Below are positions 1 through 64,000 of a DNA stretch of 64,000 nt, in pieces. A program made the translations under genes and the position numbers. A model generated the notes under the pieces. It had not been told where the DNA came from. It made no database searches and saw only the letters and a program-made list of their open reading frames with translations. Each line of letters starts with the position of its first letter. Within the stretch, counting starts at the first letter, position 1. Source of the stretch: Bacteroidota bacterium (GTDB lineage Bacteria; Bacteroidota; Ignavibacteria; Ignavibacteriales; Ignavibacteriaceae); assembly GCA_022562275.1 (NCBI GenBank), contig JADFPP010000002.1, forward strand, positions 1 through 64,000, read 5' to 3'.

Positions 1-22
1 CATTCTACCACAATTTCCTTGA

Positions 23-51
23 TTGACAATAGATAATAGAGGGGGTATAGT
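23..51 (+). promoter_or_regulatory. sigma-70-like promoter for the first ORF
   Basis: TTGACA at 23-28, a 17-base spacer and TATAGT at 46-51 make a near-consensus -35/-10 pair. Transcription would begin near 58, about 37 bases before the ATG at 95. Bacteroidota-type RpoD often prefers a TTTG-type -33/-7 pair, so its use in this host is inferred rather than shown. Confidence 0.45.
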
Positions 52-94
52 GAGAATAGATTTAACAATTCTGTAACTTAAAATAAATTCAAGA

Positions 95-418
95 ATGATT
101 TTCGATAAGGATTCCAAAAAAGTTCTACCAAACATGTTGTCAAAAGTTGATTTCTTGGAGATAGCAGACACCATGGCTTCTGCCGATCTAGATCCGAGAT
201 CTGTTAGAGAGATGTTGGTTACAAAAGCAGTTGAGCTTAGTTGTTCCAGCAACAAACGCTTTCGAGCAGCCCTTACCAGACTTGATGAGCAGATTGAAAG
301 AATTTCTCGACTGGAACGTAAGGAAAGTCAGAGTGGGACAATCGCCGAATTAGAATCAGAAATTGAGCGATTAAAATCAGAGTTGGATAAGATGGATCAT
401 AAGTTCAAAATATTTTAA
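95..418 (+). CDS. hypothetical protein with C-terminal coiled coil
   Basis: A 107-residue protein that I do not recognise. Residues 1-75 are helical-looking and mixed. Residues from about 77 to the end form a heptad-like stretch rich in Glu, Leu and Lys (IAELESEIERLKSELDKM), typical of a short coiled coil, so the protein may oligomerise. There is no signal peptide or membrane segment. A near-consensus promoter lies just upstream, but the ribosome site before the ATG is poor. No partner gene is visible because the window starts here and the next gene is convergent. It could also be a fragment of a larger regulator. Confidence 0.5.
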   Translation: MIFDKDSKKVLPNMLSKVDFLEIADTMASADLDPRSVREMLVTKAVELSCSSNKRFRAALTRLDEQIERISRLERKESQSGTIAELESEIERLKSELDKMDHKFKIF

Positions 419-484
419 ATTGATGATCGCTTTTCATAAATCAAAGTAACAAAGCTATCACTATGGGGGCAAGACAAAAGAGAT

Positions 485-1303
485 TTAAAGTAATCCCAGC
501 TTCTTTGTCCAATCATAAAAACCTTTTTCCAGATGCTCGAACGATTCTATGGCAAATAATATCGGCTGGAGATGCCACACATCATACTCCTGGGTGCAAA
601 CTCTTTCAGGATCAAAGTCAATAACCTCAACTCTATCAGATAGTGCGTTTGAAACTTCCTGGAGTGAAGAAGCAATACCTGCTCCATAAAATCGCATTCC
701 TTCAGGTTTTTTTATCAGACCAAATTCAACTGTAAACCAATGAAGAGTTTCAAGTTTAACTCTATCATCGCCTCTTGCATTAAGGGCGGCTTCACCAAAC
801 GTTTGATAAAATGATGCGAAACTTTTGTTTGTTAATAACGGCATGTGCCCAAAAATATCATGAAAAAGATCAGGTGCAGGTGTGTAATCCAATTCATCCT
901 TCCCGCGAATGTAATCTGTGGATGGAAACAGTTTCCTGTGCAATAAGCCAAAGAAATCCTTTTCGCGAATTAAGCTGGGAACACGTACAATTTTCCATCC
1001 GGTTGTTTCATGAAAAACATGACTAAGATTTTTTAGATAAGGAATTTTATCCGAAGAAAGATTTAATTTATATGCACCATCCATATATTCTTTACATGCT
1101 CTGTCGGGAAGCATATCCATCTGTCTTTTATATAAAAATCTCCATGTCTCCTGGTCAGATTCAGGATAATCCGGGTAAACTATCTCATCGTGCTCGGGGA
1201 CAGGTCCGGTAAGTTTCTGGGGAATGCATCGAGGATCGACTCCCTCATCCGCTGCTTTTTCGTAAGCTGATAATTTTTTATTTGAATCCTGATTACTTTT
1301 CAT
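485..1303 (-). CDS. phhA: phenylalanine 4-monooxygenase (aromatic amino acid hydroxylase)
   Basis: Pterin-dependent, non-haem iron hydroxylase converting phenylalanine to tyrosine with O2, cytosolic. The 272-residue length matches bacterial monomeric enzymes, which lack the regulatory ACT domain. The iron site is visible as HDIFGH (His148 and His153) plus Glu193, with the 5- and 40-residue spacing close to that of characterised bacterial enzymes. The ATG start gives a sensible N-terminus. It stands alone, facing the 107-residue ORF, with about 260 AT-rich bases separating it from murB. A tryptophan- or tyrosine-specific relative cannot be excluded, but bacterial forms of this length are nearly always phenylalanine enzymes. 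Its O2 need implies at least microaerobic life. Confidence 0.93.
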   Translation of the reverse strand: MKSNQDSNKKLSAYEKAADEGVDPRCIPQKLTGPVPEHDEIVYPDYPESDQETWRFLYKRQMDMLPDRACKEYMDGAYKLNLSSDKIPYLKNLSHVFHETTGWKIVRVPSLIREKDFFGLLHRKLFPSTDYIRGKDELDYTPAPDLFHDIFGHMPLLTNKSFASFYQTFGEAALNARGDDRVKLETLHWFTVEFGLIKKPEGMRFYGAGIASSLQEVSNALSDRVEVIDFDPERVCTQEYDVWHLQPILFAIESFEHLEKGFYDWTKKLGLL

Positions 1304-1562
1304 TTTGCTCCTGCTTTCTTTTGTATTAGCAATTTTTTAATTAATTTAATTATTAGCAGAACTATAATCAACGTGGCTAATAAAGTTAAAAATTATTAAC
1401 ATTATTGAGTATAATCAATCTTACAATTTTCATTCCAATACATTAAAATCCGCTCATCATCTTATAATAGTATTTTAGAGTTTAGGGTCTTACATATTGC
1501 CAGGGAATCTAATTGTAATTTCGTTCATTTTCAAATTAAATGATTTTTCCCATTATTTTTAA

Positions 1563-2579
1563 TTAGAGAACGTTTACTTCATTTTCAAGTGTAATATCAA
1601 ATCTTTTTTTAATTTCATCTTTAATTTTCATTGCCATAGCATAAATCTCCTCGCCAGTCGCATCTCCATAGTTAACAATAACAAGCGGCTGCTTATTGTA
1701 AGTTCCAACATTTCCAATCCGCTTCCCTTTCCATTCGCATATTTCTATTAACCGGGCAGCAGAAACTTTCACATTGTTTCTATCCACAGGAAAATAATTT
1801 AGATCCGAATATACTTTCTTTAACACCTTATACTTTTTTTTTGTGATAACAGGATTTTTGAAGAAACTTCCTGCGTTTCCAATTTCATTCGGGTCGGGTA
1901 ATTTATTTTTGCGAATATCAATTACAATTTCTCTAATATCCTTTATTGTTGGGTTTTTGATATGTCTCTTCTCTACTCCTTCTTTAACCGGATCATAAGT
2001 AAGATTAACCTGAGAATTTTTATCCAATTTTAGTTTAACAGAAGTAATTATGAATTTATTTTTAAATTCATTTTTAAATATGCTGCTTCTGTAAGAAAAT
2101 TTGCATTCGGAATTGTTGAATATTTTCTCTTCTCCGGTGTCGATAAAAATCCCGTTTAATTCAAATAAAGTGTTTGTTAATTCCTGTCCGTATGCTCCAA
2201 TGTTTTGGATAGGTGCAGCTCCAACTGAGCCTGGAATAAGTGAAAGGTTTTCGATTCCGCCGTAATTTCTATCAACGCAATATTGAACAAGCTCATCCCA
2301 AACCACTCCCGCCCCGGATTCTACGATCATATTTTTATCATCCTCACTAATAATCTTTATCCCGGGAATCGAATTCTTAATAACAATTCCATCAAAATTT
2401 TTAACAAACAGAATATTACTGCCACCACCTAAAATTAGTTTTTTAAGATTAGAAAGTTCATTAGCAAGCATTACTTCTTTCAGTTCATCAACAGAAAATA
2501 CATCAGCATAGATTTTTGCTTTAATATCCACACCGAAAGAATTTAAAGTCTTTAGTGAATAATTTTTACTTAACTTCAT
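1563..2579 (-). CDS. murB: UDP-N-acetylenolpyruvoylglucosamine reductase
   Basis: Second committed step of peptidoglycan precursor synthesis: NADPH-dependent, FAD-bound reduction of UDP-GlcNAc-enolpyruvate to UDP-MurNAc in the cytosol. The 338-residue length fits type I (E. coli-like) MurB. The FAD-binding PCMH fold shows LILGGGSN at 48-54 and IPGSVGAAPIQNIGAYGQE near 115-133. Catalytic candidates are Arg164 (FSYRSS), Ser238 in GSFFKNP and Glu334 near the C-terminus, corresponding to E. coli Arg159, Ser229 and Glu325. It is transcribed divergently from the SDR gene, so the roughly 90 bases between them should hold both promoters. Confidence 0.97.
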   Translation of the reverse strand: MKLSKNYSLKTLNSFGVDIKAKIYADVFSVDELKEVMLANELSNLKKLILGGGSNILFVKNFDGIVIKNSIPGIKIISEDDKNMIVESGAGVVWDELVQYCVDRNYGGIENLSLIPGSVGAAPIQNIGAYGQELTNTLFELNGIFIDTGEEKIFNNSECKFSYRSSIFKNEFKNKFIITSVKLKLDKNSQVNLTYDPVKEGVEKRHIKNPTIKDIREIVIDIRKNKLPDPNEIGNAGSFFKNPVITKKKYKVLKKVYSDLNYFPVDRNNVKVSAARLIEICEWKGKRIGNVGTYNKQPLVIVNYGDATGEEIYAMAMKIKDEIKKRFDITLENEVNVL

Positions 2580-2668
2580 TCTGAATTTTGATATTCAATT
2601 TACTTTTATTTTACAAAGTTAATAATTTATATTGCATTTATTATGCTAAATTATTTAAGAGTACAACT

Positions 2669-3451
2669 ATGGAAAACAAAACAACTTTAATTACAGGCGC
2701 TTCTGCTGGAATCGGATATGAATTTGCAAAATTATTTGCAAATGAAGGATACAATTTGGTGATCACCGCCCGCAACGAGACTAAATTAAATGAGATCTCG
2801 AATGAAATAAAAAACAAACATAGTGTAAATGTTAAAGTGCTGCCAAAAGATCTTTCAAAACAAAATGCTGCTGAAGAAATTTTTAATGAATTGAAAAGCG
2901 AAAATATAGATGTGGATATTTTAGTAAACAATGCGGGCTTCGGTCTTTTTGATGATTACTGGAATATTGATCATCAGGAAGAGAGGGATATGCTGCAGGT
3001 AAATATTATTGCACTTTCAGAGTTAACAAATCTTTTTGCAAAAGATATGTTGAATCGTGGAGGAGGGAAAATTTTAAACGTTGCTTCAATTGCTGCGTTT
3101 CAGCCCGGACCAACTATGGCTGGTTACTATGCCTCAAAAGCTTTTGTTCTTCGCTACTCACAGGCACTCGATTTTGAAATGAGAAGAAAAGGTGTGCAGG
3201 TTTCAACCCTTTGCCCGGGTCCAACACTAACCGAATTTCAAGTACGTGCGAAGATGGAAGATATTAATTTATTCAAAAAAGGATTTACCATGAGTGCTGC
3301 GGAGGTTGCTAAAACCGGTTACCGTGGATTGATGAAAGGTAAGTCCGTGATTATTACAGGAAAGATGAACAGAATTGTTGCGAATAGTTCAAAAGTTTCT
3401 CCGAGTAAAGTATCAATGAAAATTGTTGATTGGCTGCAATCTAAAAAGTAA
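2669..3451 (+). CDS. SDR family NAD(P)-dependent oxidoreductase
   Basis: Classical short-chain dehydrogenase/reductase of about 260 residues. The N-terminal cofactor motif is TGASAGIG followed by NNAG, with the catalytic triad region Ser (NVASIAAF) and YxxxK (YYASKAF). The reading frame is open upstream to 2588, but the extension is non-homologous in character. The ATG at 2669, which begins directly before the Rossmann strand (MENKTTLITGASAG), is the proper start. This subtype resembles the DltE/YqjQ-like cytosolic reductases of unknown substrate. No operon partner is evident; the Nudix gene follows by about 75 bases on the same strand. Confidence 0.9.
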   Translation: MENKTTLITGASAGIGYEFAKLFANEGYNLVITARNETKLNEISNEIKNKHSVNVKVLPKDLSKQNAAEEIFNELKSENIDVDILVNNAGFGLFDDYWNIDHQEERDMLQVNIIALSELTNLFAKDMLNRGGGKILNVASIAAFQPGPTMAGYYASKAFVLRYSQALDFEMRRKGVQVSTLCPGPTLTEFQVRAKMEDINLFKKGFTMSAAEVAKTGYRGLMKGKSVIITGKMNRIVANSSKVSPSKVSMKIVDWLQSKK

Positions 3452-3527
3452 TCTTTAAATATCAATAATTTTATTAGTATTTAAAACGTAAAATAAAATA
3501 TTTTAATCTATAACAGAGTAATAAATT

Positions 3528-3953
3528 TTGTCCGGAGAATTTGATTTTACACAGTCCGCAATTATACCTTACAGTATTAAGGATGGTGAATTACAAATTT
3601 TATTGATCACTTCAATCAGAAATAAGAAATGGATAATTCCTAAAGGTTTTATAGAATTTAATCTTTCGCCATTTGAATCTGCAAAGAAGGAAGCATTTGA
3701 AGAAGCAGGTGTAATAGGTACAAATGAAACTATTGAGCTGGGTTCATTTACGTTAAATAAATACGGCGGGAAAACAAACATAATTGTTTATTCTATGGAA
3801 GTTGAGAAATTTAAAGAGGATTATCCTGAAAAGAATTTAAGAAAAAGAAAATGGTTCCCGGTTAAGGAAGCAATCGATAAAATTACCATCCCGGAAGTTG
3901 CTGAAATGATAAAATCTCTCGGAGCAGAAATTAAAACCGGTCATTCTAAATAA
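3528..3953 (+). CDS. Nudix hydrolase family protein
   Basis: A 141-residue Nudix-fold protein, expected to cleave nucleoside diphosphate-X compounds. The Nudix helix spans roughly residues 40-62 and reads PKGFIEFNLSPFESAKKEA then FEEAG. The KEAFEE portion, which carries the metal-binding glutamates, is intact, but the first conserved Glu (after the six-residue lead from Gly) is replaced by Leu and the usual Arg is Lys. Activity is therefore plausible but not certain. Start is TTG. Its 3' end overlaps the 3' end of convergent recX by 13 bases. Confidence 0.85.
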   Translation: MSGEFDFTQSAIIPYSIKDGELQILLITSIRNKKWIIPKGFIEFNLSPFESAKKEAFEEAGVIGTNETIELGSFTLNKYGGKTNIIVYSMEVEKFKEDYPEKNLRKRKWFPVKEAIDKITIPEVAEMIKSLGAEIKTGHSK

Positions 3954-4582
3954 TCATTATCGTTAATTAATTCGTCGCACACCTTACCGGCTATTTCATA
4001 ATTGTACCCCCGCCCATTTAAAAAAGAAATGAGTTTTTGTTTCAAAGATTTTTTGTCCGCAACTCTCGGTTTTAATAAATTATATTTTTTCCGTGCAGTA
4101 ATTAAAGCGTTATCATATTCTATATCTTCATTGAGATATTCGCTCATAACCTCTTTAATAATATCTGATTTTAAACCTTTTTTAATCAATTCAGATTTTA
4201 TTTTGTTCCTTCCCCATAGTTTTGTTTTTTTCTTCTCCTCTGTGTACAGCTTTGCAAATTCAAGATCGTGAAGGTAATTATTTTTTAACAGGTCCTCTAA
4301 TATTTCAGTAATTAACTCGGTTTCATATCCTTTTTGTCTTAGTTTAATGCGAATTTCGGAAGTCGAGTGCTGTCTTCGGCTTAAATAACCGAACGCTCTT
4401 TGCTTGATGTGAAATAATTTATTCTCTTTTACTAAAAAGGAAAAGCGGTCATCGGAAACTTCATCATTTTTCTTCAGACCGCTTTTAAAAAATATATCTG
4501 CTGAGAGGAATAAAACTTCATCGTTATCAAAATGAACAACAACATTCTTTGAATCCTTTTTAACAATACTTGTTACGTTCAT
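3941..4582 (-). CDS. recX: regulatory protein RecX
   Basis: Modulator that binds RecA filaments and restrains RecA recombinase activity. The 213-residue protein has the family's three-helix repeats, with the characteristic stretch FGYLSRRQHSTSEIRIKLRQ near 82-101 and a C-terminal repeat ending in YEIAGKVCDEL. It lies directly downstream of recA on the same strand, the classical arrangement, separated by 211 bases that contain an imperfect inverted repeat. The N-terminal 80 residues are variable, as is normal for this family. Confidence 0.9.
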   Translation of the reverse strand: MNVTSIVKKDSKNVVVHFDNDEVLFLSADIFFKSGLKKNDEVSDDRFSFLVKENKLFHIKQRAFGYLSRRQHSTSEIRIKLRQKGYETELITEILEDLLKNNYLHDLEFAKLYTEEKKKTKLWGRNKIKSELIKKGLKSDIIKEVMSEYLNEDIEYDNALITARKKYNLLKPRVADKKSLKQKLISFLNGRGYNYEIAGKVCDELINDNDYLE

Positions 4583-4619
4583 CGGTTTATTTTTCTAATC
4601 TCCGCCGTGGCTAAGTATG

Positions 4620-4720
4620 AATGTATGGCTGTATGACTGTATGTTATAATGCATGGATACTTTTTGATAATCTTTATCAATCACTTCTCATACACCCATT
4701 CAATCATGCAACCATACATT
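4620..4720. repeat. imperfect inverted repeat between recA and recX
   Basis: Left arm 4620-4643 (aatgtatggctgtatgactg...) and right arm 4697-4720 are reverse complements at 20 of 24 positions, with 53 bases between them. Both arms are themselves built from short ATGTATG/ATGACTG units. The arms could fold into a long hairpin in the recA-recX transcript and might act as a partial terminator lowering recX relative to recA, which is inference. There is no T-run. Confidence 0.6.
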
Positions 4721-4793
4721 TTCTCATTTCACAGAAATAATTATTCACTTAGGTGTTCCATTACAATTATACTTGCTTCAATAATCAGCAGTT

Positions 4794-5858
4794 TTATTTC
4801 GATGCTTTTTTCTCTTTTGACTTTTCACTTTTAACATTTTCGGTTTTTACTGCACCGTTATTATTTTTCATCCCTAATTTTTCTCTTACTTCTTTTTCCA
4901 GTTTAGCCAAGACATCGGCTGACTCTAACAACTTCTGCCGGAACCCTTCTCTTCCCTGAAAACGGTCTTCACCATAAGTAAACCAGGCACCACTCTTTTT
5001 AATAATTCCATGATTAACTCCCAGATCGATCAGATCACCCGTTTTACTTATTCCTTCATTGTAAAGAATATCGAACTCTACCTGTTTGAATGGTGGGGCA
5101 ACCTTGCTTTTTACAATTTTAACTTTAGTACGGTTTCCAATCACCTGATCGCCATCCTTTATTGCCGCAATTCTTCTAATATCAATTCTTATTGAAGCAT
5201 AAAATTTAAGAGCATTTCCACCAGTAGTAGTTTCAGGATTTCCAAATATTACACCAATTTTACTTCTCAACTGATTTATAAACACAACTGCAGTTTTCGA
5301 TTTAGAAATTGCGCCGGTTAGTTTTCTTAATGCCTGAGACATCAATCGTGCCTGCATTGCCATAGGTGCGTCACCCATTTCACCCTCAATTTCTGCGCGT
5401 GGTACAAGCGCCGCAACAGAATCTATAACAATTATATCTAGTGCATTACTCCTAACCAGAGTATCGGTAATCTCCAGAGCCTGCTCTCCAAAATCGGGCT
5501 GCGAAACAAGCAGATTCTGTATATCTACACCCAGCTTCTTTGCGTAATTTACATCCAGTGCATGTTCCGCATCTATAAATGCTGCGAGTCCTCCTAGTTT
5601 CTGTGCTTCGGCGATAATGTGAAGACATAGTGTCGTTTTACCGCCTGATTCGGGCCCATAGACCTCGGTAACTCTTCCTCTAGGTATGCCGCCAATTCCC
5701 AATGCATAATCCAGCGAAAGTGCCCCGGTTGGTATCGATTCAATATCGTTTACAACGCCATCACCAAGTTTCATAATTGCACCTTTGCCGTAAGTTCTTT
5801 CTATGCTGGCAATAGCATCATCGATAATTTGTAATTTTTTTTCTCTCTCTGTTTGCAT
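4794..5858 (-). CDS. recA: recombinase RecA
   Basis: ATP-dependent strand-exchange recombinase and SOS co-protease. The 354-residue protein shows the Walker A GPESGGKT at residues 68-75, the DNA-binding loop L1/L2 region ([19 protein letters not shown] ... [16 protein letters not shown]) and a full-length core. The start ATG is preceded by a strong AAAGGAGGG ribosome site. The C-terminal tail is unusual in being Lys-rich ([11 protein letters not shown]) instead of the acidic tail known from E. coli RecA, where it damps DNA binding. recX follows downstream and thpR/cinA lie upstream on the same strand. Confidence 0.98.
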
Positions 5859-5868
5859 AAACCCTCCT

Positions 5869-6417
5869 TTACTTTAGGTCATATTTTTTAATATCTGAAT
5901 AGCGAGCACCGGAGTGTGAAAGTTTGCTCTTTATAAGTTTTATTTGGTTTGATATAAAAGTCATATCTTCAAATGAATGTTCTTTGAATTTGTTTATAAA
6001 CTCATTTCCCGGATTTTTTTTTATTCTCAGCAAAGTTAAATGAGGTTCAAATTTTCTTTTTTCTACAGGCACTAAGAATATACTTAATCTAATATTCAAT
6101 TCCTCAACTAACTTATGAATACTTTCATCAGTTTTCAATCCCGCCCAAAGAATACTTGGCTCGCCGATTCTGAAAAAGAAACCAAATCTTGCTACACTGA
6201 AGATGAAGGAATTATAATTTCTAATGAAATTTAGTTCTTGCGCAATTCGGGTTACAATCCTTTCTTCAACTTCGCCAATAAATTTTAGTGTAACATGAAT
6301 TTTTTCAGGCTGCTCCCATTTGAATTCTAAATGAGTATCGGTTAGTTTGCGGCAAACGTTCAACAGATTATTTATTACATCATCCGGAATTTTTATTGCC
6401 ACAAATAATCTACTCAT
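5869..6417 (-). CDS. thpR: RNA 2',3'-cyclic phosphodiesterase (LigT/ThpR)
   Basis: 2H phosphoesterase that opens 2',3'-cyclic phosphate ends of RNA. Two HxTx motifs are visible, HVTLKF and HLTLLR, separated by the usual distance. The ATG at 6417 starts [11 protein letters not shown], the conserved N-terminal strand of the family; a longer open frame reaches 6504 but runs inside cinA and has no family resemblance. The gene overlaps the end of cinA by 8 bases and ends 10 bases before recA, so cinA-thpR-recA probably share transcripts. About 182 residues, normal for the family. Confidence 0.92.
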
Positions 6418-7666
6418 CCAGTGCAATCCCAAGAAGCTGTTTTCGCACCATATTAAGTGCAGCCCATGTTGTTCTCTGCTTGTTGAGCAGCCTGTCATTA
6501 CCAAAATTAAACTTCATTCCGGTACAAACCTTATCATCACAATAACCAATGTAAACTAATCCTACGGGTTTATCTGTGGTTGCGCCGGTTGGCCCCATTA
6601 TTCCTGTAACTGCAATCCCGATATCAGAACCACTTGTTGATTTTACACCTTCTGCCATCTGCATTGCCACTTCCCTGCTAACCGAACCAAGCTCAACCAA
6701 AATATCTTCATCAACGCGAAGAATTTCAACTTTTGAAGCATTGCTGTAGCAAACAACTCCTCGTTCAAAATAACTACTGCTTCCACTAACATTTGTAAGT
6801 GTGTGGGCAATAAATCCGCCCGTGCAGGATTCTGCAGTTGAAATTTTAAGGTCTCTTTCTTTTAAAAGTTTTCCTACAATTCCTTCCAAAGTGTCATCAT
6901 CCCTGCCAAAAATAAATCGCCCAACCTTAGTCCTTATCTTTTGTTCGATCTCCAATATTTTATTTTTTGCTGTTTCTTCATCATTTACTTCAACTGTAAT
7001 ACGCAGTTTAACTCCAACTAACGATGGAAGAAAAGCCAGCTTTGCACCTTCAAGCAGTTCATCGAGATCGCCTAATTTTTCATACAAATACGACTCAGGA
7101 ATACCTGTGGTTTGAATATTGTACCGTTTGATAATTTTATCACGATCCGGAATCCGCTCAGAAATTTTAGAAAGAACAAACTCATTCATCATACACTTCA
7201 TTTCATATGGCACACCGGGTAAAACAATGAATATTTTCTTATCTTTTTCTATCCACATTCCGGGTGCGGTTCCCTGGTAATTCTTAATTGGTTTAGCAAT
7301 AGCCGGTACAAGTGCCTGTGCTTTATTTACATCAGTAAGTTCCCTATTTTTTTTTGCAAACACATCCTTAATATTTTCCAAAACCTCTTCATTTTCCACC
7401 AGCTCGGTCTCGAAAAACTTAACTACGCAGGTACGTGTTATGTCATCGTGAGTTGGTCCTAACCCACCTGTTACAATCACAATATCATTCTGTTCAAGTC
7501 CATGTTCAAATTCAGCTAATACTGATGACTCTGAATCACCAATTGCAGCTATTTTAGTAACGTTAACATTTATATCTGCAAGTTTATCAGCGATGAAAGA
7601 TGCATTCGTATTTATTGTTTGCCCGATTAAAAGTTCATCGCCTATCGATATTAAATATGCGTTCAT
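6410..7666 (-). CDS. cinA: CinA family protein (nicotinamide mononucleotide deamidase / ADP-ribose pyrophosphatase)
   Basis: Two-domain CinA. The N-terminal MoaB/COG1058 domain has the signature SIGDELLIGQTINTNA and TGGLGPTHDD. The C-terminal NMN amidohydrolase domain has STAESCTGG and GVVCYSN ... SVSREVA. The family salvages the pyridine-nucleotide by-product NMN and is often co-transcribed with recA, as here. The ATG at 7666 begins MNAYLISIG, matching the family. An in-frame TTG at 7690 overlaps the pgpA stop and would add eight residues, which is less likely. Confidence 0.94.
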   Translation of the reverse strand: MNAYLISIGDELLIGQTINTNASFIADKLADINVNVTKIAAIGDSESSVLAEFEHGLEQNDIVIVTGGLGPTHDDITRTCVVKFFETELVENEEVLENIKDVFAKKNRELTDVNKAQALVPAIAKPIKNYQGTAPGMWIEKDKKIFIVLPGVPYEMKCMMNEFVLSKISERIPDRDKIIKRYNIQTTGIPESYLYEKLGDLDELLEGAKLAFLPSLVGVKLRITVEVNDEETAKNKILEIEQKIRTKVGRFIFGRDDDTLEGIVGKLLKERDLKISTAESCTGGFIAHTLTNVSGSSSYFERGVVCYSNASKVEILRVDEDILVELGSVSREVAMQMAEGVKSTSGSDIGIAVTGIMGPTGATTDKPVGLVYIGYCDDKVCTGMKFNFGNDRLLNKQRTTWAALNMVRKQLLGIALDE

Positions 7667-7686
7667 TTTTATTCCGAATTTAGAGA

Positions 7687-8148
7687 TCAAAATTTACCAA
7701 ACAAATATACCACAAGATGCATTATGATAAGAGTGTAAAATCCGGATACAACATCATCTATCATTATTCCAAAACCGCCTTTTAATTCTTCAAATTTTTT
7801 AGCCGGATAAGGTTTGATTATATCTAATGCCCTCCACAAAAAAAATGTAATTATTATAATCCCTACTGTTTTTGGCAAAAATAAATAGGATATCCACGTT
7901 CCAACTACTTCATCTATTGTACATTCAGCGGGGTCTTTTCCATAGATATTTTCAAATTTTGTCCCTACATAAATTCCGTATAAAAAGAATATTAAAATTG
8001 CAGGAATTAAAATAAATGAATCTTCAAAACCTGGTATAATATATATTACTACTGCGGCTAAACTGCCAAAAGTGCCTGAAGCAATCGGAATATATCCTGT
8101 AAAGAATCCTGAACCGAGTAATTTTTCTGTGAAATTTAATTTTTTCAT
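7687..8148 (-). CDS. pgpA: phosphatidylglycerophosphatase A
   Basis: Integral-membrane phosphatase that dephosphorylates phosphatidylglycerophosphate to phosphatidylglycerol. The 153-residue protein has several hydrophobic segments and the PgpA motifs GTFGSLAA near 27-34, DPAECTIDEVVG with its acidic residues, and a C-terminal IMIDDVVSGFY. It overlaps the end of pgsA by 4 bases (ATGA type), giving translational coupling of the two consecutive enzymes of phosphatidylglycerol synthesis. Confidence 0.93.
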   Translation of the reverse strand: MKKLNFTEKLLGSGFFTGYIPIASGTFGSLAAVVIYIIPGFEDSFILIPAILIFFLYGIYVGTKFENIYGKDPAECTIDEVVGTWISYLFLPKTVGIIIITFFLWRALDIIKPYPAKKFEELKGGFGIMIDDVVSGFYTLIIMHLVVYLFGKF

Positions 8149-8732
8149 GAAAAGATTTTTTTTAGGACTTCTTTATTTTTTCTTACATAAATGTACCCGG
8201 TATGTACAGTAATAAACGTTATTATGAGCATAATGAAATAAATTAAATCCTGGTGTAATAGTATTTGAAATACATCACCAAATTCTTTCATCAAAGACGG
8301 AGTTATACTTCCGACATAAATAATCAGTAAATAGTAGAGGAAAATCATTTGCAGTATAGTCTTCCACTTTGCATAATAACTTGTAGTGAAAACATCGCCT
8401 TTCCTATCGGCAATGATCCGAAGAAATGTAATAGTAAAATCTCTTATTATAATAATGGCAACCATCCACCACTCAACCAATCCTACCAAAACAAACCCTA
8501 TGAACGCTGTAGAAACTAAAATCTTATCTGCAAGCGGATCCATAAATTTTCCCCATTCTGTAATGTAATTAAATTTACGCGCAAGCCATCCATCGTACCA
8601 ATCCGAAAGTGAAGCTATAATAAAAACACCAACTGAAATTTGTTTCATTAAAGGATCATGAGAAAGAAAAAGGAAGAGAAAAACCGGTGATAGTACGATA
8701 CGCAAAATTGTTAGCTGATTAGGTAAAGTCAT
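8145..8732 (-). CDS. pgsA: CDP-diacylglycerol-glycerol-3-phosphate 3-phosphatidyltransferase
   Basis: Makes phosphatidylglycerophosphate from CDP-diacylglycerol and glycerol-3-phosphate in the inner membrane. The CDP-alcohol phosphotransferase motif is complete: Asp44, Asp47-Gly48, Ala51-Arg52, Gly61, Asp65 and Asp69. The 195-residue length and multiple membrane helices match PgsA. N-terminal MTLPNQLTILRI is the standard opening. Coupled to pgpA by a 4-base overlap; the DUF971 gene ends 5 bases upstream. Confidence 0.95.
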   Translation of the reverse strand: MTLPNQLTILRIVLSPVFLFLFLSHDPLMKQISVGVFIIASLSDWYDGWLARKFNYITEWGKFMDPLADKILVSTAFIGFVLVGLVEWWMVAIIIIRDFTITFLRIIADRKGDVFTTSYYAKWKTILQMIFLYYLLIIYVGSITPSLMKEFGDVFQILLHQDLIYFIMLIITFITVHTGYIYVRKNKEVLKKIFS

Positions 8733-8737
8733 TTGCT

Positions 8738-9043
8738 TTAGGCCTGGATAGAATCGGTTGCAAGATTTTTAAGAAACGGATATTCATAGATCCCGGTGTT
8801 GTGTCCATCCTGCCAGGTTATTTGAATTGCATAAGTGCCAACCACCTCGATATTTTTAACTGTGATTTGACTGCCCAATAATAAAGGAATATAATTTTTA
8901 CTTTGATTCTCTTTCTGAGTTAGACAAGTTGCACACGGGCACAAACTTCTCATTTTTTGAAGACTGATTTTTGATTCCGAATTATCATCCCACTCAATGA
9001 ATAAGTACTTCTTATCAACCAATTTAATTTTAACAGGCTGCAT
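8738..9043 (-). CDS. DUF971 domain protein
   Basis: A 101-residue protein of the DUF971 / gamma-butyrobetaine-hydroxylase N-terminal-like family. The family pattern is visible: W-D-D near 18-20, then RSLCPCATCL with three closely spaced Cys (about residues 35-40) and the C-terminal W-x-D-G-HNTGIYEYPFL. Cys-rich forms of this domain occur near iron-sulfur assembly genes in other bacteria, but the context here is purC upstream (adjacent, no gap) and pgsA downstream, so its role stays unknown. Confidence 0.85.
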   Translation of the reverse strand: MQPVKIKLVDKKYLFIEWDDNSESKISLQKMRSLCPCATCLTQKENQSKNYIPLLLGSQITVKNIEVVGTYAIQITWQDGHNTGIYEYPFLKNLATDSIQA

Positions 9044-9940
9044 TTATATAATCGATTTTCCCGTTAGCATTTTATATATATTAAGATATTTATCACTTGT
9101 CTTTTTAATTATCTCTTCCGGCAGCACTGGCGGAGGCGGCTGCTTATTGAAGTTTACAGACAGCAGGTAATCCCGCACAAATTGTTTATCGTAACTTTCC
9201 TGCCCTCTTCCTTTCTCATATTTATCCAACGGCCAGAAACGGGAAGAGTCGGGAGTAAGCAGTTCATCTACCAGTATAATATCACCATTATAAAAACCAA
9301 ATTCCATTTTAGTATCAGCAATTATTATCCCTTTCTTTAATGCAAACTCAGATGCTTTTTTATATATCTGTAAAGTTTTTTCCTGCAGCAGCCGGAATGT
9401 TACTTCATCTGTTATTTTCAATGCTTCATCAGCCGAGATATTTTCATCGTGCTCACCAATTTCAGCTTTGGTTGAAGGGGTGAATATCGGTTCAGGAAAT
9501 TTTTCTGATTCCTGTAAATCCCGGGGTAATTTTATTCCCGAAATTTTTCCTGTTTTCTTATAATCATTCCAGCCTGAGCCTGAAATATAACCTCTCACAA
9601 TACATTCTATAGGAACAACTTTCGCCTTTTTTACAAGCATAGATCTGCCATTAAGGACATCAGCATATTCTTTACATTCCTTCGGATATTCATCAACGTT
9701 TGTAGTTACTAAATGGTTTTGAATAATATCTTTATTTAAGTTAAACCAGAATTCTGATATTTTTGTAAGTACTATTCCTTTATGCGGAATTCCCTGTTTC
9801 ATTATTACATCAAAAGCAGAGATCCGGTCTGTTGAGACCAATAATAAGTACTCTCCTACTTCATAAATATCCCTTACTTTTCCTTCAGCAAAAAATTGCA
9901 GGTTAGGAAAATTTGTTTTTAGGACAACTTTGGTTTTCAT
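9044..9940 (-). CDS. purC: phosphoribosylaminoimidazole-succinocarboxamide (SAICAR) synthase
   Basis: Purine synthesis enzyme that joins CAIR and aspartate using ATP. The 298-residue protein is of the longer, yeast-like class with [23 protein letters not shown], the CAIR-binding [14 protein letters not shown] and [23 protein letters not shown]. All catalytic landmarks are intact, which contrasts with the degenerate paralogue at 50369-51046. It heads the minus-strand run ending in recX. Upstream spacing of 177 bases to the divergent POT gene should contain the promoter. Confidence 0.96.
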
Positions 9941-10117
9941 TTCTTTCTTCTTTTTAGTGATGCGAAATATAATTACACAGCCATGATTTTACAACTTGAT
10001 GAGATTATGAATGAGTTTGCATCGGTATTTAAGGATGATTATTTTGTCTCCAATTTTATGGCTCACTTAATCAAAATACCCGAACTATTCCCAATCTAAA
10101 TTAGTATAGAGGTTTCC

Positions 10118-11647
10118 ATGTCATTCGCTAAAATCCAAATCAAAGAATTTCCACAAACATTTTGGATAGCAAATACACTCGAAATTTTTGAAAGAATGGC
10201 GTGGTACGGTTTTTTTGCAGTATCTTCACTTTACATTACAGGCGCAGTAAGCGAGGGCGGTTTGGGATTCACAGATGAAGACCGGGGAGTATTACAAGGG
10301 GTTGTTACATTTTTCTTATATCTTTTTCCTGTAGTAACCGGAGCCTTAGCTGACAGATACGGTTTTAAGAAGATGTTAATCGCAGCATTTATAGTTCTTA
10401 TACCAGCATATTATTTATTGGGACAAGTAAAAACTTTTCCAACATTCTTCCTTGCATTTATGCTTGTAGCTATTGGTGCAGCCATGTTCAAACCTGTTAT
10501 CATTGGTACTATTGCAAAATCAACTAATGATAAAACATCATCAATGGGGTTTGGTATTTTTTATATGATGGTAAATATAGGCGGATTTGTCGGACCAGTG
10601 GTAGCAGGTTTAGTAAGAGCAATGTCATGGGAATATGTTTTTTACGCTTCTTCCGGATGGATGGTTGTTAACCTTATAATAGTTAGTATTTTCTTTAAAG
10701 AGCCGGAGATACCAAATGCTGCCAAAGATGTAAGATCGCTTAAAAAAGTATTAACTGATATGGTTGAAGTCCTTGGCAACGGAAGATTTTTTCTTTTTGT
10801 TTTTGGGCTATTATTAATATTAGTATTGGGTTCAAAGTACACTTCGGATGGTGCGTTTACCTGGAGTGATATTATTTTGATTGTTATAATTTGGATTGTG
10901 CTGAATTTTATCATCGATTTCATTTTAAAAAAAATGAGGAATTCCAAAAACAGAGCCTGGTATCTGACACCCATGAAACTTGGTGATTGGCGTTTTGGAC
11001 TGTTCCTTCTTTTAATGTCGGGCTTTTGGACAAGTTTTAACCAGATCTTTTACACACTTCCTTTATACATCAGAGATTTTACTGATACCACAGATTTATT
11101 GAATACTATTGGCGGAGTGATGAGTTTCATTGGATTGGGCGGATTAATCGATTCTTTTAAAAATTTAATGGTCGTCCCCGGGCAGATTAATCCTGAATAT
11201 ATGATAAATATAAATGCAGGTACAATTATCTTTTTTCAAATTGGTGTTTCATACCTCGTTACCCGTTTAAAACCATTTACCACTATTTTTTGGGGCGTGA
11301 TGATTACAGTGGTAAGCTTTTCAATTCTGATATTTGGAACCGTTGGATGGATAGTTGTTGGCGGTATAGTTGTTTTTTCATTTGGTGAAATGATGGCAAG
11401 CCCGAAATCAAAAGAATATACAAGTAAGATTGCACCACCGGGAAAAGTTGCATTATACATGGGTTATTTTTACTGGTGTGTTGCTTTAGGAAATTTATTC
11501 GGCGGAATACTATCAGGACAATTTTACGCAGCATTTGCACGCGATATGCAGCGCCCGGATATTATGTGGATTACATTTGCAGCAATTGCTTTTGCATCCG
11601 CAATGTTGATCTTAGCCTATGATAAATTAGTAATTAAGAAGAAGTAA
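10118..11647 (+). CDS. POT/PTR-family proton-coupled peptide transporter
   Basis: Inner-membrane major-facilitator protein of 509 residues with about 12-14 predicted helices. The ExxER-type motif of proton-coupled oligopeptide transporters is visible near residues 22-27 (EIFERMAWYG). The cytoplasmic loop GALADRYGFKKML is the MFS motif A. The likely substrates are di- or tripeptides taken up with protons, although Bacteroidota members of this branch are poorly characterised. ATG start with a GAGG ribosome site. Monocistronic: flanked by divergent purC and convergent CBS gene. Confidence 0.88.
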   Translation: MSFAKIQIKEFPQTFWIANTLEIFERMAWYGFFAVSSLYITGAVSEGGLGFTDEDRGVLQGVVTFFLYLFPVVTGALADRYGFKKMLIAAFIVLIPAYYLLGQVKTFPTFFLAFMLVAIGAAMFKPVIIGTIAKSTNDKTSSMGFGIFYMMVNIGGFVGPVVAGLVRAMSWEYVFYASSGWMVVNLIIVSIFFKEPEIPNAAKDVRSLKKVLTDMVEVLGNGRFFLFVFGLLLILVLGSKYTSDGAFTWSDIILIVIIWIVLNFIIDFILKKMRNSKNRAWYLTPMKLGDWRFGLFLLLMSGFWTSFNQIFYTLPLYIRDFTDTTDLLNTIGGVMSFIGLGGLIDSFKNLMVVPGQINPEYMININAGTIIFFQIGVSYLVTRLKPFTTIFWGVMITVVSFSILIFGTVGWIVVGGIVVFSFGEMMASPKSKEYTSKIAPPGKVALYMGYFYWCVALGNLFGGILSGQFYAAFARDMQRPDIMWITFAAIAFASAMLILAYDKLVIKKK

Positions 11648-11871
11648 GTTCTGTAAGCGATTTTCACAGAGTGATGAATGCTTTGGAGAAACAATTTAAA
11701 TGTATCCTGAGTTAGCCTGGCTATAATGTATTTTGTAATATATATTTATTATTCTTTCCAATAATTCCTTCCAAAAATCTAGTCTGTAATTATTGATCGA
11801 TGTATGGCAATGTTTTAAAATTTATATTTGAGGTTACAAAAAATCTTAAACAATCAGAGCTATAAATTCAA

Positions 11872-12321
11872 TTATTTACTTCCCGGGTCTGTCACGCCCT
11901 TAATATAGGATTCAAGCTGATCGATCATAAAAGTTTTTTCGTCCAGAACAGCATTAACAACATCACCGATTGAGATTATGCCTACAAGCTTTTGATCTTC
12001 AAGTACCGGAAGGTGCCTGATTCTTTTGTTTATCATTATTGCTTTGGTATTATTAATCGTCTGTTCCGAGCCTACACATATAACATCTGATGACATAATC
12101 TCTTTAACAGGTACCTCTTTTGAAAACTTTCCTTTCAAAGCAATTTTTCTTGCATAATCTCTTTCACTCATTATACCAGTTAACTTTTCCCCATCGAGCA
12201 CGAGCACTGCCCCGATATTTTTTTCAGCCATTAAAGTCAAGGCTTCAAAAACCGTAGTATCGGGTGTAACTGAGTATATCTCTCTACCCTTCTTTTCCAA
12301 AATCTCGTGAATTGTTTCCAT
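11872..12321 (-). CDS. CBS-domain pair protein
   Basis: A stand-alone 149-residue protein made of two CBS domains, roughly residues 10-65 and 75-135, with the repeated pattern GAVLVLDGEKLTGIMSERDYA and RHLPVLEDQKLVGIISIGDV. Tandem CBS modules bind adenosyl nucleotides and usually act as energy sensors on a partner. No catalytic domain is attached. The start is supported by AAAGGAAAGAAC upstream of the ATG. No partner gene can be named from the neighbourhood. Confidence 0.9.
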   Translation of the reverse strand: METIHEILEKKGREIYSVTPDTTVFEALTLMAEKNIGAVLVLDGEKLTGIMSERDYARKIALKGKFSKEVPVKEIMSSDVICVGSEQTINNTKAIMINKRIRHLPVLEDQKLVGIISIGDVVNAVLDEKTFMIDQLESYIKGVTDPGSK

Positions 12322-12581
12322 GTTCTTTCCTTTTGGATATTATTATAGTAAATAATTTGGTTCTTTTCAACTAAAATACGATGGAAACAATTTTAAATTT
12401 TTATCCCGCTGTTTTGGAAAATTCGAATTTCGAATCCTTTGAAGAAGAAGCATACAATAGCTTTAGGTGCTGAAGATTATCAGCTACATATTAGAAAGGA
12501 TTGATTTTTCACCAAAGATATTTGATCACTAACTAAAGGAAATGAAGTTTCCAATAAAATTGAATTCAGGATATTAAAATA

Positions 12582-12767
12582 TTATAACTCTTCATTATAA
12601 TGTCTGCCAATAGCCCAAGCAATTCCGAAAAGCAAACCGGTTTGTGCGAGTTCTAACCAGGTAAGAAAGTGAAATATAATTTGAGAATTGGTTACCTTAC
12701 TTATAAAACCCATTATCAAACTGATTGCAGCAATAAACATTAAACTGATCATCAATTTATCTTTCAC
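12582..12767 (-). CDS. small two-helix membrane protein
   Basis: A 61-residue hypothetical protein with two hydrophobic stretches (about 5-23 and 35-54) and charged ends, so probably a hairpin membrane protein. The start is GTG, supported by a good TAAGAGGAAA ribosome site just upstream, which argues that it is real. About 150 bases upstream on the same strand lies copy 1 of the hairpin element described at 12922-12990. Function unknown. Confidence 0.6.
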   Translation of the reverse strand: MKDKLMISLMFIAAISLIMGFISKVTNSQIIFHFLTWLELAQTGLLFGIAWAIGRHYNEEL

Positions 12768-12921
12768 ATTTTCCTCTTAAATAAGCTTGATAAAAATTGT
12801 ACTGTTAATATATTTCAATACCAGCAAAAATTAAACTAACAATTAGAGACTATATAAACAAATATATTATTAAAAATGTTTAAAAAAGAAATTATCCGTT
12901 GATTGTGATTAACAAGTAAAA

Positions 12922-12990
12922 AACCCCTGCCCTGTGATGTTGGGAAAACATCGTAGAGGGGAGACGGCAGGGGTTCACCTCTTTCGAGGT
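12922..12990 (-). ncRNA. undescribed structured element, copy 1
   Basis: Read on the minus strand: a CTCGAAAGAG hairpin (12977-12990), then aacccctgcc (12966-12975) pairing perfectly over 10 bp with ggcaggggtt (12922-12931), enclosing a variable hairpin (12936-12952, six pairs) and a GTCTCCCCTC strand. A T-run follows the closing stem on the minus strand (12918-12923), as in an intrinsic terminator. A second copy at 15235-15321 keeps the layout while the inner hairpin sequence differs, suggesting conserved structure. Strand choice rests on the T-run and on the small minus-strand genes that follow both copies. Confidence 0.5.
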
Positions 12991-13349
12991 TAATCTTACT
13001 TCATCAACACTTGTCCTCTGTATCCCGATATTATCGGAAGAAGGAGGAACGTCTACTTAAAAACCATAAAAGAATCTGCTGTAATTCGGCTTGTGGATTA
13101 TATTCAAAATTATCCGGGATAATTCCGCAATTTGATAATGGAATTTCCTTCAAACATAAATCATCATCTATTCAATAGTAATCATCCATCCCAAGAATTA
13201 ATAACGATAAAATTCTCCAAACCATAATGTATAATAAAATCGCTATATTTTACACAATGAAATCTGTGTAATTTGGGAATCTCTCCCCATTGAAAAATTA
13301 CCTGGATAGTTATCGTATCTATAAACCTTCAAAAAGGAGAAAGATCGGC
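12991..13349. other. non-coding stretch upstream of rpoD
   Basis: No gene seen. It holds a small perfect hairpin (ccgata/tatcgg, about 13024-13037) and, on the minus strand just before the structured element, a short frame ending GQVLMK and a stop, similar to the last residues of a T9SS sorting domain (compare KKMVLMK at the end of the 19732-20928 gene). The rpoD promoter should lie here. An in-frame TTG at 13290 also opens the rpoD frame but is not favoured as the start. Confidence 0.4.
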
Positions 13350-14207
13350 TTGAAATTAACAAAGCAAATCACTATTCGCGAAAGTAAATCTATAGATCAG
13401 TATTTTCTGGAAATAGGTAATGTCGATCTTTTAACTCCTGGTGAAGAGATAGACCTGGCTATAAAGATTAAGAATGGGGATGAAGATGCTCAAGAGAAGT
13501 TAGTCAAGGCTAATTTAAGATTCGTGGTTTCTGTTGCTAAGCATTTTCAGAATCAAGGTCTTTCCCTTGGCGATTTAATAAGCGAAGGAAACATCGGTTT
13601 AATTAAAGCTGCTCAGCGATTTGATGAGACAAGAGGTTTTAAATTTATATCCTATGCCGTATGGTGGGTAAGGCAAGGTATTATGCAGGCAATAGCCGAT
13701 CAATCAAGAGTGGTTCGATTACCTTTAAACCGTGTAAGTAACCTCACAAAGATCAGTAAAGCTTTTAGAGACCTGGAACAGGAGTTCGAAAGAAAGCCTA
13801 CTACGGAAGAGTTAGCTAAAATTCTTGATATGACAACCGATGAGGTTGCATATGCTCTTCAGATATCTGGTCGTCATATTTCAATGGATGCGCCTTTAAA
13901 AGCAGGTGATGAGAATAAAAATAGTCTGATGGATGTGCTTCCAAACGAGCATCAGCCGCTGCCGGATAAAGATCTGATGAATGAATCTCTTAAGAATGAA
14001 CTCGCAAATGCTCTTTCCATTCTCAGCAAAAGAGAAGCTGAGGTAATAAAGCTTGCTTTCGGGATTGGGGCTGGTAATAAAGCTACTTTAGAAGAGATAG
14101 GTGAGAGATTTAATCTTACGAGAGAAAGAATAAGACAAATAAAGGAAAAAGCATTAAGAAAATTGAGGGGTTCGAAAAGGAGTGATAGGTTAATAACTTA
14201 CTTATGA
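13350..14207 (+). CDS. rpoD: RNA polymerase sigma factor RpoD/SigA
   Basis: Primary-type sigma factor of about 285 residues, the short form normal in Bacteroidota and relatives (little region 1.1). Region 2 reads [21 protein letters not shown] then [18 protein letters not shown]. Region 3 follows ([11 protein letters not shown]), and region 4 ends in [20 protein letters not shown]. The TTG at 13350 gives [12 protein letters not shown], the usual N-terminus in this group, and is preceded by AAAAAGGAG at a slightly long spacing. A longer frame opens at 13290. Isolated from other core genes and flanked by decayed sequence, which is odd for a primary sigma gene. Confidence 0.93.
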
Positions 14208-14363
14208 TTAGTGCGAGAGAAGTTGATTTAAAAGTAGTCGGGGAATATCGGTTTTTGAAAATTATTTCTACAATGTATATCAGCTATCCACCCGCAATCA
14301 CCACCCGTCTTTTGGGAGTTGCAAGGGGTCACTTCTAGTTAGATATTATAGATAAGTTATAGA

Positions 14364-14712
14364 TTAAGAACTATTATAATAACTCTTGACAGCATCTTCT
14401 CTTGTCTTATACAAATTAAATAATCTGAGAGTATCCGTGCAGGTGAATATATCCTGTGCAGGAATGGCGGGTTCAACTATTCTCAAAGCACCACCAAAGT
14501 AAGTCATCTTCTTGAATTATTTGATAATTTCTCCTAAAAAAGTTGAATCAATATGCTTACACATACTGAGATCAACTACTAATCTCGTATGACCAAAACC
14601 AATCTGTTACTTTATTATCTCATTAAATTTGTTTGCTTATAGTGAAGTAGGGCTTATTGAGTGGACTACAATAACAAATACATCATCAACAGATATCTTC
14701 TCATATGCATCC
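14364..14712 (-). pseudogene. decayed STAS-domain (anti-sigma factor antagonist) gene
   Basis: Minus-strand translation shows scattered pieces of a STAS domain interrupted by stops: AYEKISVDDVFVIVV, then ANKFNEIIK, then TRLVVDLSMCKHIDSTFLGE, then GGALRIVEPAIPAQDIF and finally LRLFNLYKTREDAVKSYY before a TAA at 14364-14366. The VDLS...IDSTFLG core is the region of SpoIIAA-like proteins that carries the phosphorylatable Ser (here S-T after Asp). In-frame stops after VVHSISPTSL, after NEIIK and after LGEIIK, plus a likely small shift, show it is inactivated. No start codon can be fixed. Confidence 0.75.
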
Positions 14713-14723
14713 ACAATAGTTCT

Positions 14724-14969
14724 CTAGTATATTTTACTCTTGTTCCTAAAACTAACATATTCTTGCTTCCACACTTTACCCCAGTCTATTAACATAAATG
14801 TTCCAAGTGTAACAGGAACGCTGGCAAAAATTACAAATAATGAACTTATTACATACTTTAAATACGCATTAAGTAGTTGCGGTAAAAGGTCAGCAACAAA
14901 AATAATAGTGATGTAAATCCAAATAACATGCAACAGTAATTTTGTAACGTCTCTGAATAGACTTTTCAT
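14724..14969 (-). CDS. small membrane protein
   Basis: An 81-residue protein starting MKSLFRDVTKLLLHV, with two hydrophobic segments (about 8-28 and 38-60) and a basic C-terminus. The frame is open further upstream to 15068, but that part overlaps the Cys-rich ORF at 14983-15168 in another frame. Starting at 14969 leaves a 13-base gap, so the two form a natural pair. I do not recognise the family. Ribosome site weak. Confidence 0.5.
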   Translation of the reverse strand: MKSLFRDVTKLLLHVIWIYITIIFVADLLPQLLNAYLKYVISSLFVIFASVPVTLGTFMLIDWGKVWKQEYVSFRNKSKIY

Positions 14970-14982
14970 ATTTGTGGTTTTA

Positions 14983-15168
14983 TTAATTGAATTGTTGTTT
15001 GTGAGATTGCTCCCAGCACCAGGGACAAATATTATTCCCATCCGGTACCAGTTCATCCCAGGGATCAATGGGGCAAGTACATTTGGAATTTTTGAGCCCC
15101 ACTTCTTCTTTCATTATGAATGGATATTTCTCTTCTTTTTCCTTTTTTTCTTCTTTATTATCACTCAT
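14983..15168 (-). CDS. small Cys-rich (zinc-ribbon-like) protein
   Basis: A 61-residue protein with a highly charged N-terminus (KEEKKEKEEK) and four cysteines arranged CxC (30, 32) and CPWC (48, 51), a plausible metal knuckle. It is followed 13 bases later by the membrane protein gene at 14724-14969. A structured element copy lies 67 bases upstream of its ATG. An alternative is that the two ORFs are one gene split by a frameshift, giving a soluble metal-binding head on a two-helix membrane anchor. Confidence 0.5.
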   Translation of the reverse strand: MSDNKEEKKEKEEKYPFIMKEEVGLKNSKCTCPIDPWDELVPDGNNICPWCWEQSHKQQFN

Positions 15169-15234
15169 TTTGTCTACATATAAAGAGCTAATAAGAACAA
15201 GTATAGTACCATTAACAAAATTTTAATTATAATA

Positions 15235-15321
15235 CCCCTGCCATCAAATGAAGCTAATGGAATGGGTTTAGCTTCAATAGCTATGGAGGCGACAGCAGGG
15301 GCTCCCCCCTCTTTCGAGGAG
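15235..15321 (-). ncRNA. undescribed structured element, copy 2
   Basis: Same order as copy 1 on the minus strand: CCTCGAAAGAGG hairpin (15308-15319), then cccctgc (complement at 15295-15301) pairing with gcagggg (complement at 15235-15241). The enclosed hairpin tgaagcta/tagcttca (15249-15256 with 15269-15276) has eight pairs and is unrelated in sequence to that of copy 1. The conserved single strand between the two stems reads GTCGCCTCC here and GTCTCCCCTC in copy 1. No T-run follows. It lies in the presumed 5' leader of the Cys-rich gene. Confidence 0.5.
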
Positions 15322-15402
15322 ATAATTATATTCAATTTCTATTTGTGGATTAAGAGGATTTGTTTAGCTCTGTGAAATTAAATATTCAAACAGTGTAAGT
15401 AT

Positions 15403-15531
15403 TTAATCCATTATCTCTGTTATGATTTTTTCTTTAGTAACTTTGGTTTTAACAGCCCATTTATAATCATCGACAGAGATTGACGATCCTTTCAAAATTA
15501 ATGTAATTATTCTTTGTCTATATGTTAATAA
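15403..15531 (-). other. short open fragment, possible gene relic
   Basis: A minus-strand frame of about 43 codons reads LTYRQRIITLILKGSSIS then VDDYKWAVKTKVTKEKIITEIMD before a stop at 15403-15405. Its residue use looks coding, but only a TTG could start it and there is no clear ribosome site. It may be the tail of the decayed gene at 15631-16009. No function can be assigned. Confidence 0.3.
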
Positions 15532-15630
15532 TAACAATTAGTATGCCAAATCTTCACTTTGTTAGTTATGATTAACACACAAGTATTTTTCCATCAATAC
15601 CAATTTTAATCTCAATTCCAAGTAAATAAA

Positions 15631-16009
15631 TCACTTTCTTAACTCATTGCTGTCTTTAAACTTTATCAATAATCCATTTACATTTATTCTTTCCGGAATA
15701 AATTTTATAGTTACTTGTTCAAGAAAAAGATTTAATGATTTATCATGTTCCAAGAGCTTTATATTCTTCGGAAGGATTTTTTCATTTATCCACTTGAGTT
15801 GGTTTTGCATCAGAATCTTCTCTTCAGCTTGTCTTTTAAATCCAAACTGAACCTTAAAAGAATTTTATTACTTCTGATTCGATCTTTGATTTCATAGAAA
15901 TGTTTTTTTTGCTTTCCGTAGTATCAATGTAGCAAAGGTGGTAATAACCGTTTTTGTATTGGTTCAGCGGGAAATGGAATTTCCTTATTAATAAATAAGG
16001 GTAAAAATG
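15631..16009 (-). pseudogene. decayed gene with integrase-like N-terminal arm, cut by IS3 element
   Basis: Running out of the IS on the minus strand, translation gives FHFPLNQYKNGYYHLCYID then TTESKKNISMKSKIESEVIK. This resembles the arm-type DNA-binding domain at the N-terminus of phage/ICE tyrosine recombinases (KNG-YY-L-Y-D then ST-T-K-S-E-KF). A stop and a shift at about 15854 lead to a second frame, VQFGFKRQAEEKILMQNQ and onwards, ending NELRK at 15631; a further shift would continue as VIYLLGIEIKIGIDGKILV. No catalytic Arg/Tyr domain is seen. The integrase assignment is tentative. Confidence 0.45.
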
Positions 16010-16028
16010 TGTCAATTTTCTTAAATAA

Positions 16029-16931
16029 TTAGGATACATTTTTCACCTCGTAACGTACTTTTTTAGCTGACTGCAATTTAACATTTCTAATATTAATTTT
16101 CTCATCAATTCTGTTCATTAAAAAATCTTCCGGGGTTAAGTAGAACAAAGCTCTATGTAATCGTTTAGTGTTGTAATAATCAACAAACTCAGCAATTTGT
16201 TTTCTGGCATCTTCAAGATCAATAAGAGAATTGGTGCTCAAACATTCTTCGTTGACGGTTCTGTGATATCGTTCAATCTTCCCATTACTCTGAGGATAAG
16301 CAACTGATGTTCTGATATGCAGCAGACCAGCTTGCTTGATAAATTCAGCAAAGTCTCTTGAGATAAATTGTGAACCGTTATCAGTGATAAGTCTGGGTTT
16401 AGCAGTAGGATATTTCTCTAAGGCAGATTGAATAGTAAACTGAACATCAAATTCTTGCATACTCATTCTGAGTTCATGATGAACAATAAAACGAGAGTAA
16501 CCATCAATAACAGAAATAAGGAATAAGAATGTCCCACGAAAATTCACATATTTGATATCAGTATGCCAATGCTGATGCGGAGCTGTTGGATGGTCAAATC
16601 CTTTTCCTTTAGATGATGTTTTGGTTTTATTCCAACGATTTAACAACTCAACTGATTTTAGTACCCTATAAGTAGTTGATGGACTTACAGAGACTATATT
16701 ATCATCAATCATCATATAAGTTAATCTTCTGTAACCTTCGTTAAGATTAGTTTGAGCATATTTAATAATAGCTTCTTTTTCCCAATCAAGTATCCGGTGT
16801 TTCTTTGGAAGAACACCATTATGATGATTTGGCTGTTCATATCGAGTTATCCAAGAATAATATTTACTTGAACTTATGCCAATCATACCAATAAGTTTAT
16901 TGGCTGGCGTATTTGTTTTAATTGTCATCAT
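16029..16931 (-). CDS. IS3-family transposase OrfB (DDE integrase)
   Basis: Retroviral-type rve integrase domain with the DDE catalytic residues in HWHTDIKYV (first Asp), LITDNGSQF (second Asp) and QSNGKIERYHR (Glu). An HTH_21-type region (EGYRRLTYMMIDD) precedes it. The frame continues upstream of the first ATG as YSWRELNAKWVEPDVRDNIV, back to about 17024, showing that OrfB is normally made as an OrfAB fusion by -1 slippage on the A8G run. The catalytic part appears intact, but the fusion partner orfA is broken, so transposition in cis is doubtful. Confidence 0.88.
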   Translation of the reverse strand: MMTIKTNTPANKLIGMIGISSSKYYSWITRYEQPNHHNGVLPKKHRILDWEKEAIIKYAQTNLNEGYRRLTYMMIDDNIVSVSPSTTYRVLKSVELLNRWNKTKTSSKGKGFDHPTAPHQHWHTDIKYVNFRGTFLFLISVIDGYSRFIVHHELRMSMQEFDVQFTIQSALEKYPTAKPRLITDNGSQFISRDFAEFIKQAGLLHIRTSVAYPQSNGKIERYHRTVNEECLSTNSLIDLEDARKQIAEFVDYYNTKRLHRALFYLTPEDFLMNRIDEKINIRNVKLQSAKKVRYEVKNVS

Positions 16932-16984
16932 TTTAGTAAACTCAACAATGTTATCTCGAACGTCCGGTTCAACCCATTTGGCAT

Positions 16985-17327
16985 TCAGTTCTCTCCAGCT
17001 ATACTTTTTTTTATACTGATGTTTTCACGAATCAGATAACTGATCGCTTCGTCACGATCTCTTAACTTTGCTTGTAGTTTTTCTACTTTCTTTTGCTCTG
17101 AAGTAGTTTGTTTGGCGGTTGAATTATTTGGACCGAAAATATCTACTGCCGATTCGAATAGTTTTTTCTTCCAGCTCGTCTTGGCAGACGAAGTCTGACC
17201 GATTGTAAATATCATTAGGGCGAACTTCATACTTTTCGCAAAGTTGACTTATCGGAACATTATTCTCTAACAGTTCACGTAAGATTTTTGTTTTTTGTTC
17301 GGCTGTGTAATGTTTTCTTTGTCGCAT
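16985..17327 (-). pseudogene. IS3-family OrfA, disrupted by a 28-base insertion
   Basis: The N-terminal part MRQRKHYTAEQKTKILRELL...VRPNDIYN is a standard HTH_Tnp_1 domain, and WKKKLFESAVDIF...LRDRDEAISYLIREN is the leucine-zipper tail of the same protein in another frame. Between them sits a 28-base segment (17174-17201) containing the palindrome cagac-gaa-gtctg. Removing it restores IYN-WKKKLF exactly, so the segment is a later insertion that breaks the frame. The zipper ends IKKSIAGEN just past the slippery run. Confidence 0.85.
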
Positions 17328-17377
17328 TGAGAACTCCTTTTTTTACACTATGGTAAATTTAAGAAATTCCTTTTCCA

Positions 17378-17866
17378 TCTGAGGCTTTACATTATCATCT
17401 TAATATGCTTTATCATCTAACGAATAAACAATTCGATAAAGACCCTTACACAAGTGTAATGGATATACCAGAGGTAAGACCAATCTTAAAATTGGTATGC
17501 CTAATTGCTATCAATTCTCGAAATAAAAGTCAGGCACTTCGGGCTATAAGAGAAGAAAAAAGGAAAAATCCCGAATTGGAGAAATTAAAACGAATATATC
17601 ATTTAGATGAACAAGACCTATTAAGAAAATTTGAAAGTGTTCAATTCAGAATCTCAAATTACTTTTACAGTAATTTTGGAATAAGATTACAATTCTTAGA
17701 TTCTGAAATCACCGAATCAATTTTAAAGTATTTTACTTCCAGAGAAATTCCCTGCTTAGCTGTGCACGATAGTTTTTTAGTTCCCGGAAAATATGAAGAT
17801 GAGCTCAAGGCTGTAATGAGAGGTACATACAAATCAAAATTCAAATATGATATTAAAGTTAAGTAA
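17378..17866 (+). pseudogene. C-terminal stub of a phage/ICE-type protein truncated at the IS boundary
   Basis: The ATG at 17405 is probably not a native start: the frame continues upstream to the IS edge as SEALHYHLNMLYHLTNKQF, which recalls the conserved (S)G-LH-RMLYHL of larger phage/ICE proteins with a Y-S-G-L-H motif. The stub of about 160 residues includes LDSEITESILKYFTSREIP and LAVHDSFLVPG. The VHDSF motif resembles the C-terminal palm-type motif of phage/plasmid polymerase-like proteins (VHDSV/F). The missing N-terminal half would hold the rest of the domain. I infer that the IS removed it. Confidence 0.6.
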
Positions 17867-17876
17867 GGAAATTAAA

Positions 17877-18062
17877 ATGAAAGATTATCTAACGCCTATT
17901 AAAGCAATACGAAAAAACTGCCTACAATGTTCCGATGGAAGTGTTAAAGAAGTGAGAGAATGTATTATTATAGATTGTCCATTTTATGATTTCAGATTAG
18001 GTAAAAATCCCCGAAGGAAAGGAATAAATCAAAGGAAGAGAGTTGTTGATAAAAATGCTTAG
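17877..18062 (+). CDS. small Cys-rich phage/ICE-type protein
   Basis: A 61-residue protein with ATG at 17877 and a TAAGGAAAT ribosome site. It carries the recurrent pattern PIKAIRKNCLQCSDGS, then VRECIIIDCPFYDFRLGKNP, with Cys at C-x2-C and C-x5-C, likely a zinc-binding knuckle. Proteins with this pattern are common small genes of prophages and conjugative elements in many phyla; their role is unknown. It follows the truncated stub by 10 bases and supports an integrated-element origin for this stretch. The open frame extends to 17847 without support. Confidence 0.7.
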   Translation: MKDYLTPIKAIRKNCLQCSDGSVKEVRECIIIDCPFYDFRLGKNPRRKGINQRKRVVDKNA

Positions 18063-18135
18063 TTGAGTCGGGAGTTTTTACCAAAAATCGAAAGTTAAAG
18101 ATGAAATTCAACTGGGATATTTTTAATTTCGTTTT

Positions 18136-19034
18136 ATGGAATTATACAAATATACTTCTGTACAAAATGGTATTAATATTCTTACAAATCTTGAAATCAG
18201 ATTTACACAACCAAATGCTTTGAATGATGTTTTTGAAATGTTCCCACACTTGCTGACGGATATTTCAGATGAAGTATTTGAATTGTTGTTTAAGGATTTA
18301 GAAAGTAGTGGAAATATAGAAGAATTGTGGGAGAATGCATTAGATGATTTTTATAAATCGATGGCAAAAAAATATCCTTATATTTTTGGAAACAAAGAGG
18401 TTGCTGATAATTTCCTGAAAAAATTATTTAACGAGAGCTACTTAAAAGGTAGAGGTATTTCTGAACTGATTTTTCAATTTATAAGAGAAAATCCAGATGA
18501 CTTCCAGAAAAAGTGTATTTATCAATTTATTGAATTCATCAATTCGAATGTCGGAGTATTAAGTTTAAGCGAATTAAATAGTGATAATAGACTTTGGGGT
18601 AATTATGCTAACTCCCATTCAGGCGTTGTCATTTGCTTTGATAAATCACATCCTTTTTTCAGGATATAAAGAAAGTGATATATGTTGAAAATAGAGAGGC
18701 AGTAAAATTGAATGATATTATACTTGGAAAATCTAATTCACATATAAGAGATGTATTTTATACAAAGAGCAAAGATTGGGAATATGAAAAAGAGTATAGG
18801 AAATTTGGATTCTTTAACTTTGCAAAACGAAAATTAGAGAATAATGATTCGCTTGGTTATCTAATTTTTTTATTCGGAATACCTAAAGACGCAATAACAG
18901 GAATAATTTTGGGAAGGAAAATAAAACAGAATGATGAGGATGAAATAAGACAAATAATCAAGAGAGACAACTATAACATTTATACTAAACAAGCTATAAT
19001 TAGCACAAGTGATTATAAAATTATAATTAGGTAG
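18136..19034 (+). pseudogene. DUF2971 protein gene with a single frameshift
   Basis: Two adjacent frames, 18136-18669 and 18675-19034, together make one DUF2971 protein of about 300 residues. The first carries MELYKYTS...LEIRFTQPNALNDVFE and LWGNYANSHSGVVICFD, the family hallmarks. The second carries FYTKSKDWEYEKEYRKFGF and IILGRKI. The break is at HPFFRI-stop. Adding one T to the run of six Ts at about 18653-18658 restores HPFFQDIKKVIYVE and reads through. The lesion could be a real inactivation or a homopolymer error. The family is of unknown function, often near mobile or defence genes. Confidence 0.8.
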
Positions 19035-19210
19035 CATGCATATTTAATAAAATCTTATTCTATTCTTATGCTATTGTAGTGTTATAAGGGGGTTAATGAA
19101 GTGTTCAATTAGCCAATGTTAAGGAAAAAAGATTAGAATTGAGAGTGCTCAAAATAGCCTCAAATTTTGCATAAAATAATAAACAAATCCCAATTTATCA
19201 AATTCTATGA

Positions 19211-19222
19211 TTTCAGTCCATT
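19211..19222 (+). other. possible attachment-site core matching tRNA-Phe
   Basis: tttcagtccatt at 19211-19222 is identical to 22151-22162, which covers the anticodon loop and 3' arm of the tRNA-Phe gene, in the same orientation. The surrounding bases (atgatttcagtccatt against atggattttcagtccatt) are also similar. tRNA anticodon regions are known integration sites. The 2.9 kb between the copies holds a T9SS cargo gene and a small ORF but no integrase. Confidence 0.35.
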
Positions 19223-19378
19223 TTCAAAGATTATTTTAACTGGTATGTAAAAACCTACTAAAGCCAAACTCACAAAAAGAACCTACCCGGTCTGTTCATA
19301 CCCCCTTATTTTACTTTAAAATTAGTGAATCGGTGCAAGTCTTTATTTTACTTATATTTAAATAACACCACAATACAC

Positions 19379-19660
19379 CGTAACTCTTTATATAACAATG
19401 GGTTAAAATGGAGGTTTATTGACAGGCAGAAAGGCTCAATATTATTTAAAGGTTTGGGAATGCTGTAAACCCTTAATTTACAATAAGTTAGAATTGGGGT
19501 GTTTGGGGCTTGTGAGGGCTCTATTATATATAAATCCTCAACTCTCTGTAAATCCTTATAAATCAATGGGTTAGCAGGGGGGGGGTTGTAGGAAGGAAAG
19601 GCTCTATTTTATATTAATGCTAATATCTCTGTAAGTCCTTATACTACAATAAGTTAAAAA
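19379..19660. repeat. degenerate 83-84 bp tandem repeat
   Basis: Units begin at 19379, 19463, 19546 and 19629 with related heads: cgtaactctttatataacaa, ctgtaaacccttaatttaca, ctgtaaatccttataaatca and ctgtaagtccttatactaca. Each is followed by a (t/a)gggtta or aagtta box, and in the full units by a G-rich run and gg(g/c)ctc(t/a)at. Three full units and one partial unit are present. Units differ at many positions, so the array is old. No coding role. Confidence 0.75.
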
Positions 19661-19681
19661 TCAGTTTTTGATAATGAAAAT

Positions 19682-19711
19682 CCCCTGCCAACTTTAATTG
19701 ATATGGGCTTA
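19682..19711 (-). ncRNA. partial copy of the structured element
   Basis: On the minus strand this 30-base piece reads AAGCCCATATCAATTAAAG then TTGGCAGGGG, matching the 3' half of copy 2 (AAACCCATTCCATTA ... GGCAGGGG). The CGAAAG hairpin and the 5' strand of the closing stem are absent, so it cannot form the full fold. It lies about 20 bases after the stop of the T9SS cargo gene. Confidence 0.35.
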
Positions 19712-19731
19712 AATAAAATCATATAACATTG

Positions 19732-20928
19732 CTACTTCATCAACACCATCTTCTTAGTTTCAACAAAATCACCTGCTTGAAGTTTGTAGAAAAAGATGCC
19801 ACTTGGTAAAGTTGTTGCATCAAACTCAACTGTATAACTACCCACTGAGTTTTCTTTGTTAACAAGAGTAGCAATTTCATTTCCTAAAACATCATAAACT
19901 TTAAGTGTAACAAAACTTAATTCTGGAACTGAATAACTGATTGTCGTCAATGGATTGAATGGATTGGGATAATTTTGTGATAGTAAAAAGTTTTCTGGCA
20001 GTTCATGTTGTTCCTCTCTTGCACCAGTAGTATTTCCACCTTTATCTACACTATCAGGAATACTGTGGAATTTGAAATCGGTATCCTTGTTAACCTTTAT
20101 CTCTTTAGCACTGATACTTCCACTGAATATCACTTCTTTCTTCATTACCACTTTAGCTTCCGGAGCTATAAATGAACCAAGTATTTTACTTCCTTTTTCG
20201 AAGATTATCTTTTTGGCATCAAGAATATTAAATGTTAAAAATCTGCTTCTCCGATTCCTCAGGATTTTTATTTCTGTTTCTTTCTTGAAATTTAGTTTTT
20301 TAACTATATTTATAACCGTTGGACCAAACAAATTCACTGTTAATACTGCTTTTTCATTAAGCTTTAATTCATTGAAAAAATATTTACCTGTCGCTAAGTG
20401 CAACTTAGCATTCTTTTTAACATTAACTTTGTTATAAGACCCGGGAACTAAAAAACGTCTCCTATTTTGTTCGACAGTTATATCTTCTCCTCCGGCAGTG
20501 AAGGATAGCGTTGGTAATGGGATTTCTGATACATTTGAGAATTCGGTAACTGTTCCGATAATAACAGAGTTTCTCCCCACTTTAATTTTATTCCCAGATT
20601 TTACATTGCCGATAATAAAGTTATCCTTTTTTATTTCTATCTTACCTATAGAAGTTAGATTACCTATATGTCTACCTTGGCTGCCTTTTTTAAATTTTAT
20701 TCTACCATTTGAATGAATATCCCCACTTGTAGAAGACAATCTTCTTTCAATCTCAATTTTTTTATCAGCAAGAAATACATGGCGTGATTCAAAAGATAGA
20801 ACATCATTTCTACTTTCATCATACGCATTTTCATTTAGTGGATAATATGCAACTAAACCGTTTGTTGGTTGTGCAAAATTAATTGTAGCAATGATAGTAA
20901 CTAGAAAAAATTTAAAAAGTAATTTCAT
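19732..20928 (-). CDS. secreted protein with LamG-like start, beta-helix-like middle and T9SS sorting domain
   Basis: A 398-residue exported protein. Residues 1-18 are a signal peptide ending FAQ. A short NGLVAYYPLNENAYDES piece is the opening of a LamG-like domain that then stops. Residues 40-290 contain repeated strands around Gly-Lys-Ile patterns (SNGRIKFKKGS, TSIGKIEIKK, SGNKIKVGRNSVIIGTV, FSGSISAKEIKVNK) suggesting a polymer-forming beta-helix. The last 80 residues are a type A T9SS domain, NYPNPFNPLTTISYSVPE to KKMVLMK, directing outer-membrane secretion. The ATG at 20928 has a TTGGAGGG ribosome site; a structured leader precedes it. The LamG part looks replaced or truncated. Confidence 0.85.
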   Translation of the reverse strand: MKLLFKFFLVTIIATINFAQPTNGLVAYYPLNENAYDESRNDVLSFESRHVFLADKKIEIERRLSSTSGDIHSNGRIKFKKGSQGRHIGNLTSIGKIEIKKDNFIIGNVKSGNKIKVGRNSVIIGTVTEFSNVSEIPLPTLSFTAGGEDITVEQNRRRFLVPGSYNKVNVKKNAKLHLATGKYFFNELKLNEKAVLTVNLFGPTVINIVKKLNFKKETEIKILRNRRSRFLTFNILDAKKIIFEKGSKILGSFIAPEAKVVMKKEVIFSGSISAKEIKVNKDTDFKFHSIPDSVDKGGNTTGAREEQHELPENFLLSQNYPNPFNPLTTISYSVPELSFVTLKVYDVLGNEIATLVNKENSVGSYTVEFDATTLPSGIFFYKLQAGDFVETKKMVLMK

Positions 20929-20998
20929 AATACCCTCCAATAATGAAATTTATGTAATACACAAATTAATTATGTGTTATTATTCTTTCTCAGATAAA

Positions 20999-21070
20999 TG
21001 GATTTAATTTGGGTGGCCTCCCCGCATACCTTATTACTCACACCAAGGAAGTCTCTTGGTTAAACCCTCG
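20999..21070 (-). promoter_or_regulatory. structured 5' leader of the T9SS cargo gene, riboswitch-like
   Basis: On the minus strand, GGGTTTAA (21061-21068) can pair with TTAAATCC (21000-21007, one G-U). Inside lie an ACCAAG/CTTGGT hairpin with a short loop (about 21043-21060), an unpaired GTGAGTAATAAGG strand, and GGGGAGGCCACCC, which can fold as a small stem. The layout of two arms meeting at a purine-rich junction resembles aptamers, but it fits no class I can name. It ends about 70 bases before the ATG. Confidence 0.4.
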
Positions 21071-21271
21071 TTCGTAAACTACTCATAGTTGTTAAAAGAA
21101 ACAATGATTTTTTGTTTTTTATTAATAATGTTTAGTTCTGTTCGTCTCTTTTTAATACAGTTCACATATATATAATTAAAATTTACCCTCACGGAAAATT
21201 ATTCGCACAATAGCAAGAAAACCATATTATAAAATTTTGTTCGAGATTGGATGCTGGCTTTCCACTTGCAA

Positions 21272-21301
21272 CCCCCACCCTTCATTTTAAGGGTGTAGGG
21301 G
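21272..21301. repeat. strong GC-rich hairpin
   Basis: cccccaccctt and aagggtgtagggg form a stem with a six-pair inner part (accctt/aagggt, loop cattt) and an outer C4/G4 part with a small bulge. It lies between the T9SS cargo leader and the 77-residue ORF and could end transcription of the latter (which ends at 21379), though no T-run follows. Confidence 0.45.
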
Positions 21302-21378
21302 AGTCAATCAGGTCGAAAATTCTTTTCATTTTTTAGGTTGAAAATCTCTCTCAAGTCCCTTCATCTCTTTCTCTGTTT

Positions 21379-21612
21379 TCATCCTTCTCCTCCAATTTCA
21401 GAATGTTCTGCATTATAATCATCTTCATCATATTCTTTTAATAGTTTTTCTGCTTTCTCTCGCCAGATTTTTGCAAATGCATCCAGAAATTTTTCTTTAT
21501 CTTCCATTCTGATGATAATGTCACAAGCTTCTTTGCCAATATCATATTCCGTGTGGCAAAAATATTCTTCTTGATATAATTCATCTAAATCTATTCGAAA
21601 TTTTTTATTCAT
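21379..21612 (-). CDS. hypothetical acidic protein
   Basis: A 77-residue, strongly acidic, probably helical and soluble protein (EEYFCHTEYDIGKEACDII then MEDKEKFLDAFAKIW). Composition is coding-like and the ATG is preceded by AGGATTTTTAAG, a weak ribosome site. No family recognised. It may belong to the element bounded by the possible att core and tRNA-Phe. Confidence 0.5.
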   Translation of the reverse strand: MNKKFRIDLDELYQEEYFCHTEYDIGKEACDIIIRMEDKEKFLDAFAKIWREKAEKLLKEYDEDDYNAEHSEIGGEG

Positions 21613-21854
21613 CTTAAAAATCCTATATACTTTTTATTTGATGTTAAACTTTGCTCCTATTAAAGTTCAATCCATACTTATGAGATTTAATTTAACATTT
21701 ACTTATAAATTGTCAAGGTATAATATAATAATATGTGGATATATGAGAATTTCAAAAAAAATTTATCGCTATAAACTTTTTAAAAATATCGACTTAAAAA
21801 GACGTGACAAATTGTCTCTTGACTTTACGGTTAAAAATGTTTTATTAGTAGTTG

Positions 21855-21954
21855 GATTCAGTAAGGTAAGAATAAATAAATGAAATTTGATTGAGAAAGC
21901 CTGAACAGTATTTTGGGAACTTACCTTCCCTGAATCTATTACTGTTTGGGCTTT
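21855..21954. promoter_or_regulatory. nested, mutually exclusive inverted repeats
   Basis: Arms 21896-21910 (aaagcctgaacagta) and 21940-21954 (tactgtttgggcttt) pair over 13-14 of 15 positions, enclosing a smaller ggga/tccc hairpin. In addition 21855-21870 (gattcagtaaggtaag) is nearly complementary to 21920-21936 (cttaccttccctgaatc), which would disrupt the inner hairpin. Such alternative pairing is typical of attenuators or small regulatory RNAs. On the plus strand the outer stem is followed by tt-ct only. No gene clearly starts after it. Confidence 0.45.
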
Positions 21955-22073
21955 TCTCGTTAGAAGCTCTTTGAATTTTTGATTAGTCAAGAAGTGATGA
22001 CACTTTTGCTGACCAAACTCTGATTTTATGTCATCATTTAGTCAGCAATTTCGTTTTCGTCTAAAGTCTTCAA

Positions 22074-22110
22074 ATTAAAAAAGTGCGACTGTTGGTATTA
22101 ATCGCACTTT
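22074..22110 (-). terminator. intrinsic terminator of tRNA-Phe
   Basis: On the minus strand AAAGTGCGA (22102-22110) pairs perfectly with TCGCACTTT (22080-22088) around a 13-base loop and is followed by TTTTTT-like sequence (22074-22079). It begins 5 bases after the tRNA end. Confidence 0.85.
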
Positions 22111-22114
22111 GGTG

Positions 22115-22187
22115 TGGGCAGAGACGGAATTGAACCGCCGACACATGGATTTTCAGTCCATTGCTCTACCAACTGAGCTATCTGCCC
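22115..22187 (-). tRNA. tRNA-Phe (GAA)
   Basis: A 73-base cloverleaf on the minus strand: acceptor GGGCAGA/TCTGCCC, D-arm GCTC AGTTGGTAGAGC, anticodon stem ATGGA/TCCAT with loop CTGAAAA giving anticodon GAA, and T-arm with GGTTCAATTCC. Discriminator A at 22115; CCA is not encoded. An intrinsic terminator follows directly. Its anticodon region is repeated at 19211-19222. Confidence 0.97.
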
Positions 22188-22233
22188 AAAATTAAAATAT
22201 TAAAAATAATTATAATGGGATTAATCTCAAAGA

Positions 22234-24066
22234 TCATTCTACGGTAACACTTTTGGCTAAATTCCTTGGCTGATCAACGTTCAATCCTTTTTTAACTGCT
22301 ATATGGTAAGCTAACAATTGAAGCGGAATTGATGTTAAAATTGGTCTTAACATTTCAACTGTATCAGGAATTTTAATCGAGTAATCAACAAGTTCATCAA
22401 TATCGTTATCATTTTCACTTGCAATAGCTATCAGTCTTCCACCACGTGCTTTTACTTCCTCTATATTACTGACCACCTTTTCGTAAGTAGAATCCTTTGG
22501 AGCAATAAAAACCACAGGCAAATTTTCATCAATCAATGCAATCGGTCCGTGCTTCATTTCCGCAGCGGGGTATCCCTCGGCATGAATATAAGAAATCTCT
22601 TTCAGCTTCAATGCTCCTTCTAACGCAACCGGAAAGTTGTAACCTCTTCCCAGGTATAAAAAATTACTTGCGTCTTTAAACTCATTTGCAATTTGTTCTA
22701 TAGTTTCATTCAATTTCAAACATTGATAAACCTTCTCAGGAAGATCCTGTAATGCTTCTACGATCACCCTCCCCTCCGCAGCACTTAAATTTTTCTTACG
22801 GGCAACCAATAAAGTTATTAATGCCAGTACAACTAATTGTGAAGTAAAAGCTTTTGTAGAAGCCACTCCTATTTCAGGCCCAGCGTGAATATAAACTCCT
22901 GCCTCACTTTCTCTTGCTATGGTACTTCCAACAACATTACAAATTCCTAAAACAAGTGCACCCCTGTTTTTTGCTTCACGTAAAGCTGCAAGAGTATCAG
23001 CAGTTTCACCGCTTTGCGATATCAATATTACGGTATCATCTTTAGATATGATTGGATTTCTATATCTAAACTCGGAAGCATATTCAACTTCTGTGGGTAT
23101 TTGGGTCAAATTTTCAATCATATACTCCCCAACCAACCCGGCGTGCCATGATGTACCGCAAGCTGATAAAATTATTCTGTTTGAATTAACCAAACGATCC
23201 ATAACCTCAGAAATACCGCCAAGTTTTGCAGTTCCTTCTTCATGCAACAGTCTGCCTCTCATGGAATTCCATACAGAATCCGGCTGCTCCATAATTTCTT
23301 TCAGCATAAAATGAGGGTATCCGCTTTTATCAATTTCTTCCAAAGATATACTAATTTCGTGTACTTCTTTTTGAATTTCCTTATCGGAAATAGTTTTTAC
23401 CGTAAAGCCATCCTTTGTTATTACTGCTAACTCTCCATCATCCAGGTACACAATCTGCTTTGTGTATGAAAGCAAAGCAGATACATCAGAGGCAATAAAA
23501 TTTTCATTTTCACCCAACCCCACAACAAGTGGTGAACCTTTTCTTGCTGCAATTAGTTTATCTGGTTCATTATTATATATAACTGCAATCCCGTAAGTTC
23601 CCACAACTTCGTTTAATGCAAACTGTACTGCTTTACAAAGATCGTAACCTTTATTTATAAAGTAATCAATAAGATGAACCAAAACTTCTGAATCAGTATC
23701 GCTTGTAAATTTATACCCAAGATTTTGGAGATCAGTTTTAATCGTTCGGTAATTCTCGATAATGCCATTATGAATTATAAATAGCGATCCACTTTCATTT
23801 GAATGTGGATGAGCATTAATTTCATTTGGGATACCGTGTGTCGCCCATCTGGTATGTCCAATTCCTATATTAGCAGTCAATTGCAAATTATTTACATTTT
23901 CTTCCAGCACAGAAACCTTTCCCTTGTTTTTTACAATTTTGGAATTACCATTATTAATAATTCCAATACCTGCTGAATCATAACCACGGTATTCAAGTCT
24001 TTTTAAACCATTGATAAGGATAGGCACACAATTTTTTTTTCCAATATAACCAACTATCCCGCACAT
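22234..24066 (-). CDS. glmS: glutamine-fructose-6-phosphate aminotransferase (isomerizing)
   Basis: Makes glucosamine-6-phosphate from fructose-6-phosphate and glutamine, the entry to UDP-GlcNAc for peptidoglycan and surface glycans. The 610-residue protein begins MCGIVGYIG, exposing the nucleophilic Cys after Met removal. The glutaminase domain (1-240) has GHTRWATHG, and the two SIS domains contain SACGTSWHAG, ISQSGETADT and the C-terminal KSVTVE that completes the active site. Full length. Its product feeds the glycan cluster starting 6 kb away. No glmS ribozyme is recognisable upstream, where only 84 bases separate it from the next gene's stop. Confidence 0.98.
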   Translation of the reverse strand: MCGIVGYIGKKNCVPILINGLKRLEYRGYDSAGIGIINNGNSKIVKNKGKVSVLEENVNNLQLTANIGIGHTRWATHGIPNEINAHPHSNESGSLFIIHNGIIENYRTIKTDLQNLGYKFTSDTDSEVLVHLIDYFINKGYDLCKAVQFALNEVVGTYGIAVIYNNEPDKLIAARKGSPLVVGLGENENFIASDVSALLSYTKQIVYLDDGELAVITKDGFTVKTISDKEIQKEVHEISISLEEIDKSGYPHFMLKEIMEQPDSVWNSMRGRLLHEEGTAKLGGISEVMDRLVNSNRIILSACGTSWHAGLVGEYMIENLTQIPTEVEYASEFRYRNPIISKDDTVILISQSGETADTLAALREAKNRGALVLGICNVVGSTIARESEAGVYIHAGPEIGVASTKAFTSQLVVLALITLLVARKKNLSAAEGRVIVEALQDLPEKVYQCLKLNETIEQIANEFKDASNFLYLGRGYNFPVALEGALKLKEISYIHAEGYPAAEMKHGPIALIDENLPVVFIAPKDSTYEKVVSNIEEVKARGGRLIAIASENDNDIDELVDYSIKIPDTVEMLRPILTSIPLQLLAYHIAVKKGLNVDQPRNLAKSVTVE

Positions 24067-24150
24067 ATTAATTCCCTAAATATTTTAATGAATAATAAAA
24101 GCAATAATAAATATAATGTTTTTGCAGGATTACAAAAAATATGATTTCTT

Positions 24151-27100
24151 CTACCGGACCCGTGCAAGTTTTTGTGTTACAGTTTTAGTTTCCTCAGGAA
24201 ACTTTGCCGAAACTTTGTAAAGATATACACCATTAGCCACTTCGTCACCATCCTGGTCTTTTCCATCCCAATATATCTTGTTGAAACCAACATTAAGATC
24301 TAATGCAGAAATATCAACATCGCGTATAAGCCTTCCTGCTATAGTATAAATTTTAATTTTTACTTTTTCCGGAAGCTCTGAACCCTGAAGTAAAAAAGTA
24401 AAATACGTATCTTTTGAGAATGGATTCGGGTAGTTATAAACTTCAGTCAAATCAAATTCATTAAACACAAAAAACGACGTACGTGAAGATGTTGAATCGA
24501 AAAAATTACCGGATGCATCCTTAGCTAAAATCTCAAGCGTGTGTTTTCCATCCGGTAATTCAGGAGTCCAGTGAATTTCCGATTTAGAATTAGGATACGA
24601 TGTATATTCATAACTTAATTCCGGTTGAGTAAAATACAATGGAACATTATTATACACAATAGTGAAAAAACTTGTGTCCAGGGGTAAAGGACTGTTATCT
24701 TCAAGTAATATCATAACATCTGGTTTTGCCGAAACAATATCACCGTTAATAATCTCCTTCCCATCAAATGTAATCGAAAAGATAGGTCTGACAGAATCTC
24801 TTGCTACAAAAAATTGATTTTCAATTAAATTATCAAAACTAAAATATTCTAATTGATCTGTGGTACCAAATGCACGTATTTCATTCTCAAATAATAGATG
24901 ATCAGATTCAATAATATATGAGATGTTTTCCGAAATAGAATCCGCAGGTATGCTTACAACTTTGGAGTAGATCGCTGAATCCAATCCATTAAGAAAGAAT
25001 TTTATATTTAAGCTATCTATATTAGTCTCGCCAAAATTCCGGGCTTTGAAATTCATTGTTACAGGAAATCCCTGTAAAATTGAATCTGGTGAGAACTGTA
25101 AATCATTTTTAACAAACATAACATTCGGTAGTTCCTGGTATTCAATATTAACACTTTTTAGTTCGATTGGAGAGGTGCTAGTGAAGCTTGAATCGGTTAG
25201 TGTAAAATCAATCTGTAATTTGGGATATTCTTTTGCAATTACATCTGTTAGTGAATACGGAGTTTGTAAATTTTCCTTGATCATATCCCATAGTTTGGTT
25301 GTACTATTAAAACCAAAAAGATTGGCACTGTATTCTCCGGTTGGATTTGGATTTAATAAATCAAAAGATAAACTCTTCCACCAGGCAACGGGTCCTACCG
25401 GCGTTGTAATAATAGAACCACTTGCATCAATATAATTACCAAAAAATGTTGAGATTTTAGGTTCAAAACCAGATGCACGATATACTCCTGCAGAAACAGT
25501 ATTATTCACCCAATCACTGCACCAGGAATAATAACTCTCAAACTCACTTCTAACATGCCACTCTTCCTCAAAAAATCCGTCACTTATTCTAATTCTCCTT
25601 ATCGTATTGGAGAAAAAGCTTTCCACCGGATAAAAATAATCACCAAAAACAAAGAAACCAACAACTTGTTCAAAACTCTCCCCGGGTGGATGAAGATCCG
25701 TACCCACCATAGAAAAACCATTTGCCGGATCAAATGTTCTTAATGTGTATTTTCGATTTCCCAGTGAATCTATTGATGCTAAATTATAAATATACTCTCC
25801 GTCTGAAGTAAGATAATAAGACCCAACTCCAACTGTCCCGGTATCCCATTTAAGTAAACCATCAGGAACCTCAACAGTATCTATTACCTCAGTAGATACT
25901 TTTATTCTTGTCAATTCATATGGATTTCCAGTAGCTACATATATATAACCATCGCTATGATATACAATTGAATTTTCAATATCATCATAAAAATTTGAGA
26001 ACGGCCCATCAAATTTGCCTTTTACAGTACCATTATTACCTGTTCCTACTCTGTATATTGCAGATTTACCATTAGCAAAGAATTTTAAATTACCAAAATA
26101 AAAGTATGAGCCATCAGTTGTTAAAGTTGTTAATTTCAAACTATCGGGTAACGAAGGCTGCGGGTAAATATCTTCCAGGAAAGTATTATCAAACGGTCTG
26201 GCAGGAAGTAATTCTGTATTTAAACTTAAACTTTGTGCAGAGTCGGAGTAATTAATATTATAAGATGTAAAGGTTTTTAATATTTTACCGTGAGCATAAT
26301 ATCCGGATTTTTCATTACTACTAATAGAAAAACTCCTCAAAGCACTCCAGTTGCCAAATTCGCTCCCATCAAAAATTCTTGCCCGCCAAAAATATGTTCC
26401 TTGTGGAAGATCAGAACTTTGCCATTCAACCAGTGCATTTTCTGATGTTAACATCCCGCTGCTCATTATCGGGTTTTCAAATCCCAGAGAAGTATCAATT
26501 TCTATAGAGTATGAGAGGTTTTTATTTATATACTTTCCTACATCTGAAAAAGCAAATTTTATTTTGGATAAAGACGTTGAAAATCCATCAATAGGTTTAA
26601 GAATATTTGGTTCGCTGATATTAAATACTACAAAGAATTGTGATGCAATGTTATCGGAATGATCTTCTTCAATAATAATTTCAGTTTCATTAACTTTAGC
26701 CGTAAGTTCATACAAATTCCCAATCGATGGGATCCATGAAAATATAACCGAATCTTTATCTCCAAAATTAGAAAGCTTTTCAGATCCTGCTAAGAAATTT
26801 GTATCGGCTGAACTAATATATAACTCAACAACAACTGAATCATCAGGAAATATTCTGCCTAAATTATTAATATTTATTTTTACTGAAACAGTATCATTCA
26901 CTATCGGATTTTCCGGTGAGAGTGTGATATCGGCGGAACTAACTGCAAAATCCGGAAATTTGGGCAGAATAATTTCCATTGCCGGATCACCAAGATAAAC
27001 TAACAAAGCTATTTGTGTACCGAATAAACCAGTTGCAGATACTTGATTTTTAGAATTAAGTATAGCTTTTCCAATTATCAAATTATTTTTGGTGAGTATT

Positions 27101-29874
27101 TCGGTAAAAAGTTTGTTATTTATTGATTTACCAATTCCCCAATAGGTTAGCCCGGTACTCCCATAAAATCCTATACTCCCTTTATTTTCTACAAGATTAA
27201 ACTGCTCACCAAAAACCTTTTGATTATCAAAATGTGCTGTGTAGCAAGTAACACTTAATATAACTGGAAGTCTTCCGCCATTTTCCAGTAAATAAATATC
27301 ATCATTGGTAAATACAAGGTCCCATTGTAAACCACCTCCGTGCCCATAATAATTAACCAAAGCGGCACCTTTGCTTATCTCCTCCCTCATCTCAATTTGC
27401 CCTCCTTCATACGGAAAATGCCGTGGTTGGGTTGCAAAATTAAATACATAAGAAGCATTATAACCATACGCCGTTACAAATGTATCGCCTAACAGTAAAC
27501 TTGCATTGTTAAAATTAAAACTGTTCTCGTCTTTAACGCTAAGCCCTGAAGCAAGCAGCAGAACATTTTCCTTCCATGCTTTTGCATTATCGTCAGGATA
27601 TTTTATTAATTTATCAACTAATAAATTGGCTTCATCCAATGTTTCACAGGAAAGCCTGCCAATTGCTAAATCCGGAGTTATATCCTCACCAGCCACAGCA
27701 ACAAACATATTATCACTGATTGCTTGTCCATATATAAATACAAAAATCGGGATTGATGGGATAAAATTCCGGTCACTATCTTCTAATAATCCGCGGTAGT
27801 CATAACTCATATCTCCCATTAACACGATATAGGATGGGGCGGGACTTTGCCAATTATCAAACGCATATTTAATAAAGTACTGTAATGCAAATGGGTCTAA
27901 TAATCCATAAGAAAATTCATCATAAATCTGCATAACATCAACTATTTTTATTCTGACATTAACGATATCCGGATCCGGGAAATAACCGGATCTAAATTGT
28001 GCTAAATCCTCTGCAGCAGCAATAAATTCCGGATGCGTAATAATTATATAGTCGGCTCCATTTGACATATCCCTTAAAGTGGAAGGTTGATCTTGAACAA
28101 TAGAATCTACCGATAAGTAGTAATCATCTGAGACACAATAATATTCAGTTCCTATATCGGTAGTATCTACAAAAAGAACAGAATTAAACTGATCGTTGAT
28201 TATGCTGGCATTTGAAATCATTTTATTCCTTTCGGGAATATAGATCTTCATATTATTTCTCAACCATCCAAAAGTCCAAAATCTTATATTTCCAGATACA
28301 TGGCTCTTGAAAATAAAATTATCCGGATTGGTTTTTAGATTCCTCCAATATTCAAATTCGTACCAATTAATTCTTATTTCATCGTTCTCCACCAGTTCAC
28401 AAATTTGACCCCGTACCCAAACATTAAGCCTATTACCTGTAGGGAAAATCCTTATACTATCTTCAGAAATGTAAAAGTTCTTTTCAAATAATGCTTGTTC
28501 CTGTCCATCCCAAATTATATCACCTACAAACTGATCGGTAAGATAAACTTCAGCTTTATGATCAGTATCACAATATCGGCTGGCAGTCATACCGTGCATT
28601 TTAACCCGTAGTGTAACATAAGCCGAATCTAAGTTTCTTTTAGGGAATTCATTAAACCGGTCTTCAAAACCAAAAACAGCTTGCCTGTTCTGGGCAGTTG
28701 CTCTTCCCCATAACCAGAAGTCATTCTCAGGCGTAGCAGAAAGTCCCAGTCTTTCATAGAGAGAATCTTTTTCAAAATGAATAGTATGACGGGTAGTTGT
28801 AAAGGTTTGATCATAATTCGGCGGATTGGGAAGCCCATCTATATCATTATAATTATTTCCGGTAGAATCACTTTCGTACGAGAACCAATAAACATTACTT
28901 AGATTGTAAATATTCATATACGCATAAGGGCTTGGAGATAAAGCGGAGCCTACAAATTGTAAATAATCAGATGCATTGAAAAGAGTATCACCGTTTGCAT
29001 CTACAATATCCAGAGGAATTGATTTTCCTTCATTGAAAAGTTCTATTTTATTTATTGGTGTATTTGAACCCAGTGGTGCTCCTGCAGCAATTAACTCATT
29101 ATAGGTAACCCTGTAAACACCTTTGTCTTTAATAAAAAATTTAAAATAGTTTTTATTAGGATTATACCAATACCCCCCCCCAATCTGCGGGGAATCACCC
29201 CCCAAAACCGGCTTACTGATCCAGTTCTTTGCTTCATTTACATTCAGCACAGCACTTTCTAAATAACTTTTGCTCATTGCATCAGTTACCTGTGTTCTGT
29301 TACCCAAAGCGTTTGAATTAAAATAAATTCTTACTAAAATTTTTTTGTTAAAAATTAATTGACGTGTAACAGGATTGAATTGATATGCTGACACACTTAT
29401 CGGTAATATCCTTGTATATCTATAAATATAAGATGAGCCTAATTCTACATTTTCAGATGGGAATAATTTGTTTGCCGAATAAATTTCTTTATTAATATTT
29501 TTCATATCCGGTTTTTCAAATATTGGATCGGTTTCCGGATAGGGTACAATGAATTTATTATTGTACGAAATTTTATCATTACGAAGGACCTTGAATGTTG
29601 GTTTTGAATTATGAGGAATTCCAATACTAATATTTACCATGGGCAGCCATGGATCACCCGGATTTCGAAAATAATTTTCATCACCTCCTATTTTACTATA
29701 TTTTATTCCGTCAATAAGAGTATCAACCAGGTTATACGAACCCCTAAAATCAAATTCAAGAATAATATGATCCAATGTGGATTCAATAACTTTAATATTT
29801 TGCGCAAAGGATGATGAAAAGGAAATGAAGACAATAATGTACAGAAGTGACCATAACCTGAAATTTGAATACAT
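24151..29874 (-). CDS. C25-family (gingipain-like) cysteine peptidase with CARDB-type repeats and T9SS sorting domain
   Basis: A 1907-residue secreted protein. A signal peptide spans 1-24 (ending SFAQ). A PorU-like N-terminal propeptide region and beta-rich part follow to about residue 560. The C25 peptidase domain covers roughly 600-960, with catalytic His845 in YGHGGG and Cys877 in SVTCYTAHFD, a 32-residue spacing like that of gingipains. Ig/CARDB-like repeats follow near 960-1070 and 1600-1700, with a fibronectin/propeller-like middle (FDPANGF..., GSYFYFGNLKFF). A T9SS/FlgD-like C-terminus starts at YNYPNPFSKDTYFTF. It is longer than canonical PorU (about 1100-1300) and may be either the T9SS signal peptidase or a surface protease. 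Confidence 0.88.
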   Translation of the reverse strand: MYSNFRLWSLLYIIVFISFSSSFAQNIKVIESTLDHIILEFDFRGSYNLVDTLIDGIKYSKIGGDENYFRNPGDPWLPMVNISIGIPHNSKPTFKVLRNDKISYNNKFIVPYPETDPIFEKPDMKNINKEIYSANKLFPSENVELGSSYIYRYTRILPISVSAYQFNPVTRQLIFNKKILVRIYFNSNALGNRTQVTDAMSKSYLESAVLNVNEAKNWISKPVLGGDSPQIGGGYWYNPNKNYFKFFIKDKGVYRVTYNELIAAGAPLGSNTPINKIELFNEGKSIPLDIVDANGDTLFNASDYLQFVGSALSPSPYAYMNIYNLSNVYWFSYESDSTGNNYNDIDGLPNPPNYDQTFTTTRHTIHFEKDSLYERLGLSATPENDFWLWGRATAQNRQAVFGFEDRFNEFPKRNLDSAYVTLRVKMHGMTASRYCDTDHKAEVYLTDQFVGDIIWDGQEQALFEKNFYISEDSIRIFPTGNRLNVWVRGQICELVENDEIRINWYEFEYWRNLKTNPDNFIFKSHVSGNIRFWTFGWLRNNMKIYIPERNKMISNASIINDQFNSVLFVDTTDIGTEYYCVSDDYYLSVDSIVQDQPSTLRDMSNGADYIIITHPEFIAAAEDLAQFRSGYFPDPDIVNVRIKIVDVMQIYDEFSYGLLDPFALQYFIKYAFDNWQSPAPSYIVLMGDMSYDYRGLLEDSDRNFIPSIPIFVFIYGQAISDNMFVAVAGEDITPDLAIGRLSCETLDEANLLVDKLIKYPDDNAKAWKENVLLLASGLSVKDENSFNFNNASLLLGDTFVTAYGYNASYVFNFATQPRHFPYEGGQIEMREEISKGAALVNYYGHGGGLQWDLVFTNDDIYLLENGGRLPVILSVTCYTAHFDNQKVFGEQFNLVENKGSIGFYGSTGLTYWGIGKSINNKLFTEILTKNNLIIGKAILNSKNQVSATGLFGTQIALLVYLGDPAMEIILPKFPDFAVSSADITLSPENPIVNDTVSVKININNLGRIFPDDSVVVELYISSADTNFLAGSEKLSNFGDKDSVIFSWIPSIGNLYELTAKVNETEIIIEEDHSDNIASQFFVVFNISEPNILKPIDGFSTSLSKIKFAFSDVGKYINKNLSYSIEIDTSLGFENPIMSSGMLTSENALVEWQSSDLPQGTYFWRARIFDGSEFGNWSALRSFSISSNEKSGYYAHGKILKTFTSYNINYSDSAQSLSLNTELLPARPFDNTFLEDIYPQPSLPDSLKLTTLTTDGSYFYFGNLKFFANGKSAIYRVGTGNNGTVKGKFDGPFSNFYDDIENSIVYHSDGYIYVATGNPYELTRIKVSTEVIDTVEVPDGLLKWDTGTVGVGSYYLTSDGEYIYNLASIDSLGNRKYTLRTFDPANGFSMVGTDLHPPGESFEQVVGFFVFGDYFYPVESFFSNTIRRIRISDGFFEEEWHVRSEFESYYSWCSDWVNNTVSAGVYRASGFEPKISTFFGNYIDASGSIITTPVGPVAWWKSLSFDLLNPNPTGEYSANLFGFNSTTKLWDMIKENLQTPYSLTDVIAKEYPKLQIDFTLTDSSFTSTSPIELKSVNIEYQELPNVMFVKNDLQFSPDSILQGFPVTMNFKARNFGETNIDSLNIKFFLNGLDSAIYSKVVSIPADSISENISYIIESDHLLFENEIRAFGTTDQLEYFSFDNLIENQFFVARDSVRPIFSITFDGKEIINGDIVSAKPDVMILLEDNSPLPLDTSFFTIVYNNVPLYFTQPELSYEYTSYPNSKSEIHWTPELPDGKHTLEILAKDASGNFFDSTSSRTSFFVFNEFDLTEVYNYPNPFSKDTYFTFLLQGSELPEKVKIKIYTIAGRLIRDVDISALDLNVGFNKIYWDGKDQDGDEVANGVYLYKVSAKFPEETKTVTQKLARVR

Positions 29875-30038
29875 TAAGAGTCCTCACAAATTGAAAAATC
29901 TTTTGAAACATAGTATTTTGCAATAATATGAGGCAAGGGCAAAAATAAGCCTATTTTAACAGTGCTATAAAAAAATCTGACTGAGAATTATGAAATGAGT
30001 GACTCGACTAAAGATTAAAAAAATTAATTTTAATGTTT

Positions 30039-30614
30039 CTATATATTTCCTTCATTGTTAAGAATAACTTTAATAGTTGATGTAACAATCATTAAATCAC
30101 TCCAAAAATTTGATTTACTGTAGTATTCAATCTCCATTTTAACTCGCTGTTCTGGGGATAGTTTTTGTCTTCCATTAATTTGAGAATATCCGGTTATCCC
30201 CGGCTTGAATTTAAACACTTCTTTCTGCCTGCTGTCAAAATTGGAAGTAATAGAAATTATCTCTGGTCTGGGTCCAATTAAACTCATTTCCCCTTTTAAA
30301 ACATTAATTAACTGAGGTATTTCATCAATACTTGTTCTTCTTAAAAACTTTCCTACTCTTGTAATTCTTGGGTCATTAAGCTGAGTAAGTTCAGGTCCAA
30401 TTTCCAATGCATTATTAACCATACCCCTGAATTTATAAATTTTAAAGGATTTACCACCCAATCCCGTACGCTCCTGCACAAAAAAAACCGGACCTTCGGA
30501 ATCCAGCTTAATTGCTATTGCAGAAATAATAAATATTGGAAAAGATATTATGAGGAGGAGTACGCATAAAACATTATCAGTAATTCGTTTAATAAAGCTG
30601 CCTTGTTTTCCCAT
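30039..30614 (-). CDS. PglC/WcaJ-type phosphoglycosyl transferase (bacterial sugar transferase)
   Basis: Initiates glycan assembly by moving a phospho-sugar from a UDP-sugar to undecaprenyl phosphate at the inner membrane. The 191-residue protein has one N-terminal re-entrant/membrane helix (VLCVLLLIISFPIFII), then FVQERTGLGGKSFKIYKFRGM, the catalytic DE pair in RRTSIDEIPQLINVL, SLIGPRPE and the C-terminal KPGITGYSQINGR. The length is that of monotopic PglC enzymes rather than polytopic WbaP. It is the last gene of the glycan cluster, 12 bases after the aminotransferase gene. Confidence 0.93.
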   Translation of the reverse strand: MGKQGSFIKRITDNVLCVLLLIISFPIFIISAIAIKLDSEGPVFFVQERTGLGGKSFKIYKFRGMVNNALEIGPELTQLNDPRITRVGKFLRRTSIDEIPQLINVLKGEMSLIGPRPEIISITSNFDSRQKEVFKFKPGITGYSQINGRQKLSPEQRVKMEIEYYSKSNFWSDLMIVTSTIKVILNNEGNI

Positions 30615-30626
30615 TAGAAAGAAGTT

Positions 30627-31787
30627 TTACTTCTTGAATTTAGTTAACATATCAATTAATACATCTATAACTTTATCAACATTTTCATCTTTCATCCCCG
30701 GATAGATTGGTAACGATATTAATCGTGGAAAAGCCGCTGTAGCAACCGGGTAATCCTCATCTCTAAGGTTGAAGGATTCATTATAATATAAGTGCTGATG
30801 AACCGGCATAAAATGAACACCGACACCAATGTTCAAATTTCTCAATTCATCAATTATTTGTGCTCTATTCTTGGTTAGCTTATCCAAATGAAGTCGTATC
30901 GGAAAGAGATGCAAGGATGACTCTCTATCAGGTTTTAAAGTAAGAAGTTGAATGGTATCTAAATCCTTTAATGCTTCAGTATATTTAGCAGCAATTCTCT
31001 TTCTGGACTCCCACATTGCATCGACTTTTTTGAGTTGGGGTAATCCTAAAGATGCTTGAAGATCTGTAAAATTATATTTGTAACCCGGCGCAACAACTTC
31101 ATAGTACCAGGAACCAGATTCCGTATGTCGTTTCCACGCATCCCTATTAATACCATGAAGACGCATAATTGTGCATCTCTTAGCTATTTCTTCATCATTT
31201 GTACAAATCATTCCTCCTTCACCAGTAGATAGAGTCTTAGTCGCATAAAAACTGAAACAGGTTACATCAGAAATTGTTCCGATTTTCTTTCCCTTATAAA
31301 GAGCAGGAAGAGCGTGTGCTGCGTCTTCCAATACTTTAAGATTATATTTTTGTGCTATCTCATGAATTTCATCAAGATCACAGGGCTGACCGGCATAGTG
31401 AACCGGAATAATTACTTTTGTTTTAAGAGTTATCGCTTTTTCCAAAGCTTCTATAGACATATTCAACGTGTCTTCTTCCACATCAACAAAAACCGGTTTT
31501 GCACCAAAATAGCAAACAATTTCAGCTGTAGCAGGAAAAGTCATGGTAGGAACAATTACTTCATCTCCGGCTTTTAAACCAAATGCTTCGAGTGTGAGAT
31601 GACCGGCTGCAGTCCAGGAACTAACAGCGACTGATTTATTTACACCAATGTATTTACCAAAATTATTTTCGAATCTGATTGTTTTAGGCCCCATACCAAT
31701 CCAACCGGAACGAACAGTATCGACTATCTCGTCAACTTCTTCTTCAGAAATAAATGGTTTATGAAATTGGAGGAAATCGTTTTTCAT
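30627..31787 (-). CDS. DegT/DnrJ/EryC1-family sugar aminotransferase
   Basis: PLP-dependent aminotransferase acting on nucleotide-linked 4-keto sugars, as in PglE or perosamine synthases. The 386-residue protein has VPTMTFPATAE, an Asp-Ala-Ala-His motif (EDAAHA near 154-159) and the PLP lysine Lys184 in CFSFYATKTLSTGEGG. Its job is probably to make the amino sugar loaded by the PglC-like transferase directly downstream. No matching 4,6-dehydratase is in the window, so the substrate supply must come from elsewhere. Confidence 0.92.
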   Translation of the reverse strand: MKNDFLQFHKPFISEEEVDEIVDTVRSGWIGMGPKTIRFENNFGKYIGVNKSVAVSSWTAAGHLTLEAFGLKAGDEVIVPTMTFPATAEIVCYFGAKPVFVDVEEDTLNMSIEALEKAITLKTKVIIPVHYAGQPCDLDEIHEIAQKYNLKVLEDAAHALPALYKGKKIGTISDVTCFSFYATKTLSTGEGGMICTNDEEIAKRCTIMRLHGINRDAWKRHTESGSWYYEVVAPGYKYNFTDLQASLGLPQLKKVDAMWESRKRIAAKYTEALKDLDTIQLLTLKPDRESSLHLFPIRLHLDKLTKNRAQIIDELRNLNIGVGVHFMPVHQHLYYNESFNLRDEDYPVATAAFPRLISLPIYPGMKDENVDKVIDVLIDMLTKFKK

Positions 31788-31973
31788 GCTCTATAATTTT
31801 TAAACTTAAAATAATGATTTTGATATCAATTTTCCAAATAATGTACTGCTAAAAATAGTAAAAAACTGATAGTAATCTAATTTAAAAAAGCACAAAATAC
31901 TCAATTTGAAAAATGTACAAATAGCTATACCACTGATATCGCAGAAACAATTACCGCCTGCGAACTTATTAAA

Positions 31974-32981
31974 TTAGTTTTTACTTTCTGCATGTCGAAT
32001 CAAATTATTTTTAATTAATTTTAATATGCCAAGCATAAACCCGACACCATAGGAGATATGTATTAAAGGATATATTATTATCAGGTAGAGTTTACTTTTT
32101 ACATTTAATTTTGAACGCAGAACATTCCAACTAATGACTAAGAAATAGAGAATGAAAGGTAATAACCATAAAGGGAACTTATATGCAATGGGAAGAGATA
32201 AAAGATACATAACAAATATTAACGGAACTAAATGCCTGATTTTAATTTTACTCTTAGCTTTGTTTAATGCCAGCGGCTTGTATAATCCATAATAAAAGTA
32301 TTGCAAAAATAATTTTGAGGGTGTATCTTTTACATAATACACACTTTTTACTAAAGGGGAGATATAGACTTTCCTTCCACTGCTTGTTAATCTCGAACAA
32401 AACTCATCATCCTGGTTTCGGATTAATAATTCATCGTACAATCCAAATTCAGAAAATACTTCTCTTCTAAAAAAGGGGAAACAAGCCATTTCAGCATATC
32501 CTTCATAATTCGGGAACCTGTGATTAGCATTTCCCACCCCAAATGAACTTGACATCACATAAGCAACAGCTTTTCCGAAATTTGTTTTACCTTTGCTGGT
32601 TATGGGTCCACCCACACAATAAGCTTCAGGAAGTTTATTCATTATTTTAATTGAATTTGATAAATAATTTTCATCATACTTTGCGTGGGCACCCATTATA
32701 CAAATAAATTTACCTTTAGCTTCTTTTATACCCAAATTTAATGCTACGGGAGTGATTTTTCTTTCATTATTAATAACTATTACATTAGAATGAATTGATT
32801 GGATCCTTGCCAATAATTCTTTAGTCCCATCATTACTTATTCCATCAACAACAACAATTTCTATTTCGCCTATTAGAATCTTCTGGTCAAGGATTGAAAT
32901 GATACAATCTTCTATATAATCAACTTCATTCCTACATGGGATAATGACAGTAACAATAGGTTTTTTATGATAATTATTCAT
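31974..32981 (-). CDS. GT2-family glycosyltransferase
   Basis: A 335-residue enzyme with an N-terminal GT-A fold: VTVIIPCRNEVDYIEDCI at about 9-26, VVDGISNDGT, and acidic IMGAHAKYDENYL (in place of a classical DxD). Three to four hydrophobic segments at the C-terminus (about 240-325) anchor it in the membrane, as in succinoglycan ExoA-like transferases. The substrate cannot be read from sequence. About 190 bases with no recognisable gene separate it from the aminotransferase gene. Confidence 0.88.
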   Translation of the reverse strand: MNNYHKKPIVTVIIPCRNEVDYIEDCIISILDQKILIGEIEIVVVDGISNDGTKELLARIQSIHSNVIVINNERKITPVALNLGIKEAKGKFICIMGAHAKYDENYLSNSIKIMNKLPEAYCVGGPITSKGKTNFGKAVAYVMSSSFGVGNANHRFPNYEGYAEMACFPFFRREVFSEFGLYDELLIRNQDDEFCSRLTSSGRKVYISPLVKSVYYVKDTPSKLFLQYFYYGLYKPLALNKAKSKIKIRHLVPLIFVMYLLSLPIAYKFPLWLLPFILYFLVISWNVLRSKLNVKSKLYLIIIYPLIHISYGVGFMLGILKLIKNNLIRHAESKN

Positions 32982-33248
32982 TGATGAGATTTCCGGTATT
33001 TAAATTCCTATAACTACAGTTTCCTTTAACTTTGTTGACTACCTACTCGAATTAATAAAAATTTCCACATTTTTGATAATAAAGTACTATTAATAAATTT
33101 TTACGGCAGATTTAAGATTATTAGGACTGCTGTAATACATTAGTAATCGCTGTTAATAATTTTCAGAAAAAAGACAACTGATAGAATAAATAATCGCCAA
33201 CGCGGAGACCCAAAATGGCCATTAATACTTTATGATTCATAAAGTAAT

Positions 33249-33821
33249 TTATAAAACTTCTTTTTTATAGGAAATAGATTTTGAATCTTCTGAATCAATA
33301 ATATAACCACCATTATTATAAAACCTTATCGCATTACTATTTTCTTTCCTAACTGACAGACCGTAATCCTTAATTTCATCCTTACGCAACTGACTTTCAA
33401 AATAATTGATCAATTTTCTGCCTATACCCTCTCCTTTATGATTTTCATTTACAGCGATTAAGAATAATCGGCATTGAGTATTAATTACATTTTTTTTTAT
33501 TAATTGGTTATACAGTGCTCCTACTTTTTCTAAAAGAAACCTTGGCTTCTTCAACAAAGTGAACATTATTGTATATTTATTTTCTTGTGTAAATTGGGAC
33601 ACAGCTTTACCAGTGTTAAATCCTGCAATTATGTAACCTAATAATTCTTCCTCTTTATTATCATAATAGACAAAACAAAACTTATTGATAGCAATAAGTT
33701 TTATGAAATACTTCTGTAGCAAATCTTTTGAAAAAACAGCAGAAAAATGTTTTTTACTGAACGATTTTAAATGCAATTCAATGATGTTAGCAATATCATT
33801 TTCAGAAACGTCTCTTATCAT
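33249..33821 (-). CDS. GNAT-family N-acetyltransferase
   Basis: A 190-residue acetyl-CoA-dependent acyltransferase. The acetyl-CoA loop reads HKGEGIGRKLINYFE (motif A, Q/RxxGxG/A), preceded by LFLIAVNE and followed by LSVRKENSNAIRFYNNGGY. It sits inside the glycan cluster, coupled to the GT4 gene (the ATG at 33821 lies 2 bases after the GT4 stop), so it may N-acetylate an amino sugar made by the DegT enzyme, like FdtC/WbbJ-type or WecD enzymes. A TTG two codons earlier is the alternative start. Confidence 0.85.
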   Translation of the reverse strand: MIRDVSENDIANIIELHLKSFSKKHFSAVFSKDLLQKYFIKLIAINKFCFVYYDNKEEELLGYIIAGFNTGKAVSQFTQENKYTIMFTLLKKPRFLLEKVGALYNQLIKKNVINTQCRLFLIAVNENHKGEGIGRKLINYFESQLRKDEIKDYGLSVRKENSNAIRFYNNGGYIIDSEDSKSISYKKEVL

Positions 33822-33823
33822 AA

Positions 33824-34939
33824 TCAAGTGGTGTTTAGGCTTAAAATTTCTTCGTAGTTTTTTATCATTTGGATAACATTTTCATCCCAGTTGAAGAAAT
33901 TTTTAACTCTTGTCCTCCCGGCTTTTCCTAATTTCTTCCTAAGGTCTTCATCAAGTAACAATTCTATTTTTTCAACCAATACCTCAACATTAGAATGGGG
34001 AATAATAAAACCAGTAATATTATTATCGACAACCTCCGGCAGTCCCCCAACATTTGAGACAATCACAGGAGTCTCACAAGCAGATGCTTCAAGAATAGCA
34101 ACCCCAAAACTCTCACTGTCTTCAGTTGAAACAGCAACATATATATCTAACATTCTATGATAACCAGGAATTTTATTATAACTTACAAAACCAGTTACTT
34201 GAACATCTGATTCAATTCCGAGATTAGCAACCAGCGTTTTTATATGGCTAATCATTGAACCTCCGCCTACAATCAATAATTTTAATGATAGGTTCGGATG
34301 ATTCTCCTTAACTTTTTTAAATGCAGTAACCAAATATTCGGTCCCATATTTTTTTTCAACCGATTTTATTGTGCCTATAACGATATCATTTTCTGAAAAG
34401 TAGTTTTTGGTCTTCTTTGGTTTAAAAGTCTCAGTATCAATTCCAAAAGGTACTATGTTAACCTTTTTGTTTGTATATTTTTTTGTTTCTTCAGCCATTA
34501 TTTTGCTTGTTGAAAATAACATATCAGATTTTTTTAGATTATATATTAATACTTCCTTTAAAAAATTGGATTTTTGTGGAAAGTTATAAATATCTGTTCC
34601 CCATACGGATATTGCAAATGGATGAAAGCCGCTCAAAGCTCCAAGGAGGCTATAGCTTGATGCGGAGTGTGCATGAAGAATATCTGGTTTAAAAGTTCTG
34701 ATAATTTTTTTTAATCTTGGATAAGAAAATAAATAAATTACTTTGGAAAGGCTACCATCCAATCTTGCCTTAATATTATCTGGGGTTTTTAAAGATTCAA
34801 TTTGAATATTACAATCGTATTGGGCTGGGTCATACTTAGATAAGCCGAAGAGAAAAACTTCCAACCCTTTAGAATGGAGTGAATTTACCCATTTGATTGT
34901 ATGGGAGGAAGATGGATCAGATAGTATTAAAATCTTCAT
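33824..34939 (-). CDS. GT4-family glycosyltransferase
   Basis: Retaining GT-B transferase of 371 residues. The N-terminal domain contains HSASSYSLLG and the C-terminal Glycos_transf_1 domain contains IVGGGSM, VTGFVSYNKIPGYHRM and the E-x7-E type motif in SESFGVAILEASACETPVIVS. Cytosolic or membrane-associated. The donor sugar is unknown. Part of the glycan cluster, 31 bases after the polymerase gene. Confidence 0.93.
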   Translation of the reverse strand: MKILILSDPSSSHTIKWVNSLHSKGLEVFLFGLSKYDPAQYDCNIQIESLKTPDNIKARLDGSLSKVIYLFSYPRLKKIIRTFKPDILHAHSASSYSLLGALSGFHPFAISVWGTDIYNFPQKSNFLKEVLIYNLKKSDMLFSTSKIMAEETKKYTNKKVNIVPFGIDTETFKPKKTKNYFSENDIVIGTIKSVEKKYGTEYLVTAFKKVKENHPNLSLKLLIVGGGSMISHIKTLVANLGIESDVQVTGFVSYNKIPGYHRMLDIYVAVSTEDSESFGVAILEASACETPVIVSNVGGLPEVVDNNITGFIIPHSNVEVLVEKIELLLDEDLRKKLGKAGRTRVKNFFNWDENVIQMIKNYEEILSLNTT

Positions 34940-34970
34940 TAAAGAATGCTAATAGTTGAAAAAAGTTGTA

Positions 34971-36413
34971 TTATAATAATACCTTACCAGAAGTTTCTTC
35001 CGAATTAAAATATTCTTTCGGCTTTTGGTAAAAGAATATCAGGATACTAAACATCAACCAAAATGGAAGATCACTAACAATAATTCCATAGGTAAGAATT
35101 CCAATACTATCGAAAATACATCGAATAAACATACTACCAAGTGCTGCAGAAATAACCAGATTTGTTAAAAATAATCGTTTGTCACCGTAAATTGTTTTTT
35201 TATAATTTGAAATAGAAATCTTCAAAAAAATCCACATAAAATAAAAAATAGTTATGATGCCCGGAATACCCATATCGCTTGCAAATTTAAGAAATATATT
35301 ATGTGAACCATTCTCTCCATTTGTAGCAATGTTAAGATCTATAATTACATGACCGGGCCACGAGTTTAATAGCACAGGTACATAATTGAATTCCAGATAT
35401 TTATAAGAACCGGGACCTATTCCCCACATAAGATTATCTTTGATAATATTATAAGAAAGAGCCCAAAAATAATCTCTCTGGCTCAAACCGGTTTTAATTC
35501 TAAAGAAAGTAGATACAATTTCGTTTAATTGATCAAATAACAAAAATATTAATATTATAATTAATGTAGAAATTGCAATTTTTTTGAAATACTTTTTATT
35601 TAATTGATGAGATATTACCAGTAAACTAACTACAACCGATAATATTGCAGCCCTTGAAATGATCAGGATTAGACCAATAATCAACAGAGCAGCTATTGAT
35701 AATAATAAATATTTTTTATCCTCGTATATTTTTGAGTAAGCAAACGTTAACACCAATGGCAGGGTTAGAATAAAAAATGCTGTAGTTTTACTTTGATTGG
35801 CGATGAAACCGGTAGCACGATATCTTCCAACAAAAACAAGATCAATCAATTTATTTCCGCTTAGGATAAAATCATAAATAGAGCCAAGGGCTAAGATCGA
35901 AGCTATAATTATCAGAGCTATGATGTATGTTTTTACATCCTTTAATTCTTTAATAAGTGCGTAGAAAATGTATGTAATTATAAAAAAGATCGTTTGTCTT
36001 CCGATCATAAGAACTCCAGCAAAAAAATACTGCGAGAGAATTGAAGTTATGATCATTGAGAAATAATACAGTACTAAAAAGTAAAGAATAGGTTTAGGAA
36101 CTTTTGGATATTCTGCAATATTTAATCCATAATGTTTAATAAATAGAAAACCAAGCAAAGAGAAATCAATTATCTGAACAAACAGTCTTATAGTACTGCC
36201 AAAATCACTAACTATTGAAAGAAGTGAAACTATTATCAATCCAATCAGGAATCTTTCACCATAAAGCAATATCAATAAGCTTATTACTATTGCGGCAATA
36301 CCAATCAATAAATAATTAACTAATAATACTGTAATTGAAACTGATAAGATTACTAACGTTACAACGATTAAATTATTTTCTATTATTAAGTTTGAACGAT
36401 TTATCTGCAGCAT
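34971..36413 (-). CDS. O-antigen polymerase/ligase-like membrane protein (Wzy/WaaL)
   Basis: A 480-residue protein with about 11-12 hydrophobic helices and the large periplasmic loop typical of the Wzy_C superfamily. That loop contains RDYFWALSYNIIKDNLMWGIGPGSYK and later NGENGSHNIFLKFASDMGI, where the GxGxGxF-like and SHN motifs of this family are recognisable. It would polymerise lipid-linked repeat units in the periplasm. Ligase and polymerase cannot be separated by sequence alone. Located 7 bases before the GT9 gene's stop. Confidence 0.85.
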   Translation of the reverse strand: MLQINRSNLIIENNLIVVTLVILSVSITVLLVNYLLIGIAAIVISLLILLYGERFLIGLIIVSLLSIVSDFGSTIRLFVQIIDFSLLGFLFIKHYGLNIAEYPKVPKPILYFLVLYYFSMIITSILSQYFFAGVLMIGRQTIFFIITYIFYALIKELKDVKTYIIALIIIASILALGSIYDFILSGNKLIDLVFVGRYRATGFIANQSKTTAFFILTLPLVLTFAYSKIYEDKKYLLLSIAALLIIGLILIISRAAILSVVVSLLVISHQLNKKYFKKIAISTLIIILIFLLFDQLNEIVSTFFRIKTGLSQRDYFWALSYNIIKDNLMWGIGPGSYKYLEFNYVPVLLNSWPGHVIIDLNIATNGENGSHNIFLKFASDMGIPGIITIFYFMWIFLKISISNYKKTIYGDKRLFLTNLVISAALGSMFIRCIFDSIGILTYGIIVSDLPFWLMFSILIFFYQKPKEYFNSEETSGKVLL

Positions 36414-36419
36414 ATTTCT

Positions 36420-37595
36420 TTAATTAACAATTACCTGATTATTGTTGTTTTCTTTTATACCTAAAAGCTCGATAAAACTATTAATAGAATCTTCTATTTG
36501 ATCAACAGTAATTTGATTCAAACATTCGTAACTCGGACAATTTATACCACCAAGAGTAAAACAAACTTTTTCTTCTTTTGCAGAGCAAGATAATTCTTTC
36601 TGAAAATATCTGTGATTTTCACCAAAAGGTAATGAAAATTTTGGATTAGTTGGACCGTAAATTGTAAAAATTGGTTTGCCTAGTAAATTTGCAATATAAG
36701 ACGGACCCGAATCATTCGAAATAAATAAACAGGCTTCTTTTGTTTTTTCTATTAATTCATCGACGGTATTCGTAATCTGAATCTCTAGCCCCAAGGATTT
36801 CATTTCAATCAAAATATCATATTCAATAAAATTTGGTGGGGAAATAATACAAACTTTATATCTATTGTTTAATCGATCGGCAAGTTCAATAAATTTTTGA
36901 AGACCCCATTCTTTTGCTTTTCTTATGGCAAATGGATGAATTAATATTTTATCTGTTAAACTGAAATTACTTTTAAACGCATATGAATAACCTGTATAAT
37001 GCGGTTTGACACTTTTAAGTACATCTATATAAATATCAATGTAATGAGGAGATGTCCTTATAGGTACAAACGTTGAGTATAAATATTCAAAATATACAAG
37101 GTTCGTACCTATTATTTTTCTGGCACCCGAATTTAAGATTAGTGAAGCAGAAGCCGGATTTCCTGTTAAATCAAAAATAATTTCCGGTTTAAGGTCATTA
37201 ACAGTTTTTCTGCAATTTTTTTTTGCTATTCTCCTTTGCAAGAAAAAATCACTTTTCTCAATTGTAATAATGTTTTCACTTTCAAATTTTATCTCAAGAA
37301 TATTTTTAGATTCGGGATAACATAAAATGAAGATTTCGTATTCTTTATAACAATCATAAATACCTTTGATTGCAGGAATGCAAAAAACTGTGTCGCCTAA
37401 CCTGTGAAGACATATTATTAATAATCGCTTAGAATCATAGGATTGTTTTCTTAAAATCAACTGTATCAAAGCGATGCTAAATTTTGTAATGATTAGTACA
37501 AGGTAATGAAGTATTCTTATACGCTTTAATATCAGAGTTAACTTTAAAGAACTGTCTTTACTCTTATGAAAATTTCTTTCTTTAACCGGATCCAA
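36420..37595 (-). CDS. GT9-family glycosyltransferase (heptosyltransferase-like)
   Basis: A 391-residue GT-B protein. The N-terminal domain has HRLGDTVFCIPAIKGIY, matching the (R)xGDxxxxxP motif of ADP-heptose transferases, and the C-terminal domain has FISNDSGPSYIANLLGKP and IYGPTNPKFSLPFG. Extra cysteines (CSAKEEKVC, NCPSYEC) near the end are typical of this branch. TTG start. A basic, hydrophobic N-terminus (30-50) suggests membrane association. Whether it uses a heptose here is unknown since no heptose genes are in view. Confidence 0.88.
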   Translation of the reverse strand: MDPVKERNFHKSKDSSLKLTLILKRIRILHYLVLIITKFSIALIQLILRKQSYDSKRLLIICLHRLGDTVFCIPAIKGIYDCYKEYEIFILCYPESKNILEIKFESENIITIEKSDFFLQRRIAKKNCRKTVNDLKPEIIFDLTGNPASASLILNSGARKIIGTNLVYFEYLYSTFVPIRTSPHYIDIYIDVLKSVKPHYTGYSYAFKSNFSLTDKILIHPFAIRKAKEWGLQKFIELADRLNNRYKVCIISPPNFIEYDILIEMKSLGLEIQITNTVDELIEKTKEACLFISNDSGPSYIANLLGKPIFTIYGPTNPKFSLPFGENHRYFQKELSCSAKEEKVCFTLGGINCPSYECLNQITVDQIEDSINSFIELLGIKENNNNQVIVN

Positions 37596-37644
37596 TTGAT
37601 TTATAAGATTTATTTTTTAATAATGATTATTGAGATACAAAATA

Positions 37645-39456
37645 TCAATTAGAATACCTTGCCGCATTTTCTTTCAATTTGATCAACACTTTTAAAAGAG
37701 TTAATACGTGCTCAGTTTCAAATGTACTTACGTTCTTTATTTTCTTTAGGAATGATAGCTGCAAGTCATTATTCGACTCATGATCATTTTCCAACAGTTT
37801 TGTTAAATATGGGTTTATCTCTTTCTGAAAATTTTGGTTTATGGTTACTTTGTTGAAATATCTGTTTACAAACCTTTTCATAAAAAGAGGCAAACGAGGA
37901 TATACATTATCTTTAGCAAACAAAATTACCTTTAATTTATTGGATGTAATAGGCAGTTTCCACAGTGCATTATTTTCTGCAGCAGCTTCAGGCGAGAGTC
38001 TGACTAAAAACTGTTTCTGTAAATAATAATTTTCTTTAATATTATCCGGCAGCATCATAGAATAATTAAAAAACGGTTGTGAATAAAAAGGTGTGATACT
38101 CCAAAACCAATACCTGTTTCTATCTTCGCCTTCAAACAACCATTTTAACCCTCTTCCGAAAATTACAAAACGTACATATTTGTTATCAATAATTTTCTCA
38201 GAATAATTATTTAAGATATTAAAAAGTTCATTATAGAAATCGTTATAATTTATACCGGTTATTTTTAATACATTTGTTAAAGTAAACAAACTTGAACGTG
38301 ACGATATAATATACTTCACCAATTCATCTAACGAATTAAACTTAACGGCAGGCAATTGACTTGGTAAAACTCTATGCCCTCCATCTCCCGTAAGGTAAAG
38401 TAATTTATTACCTTCCTTTCCCAATAATTGACGGAGGAACTGAACCATAAAATTATTACCCAAATCATTCATACCTCTTTTTGTTTCGAGCAGAAAGGAA
38501 ATATCTTTTTGTTCCGCCTGATCAAGTTGTAATAAATTCCAATCCATATTAAAAAGCTTGGACAAATCCTCAGAAATATTTACATCATCCTGATTGGATT
38601 TATCATCTTTAATAAAAGTATAAGCTTTATAATGAATTGATGCTTTTTCGAGTGCAGCTAAAACCGCTCTTGAATCCAATCCGCCGCTTAAAGAGAGTAT
38701 ATTTTCAAATCCTTCTTTACACCTGTTTTTGCTTGCTGTTAGGAACAAATCCTCCATATTATTAATAATTGTTTCCATATCCGGTAATTCATCAATCTTA
38801 TTATCAAGATTATACTTATGGACATTCATTGTTTTTATATAATCTTTTTCTGCATCAACAATGAATAAAGTGCCGGGTTGTACTCTTTTTATCTGCTCAT
38901 ACAAAGTTCGAGTGTGCAGCGGATAACCGAAAAACAGAAACTGCGCAATCCCCATTATATCAATTTGTATGGGCAAGGATAAGTTTAAAATAAAAGATAT
39001 TTCGCGTGTTATTATTAAACTGAAATCACTTTGGTATGAGTATAATGCCAGTCTTCCTAAACTATCATTAAATATTGCAATCCGTTTGTTGGCAAGGTTA
39101 TGAATAACTATAATAAATTCACCATCGGCGTTATTCAACCATTTTGTTAAATCTTCTTTGTTTTCATTTGATTCATCAAAGACTGTTTCTGCTAATCTTT
39201 CTAACTCTTCTTTAAGTTTACCTTTTGATTTATTATAAATTTTACCCTCAATTATTATAAGATACTTATCTGTTCTAAAAATTTCTGATGGGTACTCAGG
39301 ATACTTAGTACACGCTACGAAATAATTCTTTTCTTCAATAAAATTTGTAAGAGCATAACGTTCGGTAAATAGCAGAGAATTAAGAGAATTATCTATTGCA
39401 TCTTTACCTATGAAAGAAAAAGATTTCTTGTTGTAGTAAAAAGTTATACCGGGCAT
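37645..39456 (-). CDS. asparagine synthase-like amidotransferase without glutaminase Cys
   Basis: A 603-residue AsnB-like protein. The N-terminal class II glutaminase domain starts MPGITFYYN: position 2, which must be Cys for glutamine hydrolysis, is Pro, so this half cannot use glutamine in the known way. The synthetase domain has the intact ATP-pyrophosphate loop LSLSGGLDSRA (Ser257-Ser262). Homologues in surface-glycan clusters are thought to amidate uronic acids or act with unknown amine donors. It overlaps the FkbM gene by 13 bases, suggesting coupled expression. Confidence 0.88.
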   Translation of the reverse strand: MPGITFYYNKKSFSFIGKDAIDNSLNSLLFTERYALTNFIEEKNYFVACTKYPEYPSEIFRTDKYLIIIEGKIYNKSKGKLKEELERLAETVFDESNENKEDLTKWLNNADGEFIIVIHNLANKRIAIFNDSLGRLALYSYQSDFSLIITREISFILNLSLPIQIDIMGIAQFLFFGYPLHTRTLYEQIKRVQPGTLFIVDAEKDYIKTMNVHKYNLDNKIDELPDMETIINNMEDLFLTASKNRCKEGFENILSLSGGLDSRAVLAALEKASIHYKAYTFIKDDKSNQDDVNISEDLSKLFNMDWNLLQLDQAEQKDISFLLETKRGMNDLGNNFMVQFLRQLLGKEGNKLLYLTGDGGHRVLPSQLPAVKFNSLDELVKYIISSRSSLFTLTNVLKITGINYNDFYNELFNILNNYSEKIIDNKYVRFVIFGRGLKWLFEGEDRNRYWFWSITPFYSQPFFNYSMMLPDNIKENYYLQKQFLVRLSPEAAAENNALWKLPITSNKLKVILFAKDNVYPRLPLFMKRFVNRYFNKVTINQNFQKEINPYLTKLLENDHESNNDLQLSFLKKIKNVSTFETEHVLTLLKVLIKLKENAARYSN

Positions 39457-40238
39457 TTGATTCTTTCAATTAAATTGTTTGGTTTACAAATAAAATTCGT
39501 ACCAGCGGGTATTTCCTTTAGATTAATATTAAAGGCATCGCAATCATAATTTAATTCCTTCAAAATCTTCAGTGCAAACAAAGATGATTCAAAATATTCT
39601 CCTCCTAATTCAATACAAATTACAGGTTTGTCCTTTAATAGAAATCTTTTACCTCCAAGAAGTACCTGGGGTTCATATCCTTCAGTATCTATTTTCATAA
39701 ATGAAATCTTTTTCTTTATTTTTTCAGAAAATTTATCGAGGGTTGTCAGTTTAATTTCTTCGGTGATGGCATCAGACGACATTTTGTGAACAATAGTGCT
39801 TACACCAGTTTGATGAGAATCGTAATAAAGTATGGCTTTACTTTCTTCTTCTCCTAATCCCACATCAAAAGAATCTACATTGTTAAGATTATTGATTAAT
39901 ATGGTCCTGTTCAATTTTTTAAAATTTTCCGGTGACGGCTCGAACGTAAAAACTTTGCCATTTACACCAACAAGTTCCGATAATATTAAAGTATAAAATC
40001 CTAAATTACCTCCGACATCTATTACAGCATCTCCTTTCCGAATATAATTTTGAACTTTATTTAACTCTTCTTCGTAATATTTTTTCCAAAATGAATGATA
40101 CAAACGTTCACTAATATCACCATTATCATAGTATATAAATTTATGTTTACCATGTGCTACAATTAAGTCTCCCCCGACAAACTTTTTTTTTAATTTTAAC
40201 TTAAAGCATGTAAAATTAAATTTAATTCTATTGTACAA
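39444..40238 (-). CDS. FkbM-family methyltransferase
   Basis: SAM-dependent methyltransferase of about 264 residues. The family core is visible: DAVIDVGGNLGFYTLILSEL (SAM loop), VFTFEPSPENFKKL, ISFMKIDTEGYEPQVLLGG and the C-terminal VICIELGG. It probably O-methylates a sugar of the cluster's glycan. The TTG at 40238 has no clear ribosome site. The frame is open and coding-like further upstream to a stop at 40317-40319 (IKSIGIQATAAKAFQYLYN) but offers no ATG, GTG or TTG, so the true start may be a rare codon or may have been lost. Confidence 0.88.
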   Translation of the reverse strand: MYNRIKFNFTCFKLKLKKKFVGGDLIVAHGKHKFIYYDNGDISERLYHSFWKKYYEEELNKVQNYIRKGDAVIDVGGNLGFYTLILSELVGVNGKVFTFEPSPENFKKLNRTILINNLNNVDSFDVGLGEEESKAILYYDSHQTGVSTIVHKMSSDAITEEIKLTTLDKFSEKIKKKISFMKIDTEGYEPQVLLGGKRFLLKDKPVICIELGGEYFESSLFALKILKELNYDCDAFNINLKEIPAGTNFICKPNNLIERIKCPV

Positions 40239-40381
40239 ATACTGAAATGCCTTTGCCGCAGTTGCCTGAATACCAATACTTTTTATATTAGAAAATAATT
40301 TTTTCGCTAATATCTTTTATAAGCACAAATTCCTAATTTTATTTACCTAAAAAATCACACCGGAAAACTTTGGTTAACAGT

Positions 40382-41107
40382 TCAATCCTTAAATGCAACA
40401 CCAATAAAATTTTGTGTTAGAATTCTTTCAGTTCCGCCTGTTTCAATTAAGCGAATACCATTTAAAAATAACTTCACTATCTTCCAAAGTAATAACCGTA
40501 AGATTCCTTTTATATCTTTTGCGTATGGTTCGGATTCAAAAAATTTGATCCCATTAAATCCAACAAGTTTTAAAATTTGTATTGCAGAATTCGGTGTAAA
40601 AATAGTTAGGTGTGTAAGATCACCATAGATTATTCTGGTTGCATTTATGCCCAAACCATTTGGTGTGTGAAAAACAAATGCTCCACCATTTCTTAATTTG
40701 TTATAAATGCCTTCAAACAAAGGAATAAGCTCATCTTTATGAAAATGTTCAATTAAATCAATTGCAAATATCAAATCAAATTTTTCATTGTTGTTTTTAA
40801 GATATTCTAACACACCAATCTCTTCTGCATTTAAATTCTGCGCTTTTGCGATATCTATCTGCTCTTTGGAAACATCAATTCCAAATACATTTTTGTACCC
40901 GTTATTGATTAAGAATTCTAAGAATATTCCTCTGCCACAGCCCAATTCCAATATGCGCACATCTTTGTTAAACTCCTTCAAAATTGGCAGGTACTGATAT
41001 CGATATTTACTTAGCGTAACAGCAACACTTTTTTCATCAAATTCAGAGATATGCTCTTTAAATGTAGATGAATATCTTCTATATAATTCTTCTCTAAAAT
41101 CATTCAT
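40382..41107 (-). CDS. class I SAM-dependent methyltransferase
   Basis: A 241-residue Rossmann methyltransferase with the SAM loop ILELGCGRGIFLEFL (near 53-67), the acidic NVFGIDVSKEQ and FDLIFAIDLIEHFHKDEL, and FHTPNGLGI. It resembles the sugar-modifying methyltransferases found in O-antigen clusters. It lies between the flippase and FkbM genes, with 24 bases to the flippase stop and a 140-base gap on the FkbM side. Substrate unknown. Confidence 0.9.
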   Translation of the reverse strand: MNDFREELYRRYSSTFKEHISEFDEKSVAVTLSKYRYQYLPILKEFNKDVRILELGCGRGIFLEFLINNGYKNVFGIDVSKEQIDIAKAQNLNAEEIGVLEYLKNNNEKFDLIFAIDLIEHFHKDELIPLFEGIYNKLRNGGAFVFHTPNGLGINATRIIYGDLTHLTIFTPNSAIQILKLVGFNGIKFFESEPYAKDIKGILRLLLWKIVKLFLNGIRLIETGGTERILTQNFIGVAFKD

Positions 41108-41131
41108 AATTTGTATAAACTTTATTTTGCG

Positions 41132-42673
41132 TTATGCTGATTTCACTGATCTTACTGAATTCAATAGTTCCTTCACTAACACCAAAGACTTATTACCAGT
41201 TAAGTAAACATTCAAAATATAAACTGAAAGAAAAAACAAAATTTTCATCAGGTTAATATAATTGTAATTTGGAATTATATAATAAAACATTAATTGGATA
41301 ATGAGATATGAAAATAAACCGTTTGTTAAATGAAAAACCAATTCTTTAAAAAATAAGCTTTGATTTTTTATTGGTAATTTTTTATAAACTAAAATAAAAC
41401 TGGACAGAAAGAAAAATATGTAGCTAACCGATGTTGCGAGAGCCAGCCCGTTTTGTTTCCACAATCCGACAAAAATAAAATTAAGTACAATTTTTAAAAC
41501 AATGCCTGTTACAGTAATTATCAATAACCAGTTCACAAACTTGGCTCCGTATATTATCTTATTAAAGATTGCATAGGTTGAATAAAAAATTAAACTAAAT
41601 GCGTAAGCTTTAAGCGCAAGGAATGTATCCAATGTGTCGGAACTGGAAAATTTTCCTCTTTCAAAAAGCAATTTGATAATACTATCGCCATAGAAAAAGA
41701 ACAGAAATGCTATCGGGACAAAAAATAATAAGTTGGCACTTATAGAATCGGATAAATTCTTTTGCAGATTATCAAATGACTTCGTTTGGATATTTTCTGA
41801 AAATTTCGGGAACATAACAGTTGCAAAAGCCAATGACACAACAGTTACCGGTAAATTAAATAGATTGGAGGCATAACTTAAAGATGCTATTCCACCCGGG
41901 TCAACCATCTTGAAAAAATATCTGTCGGCTAATAAATAAAATTGACCTATTGTTTCGATGAGAATTATGCTGAAAATTGTTATATCTAAAAAGCTGAACA
42001 CTTCTCTTTTATCTTTTAGAGAGAAAAACGAGAAACTCACACGAGAGCTTCCTTTAATCAACAAGTAGATGAATTGAAAAAAAATTCCGAGGATAAATCC
42101 AAGTGGAATTGTGTAAATACCAAACTTATCAGTAAAAAAAATTAAGATCGGGATTATTGTAAGATTAAGAAACAATCTCCCGATAGCCGGATATTTAAAC
42201 TTATATTCAGCTTGTTCAAAAGCAGTTAAAATTGAAATGGCAAAGGTAAAAGGGATTGTGATTAGGAATAATCTGAAAATATTTACAGCAACTTCTTTTA
42301 ATGAATTATTATCAGTATTAAGGTAAACACCAATAATTGTTTCTGACATGAAGTACAAAACAATTGAGATGAAAAAACCAATTAGAATAAAAACAAAAAA
42401 GTTTGTTGTGAAAAATTTATTTGTGGAATCAGGATCCCGGGATTTTGCTTTGTGGTAAGCAGGAATGAAATAATTTTGTCCGATAAATAAAGCAACAGTA
42501 TTTATGGTTATTGGAATAACAGCACCAACAAGATATACATCAAAATCTACCCCTCGTCCAAAGTAATTTGCAAATAATACTTCCCTGAAAAACCCTAATC
42601 CTCTGCTAAAAAGATTTAGAATTGTTATAAATATAAATGCACCTGCTAATGTGGAAGTAAACTTTTTGTTCAT
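41132..42673 (-). CDS. MurJ/Wzx-type lipid-linked glycan flippase
   Basis: Polytopic inner-membrane protein of the MOP superfamily, 513 residues with about 13-14 helices. The N-terminus, NLFSRGLGFFREVLFANYFG then GVDFDVYLVGAVIP, has the (S)R-x-LGx-R-x-x-x-A signature of MurJ (MviN). In a glycan cluster such proteins flip undecaprenyl-linked repeat units to the periplasm. It could alternatively be an additional MurJ for lipid II. Located between the sugar nucleotide enzyme and the methyltransferases. Confidence 0.88.
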   Translation of the reverse strand: MNKKFTSTLAGAFIFITILNLFSRGLGFFREVLFANYFGRGVDFDVYLVGAVIPITINTVALFIGQNYFIPAYHKAKSRDPDSTNKFFTTNFFVFILIGFFISIVLYFMSETIIGVYLNTDNNSLKEVAVNIFRLFLITIPFTFAISILTAFEQAEYKFKYPAIGRLFLNLTIIPILIFFTDKFGIYTIPLGFILGIFFQFIYLLIKGSSRVSFSFFSLKDKREVFSFLDITIFSIILIETIGQFYLLADRYFFKMVDPGGIASLSYASNLFNLPVTVVSLAFATVMFPKFSENIQTKSFDNLQKNLSDSISANLLFFVPIAFLFFFYGDSIIKLLFERGKFSSSDTLDTFLALKAYAFSLIFYSTYAIFNKIIYGAKFVNWLLIITVTGIVLKIVLNFIFVGLWKQNGLALATSVSYIFFFLSSFILVYKKLPIKNQSLFFKELVFHLTNGLFSYLIIQLMFYYIIPNYNYINLMKILFFLSVYILNVYLTGNKSLVLVKELLNSVRSVKSA

Positions 42674-42802
42674 CCTTAAAGATATTGCTTTTAACTTTTC
42701 TGAAATGAGAGATCAAACAAACTTAATTTTGATTTAGATGTGAAGTAACGATAAATGATTAATGATTCTAAGATCATCTAAAAATAATAAATGTTGTTAG
42801 AC

Positions 42803-43747
42803 TCAAGATTTACTTAAACCGACAAAATATTTAATCGTTTTTTCCAACCCTTTTTTTCTATCAACAATCGGTTCCCAACCTAAAATTTTTCTTGCTTTTT
42901 CAATGCTGGGCTGGCGCACTTTCGGGTCATCTATTGGAAGCTGCTCAAAAACTATTTTACTTTTAGATCCTGTTACCTGGATCACTTCATCCGCAAATTC
43001 TTTAACGGTTATCTCATCCGGATTGCCAATATTTACAGGATCAGTTTCTTTACTCATTAACAATTTATATATACCATCAATTAAATCTGATACATAACAA
43101 AAACTTCGGGTTTGCGAGCCATCACCAAAAACTGTTATGTCTTCTCCTTTTAATGCCTGTCCTATAAATGTTGGTAAAGCTCTACCATCATCCGGTCGCA
43201 TCCTTGGACCGTATGTATTAAATATTCTCACTATTCTTGTATCTATTCCATGATACCTATGATAAGCCATAGTAAGGGCTTCGGCAAATCTTTTTGCTTC
43301 ATCGTAAACTCCACGCGGTCCAATTGGATTTACATTCCCCCAATAATCTTCACTTTGCGGATGAATTTTAGGATCACCGTAAACCTCGGATGTTGATGCT
43401 AATAAGAATGTAGCTTTCTTTTCTTTTGCCAGACCAAGAGCTTTATGTGTTCCAAGAGATCCTACCTTTAGTGTTTGAATTGGAAGTTTTAAATAATCAA
43501 TGGGACTTGCAGGAGAAGCAAAATGTAATATATAATCAACTTCCCCCGGAATAAATATGTAATTTGTGACATCATGCTTTATAAATGAAAAATTATCGTT
43601 CCCAGAAAGATGACTAATATTATCAGTATTGCCGGTTGAAAGGTTGTCAACACAAATAACTTTAAAATTTTTTTCTAAAAGTTTATCACAAAGATGCGAA
43701 CCCAGGAAACCTGCTCCCCCGGTTACAACTGCAGTTGAAGAATACAA
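42803..43747 (-). CDS. UDP-glucuronate decarboxylase / NAD-dependent epimerase (UXS-like)
   Basis: Extended SDR enzyme of 314 residues. NAD site [12 protein letters not shown], then [17 protein letters not shown], then STSEVYGDP and the catalytic Tyr-x3-Lys in [11 protein letters not shown], followed by [16 protein letters not shown]. The SPASP and MRPDDGR motifs are characteristic of UDP-glucuronate decarboxylase, which makes UDP-xylose. TTG start with an excellent AAAGGGGGT ribosome site; the start overlaps none of the upstream stop. Function as UDP-xylose supplier for the cluster is inference from family. Confidence 0.9.
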
Positions 43748-43748
43748 A

Positions 43749-44897
43749 TTAACCCCCTTTAATTTCTTTTTGAAGAAGGATTACTTTTTTCTCTTTAAAC
43801 ACAACGAACAAACTGAGAATCAGAAAAATAAAAATACTGCCTACAACTGTTGAGAAAATTACCTTTGGTGATGATTTACGTAAGGGTGGAATTGCTTCAT
43901 CCAATATTTCTACGGTTGGGATGTCCCTATTTTCTTGTATTTTTTCTTTATAGTACTGCTGCTGAAGCAATAAATATACTTCATTTTGAATTTTTACATC
44001 TCGAAGCAAGCCAGCTAATTCTTTCCCCAACTCTGGAACATCACTAAAAGCTAATAAATAATCCTGACTTCCTAATTGCATTTTATCGTACTGCTCTTTC
44101 AGTTCTCTAAGTTTATTTCGTAACGAAATTAATGTTTGATTGTCTTCGCGCAAATTTGTTTCTAAAAATCCAAGTTCAATTTCTGTTTGAATTATCTCCG
44201 TTTTTAATTTTGATGCTGCATCAATAGCCGCAGATATTTGTTCCGGAAGCGAAATAGTTTTATTTTCATCCTGAAAATTCATTAACCGTAATTCAACGGA
44301 ATCGAGTACAGCTTTAGTTTTGATAAGTTGTGTTTCAATATATTTCCGGGCACGTTTAGCTTTAGAAGAAAGTTTTGCCTTGTTGATAAAATCCAAAGCT
44401 TCTATATAAGTGTTAGAAAGTATTGCCGCAAATCTTTTTAACGAATCCTTGTTGGCTAATAACAAGGGGATAAAACTCGATGTAACTTCAACATCTAATT
44501 TTATAATTCCTTCTTTGGTGAGAATAATGTTTAGTTGGTTGTTAAGATAGTTTGCTGCTATTATCTCGGTTTCTTCACCATAATAATCTTTTAAATTAAA
44601 TTTCCTCACTACATATAGGGCAGCCGTTCGACTTTTAAGAATCTGCACAAACAATTCGGAGTTAAATGCTTTAGATGATGTATAAAAAAAGCCTGACATA
44701 ACATTATCGCCTAATAAACTGGAAAGTGCGCCCGATTGATTTCCCTGCTCAGGGGGCAAAACAGTAATTTCTGATCTATAAGTTAGCGGGTAAATAAGAA
44801 AAAGAATGACAAATAAAAATATTGTAGAAATTATAGTCGTTTTAAGAAGAAAACTAATGTTTCGTAAAATTATGTTTAATAAATCATGAAAACTCAA
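43749..44897 (-). CDS. Wzz-type polysaccharide co-polymerase / chain-length determinant
   Basis: A 382-residue inner-membrane protein with one helix near residues 20-40 ([16 protein letters not shown]), a large periplasmic part with coiled-coil ([20 protein letters not shown], 240-265) and a second helix near 355-372 ([17 protein letters not shown]). This is the Wzz/PCP topology; no Walker kinase domain is attached. The [10 protein letters not shown] motif before the second helix is the family's proline-rich mark. TTG start, GAGGT ribosome site. Adjacent to the SLBB export gene (3-base gap), its expected partner. Confidence 0.9.
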
Positions 44898-44900
44898 TGT

Positions 44901-46481
44901 TTACCTCGTAGCAATAATAATTGCTGCAGTTGCAGCCACAATTGTAGCTAACTGTGCAATAATTTGTAGTCCATCCATAAATACTTCCCAGAATTTAGGT
45001 CCGGGTGGATCTTCCGGAACCCAGATTGTATCCCCAGGATCAAGTTTAACAACATCATCTGCATCAATCCACTCTCCTGTTGTAGCTTTTATAACTCTTA
45101 CCTCACCCTCCAAAGCACGCCAGCCGAATCCTTCAGCAAGGGCTATATAATCTTTTATTGTTAGTGACGGATTGTAAATTATTTTACCGGGATTAATAAA
45201 CTGTCCAAGCATAATAATATAATTTTTCTGTTCAGGGATAGTGATTACATCACCTCTTCTAAGAACAATGTTTTCAGTAAGATTATTATTAATAAAAAGA
45301 TCAACAAAATCTATTACCACCCTGCCAGAAGTTTGTCTTGATTTGGATTTAAAATAATCATATTCATCGTCGGTCATATCGGCAGGATTGATCAGCTTTA
45401 GTCTTTCGAATTCAGGATCTTCTTTTTCTTTGTCTATATTGCGTGTTAGTGTTGCCTCAGTTAATGATGCTTCTTCTAAAAAACCACCCGCTTGTTCGAT
45501 TACGTTTTTTAATGTTGTTTTATTTTTAATGATTTTATAGAAGCCGGGGTATATTACAAATCCATCTATTTTTACAAAATATTCTATGTAATATTCCGGT
45601 ATTTCTCTAATGATCACATAATCTTTTTGCTGCAATAAGAATTCATTCTTTTTTAATTCTTCCAGACTAAAAAATTCGCTCTTTTGAGAAATACCATTAT
45701 CATAGAATCTAACTACTTCAATAGTATCGATCTTAGCTGTACTTAAAAACCCACCTGCAAGTTGTATTAAATTGTAAATTGATTCACCCTTGACATAGGC
45801 GTATTCACCCGGGTATTTTATTAGTCCGTTTATTGTCACCGTTTTATCAACTCTATCTACAATAACTACGTCTCCCTCCCGCAGTAACGGATTCTGTGCG
45901 TAGTTTCCAAATCGTTCAAATGACAGTAAATCATATATCTTTGTAGAATTTTTTTTAGAAATTATTTTTATGTTCCGGATATTAGATGTTTCTGTTAATT
46001 CATCAGACAAGGAGACCAGATCCATCAGTCTGGAATTAGCTGTTATTATAAAGTTTGAAGGTTTTTTTACATCCCCTAATAATGATACTTTGATTATTCT
46101 AAAATCTATTAGCGAAATAAAAATTTGTACATTTTTATAGTAATGGTTAATAGATTCAACCATTTTATTTTTTGCCTGAGCCAGGGTTAAATTATTCAAA
46201 TCTATACCGCCCACTTGCGGTAGATAGATCCATCCTTCTTGATTTATAATTAAATTGTAAACTAACTCTCTTACCCCACTAATAGATAAAAATATATTGT
46301 CACCGGGTCCAACGAAATATTCATTCACATCAACACTACCTTCGGTAGCAATAATTGGGGAAAGATCTTTTGCGGATGTTGGGGTTCTTAGATTATCAGC
46401 GGGTAAATCCTGGGTACTAGATACATTAAAAAATAGTATCCATACTAATAATATTAAAGCTGATTTATTAATTTCGTTCAA
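44901..46481 (-). CDS. polysaccharide export protein with SLBB domains (Wza-like)
   Basis: A 526-residue exported protein. Signal peptide about 1-24 (no lipobox Cys), Poly_export domain at about 55-145 (VGPGDNIFLSISG, LTLAQAKNKMVESINHYY), then three SLBB-type beta-grasp domains (VDRVDKTVTINGLIKYPGEY, VKIDGFVIYPGFYKIIKN, YIIMLGQFINPGKIIYNP) and a C-terminal hydrophobic helix (LATIVAATAAIIIA), as in outer-membrane Wza-type channels. TTG start with a weak ribosome site. It is the first gene of the minus-strand cluster, and the cluster promoter should lie in 46482-46572. Confidence 0.93.
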   Translation of the reverse strand: MNEINKSALILLVWILFFNVSSTQDLPADNLRTPTSAKDLSPIIATEGSVDVNEYFVGPGDNIFLSISGVRELVYNLIINQEGWIYLPQVGGIDLNNLTLAQAKNKMVESINHYYKNVQIFISLIDFRIIKVSLLGDVKKPSNFIITANSRLMDLVSLSDELTETSNIRNIKIISKKNSTKIYDLLSFERFGNYAQNPLLREGDVVIVDRVDKTVTINGLIKYPGEYAYVKGESIYNLIQLAGGFLSTAKIDTIEVVRFYDNGISQKSEFFSLEELKKNEFLLQQKDYVIIREIPEYYIEYFVKIDGFVIYPGFYKIIKNKTTLKNVIEQAGGFLEEASLTEATLTRNIDKEKEDPEFERLKLINPADMTDDEYDYFKSKSRQTSGRVVIDFVDLFINNNLTENIVLRRGDVITIPEQKNYIIMLGQFINPGKIIYNPSLTIKDYIALAEGFGWRALEGEVRVIKATTGEWIDADDVVKLDPGDTIWVPEDPPGPKFWEVFMDGLQIIAQLATIVAATAAIIIATR

Positions 46482-46572
46482 TGTTAAAATTTAATTACTG
46501 ATTAAGATAGGTATTAGCGATAGTATTTTTCTATAATTTTTATTGCTAAAATTATAAAATATTACTCCTACA

Positions 46573-47436
46573 TCAAATCTTTAATGTTAATTTTCTCAGG
46601 GCGATAATGGTTACTAAAAAACTTAAAGCTGGTCCTATTGAAAGAAGAGTGAATAAATAAAAGTATCTGTTAGCAATTATAAAATTATTAACGAGTTGAT
46701 ATTTATCGACTTGAATAGAAACAAAATAATACACAGTAACCGCTAACAAACTGGCTATTAGACCTGTTATAAAACTATTAAGAATGATAGGCATTTTTAT
46801 GGTCAATAGTCTGGCACCTACTAATTTCATTGTTTCAAGTTCACTCATTCTGGCGTTAGTTATTAATTTAACGGTACTGTAAACCAGATAGACAGCAATA
46901 AATATTAATACGCCGGTAATAATAATAAGATATTTTTTGCCGGAATCTACATATGATAACAACTTGTAAACGAACTTGTTCCTGAATATTACTTCATCAA
47001 CCCATTCCATATTTGATAAGCTTTTAATTATCAGACTAAGCGAATCTTTGTCAAGAACATTTGGATTTAACTTTACTACAAAAGAAGCTGGCAATGGGTT
47101 GTAATCCAGTATTTCCCTAAAATCTTCACCGGTTTCTTTAATAAATGACTGCGCTGCATCATCTTTACTTACATATTTGAATGATCTTATGAATTTATAC
47201 CCGTCTAATTCAGTTTTATAGTTTTCAATTTCTTTTTCATTAAAAGGATCTTTTATGAAAACACTAACATTAATGTTGCTTTTGATTTTTTTTTGAAACA
47301 TAACGGAAAGTTGCAGCGCTACTATAGAAGCTTCGATTACTATTACTGCAAGAGTTAAAGAGATTAGAGTAAGTATAAAAGAAAATTGGGCACGACCGAT
47401 TATTTTAAAAGCTTCTTTTACCCAAAATATTACCAT
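46573..47436 (-). CDS. ftsX: cell division protein FtsX (permease-like)
   Basis: A 287-residue membrane protein with four helices (about 22-45, 172-192, 220-245, 262-282) and a periplasmic loop between the first two, the FtsX topology. Landmarks are NINVSVFIKDPFNEKEIE in the loop and STVKLITNARMSELETMKLVGA, the coupling helix to FtsE. It transmits septal signals to peptidoglycan hydrolases. ftsE is not adjacent. Directly downstream of two lipoprotein genes. Confidence 0.93.
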   Translation of the reverse strand: MVIFWVKEAFKIIGRAQFSFILTLISLTLAVIVIEASIVALQLSVMFQKKIKSNINVSVFIKDPFNEKEIENYKTELDGYKFIRSFKYVSKDDAAQSFIKETGEDFREILDYNPLPASFVVKLNPNVLDKDSLSLIIKSLSNMEWVDEVIFRNKFVYKLLSYVDSGKKYLIIITGVLIFIAVYLVYSTVKLITNARMSELETMKLVGARLLTIKMPIILNSFITGLIASLLAVTVYYFVSIQVDKYQLVNNFIIANRYFYLFTLLSIGPALSFLVTIIALRKLTLKI

Positions 47437-47480
47437 AGATAGTTAATCGGAGATATTTAATTTAATGATAAATAACTGAC

Positions 47481-47996
47481 TCAAAAATTTGATTCATCCA
47501 GCCATCTGGTGATTTGCCAGGTTTGAGTTTCCTTATCTTTTCTTAAAGATAAATTTGCTCTTCCATCGACCCGAACAACATCAGTAGGATTAAATGTAAT
47601 ATTTAGATTGAATCCTCTAATAACGGTAGCTGCTGTTGAATCTTCGGTGCTGAGAATTATATTGTTCCAGATCAGGTCCAATCTTTCCGAATTTCTAAAT
47701 AATCCGTTTGTGGTTAACATATCTTCATCACGCGCCCAGGAAACATCAAATCCCTGATCATAATCACGGTAAGTAAAAATAAAATCACCTGCCAGAAGTT
47801 TACCATAAATTAAAGTGTCTTTAAATGTGTATGAATATTGAAAATTCTGGAATACTCCTTCAAGTGTTGTAAGATCTGAAAGTGAAGGTCGGTTATCATC
47901 AAAGTTTTCATCAAAAGCAGGTGCAAACGGATTTGTGCATCCCATCAGTAGAAATAAAAACACAAATAATATGTATAAAATTTTATTAATTGACAC
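47481..47996 (-). CDS. putative lipoprotein
   Basis: A protein of about 170 residues with a type II signal peptide: hydrophobic ILYILFVFLFLLMGC with lipobox LMGC. The GTG at 47996 is preferred over the upstream open frame (to 48041), which overlaps the previous gene and has no homology-like content. The GTG is preceded by AAAGGAGA at a short spacing and overlaps the upstream stop by 11 bases. The remainder is beta-rich with no domain I recognise. The pair of lipoproteins may form one outer-membrane complex. Confidence 0.7.
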   Translation of the reverse strand: MSINKILYILFVFLFLLMGCTNPFAPAFDENFDDNRPSLSDLTTLEGVFQNFQYSYTFKDTLIYGKLLAGDFIFTYRDYDQGFDVSWARDEDMLTTNGLFRNSERLDLIWNNIILSTEDSTAATVIRGFNLNITFNPTDVVRVDGRANLSLRKDKETQTWQITRWLDESNF

Positions 47997-48567
47997 TCTC
48001 TCCTTTAAGATCACTCCAGCTGGAATTATTTCCGACAGCATTATCCTTCCAAAAATAGATCACCCAAACGGAACCGGACTCTCTTGTCATTGAAAATTCT
48101 AAATTACCCTGATAATTTCTAGCATCAGAATTTATTTGTGGAACATTGATGGAATATTCGGAGGCATATTTTAAACTATCACCTAAAATAATTCCGAATG
48201 ATTCTAAAGAGAGAGATAGCTTAAGTGTCACTGAAGAATCATCAGGAGCAGTATTTTTCAGGTTATTGAAGTACTCCTCTTCAGAATCCAAATCCCAGGT
48301 TGGCCAGATATTCGAATATGTTGATAACGCCGTACCAGATGGTAAGAAACTAAAAACTTTATTTGAAAAACCGGTTACAAATGAATTTTTATAATTGACA
48401 ACATCTTTGTCAGAAAACGAATTCATAAGATTCTGAATTAATATTCCCGGTTCACTGGCAGTTAAATAATCCGATCTGCCCTCATCTGGTTCTGCAGCAT
48501 CTCTGGTGTTAAAAATATCACAGCTTATCAGGAACATTAAAGACAATATGAAAACTAAATATTTCAT
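47986..48567 (-). CDS. putative lipoprotein
   Basis: A 193-residue protein with signal peptide and lipobox LISC (Cys16), so probably lipid-anchored in the outer membrane. The mature part begins with an acidic linker, followed by helix and beta stretches resembling NTF2/SnoaL-like folds (GILIQNLMNSFSDKDVVNYK then SGSVWVIYFWKD), which is a guess from pattern. The C-terminal VWVIYFWKDNA and the partner's TWQITRWLDES look alike, so the two neighbours may be distant duplicates. Start overlaps the methyltransferase stop by 4 bases. Confidence 0.8.
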   Translation of the reverse strand: MKYLVFILSLMFLISCDIFNTRDAAEPDEGRSDYLTASEPGILIQNLMNSFSDKDVVNYKNSFVTGFSNKVFSFLPSGTALSTYSNIWPTWDLDSEEEYFNNLKNTAPDDSSVTLKLSLSLESFGIILGDSLKYASEYSINVPQINSDARNYQGNLEFSMTRESGSVWVIYFWKDNAVGNNSSWSDLKGESVN

Positions 48568-49295
48568 TTGAACGCAATTATAATAATTCTGGGTGAAAAA
48601 TCAAGTTCAAATGGTTTTCCACTAAAATCTCCAAATATTTTTATTATTTTAAATCCCAGGTTTTCCATAACGCCAATTAATTCTTCTTTACTAAACATTC
48701 TAACCGATTCATAAAACTTATTTGTTTTTCCTTTCCTTTCTACAGTTATCTCTTTTATTATTCTTTCACCTTCAATAAAACGATTTTGCGTGATTATACT
48801 ATCATCAACTTCATCTATGGTTTGTGCAACCAGATTTTTCTTCACAAAATTTTTATTAAAATAATCCAATACAAAAAAACCGCCATCTTTTAATAGTTCA
48901 AATGCATTTTTTAGTATGTTATAATTTTCATCATCACTTTCAAAATAGCCAATGCTTGTAAATAAGTTAATAATTAAATTATACTTTTTTGTTGAAGTGA
49001 AATGTCTTATATCGGATTGAATAAATTCAATGTTAGCACCTTCTTTTTCAGCATTATTTTGTGCGATTGATAAAAGATTCTCGCTAAGATCAACCGCTGA
49101 AACTTTAAACCCCTTTTTTGCGAATAAAATTGCATGCCGTCCAAAACCAGCAGCCATATCAAGAATAGTATCACCTGGGTTTAGCTGTATGCTGTTAAGG
49201 ACAAGATTAACCAGTTCTTCGGCATCCTTTTCATCACGATGTTTGTAAACTTTGAGATACTCTTCTGAATTAAACCAATGTTTGAACCATTCCAT
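48564..49295 (-). CDS. class I SAM-dependent methyltransferase
   Basis: A 243-residue enzyme with the SAM site TILDMAAGFGRHAILFAKKG (about 40-59), the acidic VSAVDLSENLL and LIINLFTSIGYF. The N-terminal MEWFKHWFNSEEYLKVYKHRD is typical of a cytosolic methyltransferase family of unknown substrate widespread in Bacteroidota and Chlorobiota. Couples to the lipoprotein gene by a 4-base overlap and to recR by a 2-base gap. Confidence 0.88.
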   Translation of the reverse strand: MEWFKHWFNSEEYLKVYKHRDEKDAEELVNLVLNSIQLNPGDTILDMAAGFGRHAILFAKKGFKVSAVDLSENLLSIAQNNAEKEGANIEFIQSDIRHFTSTKKYNLIINLFTSIGYFESDDENYNILKNAFELLKDGGFFVLDYFNKNFVKKNLVAQTIDEVDDSIITQNRFIEGERIIKEITVERKGKTNKFYESVRMFSKEELIGVMENLGFKIIKIFGDFSGKPFELDFSPRIIIIAFK

Positions 49296-49297
49296 AT

Positions 49298-49894
49298 TTA
49301 GATGGATAATCTGTTTATCATTGCTCTGCCAATAGTCGCTTCATCTGCAAATTCAAGATCTCCACCAATTGGTAATCCTCTTGCAATGCGTGTTACTTTA
49401 ATACTAAGTGGTTTTATTAATTTAGCAAGATAAAGTGAAGTTGCTTCCCCTTCAGTATCCGGATTAAGTGCAAGAATAACTTCTTCAATGTTTTCAGTTT
49501 CAAATCTTTTTAACAATTCCTTAATTTTTAATGAATCTGGTGTAATACCGGAAAGAGGAGAAAGAACACCACCCAGAACATGATATAATCCATCAAATTC
49601 GTGGGTTTTCTCAATAGCAATAACATCACTTACTTCTTCAACTACACATATTATAGAAGTATCACGTTTCACACTCTTACATATTTCACAATATTTTTCC
49701 TCAGATAGATTAAAACAACGGGAACAGAAGAAAAGTTTAGTTTTCAGATCCTTCAATGAATTTAAAAGATTATCAAGTCGGTCATCATCCATTTTTAACA
49801 AGAAAATAGCTAATCTCTGGGCTGTCTTTTTTCCTATACCCGGAAGTTTACTTAATTCTTCAATTGCAACTAATAATGGTTCGGCTATCTGCAA
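49298..49894 (-). CDS. recR: recombination mediator protein RecR
   Basis: Part of the RecFOR gap-repair pathway. The 198-residue protein has the helix-hairpin-helix LPGIGKKTAQRLA at about 16-28, the four-Cys zinc finger (FCSRCFNLSEEKYCEICK), the Toprim domain with VVEEVSDVIAIE and ALNPDTEGEAT, and the C-terminal RGLPIGGDLEFADEATI. TTG start. Stands directly after ybaB, the usual bacterial arrangement. Confidence 0.97.
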   Translation of the reverse strand: MQIAEPLLVAIEELSKLPGIGKKTAQRLAIFLLKMDDDRLDNLLNSLKDLKTKLFFCSRCFNLSEEKYCEICKSVKRDTSIICVVEEVSDVIAIEKTHEFDGLYHVLGGVLSPLSGITPDSLKIKELLKRFETENIEEVILALNPDTEGEATSLYLAKLIKPLSIKVTRIARGLPIGGDLEFADEATIGRAMINRLSI

Positions 49895-49896
49895 AT

Positions 49897-50223
49897 TTAC
49901 AACCCCGGGATGTTAATTCCAGGCGGCAGCATACCCTTTGTTACTTTAGCCATTTGCTCTTCAGCCATTTTTCCTGCGGAGTTAAGTGCTTTATTAACTG
50001 CAGCAACCACTAAGTCTTCTAAAATTTCCTTGTCATCTTTATTTATGACCTGCTGGTCAATTTCTACAGAAATTATCTCCTTCTGACCATTTGCAGTTGC
50101 CTTAATCATTCCGCCGCCGGCTTCTTCACTTACAGTTAAGTTAACAAGCTCGCTTTGTATTTTTTGCATCTCCGCCTGCATTTTTTGCACCTGTTTCATC
50201 ATACCCTGCATTCCGCCTTTCAT
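49897..50223 (-). CDS. YbaB/EbfC family nucleoid-associated protein
   Basis: Small DNA-binding protein (108 residues) with an N-terminal helix rich in Met and Gln (MMKQVQKMQAEMQKIQSEL) and the EbfC fold core GGGMIKATANGQKEIISVEI. It forms tweezer-like dimers on DNA and is usually co-transcribed with recR, as here (2-base gap). ATG start preceded by GGAGAAA. Divergent from the SAICAR-synthetase-like gene, with a 145-base shared promoter region. Confidence 0.93.
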   Translation of the reverse strand: MKGGMQGMMKQVQKMQAEMQKIQSELVNLTVSEEAGGGMIKATANGQKEIISVEIDQQVINKDDKEILEDLVVAAVNKALNSAGKMAEEQMAKVTKGMLPPGINIPGL

Positions 50224-50368
50224 ACAAATTTCTCCTATAATAAATAATTCTTTTTTTCTTTATTTTGGCTTTAAATATAATACAATCAATTGACTTTATA
50301 TACTTAATTTATATAATTTCTCACGTGAATTTCTTATATTTGATAATAACAAACTCCTTGATTAGCTG

Positions 50369-51046
50369 ATGATTAAAGAACAAATGATAGCAGATGTGCC
50401 ATTCGATAATCTAAATTACTCGAAGGTTGAATATCCGGATTATTTTTTCCCCACAAAAAATAAAAAGGTAATGGTTAAAGATTTGGGTAAAAAATTTACT
50501 GCAATAAATTCTTTTTTTTGTGCCTATTTAAAAGAATTCCATATTCCTTGTGCTTATATTAAAATTCATCATAATAATTCTCTTCTCTATTTAAAACACC
50601 ACCAGCTTCCGTTCTCAATAAAAATATTGAATACTGCAAATAAAAGAACTGCAAGAATTTTCTCGATAAAGGAAGGTAGTTTACTGCAACTGCCTGTTTT
50701 TGAATATCATTTTGGAAATGCGAAGGATTCACTGGTATCCGAAAGCCATTTAATTGCTTTTAATTTGTGTACTCATGAAAATCTTAAAATTATCAACCGA
50801 ATCTGCTTCAAAATGAATGCTGTGTTAAAAGCATTTTTTGAAAGAAGAGGAGAAACTGTTGCCGAAGTAACTTGTAGTTTCGGAATATGTGAAAATAAAA
50901 TTTATCTTATAGATGATTTTTCACCCCTCAGTTTAAAAATTCTACCGAACGGTAATAATAATAAATGGACTGATCCTTACATGCTTAACAGTTCGAGTGA
51001 AATGCGAAAGTACACAGATTTTCTTTTCAATATAAGCTGCTCGTAG
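50369..51046 (+). CDS. degenerate SAICAR-synthetase-like protein
   Basis: A 225-residue paralogue of PurC. The second half aligns with PurC: LLQLPVFEYHFGNAKDSLVS, then ENLKIINRICFKMNAVLKAFF and EVTCSFGICENKIYLIDDFSP. The ATP- and CAIR-binding motifs of true PurC are absent: no GK-x-RD-x-Y, no DR-x-SAFD and no V-R-G-Y/N-x-x-GS. A functional PurC is encoded at 9044-9940. It leads the plus-strand run to psd and pssA (3-base gap), so it might have a non-catalytic or altered role there. I cannot say what. Confidence 0.75.
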   Translation: MIKEQMIADVPFDNLNYSKVEYPDYFFPTKNKKVMVKDLGKKFTAINSFFCAYLKEFHIPCAYIKIHHNNSLLYLKHHQLPFSIKILNTANKRTARIFSIKEGSLLQLPVFEYHFGNAKDSLVSESHLIAFNLCTHENLKIINRICFKMNAVLKAFFERRGETVAEVTCSFGICENKIYLIDDFSPLSLKILPNGNNNKWTDPYMLNSSSEMRKYTDFLFNISCS

Positions 51047-51049
51047 ACG

Positions 51050-51700
51050 ATGTTTACAAAGTATGGTTACAGCACAATCGGAATAGTTTCAATAATATCT
51101 TTTTTGCTAATAGTTTTAGGTATTTTCCTTAATAATAATATTGCCAGGATAAGCTTATTTGTTCTTGCATTTATTCTCATATCTTTTACACTGTATTTTT
51201 TCAGGGACCCTGATAGGATACCACCGGCAAAGGAAAACATTGTTGTATCACCAGCCGACGGCAGGGTTTTGTTCGTTAAGGAAGTTATTGATAATAAATT
51301 TATTAATGATAAAGCAAATCAGATTTCGATTTTTATGTCACCACTAAACGTTCACGTAAACAGAATCCCAATTAGCGGAACAGTTGAATATTTTGATTAC
51401 ATCGAGGGAAGATATGTTGCTGCTTTTGAGGATAAAGCATCGGAGCTAAATGAGAGAACAGAGATTGGAATTACAAATAAAAACGGCAAAATATTTTTTA
51501 CCCAGGTAGCCGGCTTTGTCGCCCGCAGAATAGTAAATGAATTGAACATGGGAGAGGATGTAAAGATTGGTGAAAGATTTGGAATGATTAAATTTGGAAG
51601 CCGGGTTGATGTTGTTGCTCCTTTGAACTGGAAACCCAATGTAAAAAAAGATGAATCTGTTACAGCCGGTGAGACTATATTGTTTGAGTTAGTCGAATAA
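51050..51700 (+). CDS. psd: phosphatidylserine decarboxylase proenzyme
   Basis: Converts phosphatidylserine to phosphatidylethanolamine. The 216-residue protein is the short, archaeal-type form. Two N-terminal helices (about 8-48) precede FRDPDRIPP and SPADGRV, with the substrate region MSPLNVHVNR. Self-cleavage to the pyruvoyl enzyme should occur at the Gly-Ser bond of KFGSRVDV (Ser184). It partners pssA, one base downstream, giving consecutive steps of PE synthesis. Confidence 0.95.
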   Translation: MFTKYGYSTIGIVSIISFLLIVLGIFLNNNIARISLFVLAFILISFTLYFFRDPDRIPPAKENIVVSPADGRVLFVKEVIDNKFINDKANQISIFMSPLNVHVNRIPISGTVEYFDYIEGRYVAAFEDKASELNERTEIGITNKNGKIFFTQVAGFVARRIVNELNMGEDVKIGERFGMIKFGSRVDVVAPLNWKPNVKKDESVTAGETILFELVE

Positions 51701-51701
51701 T

Positions 51702-52415
51702 ATGCGTCTTAGAATTACGAGATCAGTAATACCAAACCTTTTTACCGCAACAAATATGTTTTGCGGTTTTCTTTCCATCATCGAAGCCGGCAATGGCAAT
51801 TATAACTATGCTGCATGGCTTATTGTTGTTGCAGCACTTTTTGATGCATTAGACGGATTGGTTGCACGTCTTACAAATTCCAGTTCGGAATTAGGTGTTG
51901 AGCTGGACTCATTATCGGATATTGTAAGCTTCGGTGCTGCCCCATCAATTCTTCTTTACTCAACATACTTCTATCAATTTAATACTATTGGAATAATCGT
52001 GAGTTCATTGCCTTTAATTACAGGTGGTTTCAGATTAGCCAGATTTAATTTGCAATTAGTAGGGTTTGAAAAATCATTTTTCCTGGGGCTTCCTATTCCA
52101 ATTTCAGCCTTAACAATTACTACTTTTGTACTTGCCTTTTATAATAATGGTTTTGCAACATCATATTCTGATGCGATAATTCCACTTGTTGTTATTCTTT
52201 CCTATTTGATGGTAAGCAATATCAGGTATGAAACCCTTCCAAAGATCTCACTGAAGGGAATAATGGAGAAGCCGTTTCACTTTGCATTTCTGTTAGTGGC
52301 TGTAATTCTGGTTCTTATGCTATATAAGAAAGGAATGTTTTACGCATTAATTCTCATGATTGTAATTGGTATATTTAAACACATTTTTTATCTTATTAAA
52401 AAAAGAACTGTTTAA
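51702..52415 (+). CDS. pssA: CDP-diacylglycerol-serine O-phosphatidyltransferase
   Basis: Makes phosphatidylserine from CDP-diacylglycerol and serine in the membrane. The 237-residue polytopic protein has the CDP-alcohol phosphotransferase motif intact: Asp48, Asp51-Gly52, Ala55-Arg56, Gly65, Asp69 and Asp73. The length and the opening SVIPNLFTATNMFCGF match type II PssA. Co-transcribed with psd. About 180 bases without recognisable content follow before purS. Confidence 0.95.
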   Translation: MRLRITRSVIPNLFTATNMFCGFLSIIEAGNGNYNYAAWLIVVAALFDALDGLVARLTNSSSELGVELDSLSDIVSFGAAPSILLYSTYFYQFNTIGIIVSSLPLITGGFRLARFNLQLVGFEKSFFLGLPIPISALTITTFVLAFYNNGFATSYSDAIIPLVVILSYLMVSNIRYETLPKISLKGIMEKPFHFAFLLVAVILVLMLYKKGMFYALILMIVIGIFKHIFYLIKKRTV

Positions 52416-52593
52416 CTTATAATTATATATTAGAATCCTTTGCATAACCTAATAATTTATGATACCCGGGTGGGCGAAGTAAAAAAATAGTTGAATTACA
52501 TACTAAAAAATAAGTTTTAAATTAATAGTCTTTAAAGTTGCATAGGTTTCGCGAAGCCTCCTATTATTTACATTCAATCATTGAGGTAATAAA

Positions 52594-52845
52594 TTGTATA
52601 AAGCCAAAGTAGTTATAACAAGAAGATCTTCCATTCTTGATCCGCAGGGAAAAGCCGTAGAAATTGGGGCAATGCATCTCGGATTAAAAAATATACGCAA
52701 TACCAGAATAGGCAAGTACATTGAATTTGATGTCGATACTACTGATAGAACCACAGCAGAAAAGGAAGTGAATAACTACTGCGATAAACTTCTTTCTAAT
52801 CCGATTATGGAAGATTTTGACTTTACGTTAGAAGAAGTAAAATGA
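52594..52845 (+). CDS. purS: phosphoribosylformylglycinamidine synthase subunit PurS
   Basis: Small bridging subunit (83 residues) of the three-part FGAM synthase with PurQ and PurL in purine synthesis. Landmarks: VVITRRSSILDPQGKAVE, LGLKNIRNTRIGKYIEFDV and CDKLLSNPIMEDFDF. TTG start with GAGGT seven bases upstream. It overlaps purQ by 4 bases. purL is not in the window. Confidence 0.95.
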   Translation: MYKAKVVITRRSSILDPQGKAVEIGAMHLGLKNIRNTRIGKYIEFDVDTTDRTTAEKEVNNYCDKLLSNPIMEDFDFTLEEVK

Positions 52846-53543
52846 AAAAACCAAAATTTGGTGTGGTTGTTTTTCCCGGTTCTAACTGCGATAACGATAC
52901 ATTTTATGCATTGCATAAAGTACTGGATTACAATGTAAACTTTTTATGGCATAAAGAAAACGATCTTAAAAAAAGCGATGTAATAATTCTTCCCGACGGA
53001 TTTTCCTACGGAGATTATTTACGAACAGGTGCTATCGCCAGGTTTTCACCAATAATGAATGCTGTAATTGAATTTGCGAACAATGGCGGGTATGTGATAG
53101 GAATATGTAATGGATTTCAAATTTTATTGGAAGCAGGATTGCTCCCGGGAGTTCTATTAAAGAATATTTCACTTAAATTTGTTTGTAAAGATGTTTATCT
53201 TTCCGTTGAAAATCATGAATGCAATTTTACAAAAGGAATTGAGACTGAAAAACTCTTTAGAATACCGATAGCGCATGGTGAAGGCAATTATTTTGTTAGT
53301 GATGAGAAATTAAAAGAATTGGAAGATAACAATCAAATTGTATTTAAGTATTCCTCTCCGTATGGAAGTTTAAGTGAAGAGTTTAATCCCAACGGATCAG
53401 TGGCAAACATTGCAGGAATAATTAATAAGAACGGCAATGTTCTTGGTATGATGCCTCACCCCGAAAGGAGTTGTAGCCCGGTTCTTTCACGAACTGATGG
53501 AAGTTTAATTTTTAAAGCTCTTGTTAATAATATTTTTAATTAA
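52842..53543 (+). CDS. purQ: phosphoribosylformylglycinamidine synthase subunit PurQ (glutaminase)
   Basis: Class I glutamine amidotransferase supplying ammonia to PurL. The 233-residue protein has [14 protein letters not shown], the nucleophile Cys89 in IGICNGFQ and the His/Glu pair in GMMPHPERS at the C-terminus. Coupled to purS by a 4-base overlap and followed 11 bases later by tatA. Confidence 0.97.
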
Positions 53544-53554
53544 AAGGTGATAAT

Positions 53555-53755
53555 ATGTTTGGTAATTTAGGTGCGGGCGAAATAATTCTCATCTTACTTG
53601 TAATCCTTATTCTTTTCGGCGCAAAAAAAATTCCGGAATTGGCAAAAGGACTTGGTAAAGGAATGAGCGAATTCAAAAAAGGACTGAAAGAAGTTGAGAA
53701 CGAAATTAAGGATGCAGATAAGCAAACTGATAAGACAACGGATAACAAAAGTTAG
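53555..53755 (+). CDS. tatA: Sec-independent protein translocase TatA
   Basis: A 66-residue single-helix protein. Short periplasmic N-terminus, membrane helix [14 protein letters not shown], the [17 protein letters not shown] hinge and amphipathic helix, then a charged tail. This is the TatA/E pattern for folded-protein export. ATG start with AAAAGGTGA upstream. tatC is not nearby, so the translocase partner lies elsewhere. Confidence 0.93.
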
Positions 53756-54127
53756 GTACTGATTTAAATACAATTTTTATTAACACCGTAATTTAGAAAC
53801 TGTGTTAAGTCTGATTGAATTAGGTTAACACAAACTTTAAGTTGTTTTATTCCTTCTTATCTGTAAACTTCAACGACCCCCGATTTTAGTAATTTTCACA
53901 CAGCTTCTTTTTATTTGGGTGAAAATAAAAGAAAGCATAGGACCAGCTTCCGTAACTATTTTAATAGTTTACACAAACGGTTGGACGAAGGATTTCTATG
54001 TATAACCGTTTCACATATTTGTAAAAAAACAATTCATAATCCAAATGGTTAGATGATATTTCTAACAAATTCCTTAATGTAGCAAACTTAATTATTCACT
54101 ACTCTTAAAAAGCAGGATTGACATTTT
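53756..54127. other. spacer with a MITE-like remnant
   Basis: No gene seen. actgtgttaa at 53799-53808 and tcacacagc at 53896-53904 are the same end motifs, in the same order, as those of the repeat at 57014-57198, so a related short element probably inserted here. Further on, aaacggtt (near 53968) and aaccgttt (near 54005) form an eight-pair inverted repeat. The sucD promoter should be in the last 100 bases. Confidence 0.45.
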
Positions 54128-55033
54128 ATGAGCATATTAATAGATAAGAAGACACGTCTTGTAGTTCAGGGAATTACCGGCAGCGAAGGTTCATTTCATA
54201 CAAAACAAATGGTTGAATACGGAACAAAAGTGGTAGCCGGAGTTACGCCAGGTAAAGGTGGTACAAAGTTCGAAGGTATACCAATATACAATACTGTTGA
54301 AGAAAGTGTAAATGAACAAAAGGCGAACACATCAGTAATTTTTGTTCCCCCTCCATTTGCCGCCGATGCAATTTTAGAAGCTGCCAATGCCGGAATAAAA
54401 GTAATAATTTGTATAACCGAAGGCATTCCGACCAGCGATATGGTAAAAGTATATAATTTTATTAAGCATAAAGATGTTGTATTGATCGGTCCTAATTGTC
54501 CGGGAGTCATTTCACCGGGCAAAGCTAAAGTAGGAATTATGCCGGGGTTCATTCACAAAAAAGGAACAATTGGCGTGGTATCACGCAGCGGGACTTTAAC
54601 TTACGAAGCTGTAAAGCAAATAGTCGATGTTGGGCTGGGTCAGTCAACCGCTTTAGGTATAGGAGGTGATCCGGTAATTGGATCAAAGTTTACGGATATC
54701 ATTGAAAAATTTAATGACGATAAGGATACGGAAGGGATAGTTATGATCGGTGAAATTGGTGGTACTGCTGAAGAGGAAGCTGCTGTTTATGTTAAGAAGA
54801 ACGTTAAGAAACCTGTTGTAGGATTTATTGCAGGAAGAACAGCTCCTCCGGGAAGACGAATGGGACACGCAGGTGCAATTATAGCCGGTGGAAAAGGTAC
54901 TGCAGCAGAAAAAATGGCGGCAATGAAAAAAGCCGGGATTAGTGTTGTAGAAAGTCCTGCAGAAATTGGAATAACTATGCTGAAAGCTTTAGAAAAAGCT
55001 AAGAAGAAAAAAGCAGCGGTTAAAAAGAATTAA
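54128..55033 (+). CDS. sucD: succinate-CoA ligase subunit alpha
   Basis: TCA-cycle enzyme subunit carrying the phosphohistidine. The 301-residue protein shows the CoA-binding Rossmann domain ([32 protein letters not shown]), [11 protein letters not shown] and the active His247 in [10 protein letters not shown], equivalent to E. coli His246. The C-terminus carries an extra Lys-rich tail ([12 protein letters not shown]). sucC is not adjacent. ndk follows by 42 bases. Confidence 0.97.
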
Positions 55034-55075
55034 TAGAAATAACTCTAACAAAGAATTATAATCCAGGAGAACAAA

Positions 55076-55528
55076 TTGGGAAATAGAACACTTGCAATAA
55101 TCAAACCTGATGCAGTCGGCAATGGAAACTCAGGTGCAATTATCGATCTTATTATTAAAGCCGGCTTTAAAATCAAAGCAATGAAAATGGTGCATTTAAC
55201 CCGTTCATCAGCCGAGGGTTTTTATGCTATTCACAAAGAAAGACCTTTCTTTGGCGAGCTAGTGGAATTTATGACTTCTGGTCCCTGCGTACCAATAGCA
55301 TTGGAAAAAGAAAACGCTGTTGAAGATTACAGAAAGCTTATTGGAGCAACCGACCCCGCGAATGCCGATGAGGGAACTATCAGAAAATTGTTTGCAAAGG
55401 GTATTCAATTTAATGCTGTACATGGCTCAGATTCAGATGAAAATGCTATAAACGAAATTGCACATTTCTTTTCTACAGATGAACTATTTAATAATGATTC
55501 TGAAGAATTGATTAAAAACGAAAGATGA
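55076..55528 (+). CDS. ndk: nucleoside-diphosphate kinase
   Basis: Balances nucleoside triphosphates by phosphotransfer through an active-site histidine. The 150-residue protein has [42 protein letters not shown] and the catalytic His in [15 protein letters not shown] start with a CAGGAGA ribosome site. Its link to sucD is sensible, since succinyl-CoA ligase can make GTP or ATP for this enzyme. Confidence 0.97.
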
Positions 55529-55539
55529 TTAAGTGCAAT

Positions 55540-55640
55540 ACCAAAATCGTAATTCCGCACTTGATACGGAATCTATTCTATTTACACTATTGAGATCCCC
55601 GTTTTCGAGGGAATCATATAATTATAACGGGTCCTATCTT
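55540..55640. repeat. REP-like double hairpin
   Basis: Two imperfect palindromes close together: attccg-cacttgat-acggaat (55552-55572) and gatcccc-gttttc-gagggaatc (55594-55615). The paired layout with a GTTTTCGAGGGAATC-type arm resembles the REP/BIME sequences common in many bacteria. It sits in the non-conserved upstream extension of the DUF1343 frame, supporting the later start of that gene at 55650. Confidence 0.5.
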
Positions 55641-55649
55641 TTTAAAAAA

Positions 55650-56894
55650 ATGAAATCACTTACTTTTATAATATTAGCCCTTTTGTTATTTACAAATTTA
55701 AACTGCCAGGAAATTTCCAAACAGGAAAAAATACTTTTTGGAGCTGAACTTTTATTACAAGAGAATCTCGAATTACTTAATGACAAACAAATCGGAGTGG
55801 TTACAAACCATTCGGCACTTCTACCAAACGGTGTACATCTTGTAGATACTTTAATTTCATCAGGCATTAATATCACTGCCTTGTTTTCACCGGAACATGG
55901 AATTAGAGGAGAAGCAATCGATGGAGAAAATATTTCATCTTCGATTGATCATAAAACCGGGTTACCAATTTATTCTTTATACGGTAAAACAAAAAAACCA
56001 ACTCCTGAAATGCTGAAGAAAGTTGATTTAATCCTTTTTGATATTCAGGATATCGGTGCGAGGTTTTATACATACATCTCAACTCTTTATTATTTGCTTC
56101 AATCATCAGCAGAAAATAATTTTCCTGTAATTGTATTGGATCGCCCAAACCCGATAAGCGGTAATCATATTGAAGGACCTTTGCTTAAACCCGGTTACAA
56201 ATCATTTATAGGAATAGCACCAATCCCGGTTAAGCATGGAATGACAGTTGGCGAACTGGCTAATTACTTTGTTAAAGAAAACATTATCAACACCAAAAAT
56301 GAACCGGAGTTAAAAGTAATAAAAATGAGCGGGTGGCATCGGGGTTACTTTTGGAATAATTTAAACAGAAAATGGATTCCGACATCACCAAATATTCCAA
56401 AATTTGAGACAACCATTGTTTATCCCGGCACTTGTTTATTAGAAGGCACGAATATTTCTGAAGGAAGAGGAACTTATGATCCGTTTCTTAATATTGGTGC
56501 ACCTTTTATTAACTCTAATGATTTGATTACTATGTTAAATAACTTTCAGATAGCGGGTATTGATATAACTTCAATAAAATTCACTCCGAAGAAAATTGCA
56601 GGTAAATCGAACAATCCCAAATTTGAAGGTGAGCAATGTAATGGAATTAAAATTTCGGTTTCCGATGAAACAAAATTTAAACCTGTTGAATTTGGTGTTT
56701 ATCTTATTTCTGCACTCATCAAATTATATCCTGAAGAGTTTAGATTTAAACCGGATTATTTTGATAATCTTGCGGGGAATTCAAAACTTCGAACAGAATT
56801 ACAAAATGGCAAGGAACCATTAAAAATTATAAATAGTTGGGTGAATGATCTGGAAGAATTCAAATTAATAAGAACCAAATATCTTTTATATTGA
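55650..56894 (+). CDS. DUF1343 protein, exo-beta-N-acetylmuramidase NamZ-like
   Basis: A 414-residue exported protein. The ATG at 55650 opens a signal peptide (MKSLTFIILALLLFTNLNC) whose Cys may be a lipobox. The DUF1343 core follows: VVTNHSALLPNG, LFSPEHGIRGEA, LPIYSLYGKTKKPT, LFDIQDIGARFYTYIST, VLDRPNPISG and LLEGTNISEGRGTY. Characterised members release N-acetylmuramic acid from peptidoglycan ends (NamZ, GH171). The frame runs 39 codons further upstream through a REP-like repeat, which is unlikely to be coding. Confidence 0.9.
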   Translation: MKSLTFIILALLLFTNLNCQEISKQEKILFGAELLLQENLELLNDKQIGVVTNHSALLPNGVHLVDTLISSGINITALFSPEHGIRGEAIDGENISSSIDHKTGLPIYSLYGKTKKPTPEMLKKVDLILFDIQDIGARFYTYISTLYYLLQSSAENNFPVIVLDRPNPISGNHIEGPLLKPGYKSFIGIAPIPVKHGMTVGELANYFVKENIINTKNEPELKVIKMSGWHRGYFWNNLNRKWIPTSPNIPKFETTIVYPGTCLLEGTNISEGRGTYDPFLNIGAPFINSNDLITMLNNFQIAGIDITSIKFTPKKIAGKSNNPKFEGEQCNGIKISVSDETKFKPVEFGVYLISALIKLYPEEFRFKPDYFDNLAGNSKLRTELQNGKEPLKIINSWVNDLEEFKLIRTKYLLY

Positions 56895-56949
56895 AGGGAA
56901 ATAATTACAAAGGGAAATAATGAAAGATAATCCCAAATGAATGGCATGG

Positions 56950-57389
56950 GCGTCAACTTAAGGATTATTCCCTAATAGCTGACTTATAAAAGGTGTGTTT
57001 ATTGTTGAGTTCCCACGCCATTTATAGACTGTGTTAAAATTAGCAAACTCACCCTAAATCCCTCTCTTACTAAGAGAGGGACTTTTAAAAAGCTTGGAAA
57101 GCTACTTGTTTTAGCCCCTTCTCTTTTTAAGAGAAGGGGTTGGGGATGAGTTCTTAAATTTAACATATAATTATCACACAGCCTCTTTATGGCGTGGACT
57201 AAATTAACAAACCAAATCTTGGCTTTTCCGAAGGAATCCCTTGGATAGCTAAAAATGTAGGATTAGTAGTGGCTTCACAAAGTGATCCCTTTGGGAAAAG
57301 CCTTTATTTACTTGGGATTACAAGGCCCCCGACTTACTCGTCTCGCTCCGCTCACCGGAGCGGAAAAGTCGGGGCAATTAAGTTGACGC
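56950..57389. repeat. repeat island bounded by 12-bp perfect inverted repeats
   Basis: gcgtcaacttaa (56950-56961) and ttaagttgacgc (57378-57389) are exact reverse complements 416 bases apart. Inside lie a MITE-like unit (57014-57198), a stem pairing 57221-57230 with 57293-57302 (ggcttttcc arms), and a GC-rich hairpin with 57325-57335 pairing 57366-57375 around a second stem cgctccg/cggagcg. No coding frame of note. It may be a nested set of miniature elements or one composite element. Confidence 0.6.
57014..57198. repeat. MITE-like element with 24-bp imperfect terminal inverted repeats
   Basis: The left end ccacgccatttatagactgt (from 57014) and the inverted right end ccacgccataaagaggctgt (ending 57198) match at about 19 of 24 positions. 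Between them are two short hairpins, ccctctcttac-taagagaggg (57059-57081) and agccccttctctt/aagagaagggg (57113-57141). Similar CTGTGT ends occur at 53799-53904. No ORF, so it would need a transposase in trans. Confidence 0.6.
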
Positions 57390-57638
57390 ATATACGATAA
57401 ACCGGGATTGAACGGTTTTGAGTAAGAAGCTCAAACCCAATGGAGAACATGTCCGGTGTAGTTTTTTTTAAAGACGGAATGCGTTAGTTAATGAAATCTA
57501 AGTTAAATGTTTTGCTTTAATATATACAGCTTAAATATTTCTGTTACTTAGCAATAATTTATATAGAGTCTTATTTTGATACTACTTTTGCTAAATTAAT
57601 TTATTAAATAGTGGGGACTAGTTTAAGTTTGATATAAA
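57390..57638. other. AT-rich spacer, nothing recognised
   Basis: Between the repeat island and the stop of the NfeD-like gene no gene, clear terminator or conserved motif is visible. Confidence 0.4.
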
Positions 57639-58952
57639 TTAAATTTCTTTTACAACAACTCTAATTCCTTCAACAGCAATCACTTTAATTTTTTGTCCTT
57701 TCTCAATATATTCTGATTCACTAACTACATCAACCCTATTACCATCAATCTTAGCAGTGCCCGCAGGTCTTAATGTAGTTATTGCCACACCTTTTTTACC
57801 AACTAATTCATCTGAAGTAGAATGGGACACAAAACCTGCGTCTTTTTTTTCTTCTACAGCAAGAACAAACTTGTTAAATATTGTAGTCTTCGGAAGAAAT
57901 TTTGCAAGAATAATAATAAGAATGATTGCAGCCACAAGAGAAACCGATAGTTGAATTATTGCATTTGAGACCATTTCAAAATCTAAAAACGGATCGCTTC
58001 CTATTAGCGAGAAAAAGAGGGAAGCAAAAACCAGAATTATTCCGCTTACTCCGGCAATTCCGAATCCCGCGATGACAAATACCTCAAGTAAAATTAGAGC
58101 AACACCTATGATGAACATCAAAATTTCAATAACGGAAGCTAGCTGTAAAATGTAAGACGTTCCAAAGAATAGTGTAAGTGCAATCAATCCGGCTGTACCA
58201 GGAACTCCCCAGCCGGGAGATTTTATTTCGGCAAGCAATCCAAAAAATCCAATCATTATTAATATCGAAGTGATAATAGGATTATTTAAAAATCTTACTA
58301 CTGCTTCTGCCCAGTTTGGATGAATCTCAATCATTCTCGCACTTTCTAAATTGAAAGCAGCTAACAGTTCATCCAAATTATTTGCTAATGTATCTGCAAT
58401 ACCAAATTTATATGCTTCTTCCGATGTTAGAGTTACTAATTGTGTAGAATCTACAAGCCCTTCAATCACAATCCTTTCATCAACCATCCCTTCTACAATA
58501 TCAGTTCTTCTTCCGTTTCTTTCCGCAGTGGAACGCATTTCAGAACGCATATAAGATTGATATTTTTCACTTTGCTTCTGTCCTGTTTGATCAACCACTG
58601 TTGTTGCCCCTATAGAACTACCAGGCACCATTACAATTTTATTACAGGATAGTGCAATAAGCGAACCTGCAGAAATTGCACGGTTGTTAATAAATGCAAT
58701 TGTTAAAATATCAGTTGAAATTATCGCATCCTTTATTTGAGTAGCAGCATCTACCCTTCCACCAAAAGTATTAATCTTAAAAATAATTGCATCGGCATTT
58801 TCTCTTTCAGCCTCCGAAACTACCCTCCTAACATAAGGAGCAAGTCCAAGATCAATTTCGTTTTCAATAACCGCTACATAAACTTTATTTTGCGCGAATA
58901 ATATTGCTGAGGCAGCAAGGACGATGAAAATTATTTTATTAAAGAAGTTCAT
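57639..58952 (-). CDS. NfeD-family membrane-bound serine protease (ClpP class)
   Basis: A 437-residue membrane protein. Signal peptide about 1-20, then a ClpP-like protease domain with FKINTFGGRVDAAT and the nucleophile Ser97 in AISAGSLIA; Lys130 is a candidate general base. Four to five helices occupy about 215-350 (IITSILIMIGFFGLLAEI, ALTLFFGTSYILQLA, AGFGIAGVSGIILVFA), and a C-terminal OB-fold NfeD domain ends with KVIAVEGIRVVVKE. Full-length NfeD1b-type proteins of this kind cleave stomatin partners and affect membrane quality control; no stomatin gene is adjacent. Confidence 0.92.
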   Translation of the reverse strand: MNFFNKIIFIVLAASAILFAQNKVYVAVIENEIDLGLAPYVRRVVSEAERENADAIIFKINTFGGRVDAATQIKDAIISTDILTIAFINNRAISAGSLIALSCNKIVMVPGSSIGATTVVDQTGQKQSEKYQSYMRSEMRSTAERNGRRTDIVEGMVDERIVIEGLVDSTQLVTLTSEEAYKFGIADTLANNLDELLAAFNLESARMIEIHPNWAEAVVRFLNNPIITSILIMIGFFGLLAEIKSPGWGVPGTAGLIALTLFFGTSYILQLASVIEILMFIIGVALILLEVFVIAGFGIAGVSGIILVFASLFFSLIGSDPFLDFEMVSNAIIQLSVSLVAAIILIIILAKFLPKTTIFNKFVLAVEEKKDAGFVSHSTSDELVGKKGVAITTLRPAGTAKIDGNRVDVVSESEYIEKGQKIKVIAVEGIRVVVKEI

Positions 58953-59119
58953 ATTTAAATTGTAGATATAATTTCATTCTGTCACTCTGATTTTATAAAG
59001 TGTGACATCTATTTTCGACTGATCTAATGATGAAAAGATAAAAAAATCATCAACAATATAAAAAGGCTTAAATCGACAACAAATATCGATTGAAGCTAAA
59101 AAGATATTTTTGGAAAAAA

Positions 59120-59434
59120 TTATTCTCCTTTTTTTGATATAACCTGACCTATAGCCGATCTATCAACTTTAATTTTGAGATTATCGCTTACCTGCAATAA
59201 CAAAGTTTTTTCATCCAATCCGGCAATAATGCCATGGATGCCTCCGCTTGTAACAACCTTATCACCCTTTTCCAGATTTGAAAGAAGCCTGGTTCGATTT
59301 TTCGCTTTCTTCTGCTGAGGTCTGATTATCATAAAATAAAAAATTAAAAATATGGCACCGAACATAATAATGGTGCTAACCATACTTCCGCCGCCTTCTC
59401 CACCCTGAGGCGACATTGCAATTAATAGATCCAT
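59120..59434 (-). CDS. yajC: preprotein translocase subunit YajC
   Basis: Accessory subunit of the SecDF-YajC complex. The 104-residue protein has a Gly-rich N-terminus, one membrane helix (MVSTIIMFGAIFLIFYFMII) and the signature RPQQKKAKNRTRLLSNLEKGDKVVTSGG, then a beta-rich tail. Located 18 bases downstream of tgt, the classical tgt-yajC order; secD and secF do not follow directly. Confidence 0.95.
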   Translation of the reverse strand: MDLLIAMSPQGGEGGGSMVSTIIMFGAIFLIFYFMIIRPQQKKAKNRTRLLSNLEKGDKVVTSGGIHGIIAGLDEKTLLLQVSDNLKIKVDRSAIGQVISKKGE

Positions 59435-59452
59435 GAATTCTCCGTTTTTAAA

Positions 59453-60586
59453 TTAATTTTTAATTGATATTTTTTTTACTGTTCTATTTTTCCAGTCATT
59501 AAAGGAACAGTTAACAATTTGTTTTCTCGCTTCAGTTACAAGCTCCAAATAAAAATGAAGATTGTGAATACTTGCAAGTTCTAATGCTAAAATCTCTCCT
59601 GCGTTAAACAAATGCCTTAAATACGCCCTTGAATAATTTGAACAAGTATAACAATTACATCTCTCATCAATCTTTGTGAAGTCATCTTTGTACTTCGCAT
59701 TCCTTACAGAGATAACACCGTTCCATGTAAATAAAATCGCGTGTCTTGCATTACGAGTAGGCACCACACAATCAAACAAATCAATACCGTACCCGATTGA
59801 TTCCAAAATATTTTCAGGTTTTCCAACACCCATTAGGTATCTTGGTTTATCCTCAGGCATTAAGTCAGATGTAAAGTTGGTAAACTCGTACAATTCTTCT
59901 GTTGGTTCGCCAACCGCTAATCCACCTATTGCATATCCATCAAAATCTAAATTAACCAAATCTTTGGCAGATTGTTCACGCAGATCTTTATAAATGCTTC
60001 CCTGTATTATTCCAAACAAATATTGCTCATTACCATAAAGAGGTTTTGATTTTTCGAATGCTTTTTTATTTAGGACAGCCCAATCACTTGTAAGTTTTGT
60101 GGAATTAACCGCATAATCATATTCACAAGGATACGGAGTGCACTCATCCAAAACCATCATTATATCAGCGCCAATACTGCGTTGAATTTGTATTACTTTC
60201 TCCGGTGTGAAGAAATGTTTTGATCCATCAAGATGAGATTTAAATTCAACTCCATCCGGTTTCATTTTTCTTAAATTAGAAAGACTGAAAACCTGGTAAC
60301 CGCCGCTGTCAGTTAGAATCGGTTTTTTCCAATTCATAAAATTGTGCAAGCCGCCTGCGCTTTCAATAATCTCAGTTCCTGGTCTTAGATAAAGATGATA
60401 AGTATTTGAAAGAACAATTTGTGCTTTAACATCCTGCTCAAGATAACTTTGGTTAACGGCTTTAACAGTTCCCTGAGTGCCAACCGGTATAAACATAGGA
60501 GTTTCAACTTTGCCGTGATCAGTCTCAAAATATCCTGCCCTCGCCTTCCTGCTACTATCCTTTGCAATAACTGAAAATTTAAGCAA
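59453..60586 (-). CDS. tgt: queuine/preQ1 tRNA-guanine transglycosylase
   Basis: Exchanges guanine at wobble position 34 for preQ1 in GUN-anticodon tRNAs. The 377-residue protein has the active Asp93 in TDSGGYQVFSL, DLFDCVVPTRNARHA with the nucleophile Asp, and the zinc site CNCYTCSNYSRAYLRHLF. TTG start with a CCGGAG ribosome site. The full length is normal for bacterial Tgt. Confidence 0.97.
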   Translation of the reverse strand: MLKFSVIAKDSSRKARAGYFETDHGKVETPMFIPVGTQGTVKAVNQSYLEQDVKAQIVLSNTYHLYLRPGTEIIESAGGLHNFMNWKKPILTDSGGYQVFSLSNLRKMKPDGVEFKSHLDGSKHFFTPEKVIQIQRSIGADIMMVLDECTPYPCEYDYAVNSTKLTSDWAVLNKKAFEKSKPLYGNEQYLFGIIQGSIYKDLREQSAKDLVNLDFDGYAIGGLAVGEPTEELYEFTNFTSDLMPEDKPRYLMGVGKPENILESIGYGIDLFDCVVPTRNARHAILFTWNGVISVRNAKYKDDFTKIDERCNCYTCSNYSRAYLRHLFNAGEILALELASIHNLHFYLELVTEARKQIVNCSFNDWKNRTVKKISIKN

Positions 60587-60833
60587 ACCACTCCGGTTGG
60601 TAATTATTAGAATTTAAAGCTTACAAATTTAAGGGAAAATGAGGGAAGGGGCAAAAGTTCTGGATACTTGTTACTGTATACTGGATTCCAGATGCCGGAT
60701 ATTTTTTGCAAGATAGCAGGGTTTGCGGCAATTCATCTACGAACACAGAATGATGATTGATGATTTCAGAATTCCTTATCTGAGTTTCCTTTTTATTTCG
60801 TTGTTCGTTAGTCTTTGTTCTGAGATCAAAATT

Positions 60834-61091
60834 TTATCTATAAACATCTTTTCTATGGGCAACTTTAACCACAATAACTAATAATAGATTATCTTGAATC
60901 TCATATAACACTCTGTAAACACCAAATCTTATTCTATATTTCTCTTCGCCTGAAAGTTTTAAACATCCTGCCGGTCTTGGATTTTCTACAAGAGAAGAAA
61001 TTTTTTCTAATATCTTCTTAATATCATTGGCAGGTAGTTTTTTTATTTCCTTAACAGCAGACTTCTTTATCTCGATCTTATATTTTACCAC
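60834..61091 (-). CDS. RelE/ParE-family toxin
   Basis: An 85-residue mRNA interferase or gyrase-poison-fold toxin. Pattern: KIEIKKSAVKEIKKLPAND, then PRPAGCLKLSGEEKYRIRFG, VYRVLYEI and the C-terminal VVKVAHRKDVYR, the hallmark of RelE-type proteins. GTG start. It overlaps the antitoxin gene by 14 bases, the usual toxin-second arrangement on the minus strand. The R-x-R-x-G-x-YR and HRKDVYR motifs favour RelE over ParE. Confidence 0.92.
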   Translation of the reverse strand: MVKYKIEIKKSAVKEIKKLPANDIKKILEKISSLVENPRPAGCLKLSGEEKYRIRFGVYRVLYEIQDNLLLVIVVKVAHRKDVYR

Positions 61092-61311
61092 TTTTCTTAA
61101 GATCTGCTACTAATTTATCGTAAGAGATTGTTGGTTCAGATGCTCTCTCTTTAAATGCTCGCAAATCTTCCTCATCTTCAAGCAACTCGCGTCTTATTGC
61201 TTTATCAATAATATCGGAAATTGAAGTGGAAGTTTCTGCTGCTTTTACTTTTAGCACCCTGTGAATAGCAGGATCAAAATAAACAGTTGCTCTTTTGGAT
61301 AAGTTGGGCAT
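61078..61311 (-). CDS. ribbon-helix-helix antitoxin
   Basis: A 77-residue antitoxin partner of the RelE-like toxin. The N-terminal RATVYFDPAIHRVLKVKAAE then TSTSISDIIDKAIRREL is an RHH (CopG/Arc) DNA-binding domain. The acidic C-terminal part (LEDEEDLRAFKERASEPTIS) should wrap the toxin. RHH antitoxins repress their own operon with the toxin as co-repressor. No palindromic operator could be fixed in the 100 bases upstream, apart from the unrelated hairpin at 61370-61417. Confidence 0.9.
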   Translation of the reverse strand: MPNLSKRATVYFDPAIHRVLKVKAAETSTSISDIIDKAIRRELLEDEEDLRAFKERASEPTISYDKLVADLKKSGKI

Positions 61312-61369
61312 ATTGTTTCCTTTTATTTACAAAATTAACATTTTAGCGTTATAACATCAAGATTGGAGC

Positions 61370-61417
61370 AAGTGCCAGTCACCTCTGACTTAATTGGCTC
61401 ACAGGTGACTGGCACTT
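61370..61417. terminator. perfect 15-bp hairpin, REP-like, end of DCC-family gene
   Basis: aagtgccagtcacct (61370-61384) and aggtgactggcactt (61403-61417) are exact reverse complements around an 18-base loop. The right arm overlaps the stop codon of the minus-strand gene at 61416-61820. Hairpins with GGTGACTGGCACTT-type arms recur as REP-like units in many bacteria, often linked to Y1 (RAYT) transposases. There is no T-run on either side. Confidence 0.65.
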
Positions 61418-61820
61418 ACCCTTGTAAAAACTTTTCTTTTTCTTCATCAGTAGGCACTCTGCACACATCTCTCTTCCCAAAAATTTTATACCTGTAGCTT
61501 GCAACAATTGTGTAGAAAGGATCGCGTAAGAATTTTGGCAGGAAAATTAATGGATATAATATTTTTAAAATTGAATTGAGGTGTTTTAAGATCTTTAGTG
61601 CAGCGGTTGATTTTAGATAATGATCATCACCATCAATTAATACAAATGTTTCAAAGCCATCGGTATTAAGACTAAATTTTTTCAGTAATCCCTGTCCCTT
61701 TTCAGATTGGAGTGAAGTAAATCTGAAAATATCATTCTTATCCCGATCAAGAATAAAGTTTACCCAAAAATTGCAGAAGTTACACACCCCATCAAATAAT
61801 ATGATTTGGTGCTTTTCCAT
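61416..61820 (-). CDS. DCC-family thiol-disulfide oxidoreductase-like protein (DUF393)
   Basis: A 134-residue protein with the family's DGVCNFC motif (Asp10, Cys13, Cys16) and F-x-S-L-Q-S (RFTSLQSEKGQGLL). Members have a thioredoxin-like fold and a putative redox CxxC; function is unproven. The C-terminal YRYKIFGKRDVCRVPT is also typical. Follows the CorC-like gene after 8 bases, so it is probably co-transcribed with it. The 3' end runs into the 15-bp hairpin. Confidence 0.88.
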   Translation of the reverse strand: MEKHQIILFDGVCNFCNFWVNFILDRDKNDIFRFTSLQSEKGQGLLKKFSLNTDGFETFVLIDGDDHYLKSTAALKILKHLNSILKILYPLIFLPKFLRDPFYTIVASYRYKIFGKRDVCRVPTDEEKEKFLQG

Positions 61821-61828
61821 AGAAAAAA

Positions 61829-63052
61829 TTATTCGGTGTTATGAATAAGTTTAATCATATCAATTTTCTGCGAAGAAGCCCGGGAAATTAGAATTGTATA
61901 ATCATCAATATTAACGGTTTCACCTTGAGCGGGTATTCTGCCCAATTTGGAAAGGATATATCCGGCTATCGTTTCATAATCCTCCCCCTCAAAATTCAAA
62001 TCATATTTTTCATTAATAAAATCGATCTCAACTTTTCCGCTTATCATATAAGTGTCAGGTGCAACTCTTCTGCATACATCTTCATCAACATCAAACTCAT
62101 CCTTTATTTCACCAAAAAGTTCTTCTAAAATATCTTCCATTGTTACAATTCCTGCTGTTCCGCCAAACTCATCAATCACAATAGCAATAGAAATATTTTT
62201 ATCCAGAAATTCGTTCAATACATCAAAACTTTTTTTTGTTTCAGGTATAAAACTCACATCTCTTATTATGTTTTTAATTGTCTCAGGCTTTTTAAAAATA
62301 TCTTTTACGAGAATTATACCTTTTATGTTATCCATATTTTCATCGTAAACAGGAAGCTTTGAAAATCCAGAATCGATAAAAACAGCAAGCGACTCTATTA
62401 TAGAGTCATTAATTTCCACTCCAATTATATCAGTTCTCGGTGTCATTGATTCATATACCCGCTGTTCGCCAAGTTCAATTACCTTTTCAATTATATCACT
62501 CTCCCTCTTATCAACCACACCGGCAATTTCACTTTCCTTTACAAGGTTTTTTATATCATCCTTATCAAAAAGATGTCCAACTGCTTCTGCTTCAATGCTT
62601 GAAGACTGAGTTAATTTTTGGCTCAGAAGAGAAGCAATTTTTACGAAAGGATAAAATAGATATGTGAATAATCTTAAAGGCAATGCTGTTAATAAAAATA
62701 TCCTGTCCGCACTTTCGTGTGCGATATATTTCGGCAATAATTCTCCGAACAGTAACAGAAGGAAAGTTGATAGAATAAGAATACTCAGATCGTTCATTCC
62801 AAAAATCATAGCTAGAAATACTGCACTTAGGGACGAAAGCGTTACGTTTACTATGTTATTTCCTATAAGAATTGTGGAATAGAATGTTTGCGGATGAGTG
62901 TTGTAATAATACGCACTTTTAGCTGCAGGATTTTTTTTCCTGGCTTTAATTTCGATCTTAAGTTTGTTTGCTACAATATATGCCATCTCCGAGCCGGAAA
63001 AAAATCCGCTAAGAATAAGTAACAGTACTAATAATATAAGTTCTTCAATCAT
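61829..63052 (-). CDS. CNNM/CorC (hemolysin-family) transporter with CBS pair
   Basis: A 407-residue inner-membrane protein. The CNNM (DUF21) domain covers about 1-190 with three or four helices and GFFSGSEMAYIVANK. Two CBS domains follow (about 205-265 and 270-325) with MTPRTDIIGVEIND and AIVIDEFGGTAGIVTMEDILEE, and a C-terminal CorC_HlyC domain (TYMISGKVEIDFINE). Such proteins are linked to magnesium or cobalt export and older names call them hemolysins. Transport role is inferred from family. Confidence 0.92.
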   Translation of the reverse strand: MIEELILLVLLLILSGFFSGSEMAYIVANKLKIEIKARKKNPAAKSAYYYNTHPQTFYSTILIGNNIVNVTLSSLSAVFLAMIFGMNDLSILILSTFLLLLFGELLPKYIAHESADRIFLLTALPLRLFTYLFYPFVKIASLLSQKLTQSSSIEAEAVGHLFDKDDIKNLVKESEIAGVVDKRESDIIEKVIELGEQRVYESMTPRTDIIGVEINDSIIESLAVFIDSGFSKLPVYDENMDNIKGIILVKDIFKKPETIKNIIRDVSFIPETKKSFDVLNEFLDKNISIAIVIDEFGGTAGIVTMEDILEELFGEIKDEFDVDEDVCRRVAPDTYMISGKVEIDFINEKYDLNFEGEDYETIAGYILSKLGRIPAQGETVNIDDYTILISRASSQKIDMIKLIHNTE

Positions 63053-63055
63053 AAT

Positions 63056-63535
63056 TTAATAAGCCCGTTCAACCTCGATATCATGAAACCTAAAATAGAT
63101 ACTTCCCTGTTCAGATATAAATTCAAGCTTGATATCAATTTTATTATTTTTTTCAAGTCGTTCATCAATTTTTAAAACATTATCAGTGCCAAAAGAAAAT
63201 TCTTTTTCCTTGTTGATTCCAAGATTATAATTATCTTTTTTATTCTTCGGACTAAAATATGGTTTGATAGTATAAACCACCTCTTCATTTGAATAAACAG
63301 TGATGTTCTTTAATTCAATATTTTTTATTTCATCTGAGCCTTTATTTTTCAGAGTTATCTCCGCGGTTAAATGAAATTTACCTGGAGATGTTCCAGGCAT
63401 AAGATTCAGCCACGCATTGATTTCTAATTTCTCAATACTGAGATCTAAATTGTAATTTACTTTTTCAGATGATGCACAGGAACTAATAATAAATGGAATG
63501 AACAGAAGTAATGAAGTTATTCTAAGAATATTCAT
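63056..63535 (-). CDS. putative lipoprotein with LEA14-like or Ig-like fold
   Basis: A 159-residue protein with signal peptide and lipobox ISSC (Cys20). The mature part is beta-rich: WLNLMPGTSPGKFHLTAEI, LKNKGSDEIKNIELKNITVY and EKEFSFGTDNVLKI. The pattern of a nominally secreted, seven-strand domain handling LKN-KG-x-x-I-x-N resembles DUF-type or LEA/WHy-like domains, a weak guess. Three bases separate it from the CorC-like gene's start. Confidence 0.65.
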   Translation of the reverse strand: MNILRITSLLLFIPFIISSCASSEKVNYNLDLSIEKLEINAWLNLMPGTSPGKFHLTAEITLKNKGSDEIKNIELKNITVYSNEEVVYTIKPYFSPKNKKDNYNLGINKEKEFSFGTDNVLKIDERLEKNNKIDIKLEFISEQGSIYFRFHDIEVERAY

Positions 63536-63560
63536 AATATAATATTATCTGCTAAAAAAC

Positions 63561-64000
63561 TTAATAAATTATTAAGATTGTTGTTAGTGTATAAGCAAAA
63601 ATAGTAATTATTAATTGTACATCTGTAAATACAATTTTAGTCGTATTGTCTCCCTTGTTGCGGATATACTCGAGGTACATAAACCTGAAAATTCCATATA
63701 CAACAAAAGGAGTAGTATAAATTAAATTTTCCGTTCCGAATATGTTCACTGTTCTTTCTGAGACAGAGTATAGTGCATAACAAATAATAACTCCCGCGGC
63801 TGCAATTGTAGCCATTTGATCAGCAAAATTCAGAGAGTATTGCGAAAGCACTTTGCGGCTTGGTGCATCTTCATTACCTTCAACTAATACTAACTCCGAA
63901 TGTCTTTTCATTACACCAAGGAAAAGGGAAATAAACATTGTTGTAAGAATTAACCAGCTTGAAATGGGAACCATAATCACAACAGCACCTGCTAACACTC
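63561..64000 (-). CDS. UbiA-family prenyltransferase, 3' part (decaprenyl-phosphate phosphoribosyltransferase-like)
   Basis: The C-terminal 145 residues of a gene that continues beyond the window. Membrane segments alternate with FLGVMKRHSELVLV, LSQYSLNFADQMATIAAAGV, LYTTPFVVYGIFRFMYL-type text and TKIVFTDVQLIITIFAY. The RHSEL, YS-x-x-x-DQM and PFVxYGIFRxxYL motifs match the branch of UbiA enzymes that attach phosphoribose to polyprenyl phosphate (mycobacterial DPPR synthase-like). In bacteria this feeds arabinose-type sugars into glycans. The N-terminal Asp-rich active site lies outside the window. Confidence 0.82.
   Translation of the reverse strand, partial: VLAGAVVIMVPISSWLILTTMFISLFLGVMKRHSELVLVEGNEDAPSRKVLSQYSLNFADQMATIAAAGVIICYALYSVSERTVNIFGTENLIYTTPFVVYGIFRFMYLEYIRNKGDNTTKIVFTDVQLIITIFAYTLTTILIIY

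Follow-up and report, generated by a model that had tools for sequence, protein, structure and literature searches.

The question raised by this locus is whether the stem-rich leader of a secreted-protein gene is a ligand-sensing RNA, as the initial annotation implied by calling it a riboswitch-like leader before a type IX secretion system (T9SS) gene, or an element of another kind. In the window (the whole stretch of 64,000 nucleotides that was analysed), the gene runs from 19732 to 20928 on the minus strand and encodes, from its ATG, 398 aa with a Por_Secre_tail at the C-terminus. A TIGR04183 match of 38.7 bits, where the cut-off is 23, confirmed the product as a T9SS cargo protein, and it also carries an ice-binding-like adhesive domain that falls just under cut-off (23.5 of 23.8 bits). 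All the strings named in the annotation are present on the minus strand where it had placed them: the outer-stem arms GGGTTTAA (21067-21060) and TTAAATCC (21007-21000), the hairpin arms ACCAAG (21060-21055) and CTTGGT (21047-21042), and the strings GTGAGTAATAAGG (21041-21029) and GGGGAGGCCACCC (21023-21011). On the same strand, the ribosome-site GGAGG follows about 62 nt beyond TTAAATCC. In GC content the segment does exceed its surroundings, with 0.447 over 20995-21070 compared with 0.33 in the window as a whole. Since base A21060 is common to the outer stem and to the ACCAAG/CTTGGT hairpin, the two cannot both be complete.

The annotation had found no riboswitch class that it could name for the segment, and searches against Rfam 15 bear this out. 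At the gathering score, the sole match in the window was a tRNA at 22115-22187, and over 20850-21350 an E value of up to 10 added just three sub-threshold chance matches (E 3.6 to 6). A described RNA class was therefore rejected, Rfam having given tRNA genes and sub-threshold matches only. Similarly, searches of the accessible literature on riboswitches of Ignavibacteria and of type IX secretion, and on intergenic repeats of Ignavibacteria, brought up no element of this kind. To our knowledge, gene regulation in this lineage, which the annotation suggested to be Ignavibacteria-like, has been little studied. Striking stems drawn by hand in an AT-rich leader can be due to chance, and the informative signal here is the repetition of the segment elsewhere in the genome.

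Copies in the same genome and in others

When the genome of origin (3,399,404 bases in 148 contigs) was searched by BLAST, two further copies were found (E 1e-19 and 3e-4), one on contig C29 with 80% identity over 104 query bases and one on contig C140 with 80% over 44. A 20-base core pattern, with up to three mismatches allowed, matched this genome at the three copies with 0 mismatches and at two other places with three, and its reversed control gave 3 matches in the same search. This repetition within the genome is beyond chance and was absent from the initial annotation. Rfam searches of the C29 and C140 loci (E up to 1) yielded tRNA and three sub-threshold matches, none of them over the core. 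As there are only three copies, all conservation arguments rest on three sequences.

The part kept in all of them is a 45-nt core (21025..21069, minus strand, as given on the leader strand) with 30 invariant columns. The window and C29 copies have in common a larger segment (20997..21113, minus strand; 117 aligned columns, 79% identity), and their BLAST alignment shows no continuation past either end. Because the C29 similarity runs on upstream of the outer-stem boundary, a miniature inverted-repeat element (MITE) with the two outer-stem arms as its ends was rejected. Between window and C140, the core is about 80% identical, and the flanks give no strong alignment except for a 32-column stretch at the ribosome site. 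The core holds a hairpin of 6-7 pairs (21042..21060; 7 pairs on the + strand, ACCAAGG-AAGTC-TCTTGGT) and the palindrome GGTTWAACC (21058..21066), in which the central base alone is variable among the three copies; this palindrome was noticed after the fact and is expected by chance 0.54 times per window. Dispersed intergenic copies with a palindromic core, each of the three bearing the hairpin, are what is seen in REP/MITE-like repeats. Outside the core, the alignment with C29 disclosed a small upstream hairpin, AACTA-TGAG-TAGTT (21077..21090, minus strand), of which the C29 copy has lost one pair and altered both sides of another. In addition, an inverted repeat, AATTTCAT ... GGAGGG ... ATGAAAT, surrounds the ribosome site (20922..20950, minus strand), and its exact form occurs in this genome only at the window and C140 genes (2 matches, 0 for the control). 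By eye, one frame of the + strand stays open for about 14 codons in the three copies, but no third-position bias was seen in their differences, and a protein-coding fossil was rejected.

Pairwise comparison of the C29 and C140 copies revealed a second common block, 85 nt long and containing a terminator-like hairpin (L002 1259-1345 on C29 and L003 1581-1665 on C140; 74%, E 7e-8). This block lies 150-190 nt upstream of the core, block and core being in the same order in both, and the spacer between them is no more alike than shuffled sequences (169/300 as good). Blocks that are kept while their spacer has diverged suggest constraint on the blocks. However, the argument is weakened because C140 was not returned when the whole genome was searched with the C29 block (E up to 0.01), the matches being C29 itself and 28 bases on C31 (E 0.0086).

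We built two models, R1 and R2, from the three copies, R2 representing the other strand. They recovered the window core at E 2.4e-10 and E 7.5e-13, respectively, and R2, run with filters off on the window and two longer stretches of the same genome, found the three known copies only. Elsewhere, BLAST with 106 bases matched one of 97 genomes, the own one, with no credible copy in the 96 relatives. On the same 97 genomes, with at most 64 candidates scored per genome, R1 matched four at E up to 1, the own one included. In a class sample of 391 genomes (16 candidates scored in each listed row), R1 matched two at E up to 0.05, again with the own one included and with no credible non-own copy. The non-own matches of R1 were one in genome G014 (E 0.018) and three others with E values of at least 0.58. 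R2 matched 21 of 40 genomes at E up to 2, with 24 non-own places, of which six were aligned, and the best of them were in G014 (E 0.013), on contig C19 of G004 (E 0.05), in G073 (E 0.14) and on contig C237 of G005 (E 0.16). The weak match in G014 was rejected as a copy, being inside an ORF for a 636-aa repeat protein, as were those of G004 C19 and G005 C237, also inside coding ORFs; the remaining weak matches of both models, a further G004 match (E 1.48) among them, were put down to chance on their scores. Phages gave no match and plasmids one of 21 bp only. Pattern scans of genome contigs returned 2 stretches, one of them with an R1 match (12.6 bits, E 0.34), and those of viral contigs returned 0, 0 and 7 stretches, with 0/7 matching R1 at E up to 1. 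As far as searched, the segment is private to one genome.

Folding of the copies and pairing on the two strands

The window segment (86 nt) has a minimum free energy of -16.6 kcal/mol, compared with a mean of -18.0 for its dinucleotide shuffles (z +0.45), and 134 of 200 shuffles fold at least as well. The same holds for the leader up to the gene start (149 nt; z +0.58, 140/200) and for the window 45-nt core alone (z +0.12, 110/200). Since the window fold is no better than that of shuffles, the stems of the window copy are by themselves no evidence of structure. Compared with its own shuffles, the C29 copy does somewhat better (z -1.40, 13/200), particularly in the core (z -2.19, 5/200 as good), and the C140 copy gave z -0.74 (45/200) with a core at z -0.03 (92/200). 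For longer RNAs, 9/100 shuffles were as good with C29 (381 nt, z -1.44) and 18/100 with C140 (521 nt, z -0.97). No terminator-like site was found on either strand of 20900-21500, and promoter-like matches were at chance level (3 found, 2.6 expected).

Across the three copies, the 6-pair hairpin read on the leader strand has 94.4% of its cells paired and one pair changed on both sides. With the seventh pair, this drops to 90.5% (19/21 cells), two pairs becoming A-C mismatches. On the opposite strand (the window + strand), in contrast, the 7 pairs are complete (100%, 21/21 cells), because the two changes that affect one side only yield G-U pairs on this strand, against A-C on the leader strand. 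Both of these changes would favour the opposite strand by chance one time in four. Column-shuffled alifold of the core likewise gave z -2.24 for the leader strand (13/500) and z -5.0 for the opposite one (0/500), and on two longer alignments of window and C29 the values were -0.61 and -1.86 for the leader strand and -1.43 and -1.87 for the opposite one. The letter-shuffle control failed for the core hairpin on both strands (174/500 and 166/500 on the leader strand, 165/500 on the opposite one), as well as for the window/C29 alignment with the small upstream hairpin (253/500). The hairpin is quite possibly real, and any involvement of RNA would slightly favour the opposite strand over the leader strand.

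The outer stem proposed in the annotation fares worse: C29 keeps six of its eight pairs, with two lost, and C140 offers only wobble-rich partners, up to 6 pairs. An integron attC site was also rejected, since by eye C140 alone showed an outer stem of that kind and the internal loops looked too long for what is usual in attC sites. On the leader strand, the covariation falls short of that of a new riboswitch class, in a test that three sequences make weak. A three-part aptamer is not supported.

Downstream genes and genomic surroundings

In the window, the distance from the start of the core to the ATG of the cargo gene is 141 nt. The C140 copy is placed likewise, with 265 nt between it and a downstream gene whose product has LamG and Kelch domains and what by eye is a signal peptide; this gene runs off its contig, so that any T9SS tail would lie beyond the sequence in hand. 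The C29 core is 522 nt from the contig end and the downstream gene falls outside the contig. The two copies that can be judged are therefore both upstream of a secreted-protein gene and in the same orientation. The C29 contig end (L002 1800-2098) is itself unusual, as its last 300 nt have 57-63% GC against 26-40% in the preceding 800 nt, and it may be chimeric or contaminated. In this genome, LamG (PF13385) was matched 5 times, on C15, C140 and C109 (3 places), and R2 found no core at the C15 and C109 loci, which extend just 1.5 kb past the matches and may miss the gene start. Elsewhere in the window, a 1907-aa protein (24151-29874, minus strand) resembles the T9SS sortase PorU under cut-off (297.5 of 420 bits) and matches the T9SS sorting-tail model as well (28.3 bits, cut-off 23).

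Besides the own genome, only G063 (39% identity) had a homologue of the window gene (E up to 1e-5) in a set of 59 genomes that included the own one, and only G004 (84% over 229 aa) had one of the C140 gene (E up to 1e-20) in a similar set of 94. The core is absent around both the G063 homologue and the G004 orthologue, and R1 found none anywhere in either genome. The annotation had stated that a lack of conservation upstream of homologous genes would refute its proposal, and this result goes largely against a riboswitch. In G004, a 33-base relative of the terminator-like block (E 0.03) almost adjoins the ribosome site, unlike in C140, where about 436 nt holding the core come between the two. 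The G004 orthologue also has, by eye, a shorter form of the ribosome-site inverted repeat; as it lacks the core, this repeat seems to belong to the gene and not to the core.

The gene glmS and the tRNA-Phe (22115-22187) were matched in 6/6 genomes of the genus, and the window copy is within a variable stretch beside this tRNA, on its minus-strand downstream side. When five congeners were compared with window 15000-22110 over the 1.5 kb that follow their tRNA (E up to 0.01), one match only was obtained: 15832-15960 is 71% identical over 130 aligned columns to the start of the G001 gene for a phage integrase (PF00589, 123.8 bits), which comes immediately after the tRNA in that genome. On this similarity, 15832-15960 is likely what remains of an integrase gene, at the far side of the variable stretch. 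Among the five congeners, only G003 and G004 have sequence in common in these 1.5 kb. The 22-base 3' end of the tRNA-Phe is not repeated in the window, with up to 3 mismatches, as a boundary of an island. Between the C29 copy and a tRNA-Pro 1.4 kb away lies what by eye is an integrase-like remnant interrupted by stops, and the C140 copy has a DDE transposase-like gene at a distance of about 400 nt (21.8 bits in Pfam, where the cut-off is 23). The variable stretch of the window also contains an IS3/IS481-type transposase gene (16029-16931, minus strand) with a small ORF (16985-17230) beside it. At 18136-19034 (+ strand), a frameshift seems, by eye, to have divided one protein into two adjacent ORFs in different frames, and neither has a Pfam match at E up to 0.01.

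Nature of the element

We believe, tentatively and with a probability of about 0.36, that the segment serves accessory surface-protein genes as a 5' regulatory module private to this genome, acting in cis at the DNA level. We infer its functionality and its action on DNA from three traits that led us to prefer this reading: the palindrome varies at its centre alone, it precedes secreted-protein genes and shares their orientation, and the blocks, unlike the spacer, have been kept. The 45-bp core would then act in cis upstream of accessory surface-protein genes, most likely as a DNA site for a putative dimeric regulator that would bind the GGTTWAACC palindrome and the ACCA/TGGT inverted repeat, and upstream regions duplicated within variable parts of the genome may have carried its copies along. 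Provided that the element is functional, accessory surface-protein genes would have a small control element in common. It counts against this module that the G004 congener has an orthologue of the C140 gene that does without the core. Of the initial proposal, the position before a T9SS gene, the lack of an Rfam family and, by extension, a second copy likewise placed stand, and the riboswitch identity of the segment is not supported; a site on DNA is likelier than an RNA that senses a ligand.

It is almost as probable that the copies are non-functional repeats in hypervariable regions rich in mobile elements, either short hairpin-bearing debris of REP/MITE-like type or a fragment of intergenic sequence that was duplicated. 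The integrase match, the tRNA-Pro with its integrase-like remnant and the transposase-like gene beside the copies would all be consistent with this, as would their restriction to one genome as far as searched, but neither terminal repeats nor target duplications nor clear element ends were recognised by eye in the three flanks, and uniform neutral decay would not give two kept blocks with a decayed spacer, even if the whole-genome search did not return the second block. A structured 5'-leader RNA (a riboswitch, a protein-binding leader or a translational control with a hairpin at the ribosome site) is unlikely. Such a leader would account for the co-oriented position at two secreted-protein genes, the two-sided changes in the core hairpin and, in C29, in the small upstream one, the better-than-shuffled C29 fold and the ribosome-site repeat common to the window and C140 genes. 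Nevertheless, the window and C140 folds are at chance level, the outer stem is not conserved, the leader strand has the two A-C mismatches and failed the letter-shuffle controls, neither an Rfam match nor a terminator-like site was found there, and G004 has its shorter ribosome-site repeat without the core.

A small RNA or divergent transcript from the opposite strand, with the hairpin ACCARGG-AAGUC-YYYUGGU, is quite improbable. The complete pairing and the strong core alifold score on that strand argue for it, but the pairing rests on two changes in three sequences, the letter-shuffle control failed there as well, the longer alignments with C29 gave modest z values, and neither strand has a terminator-like site. 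Less probable still is a more speculative version, in which an undescribed cis-regulatory or opposite-strand small RNA would control accessory T9SS surface proteins and move with islands in the Ignavibacteria-like lineage, its active loop being AAGUC or GACUU.

The c-di-GMP-I riboswitch (GEMM-I, which we take to be Rfam RF01051), which the segment had been said to recall only loosely, lies, like the segment, upstream of genes of surface-adhesion type and presents a hairpin followed by a purine-rich strand. The segment differs from it in that this family is absent from its cmscan matches at E up to 10. REP-like elements are short palindromic intergenic repeats with their own kind of associated transposase. 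The segment is like them in being short, hairpin-forming, intergenic and dispersed in several copies, and differs from them in having three copies only, with conserved non-palindromic flanks. The element is new to Rfam, but a private intergenic repeat of three copies is nothing unusual. Operator sites of dimeric transcription regulators form a general kind of DNA site and, although the conserved stretch is here longer (45 bp) than a single typical site and the regulator is putative only, the segment resembles them in its palindrome with a variable centre and in its position upstream of genes that have the same orientation.
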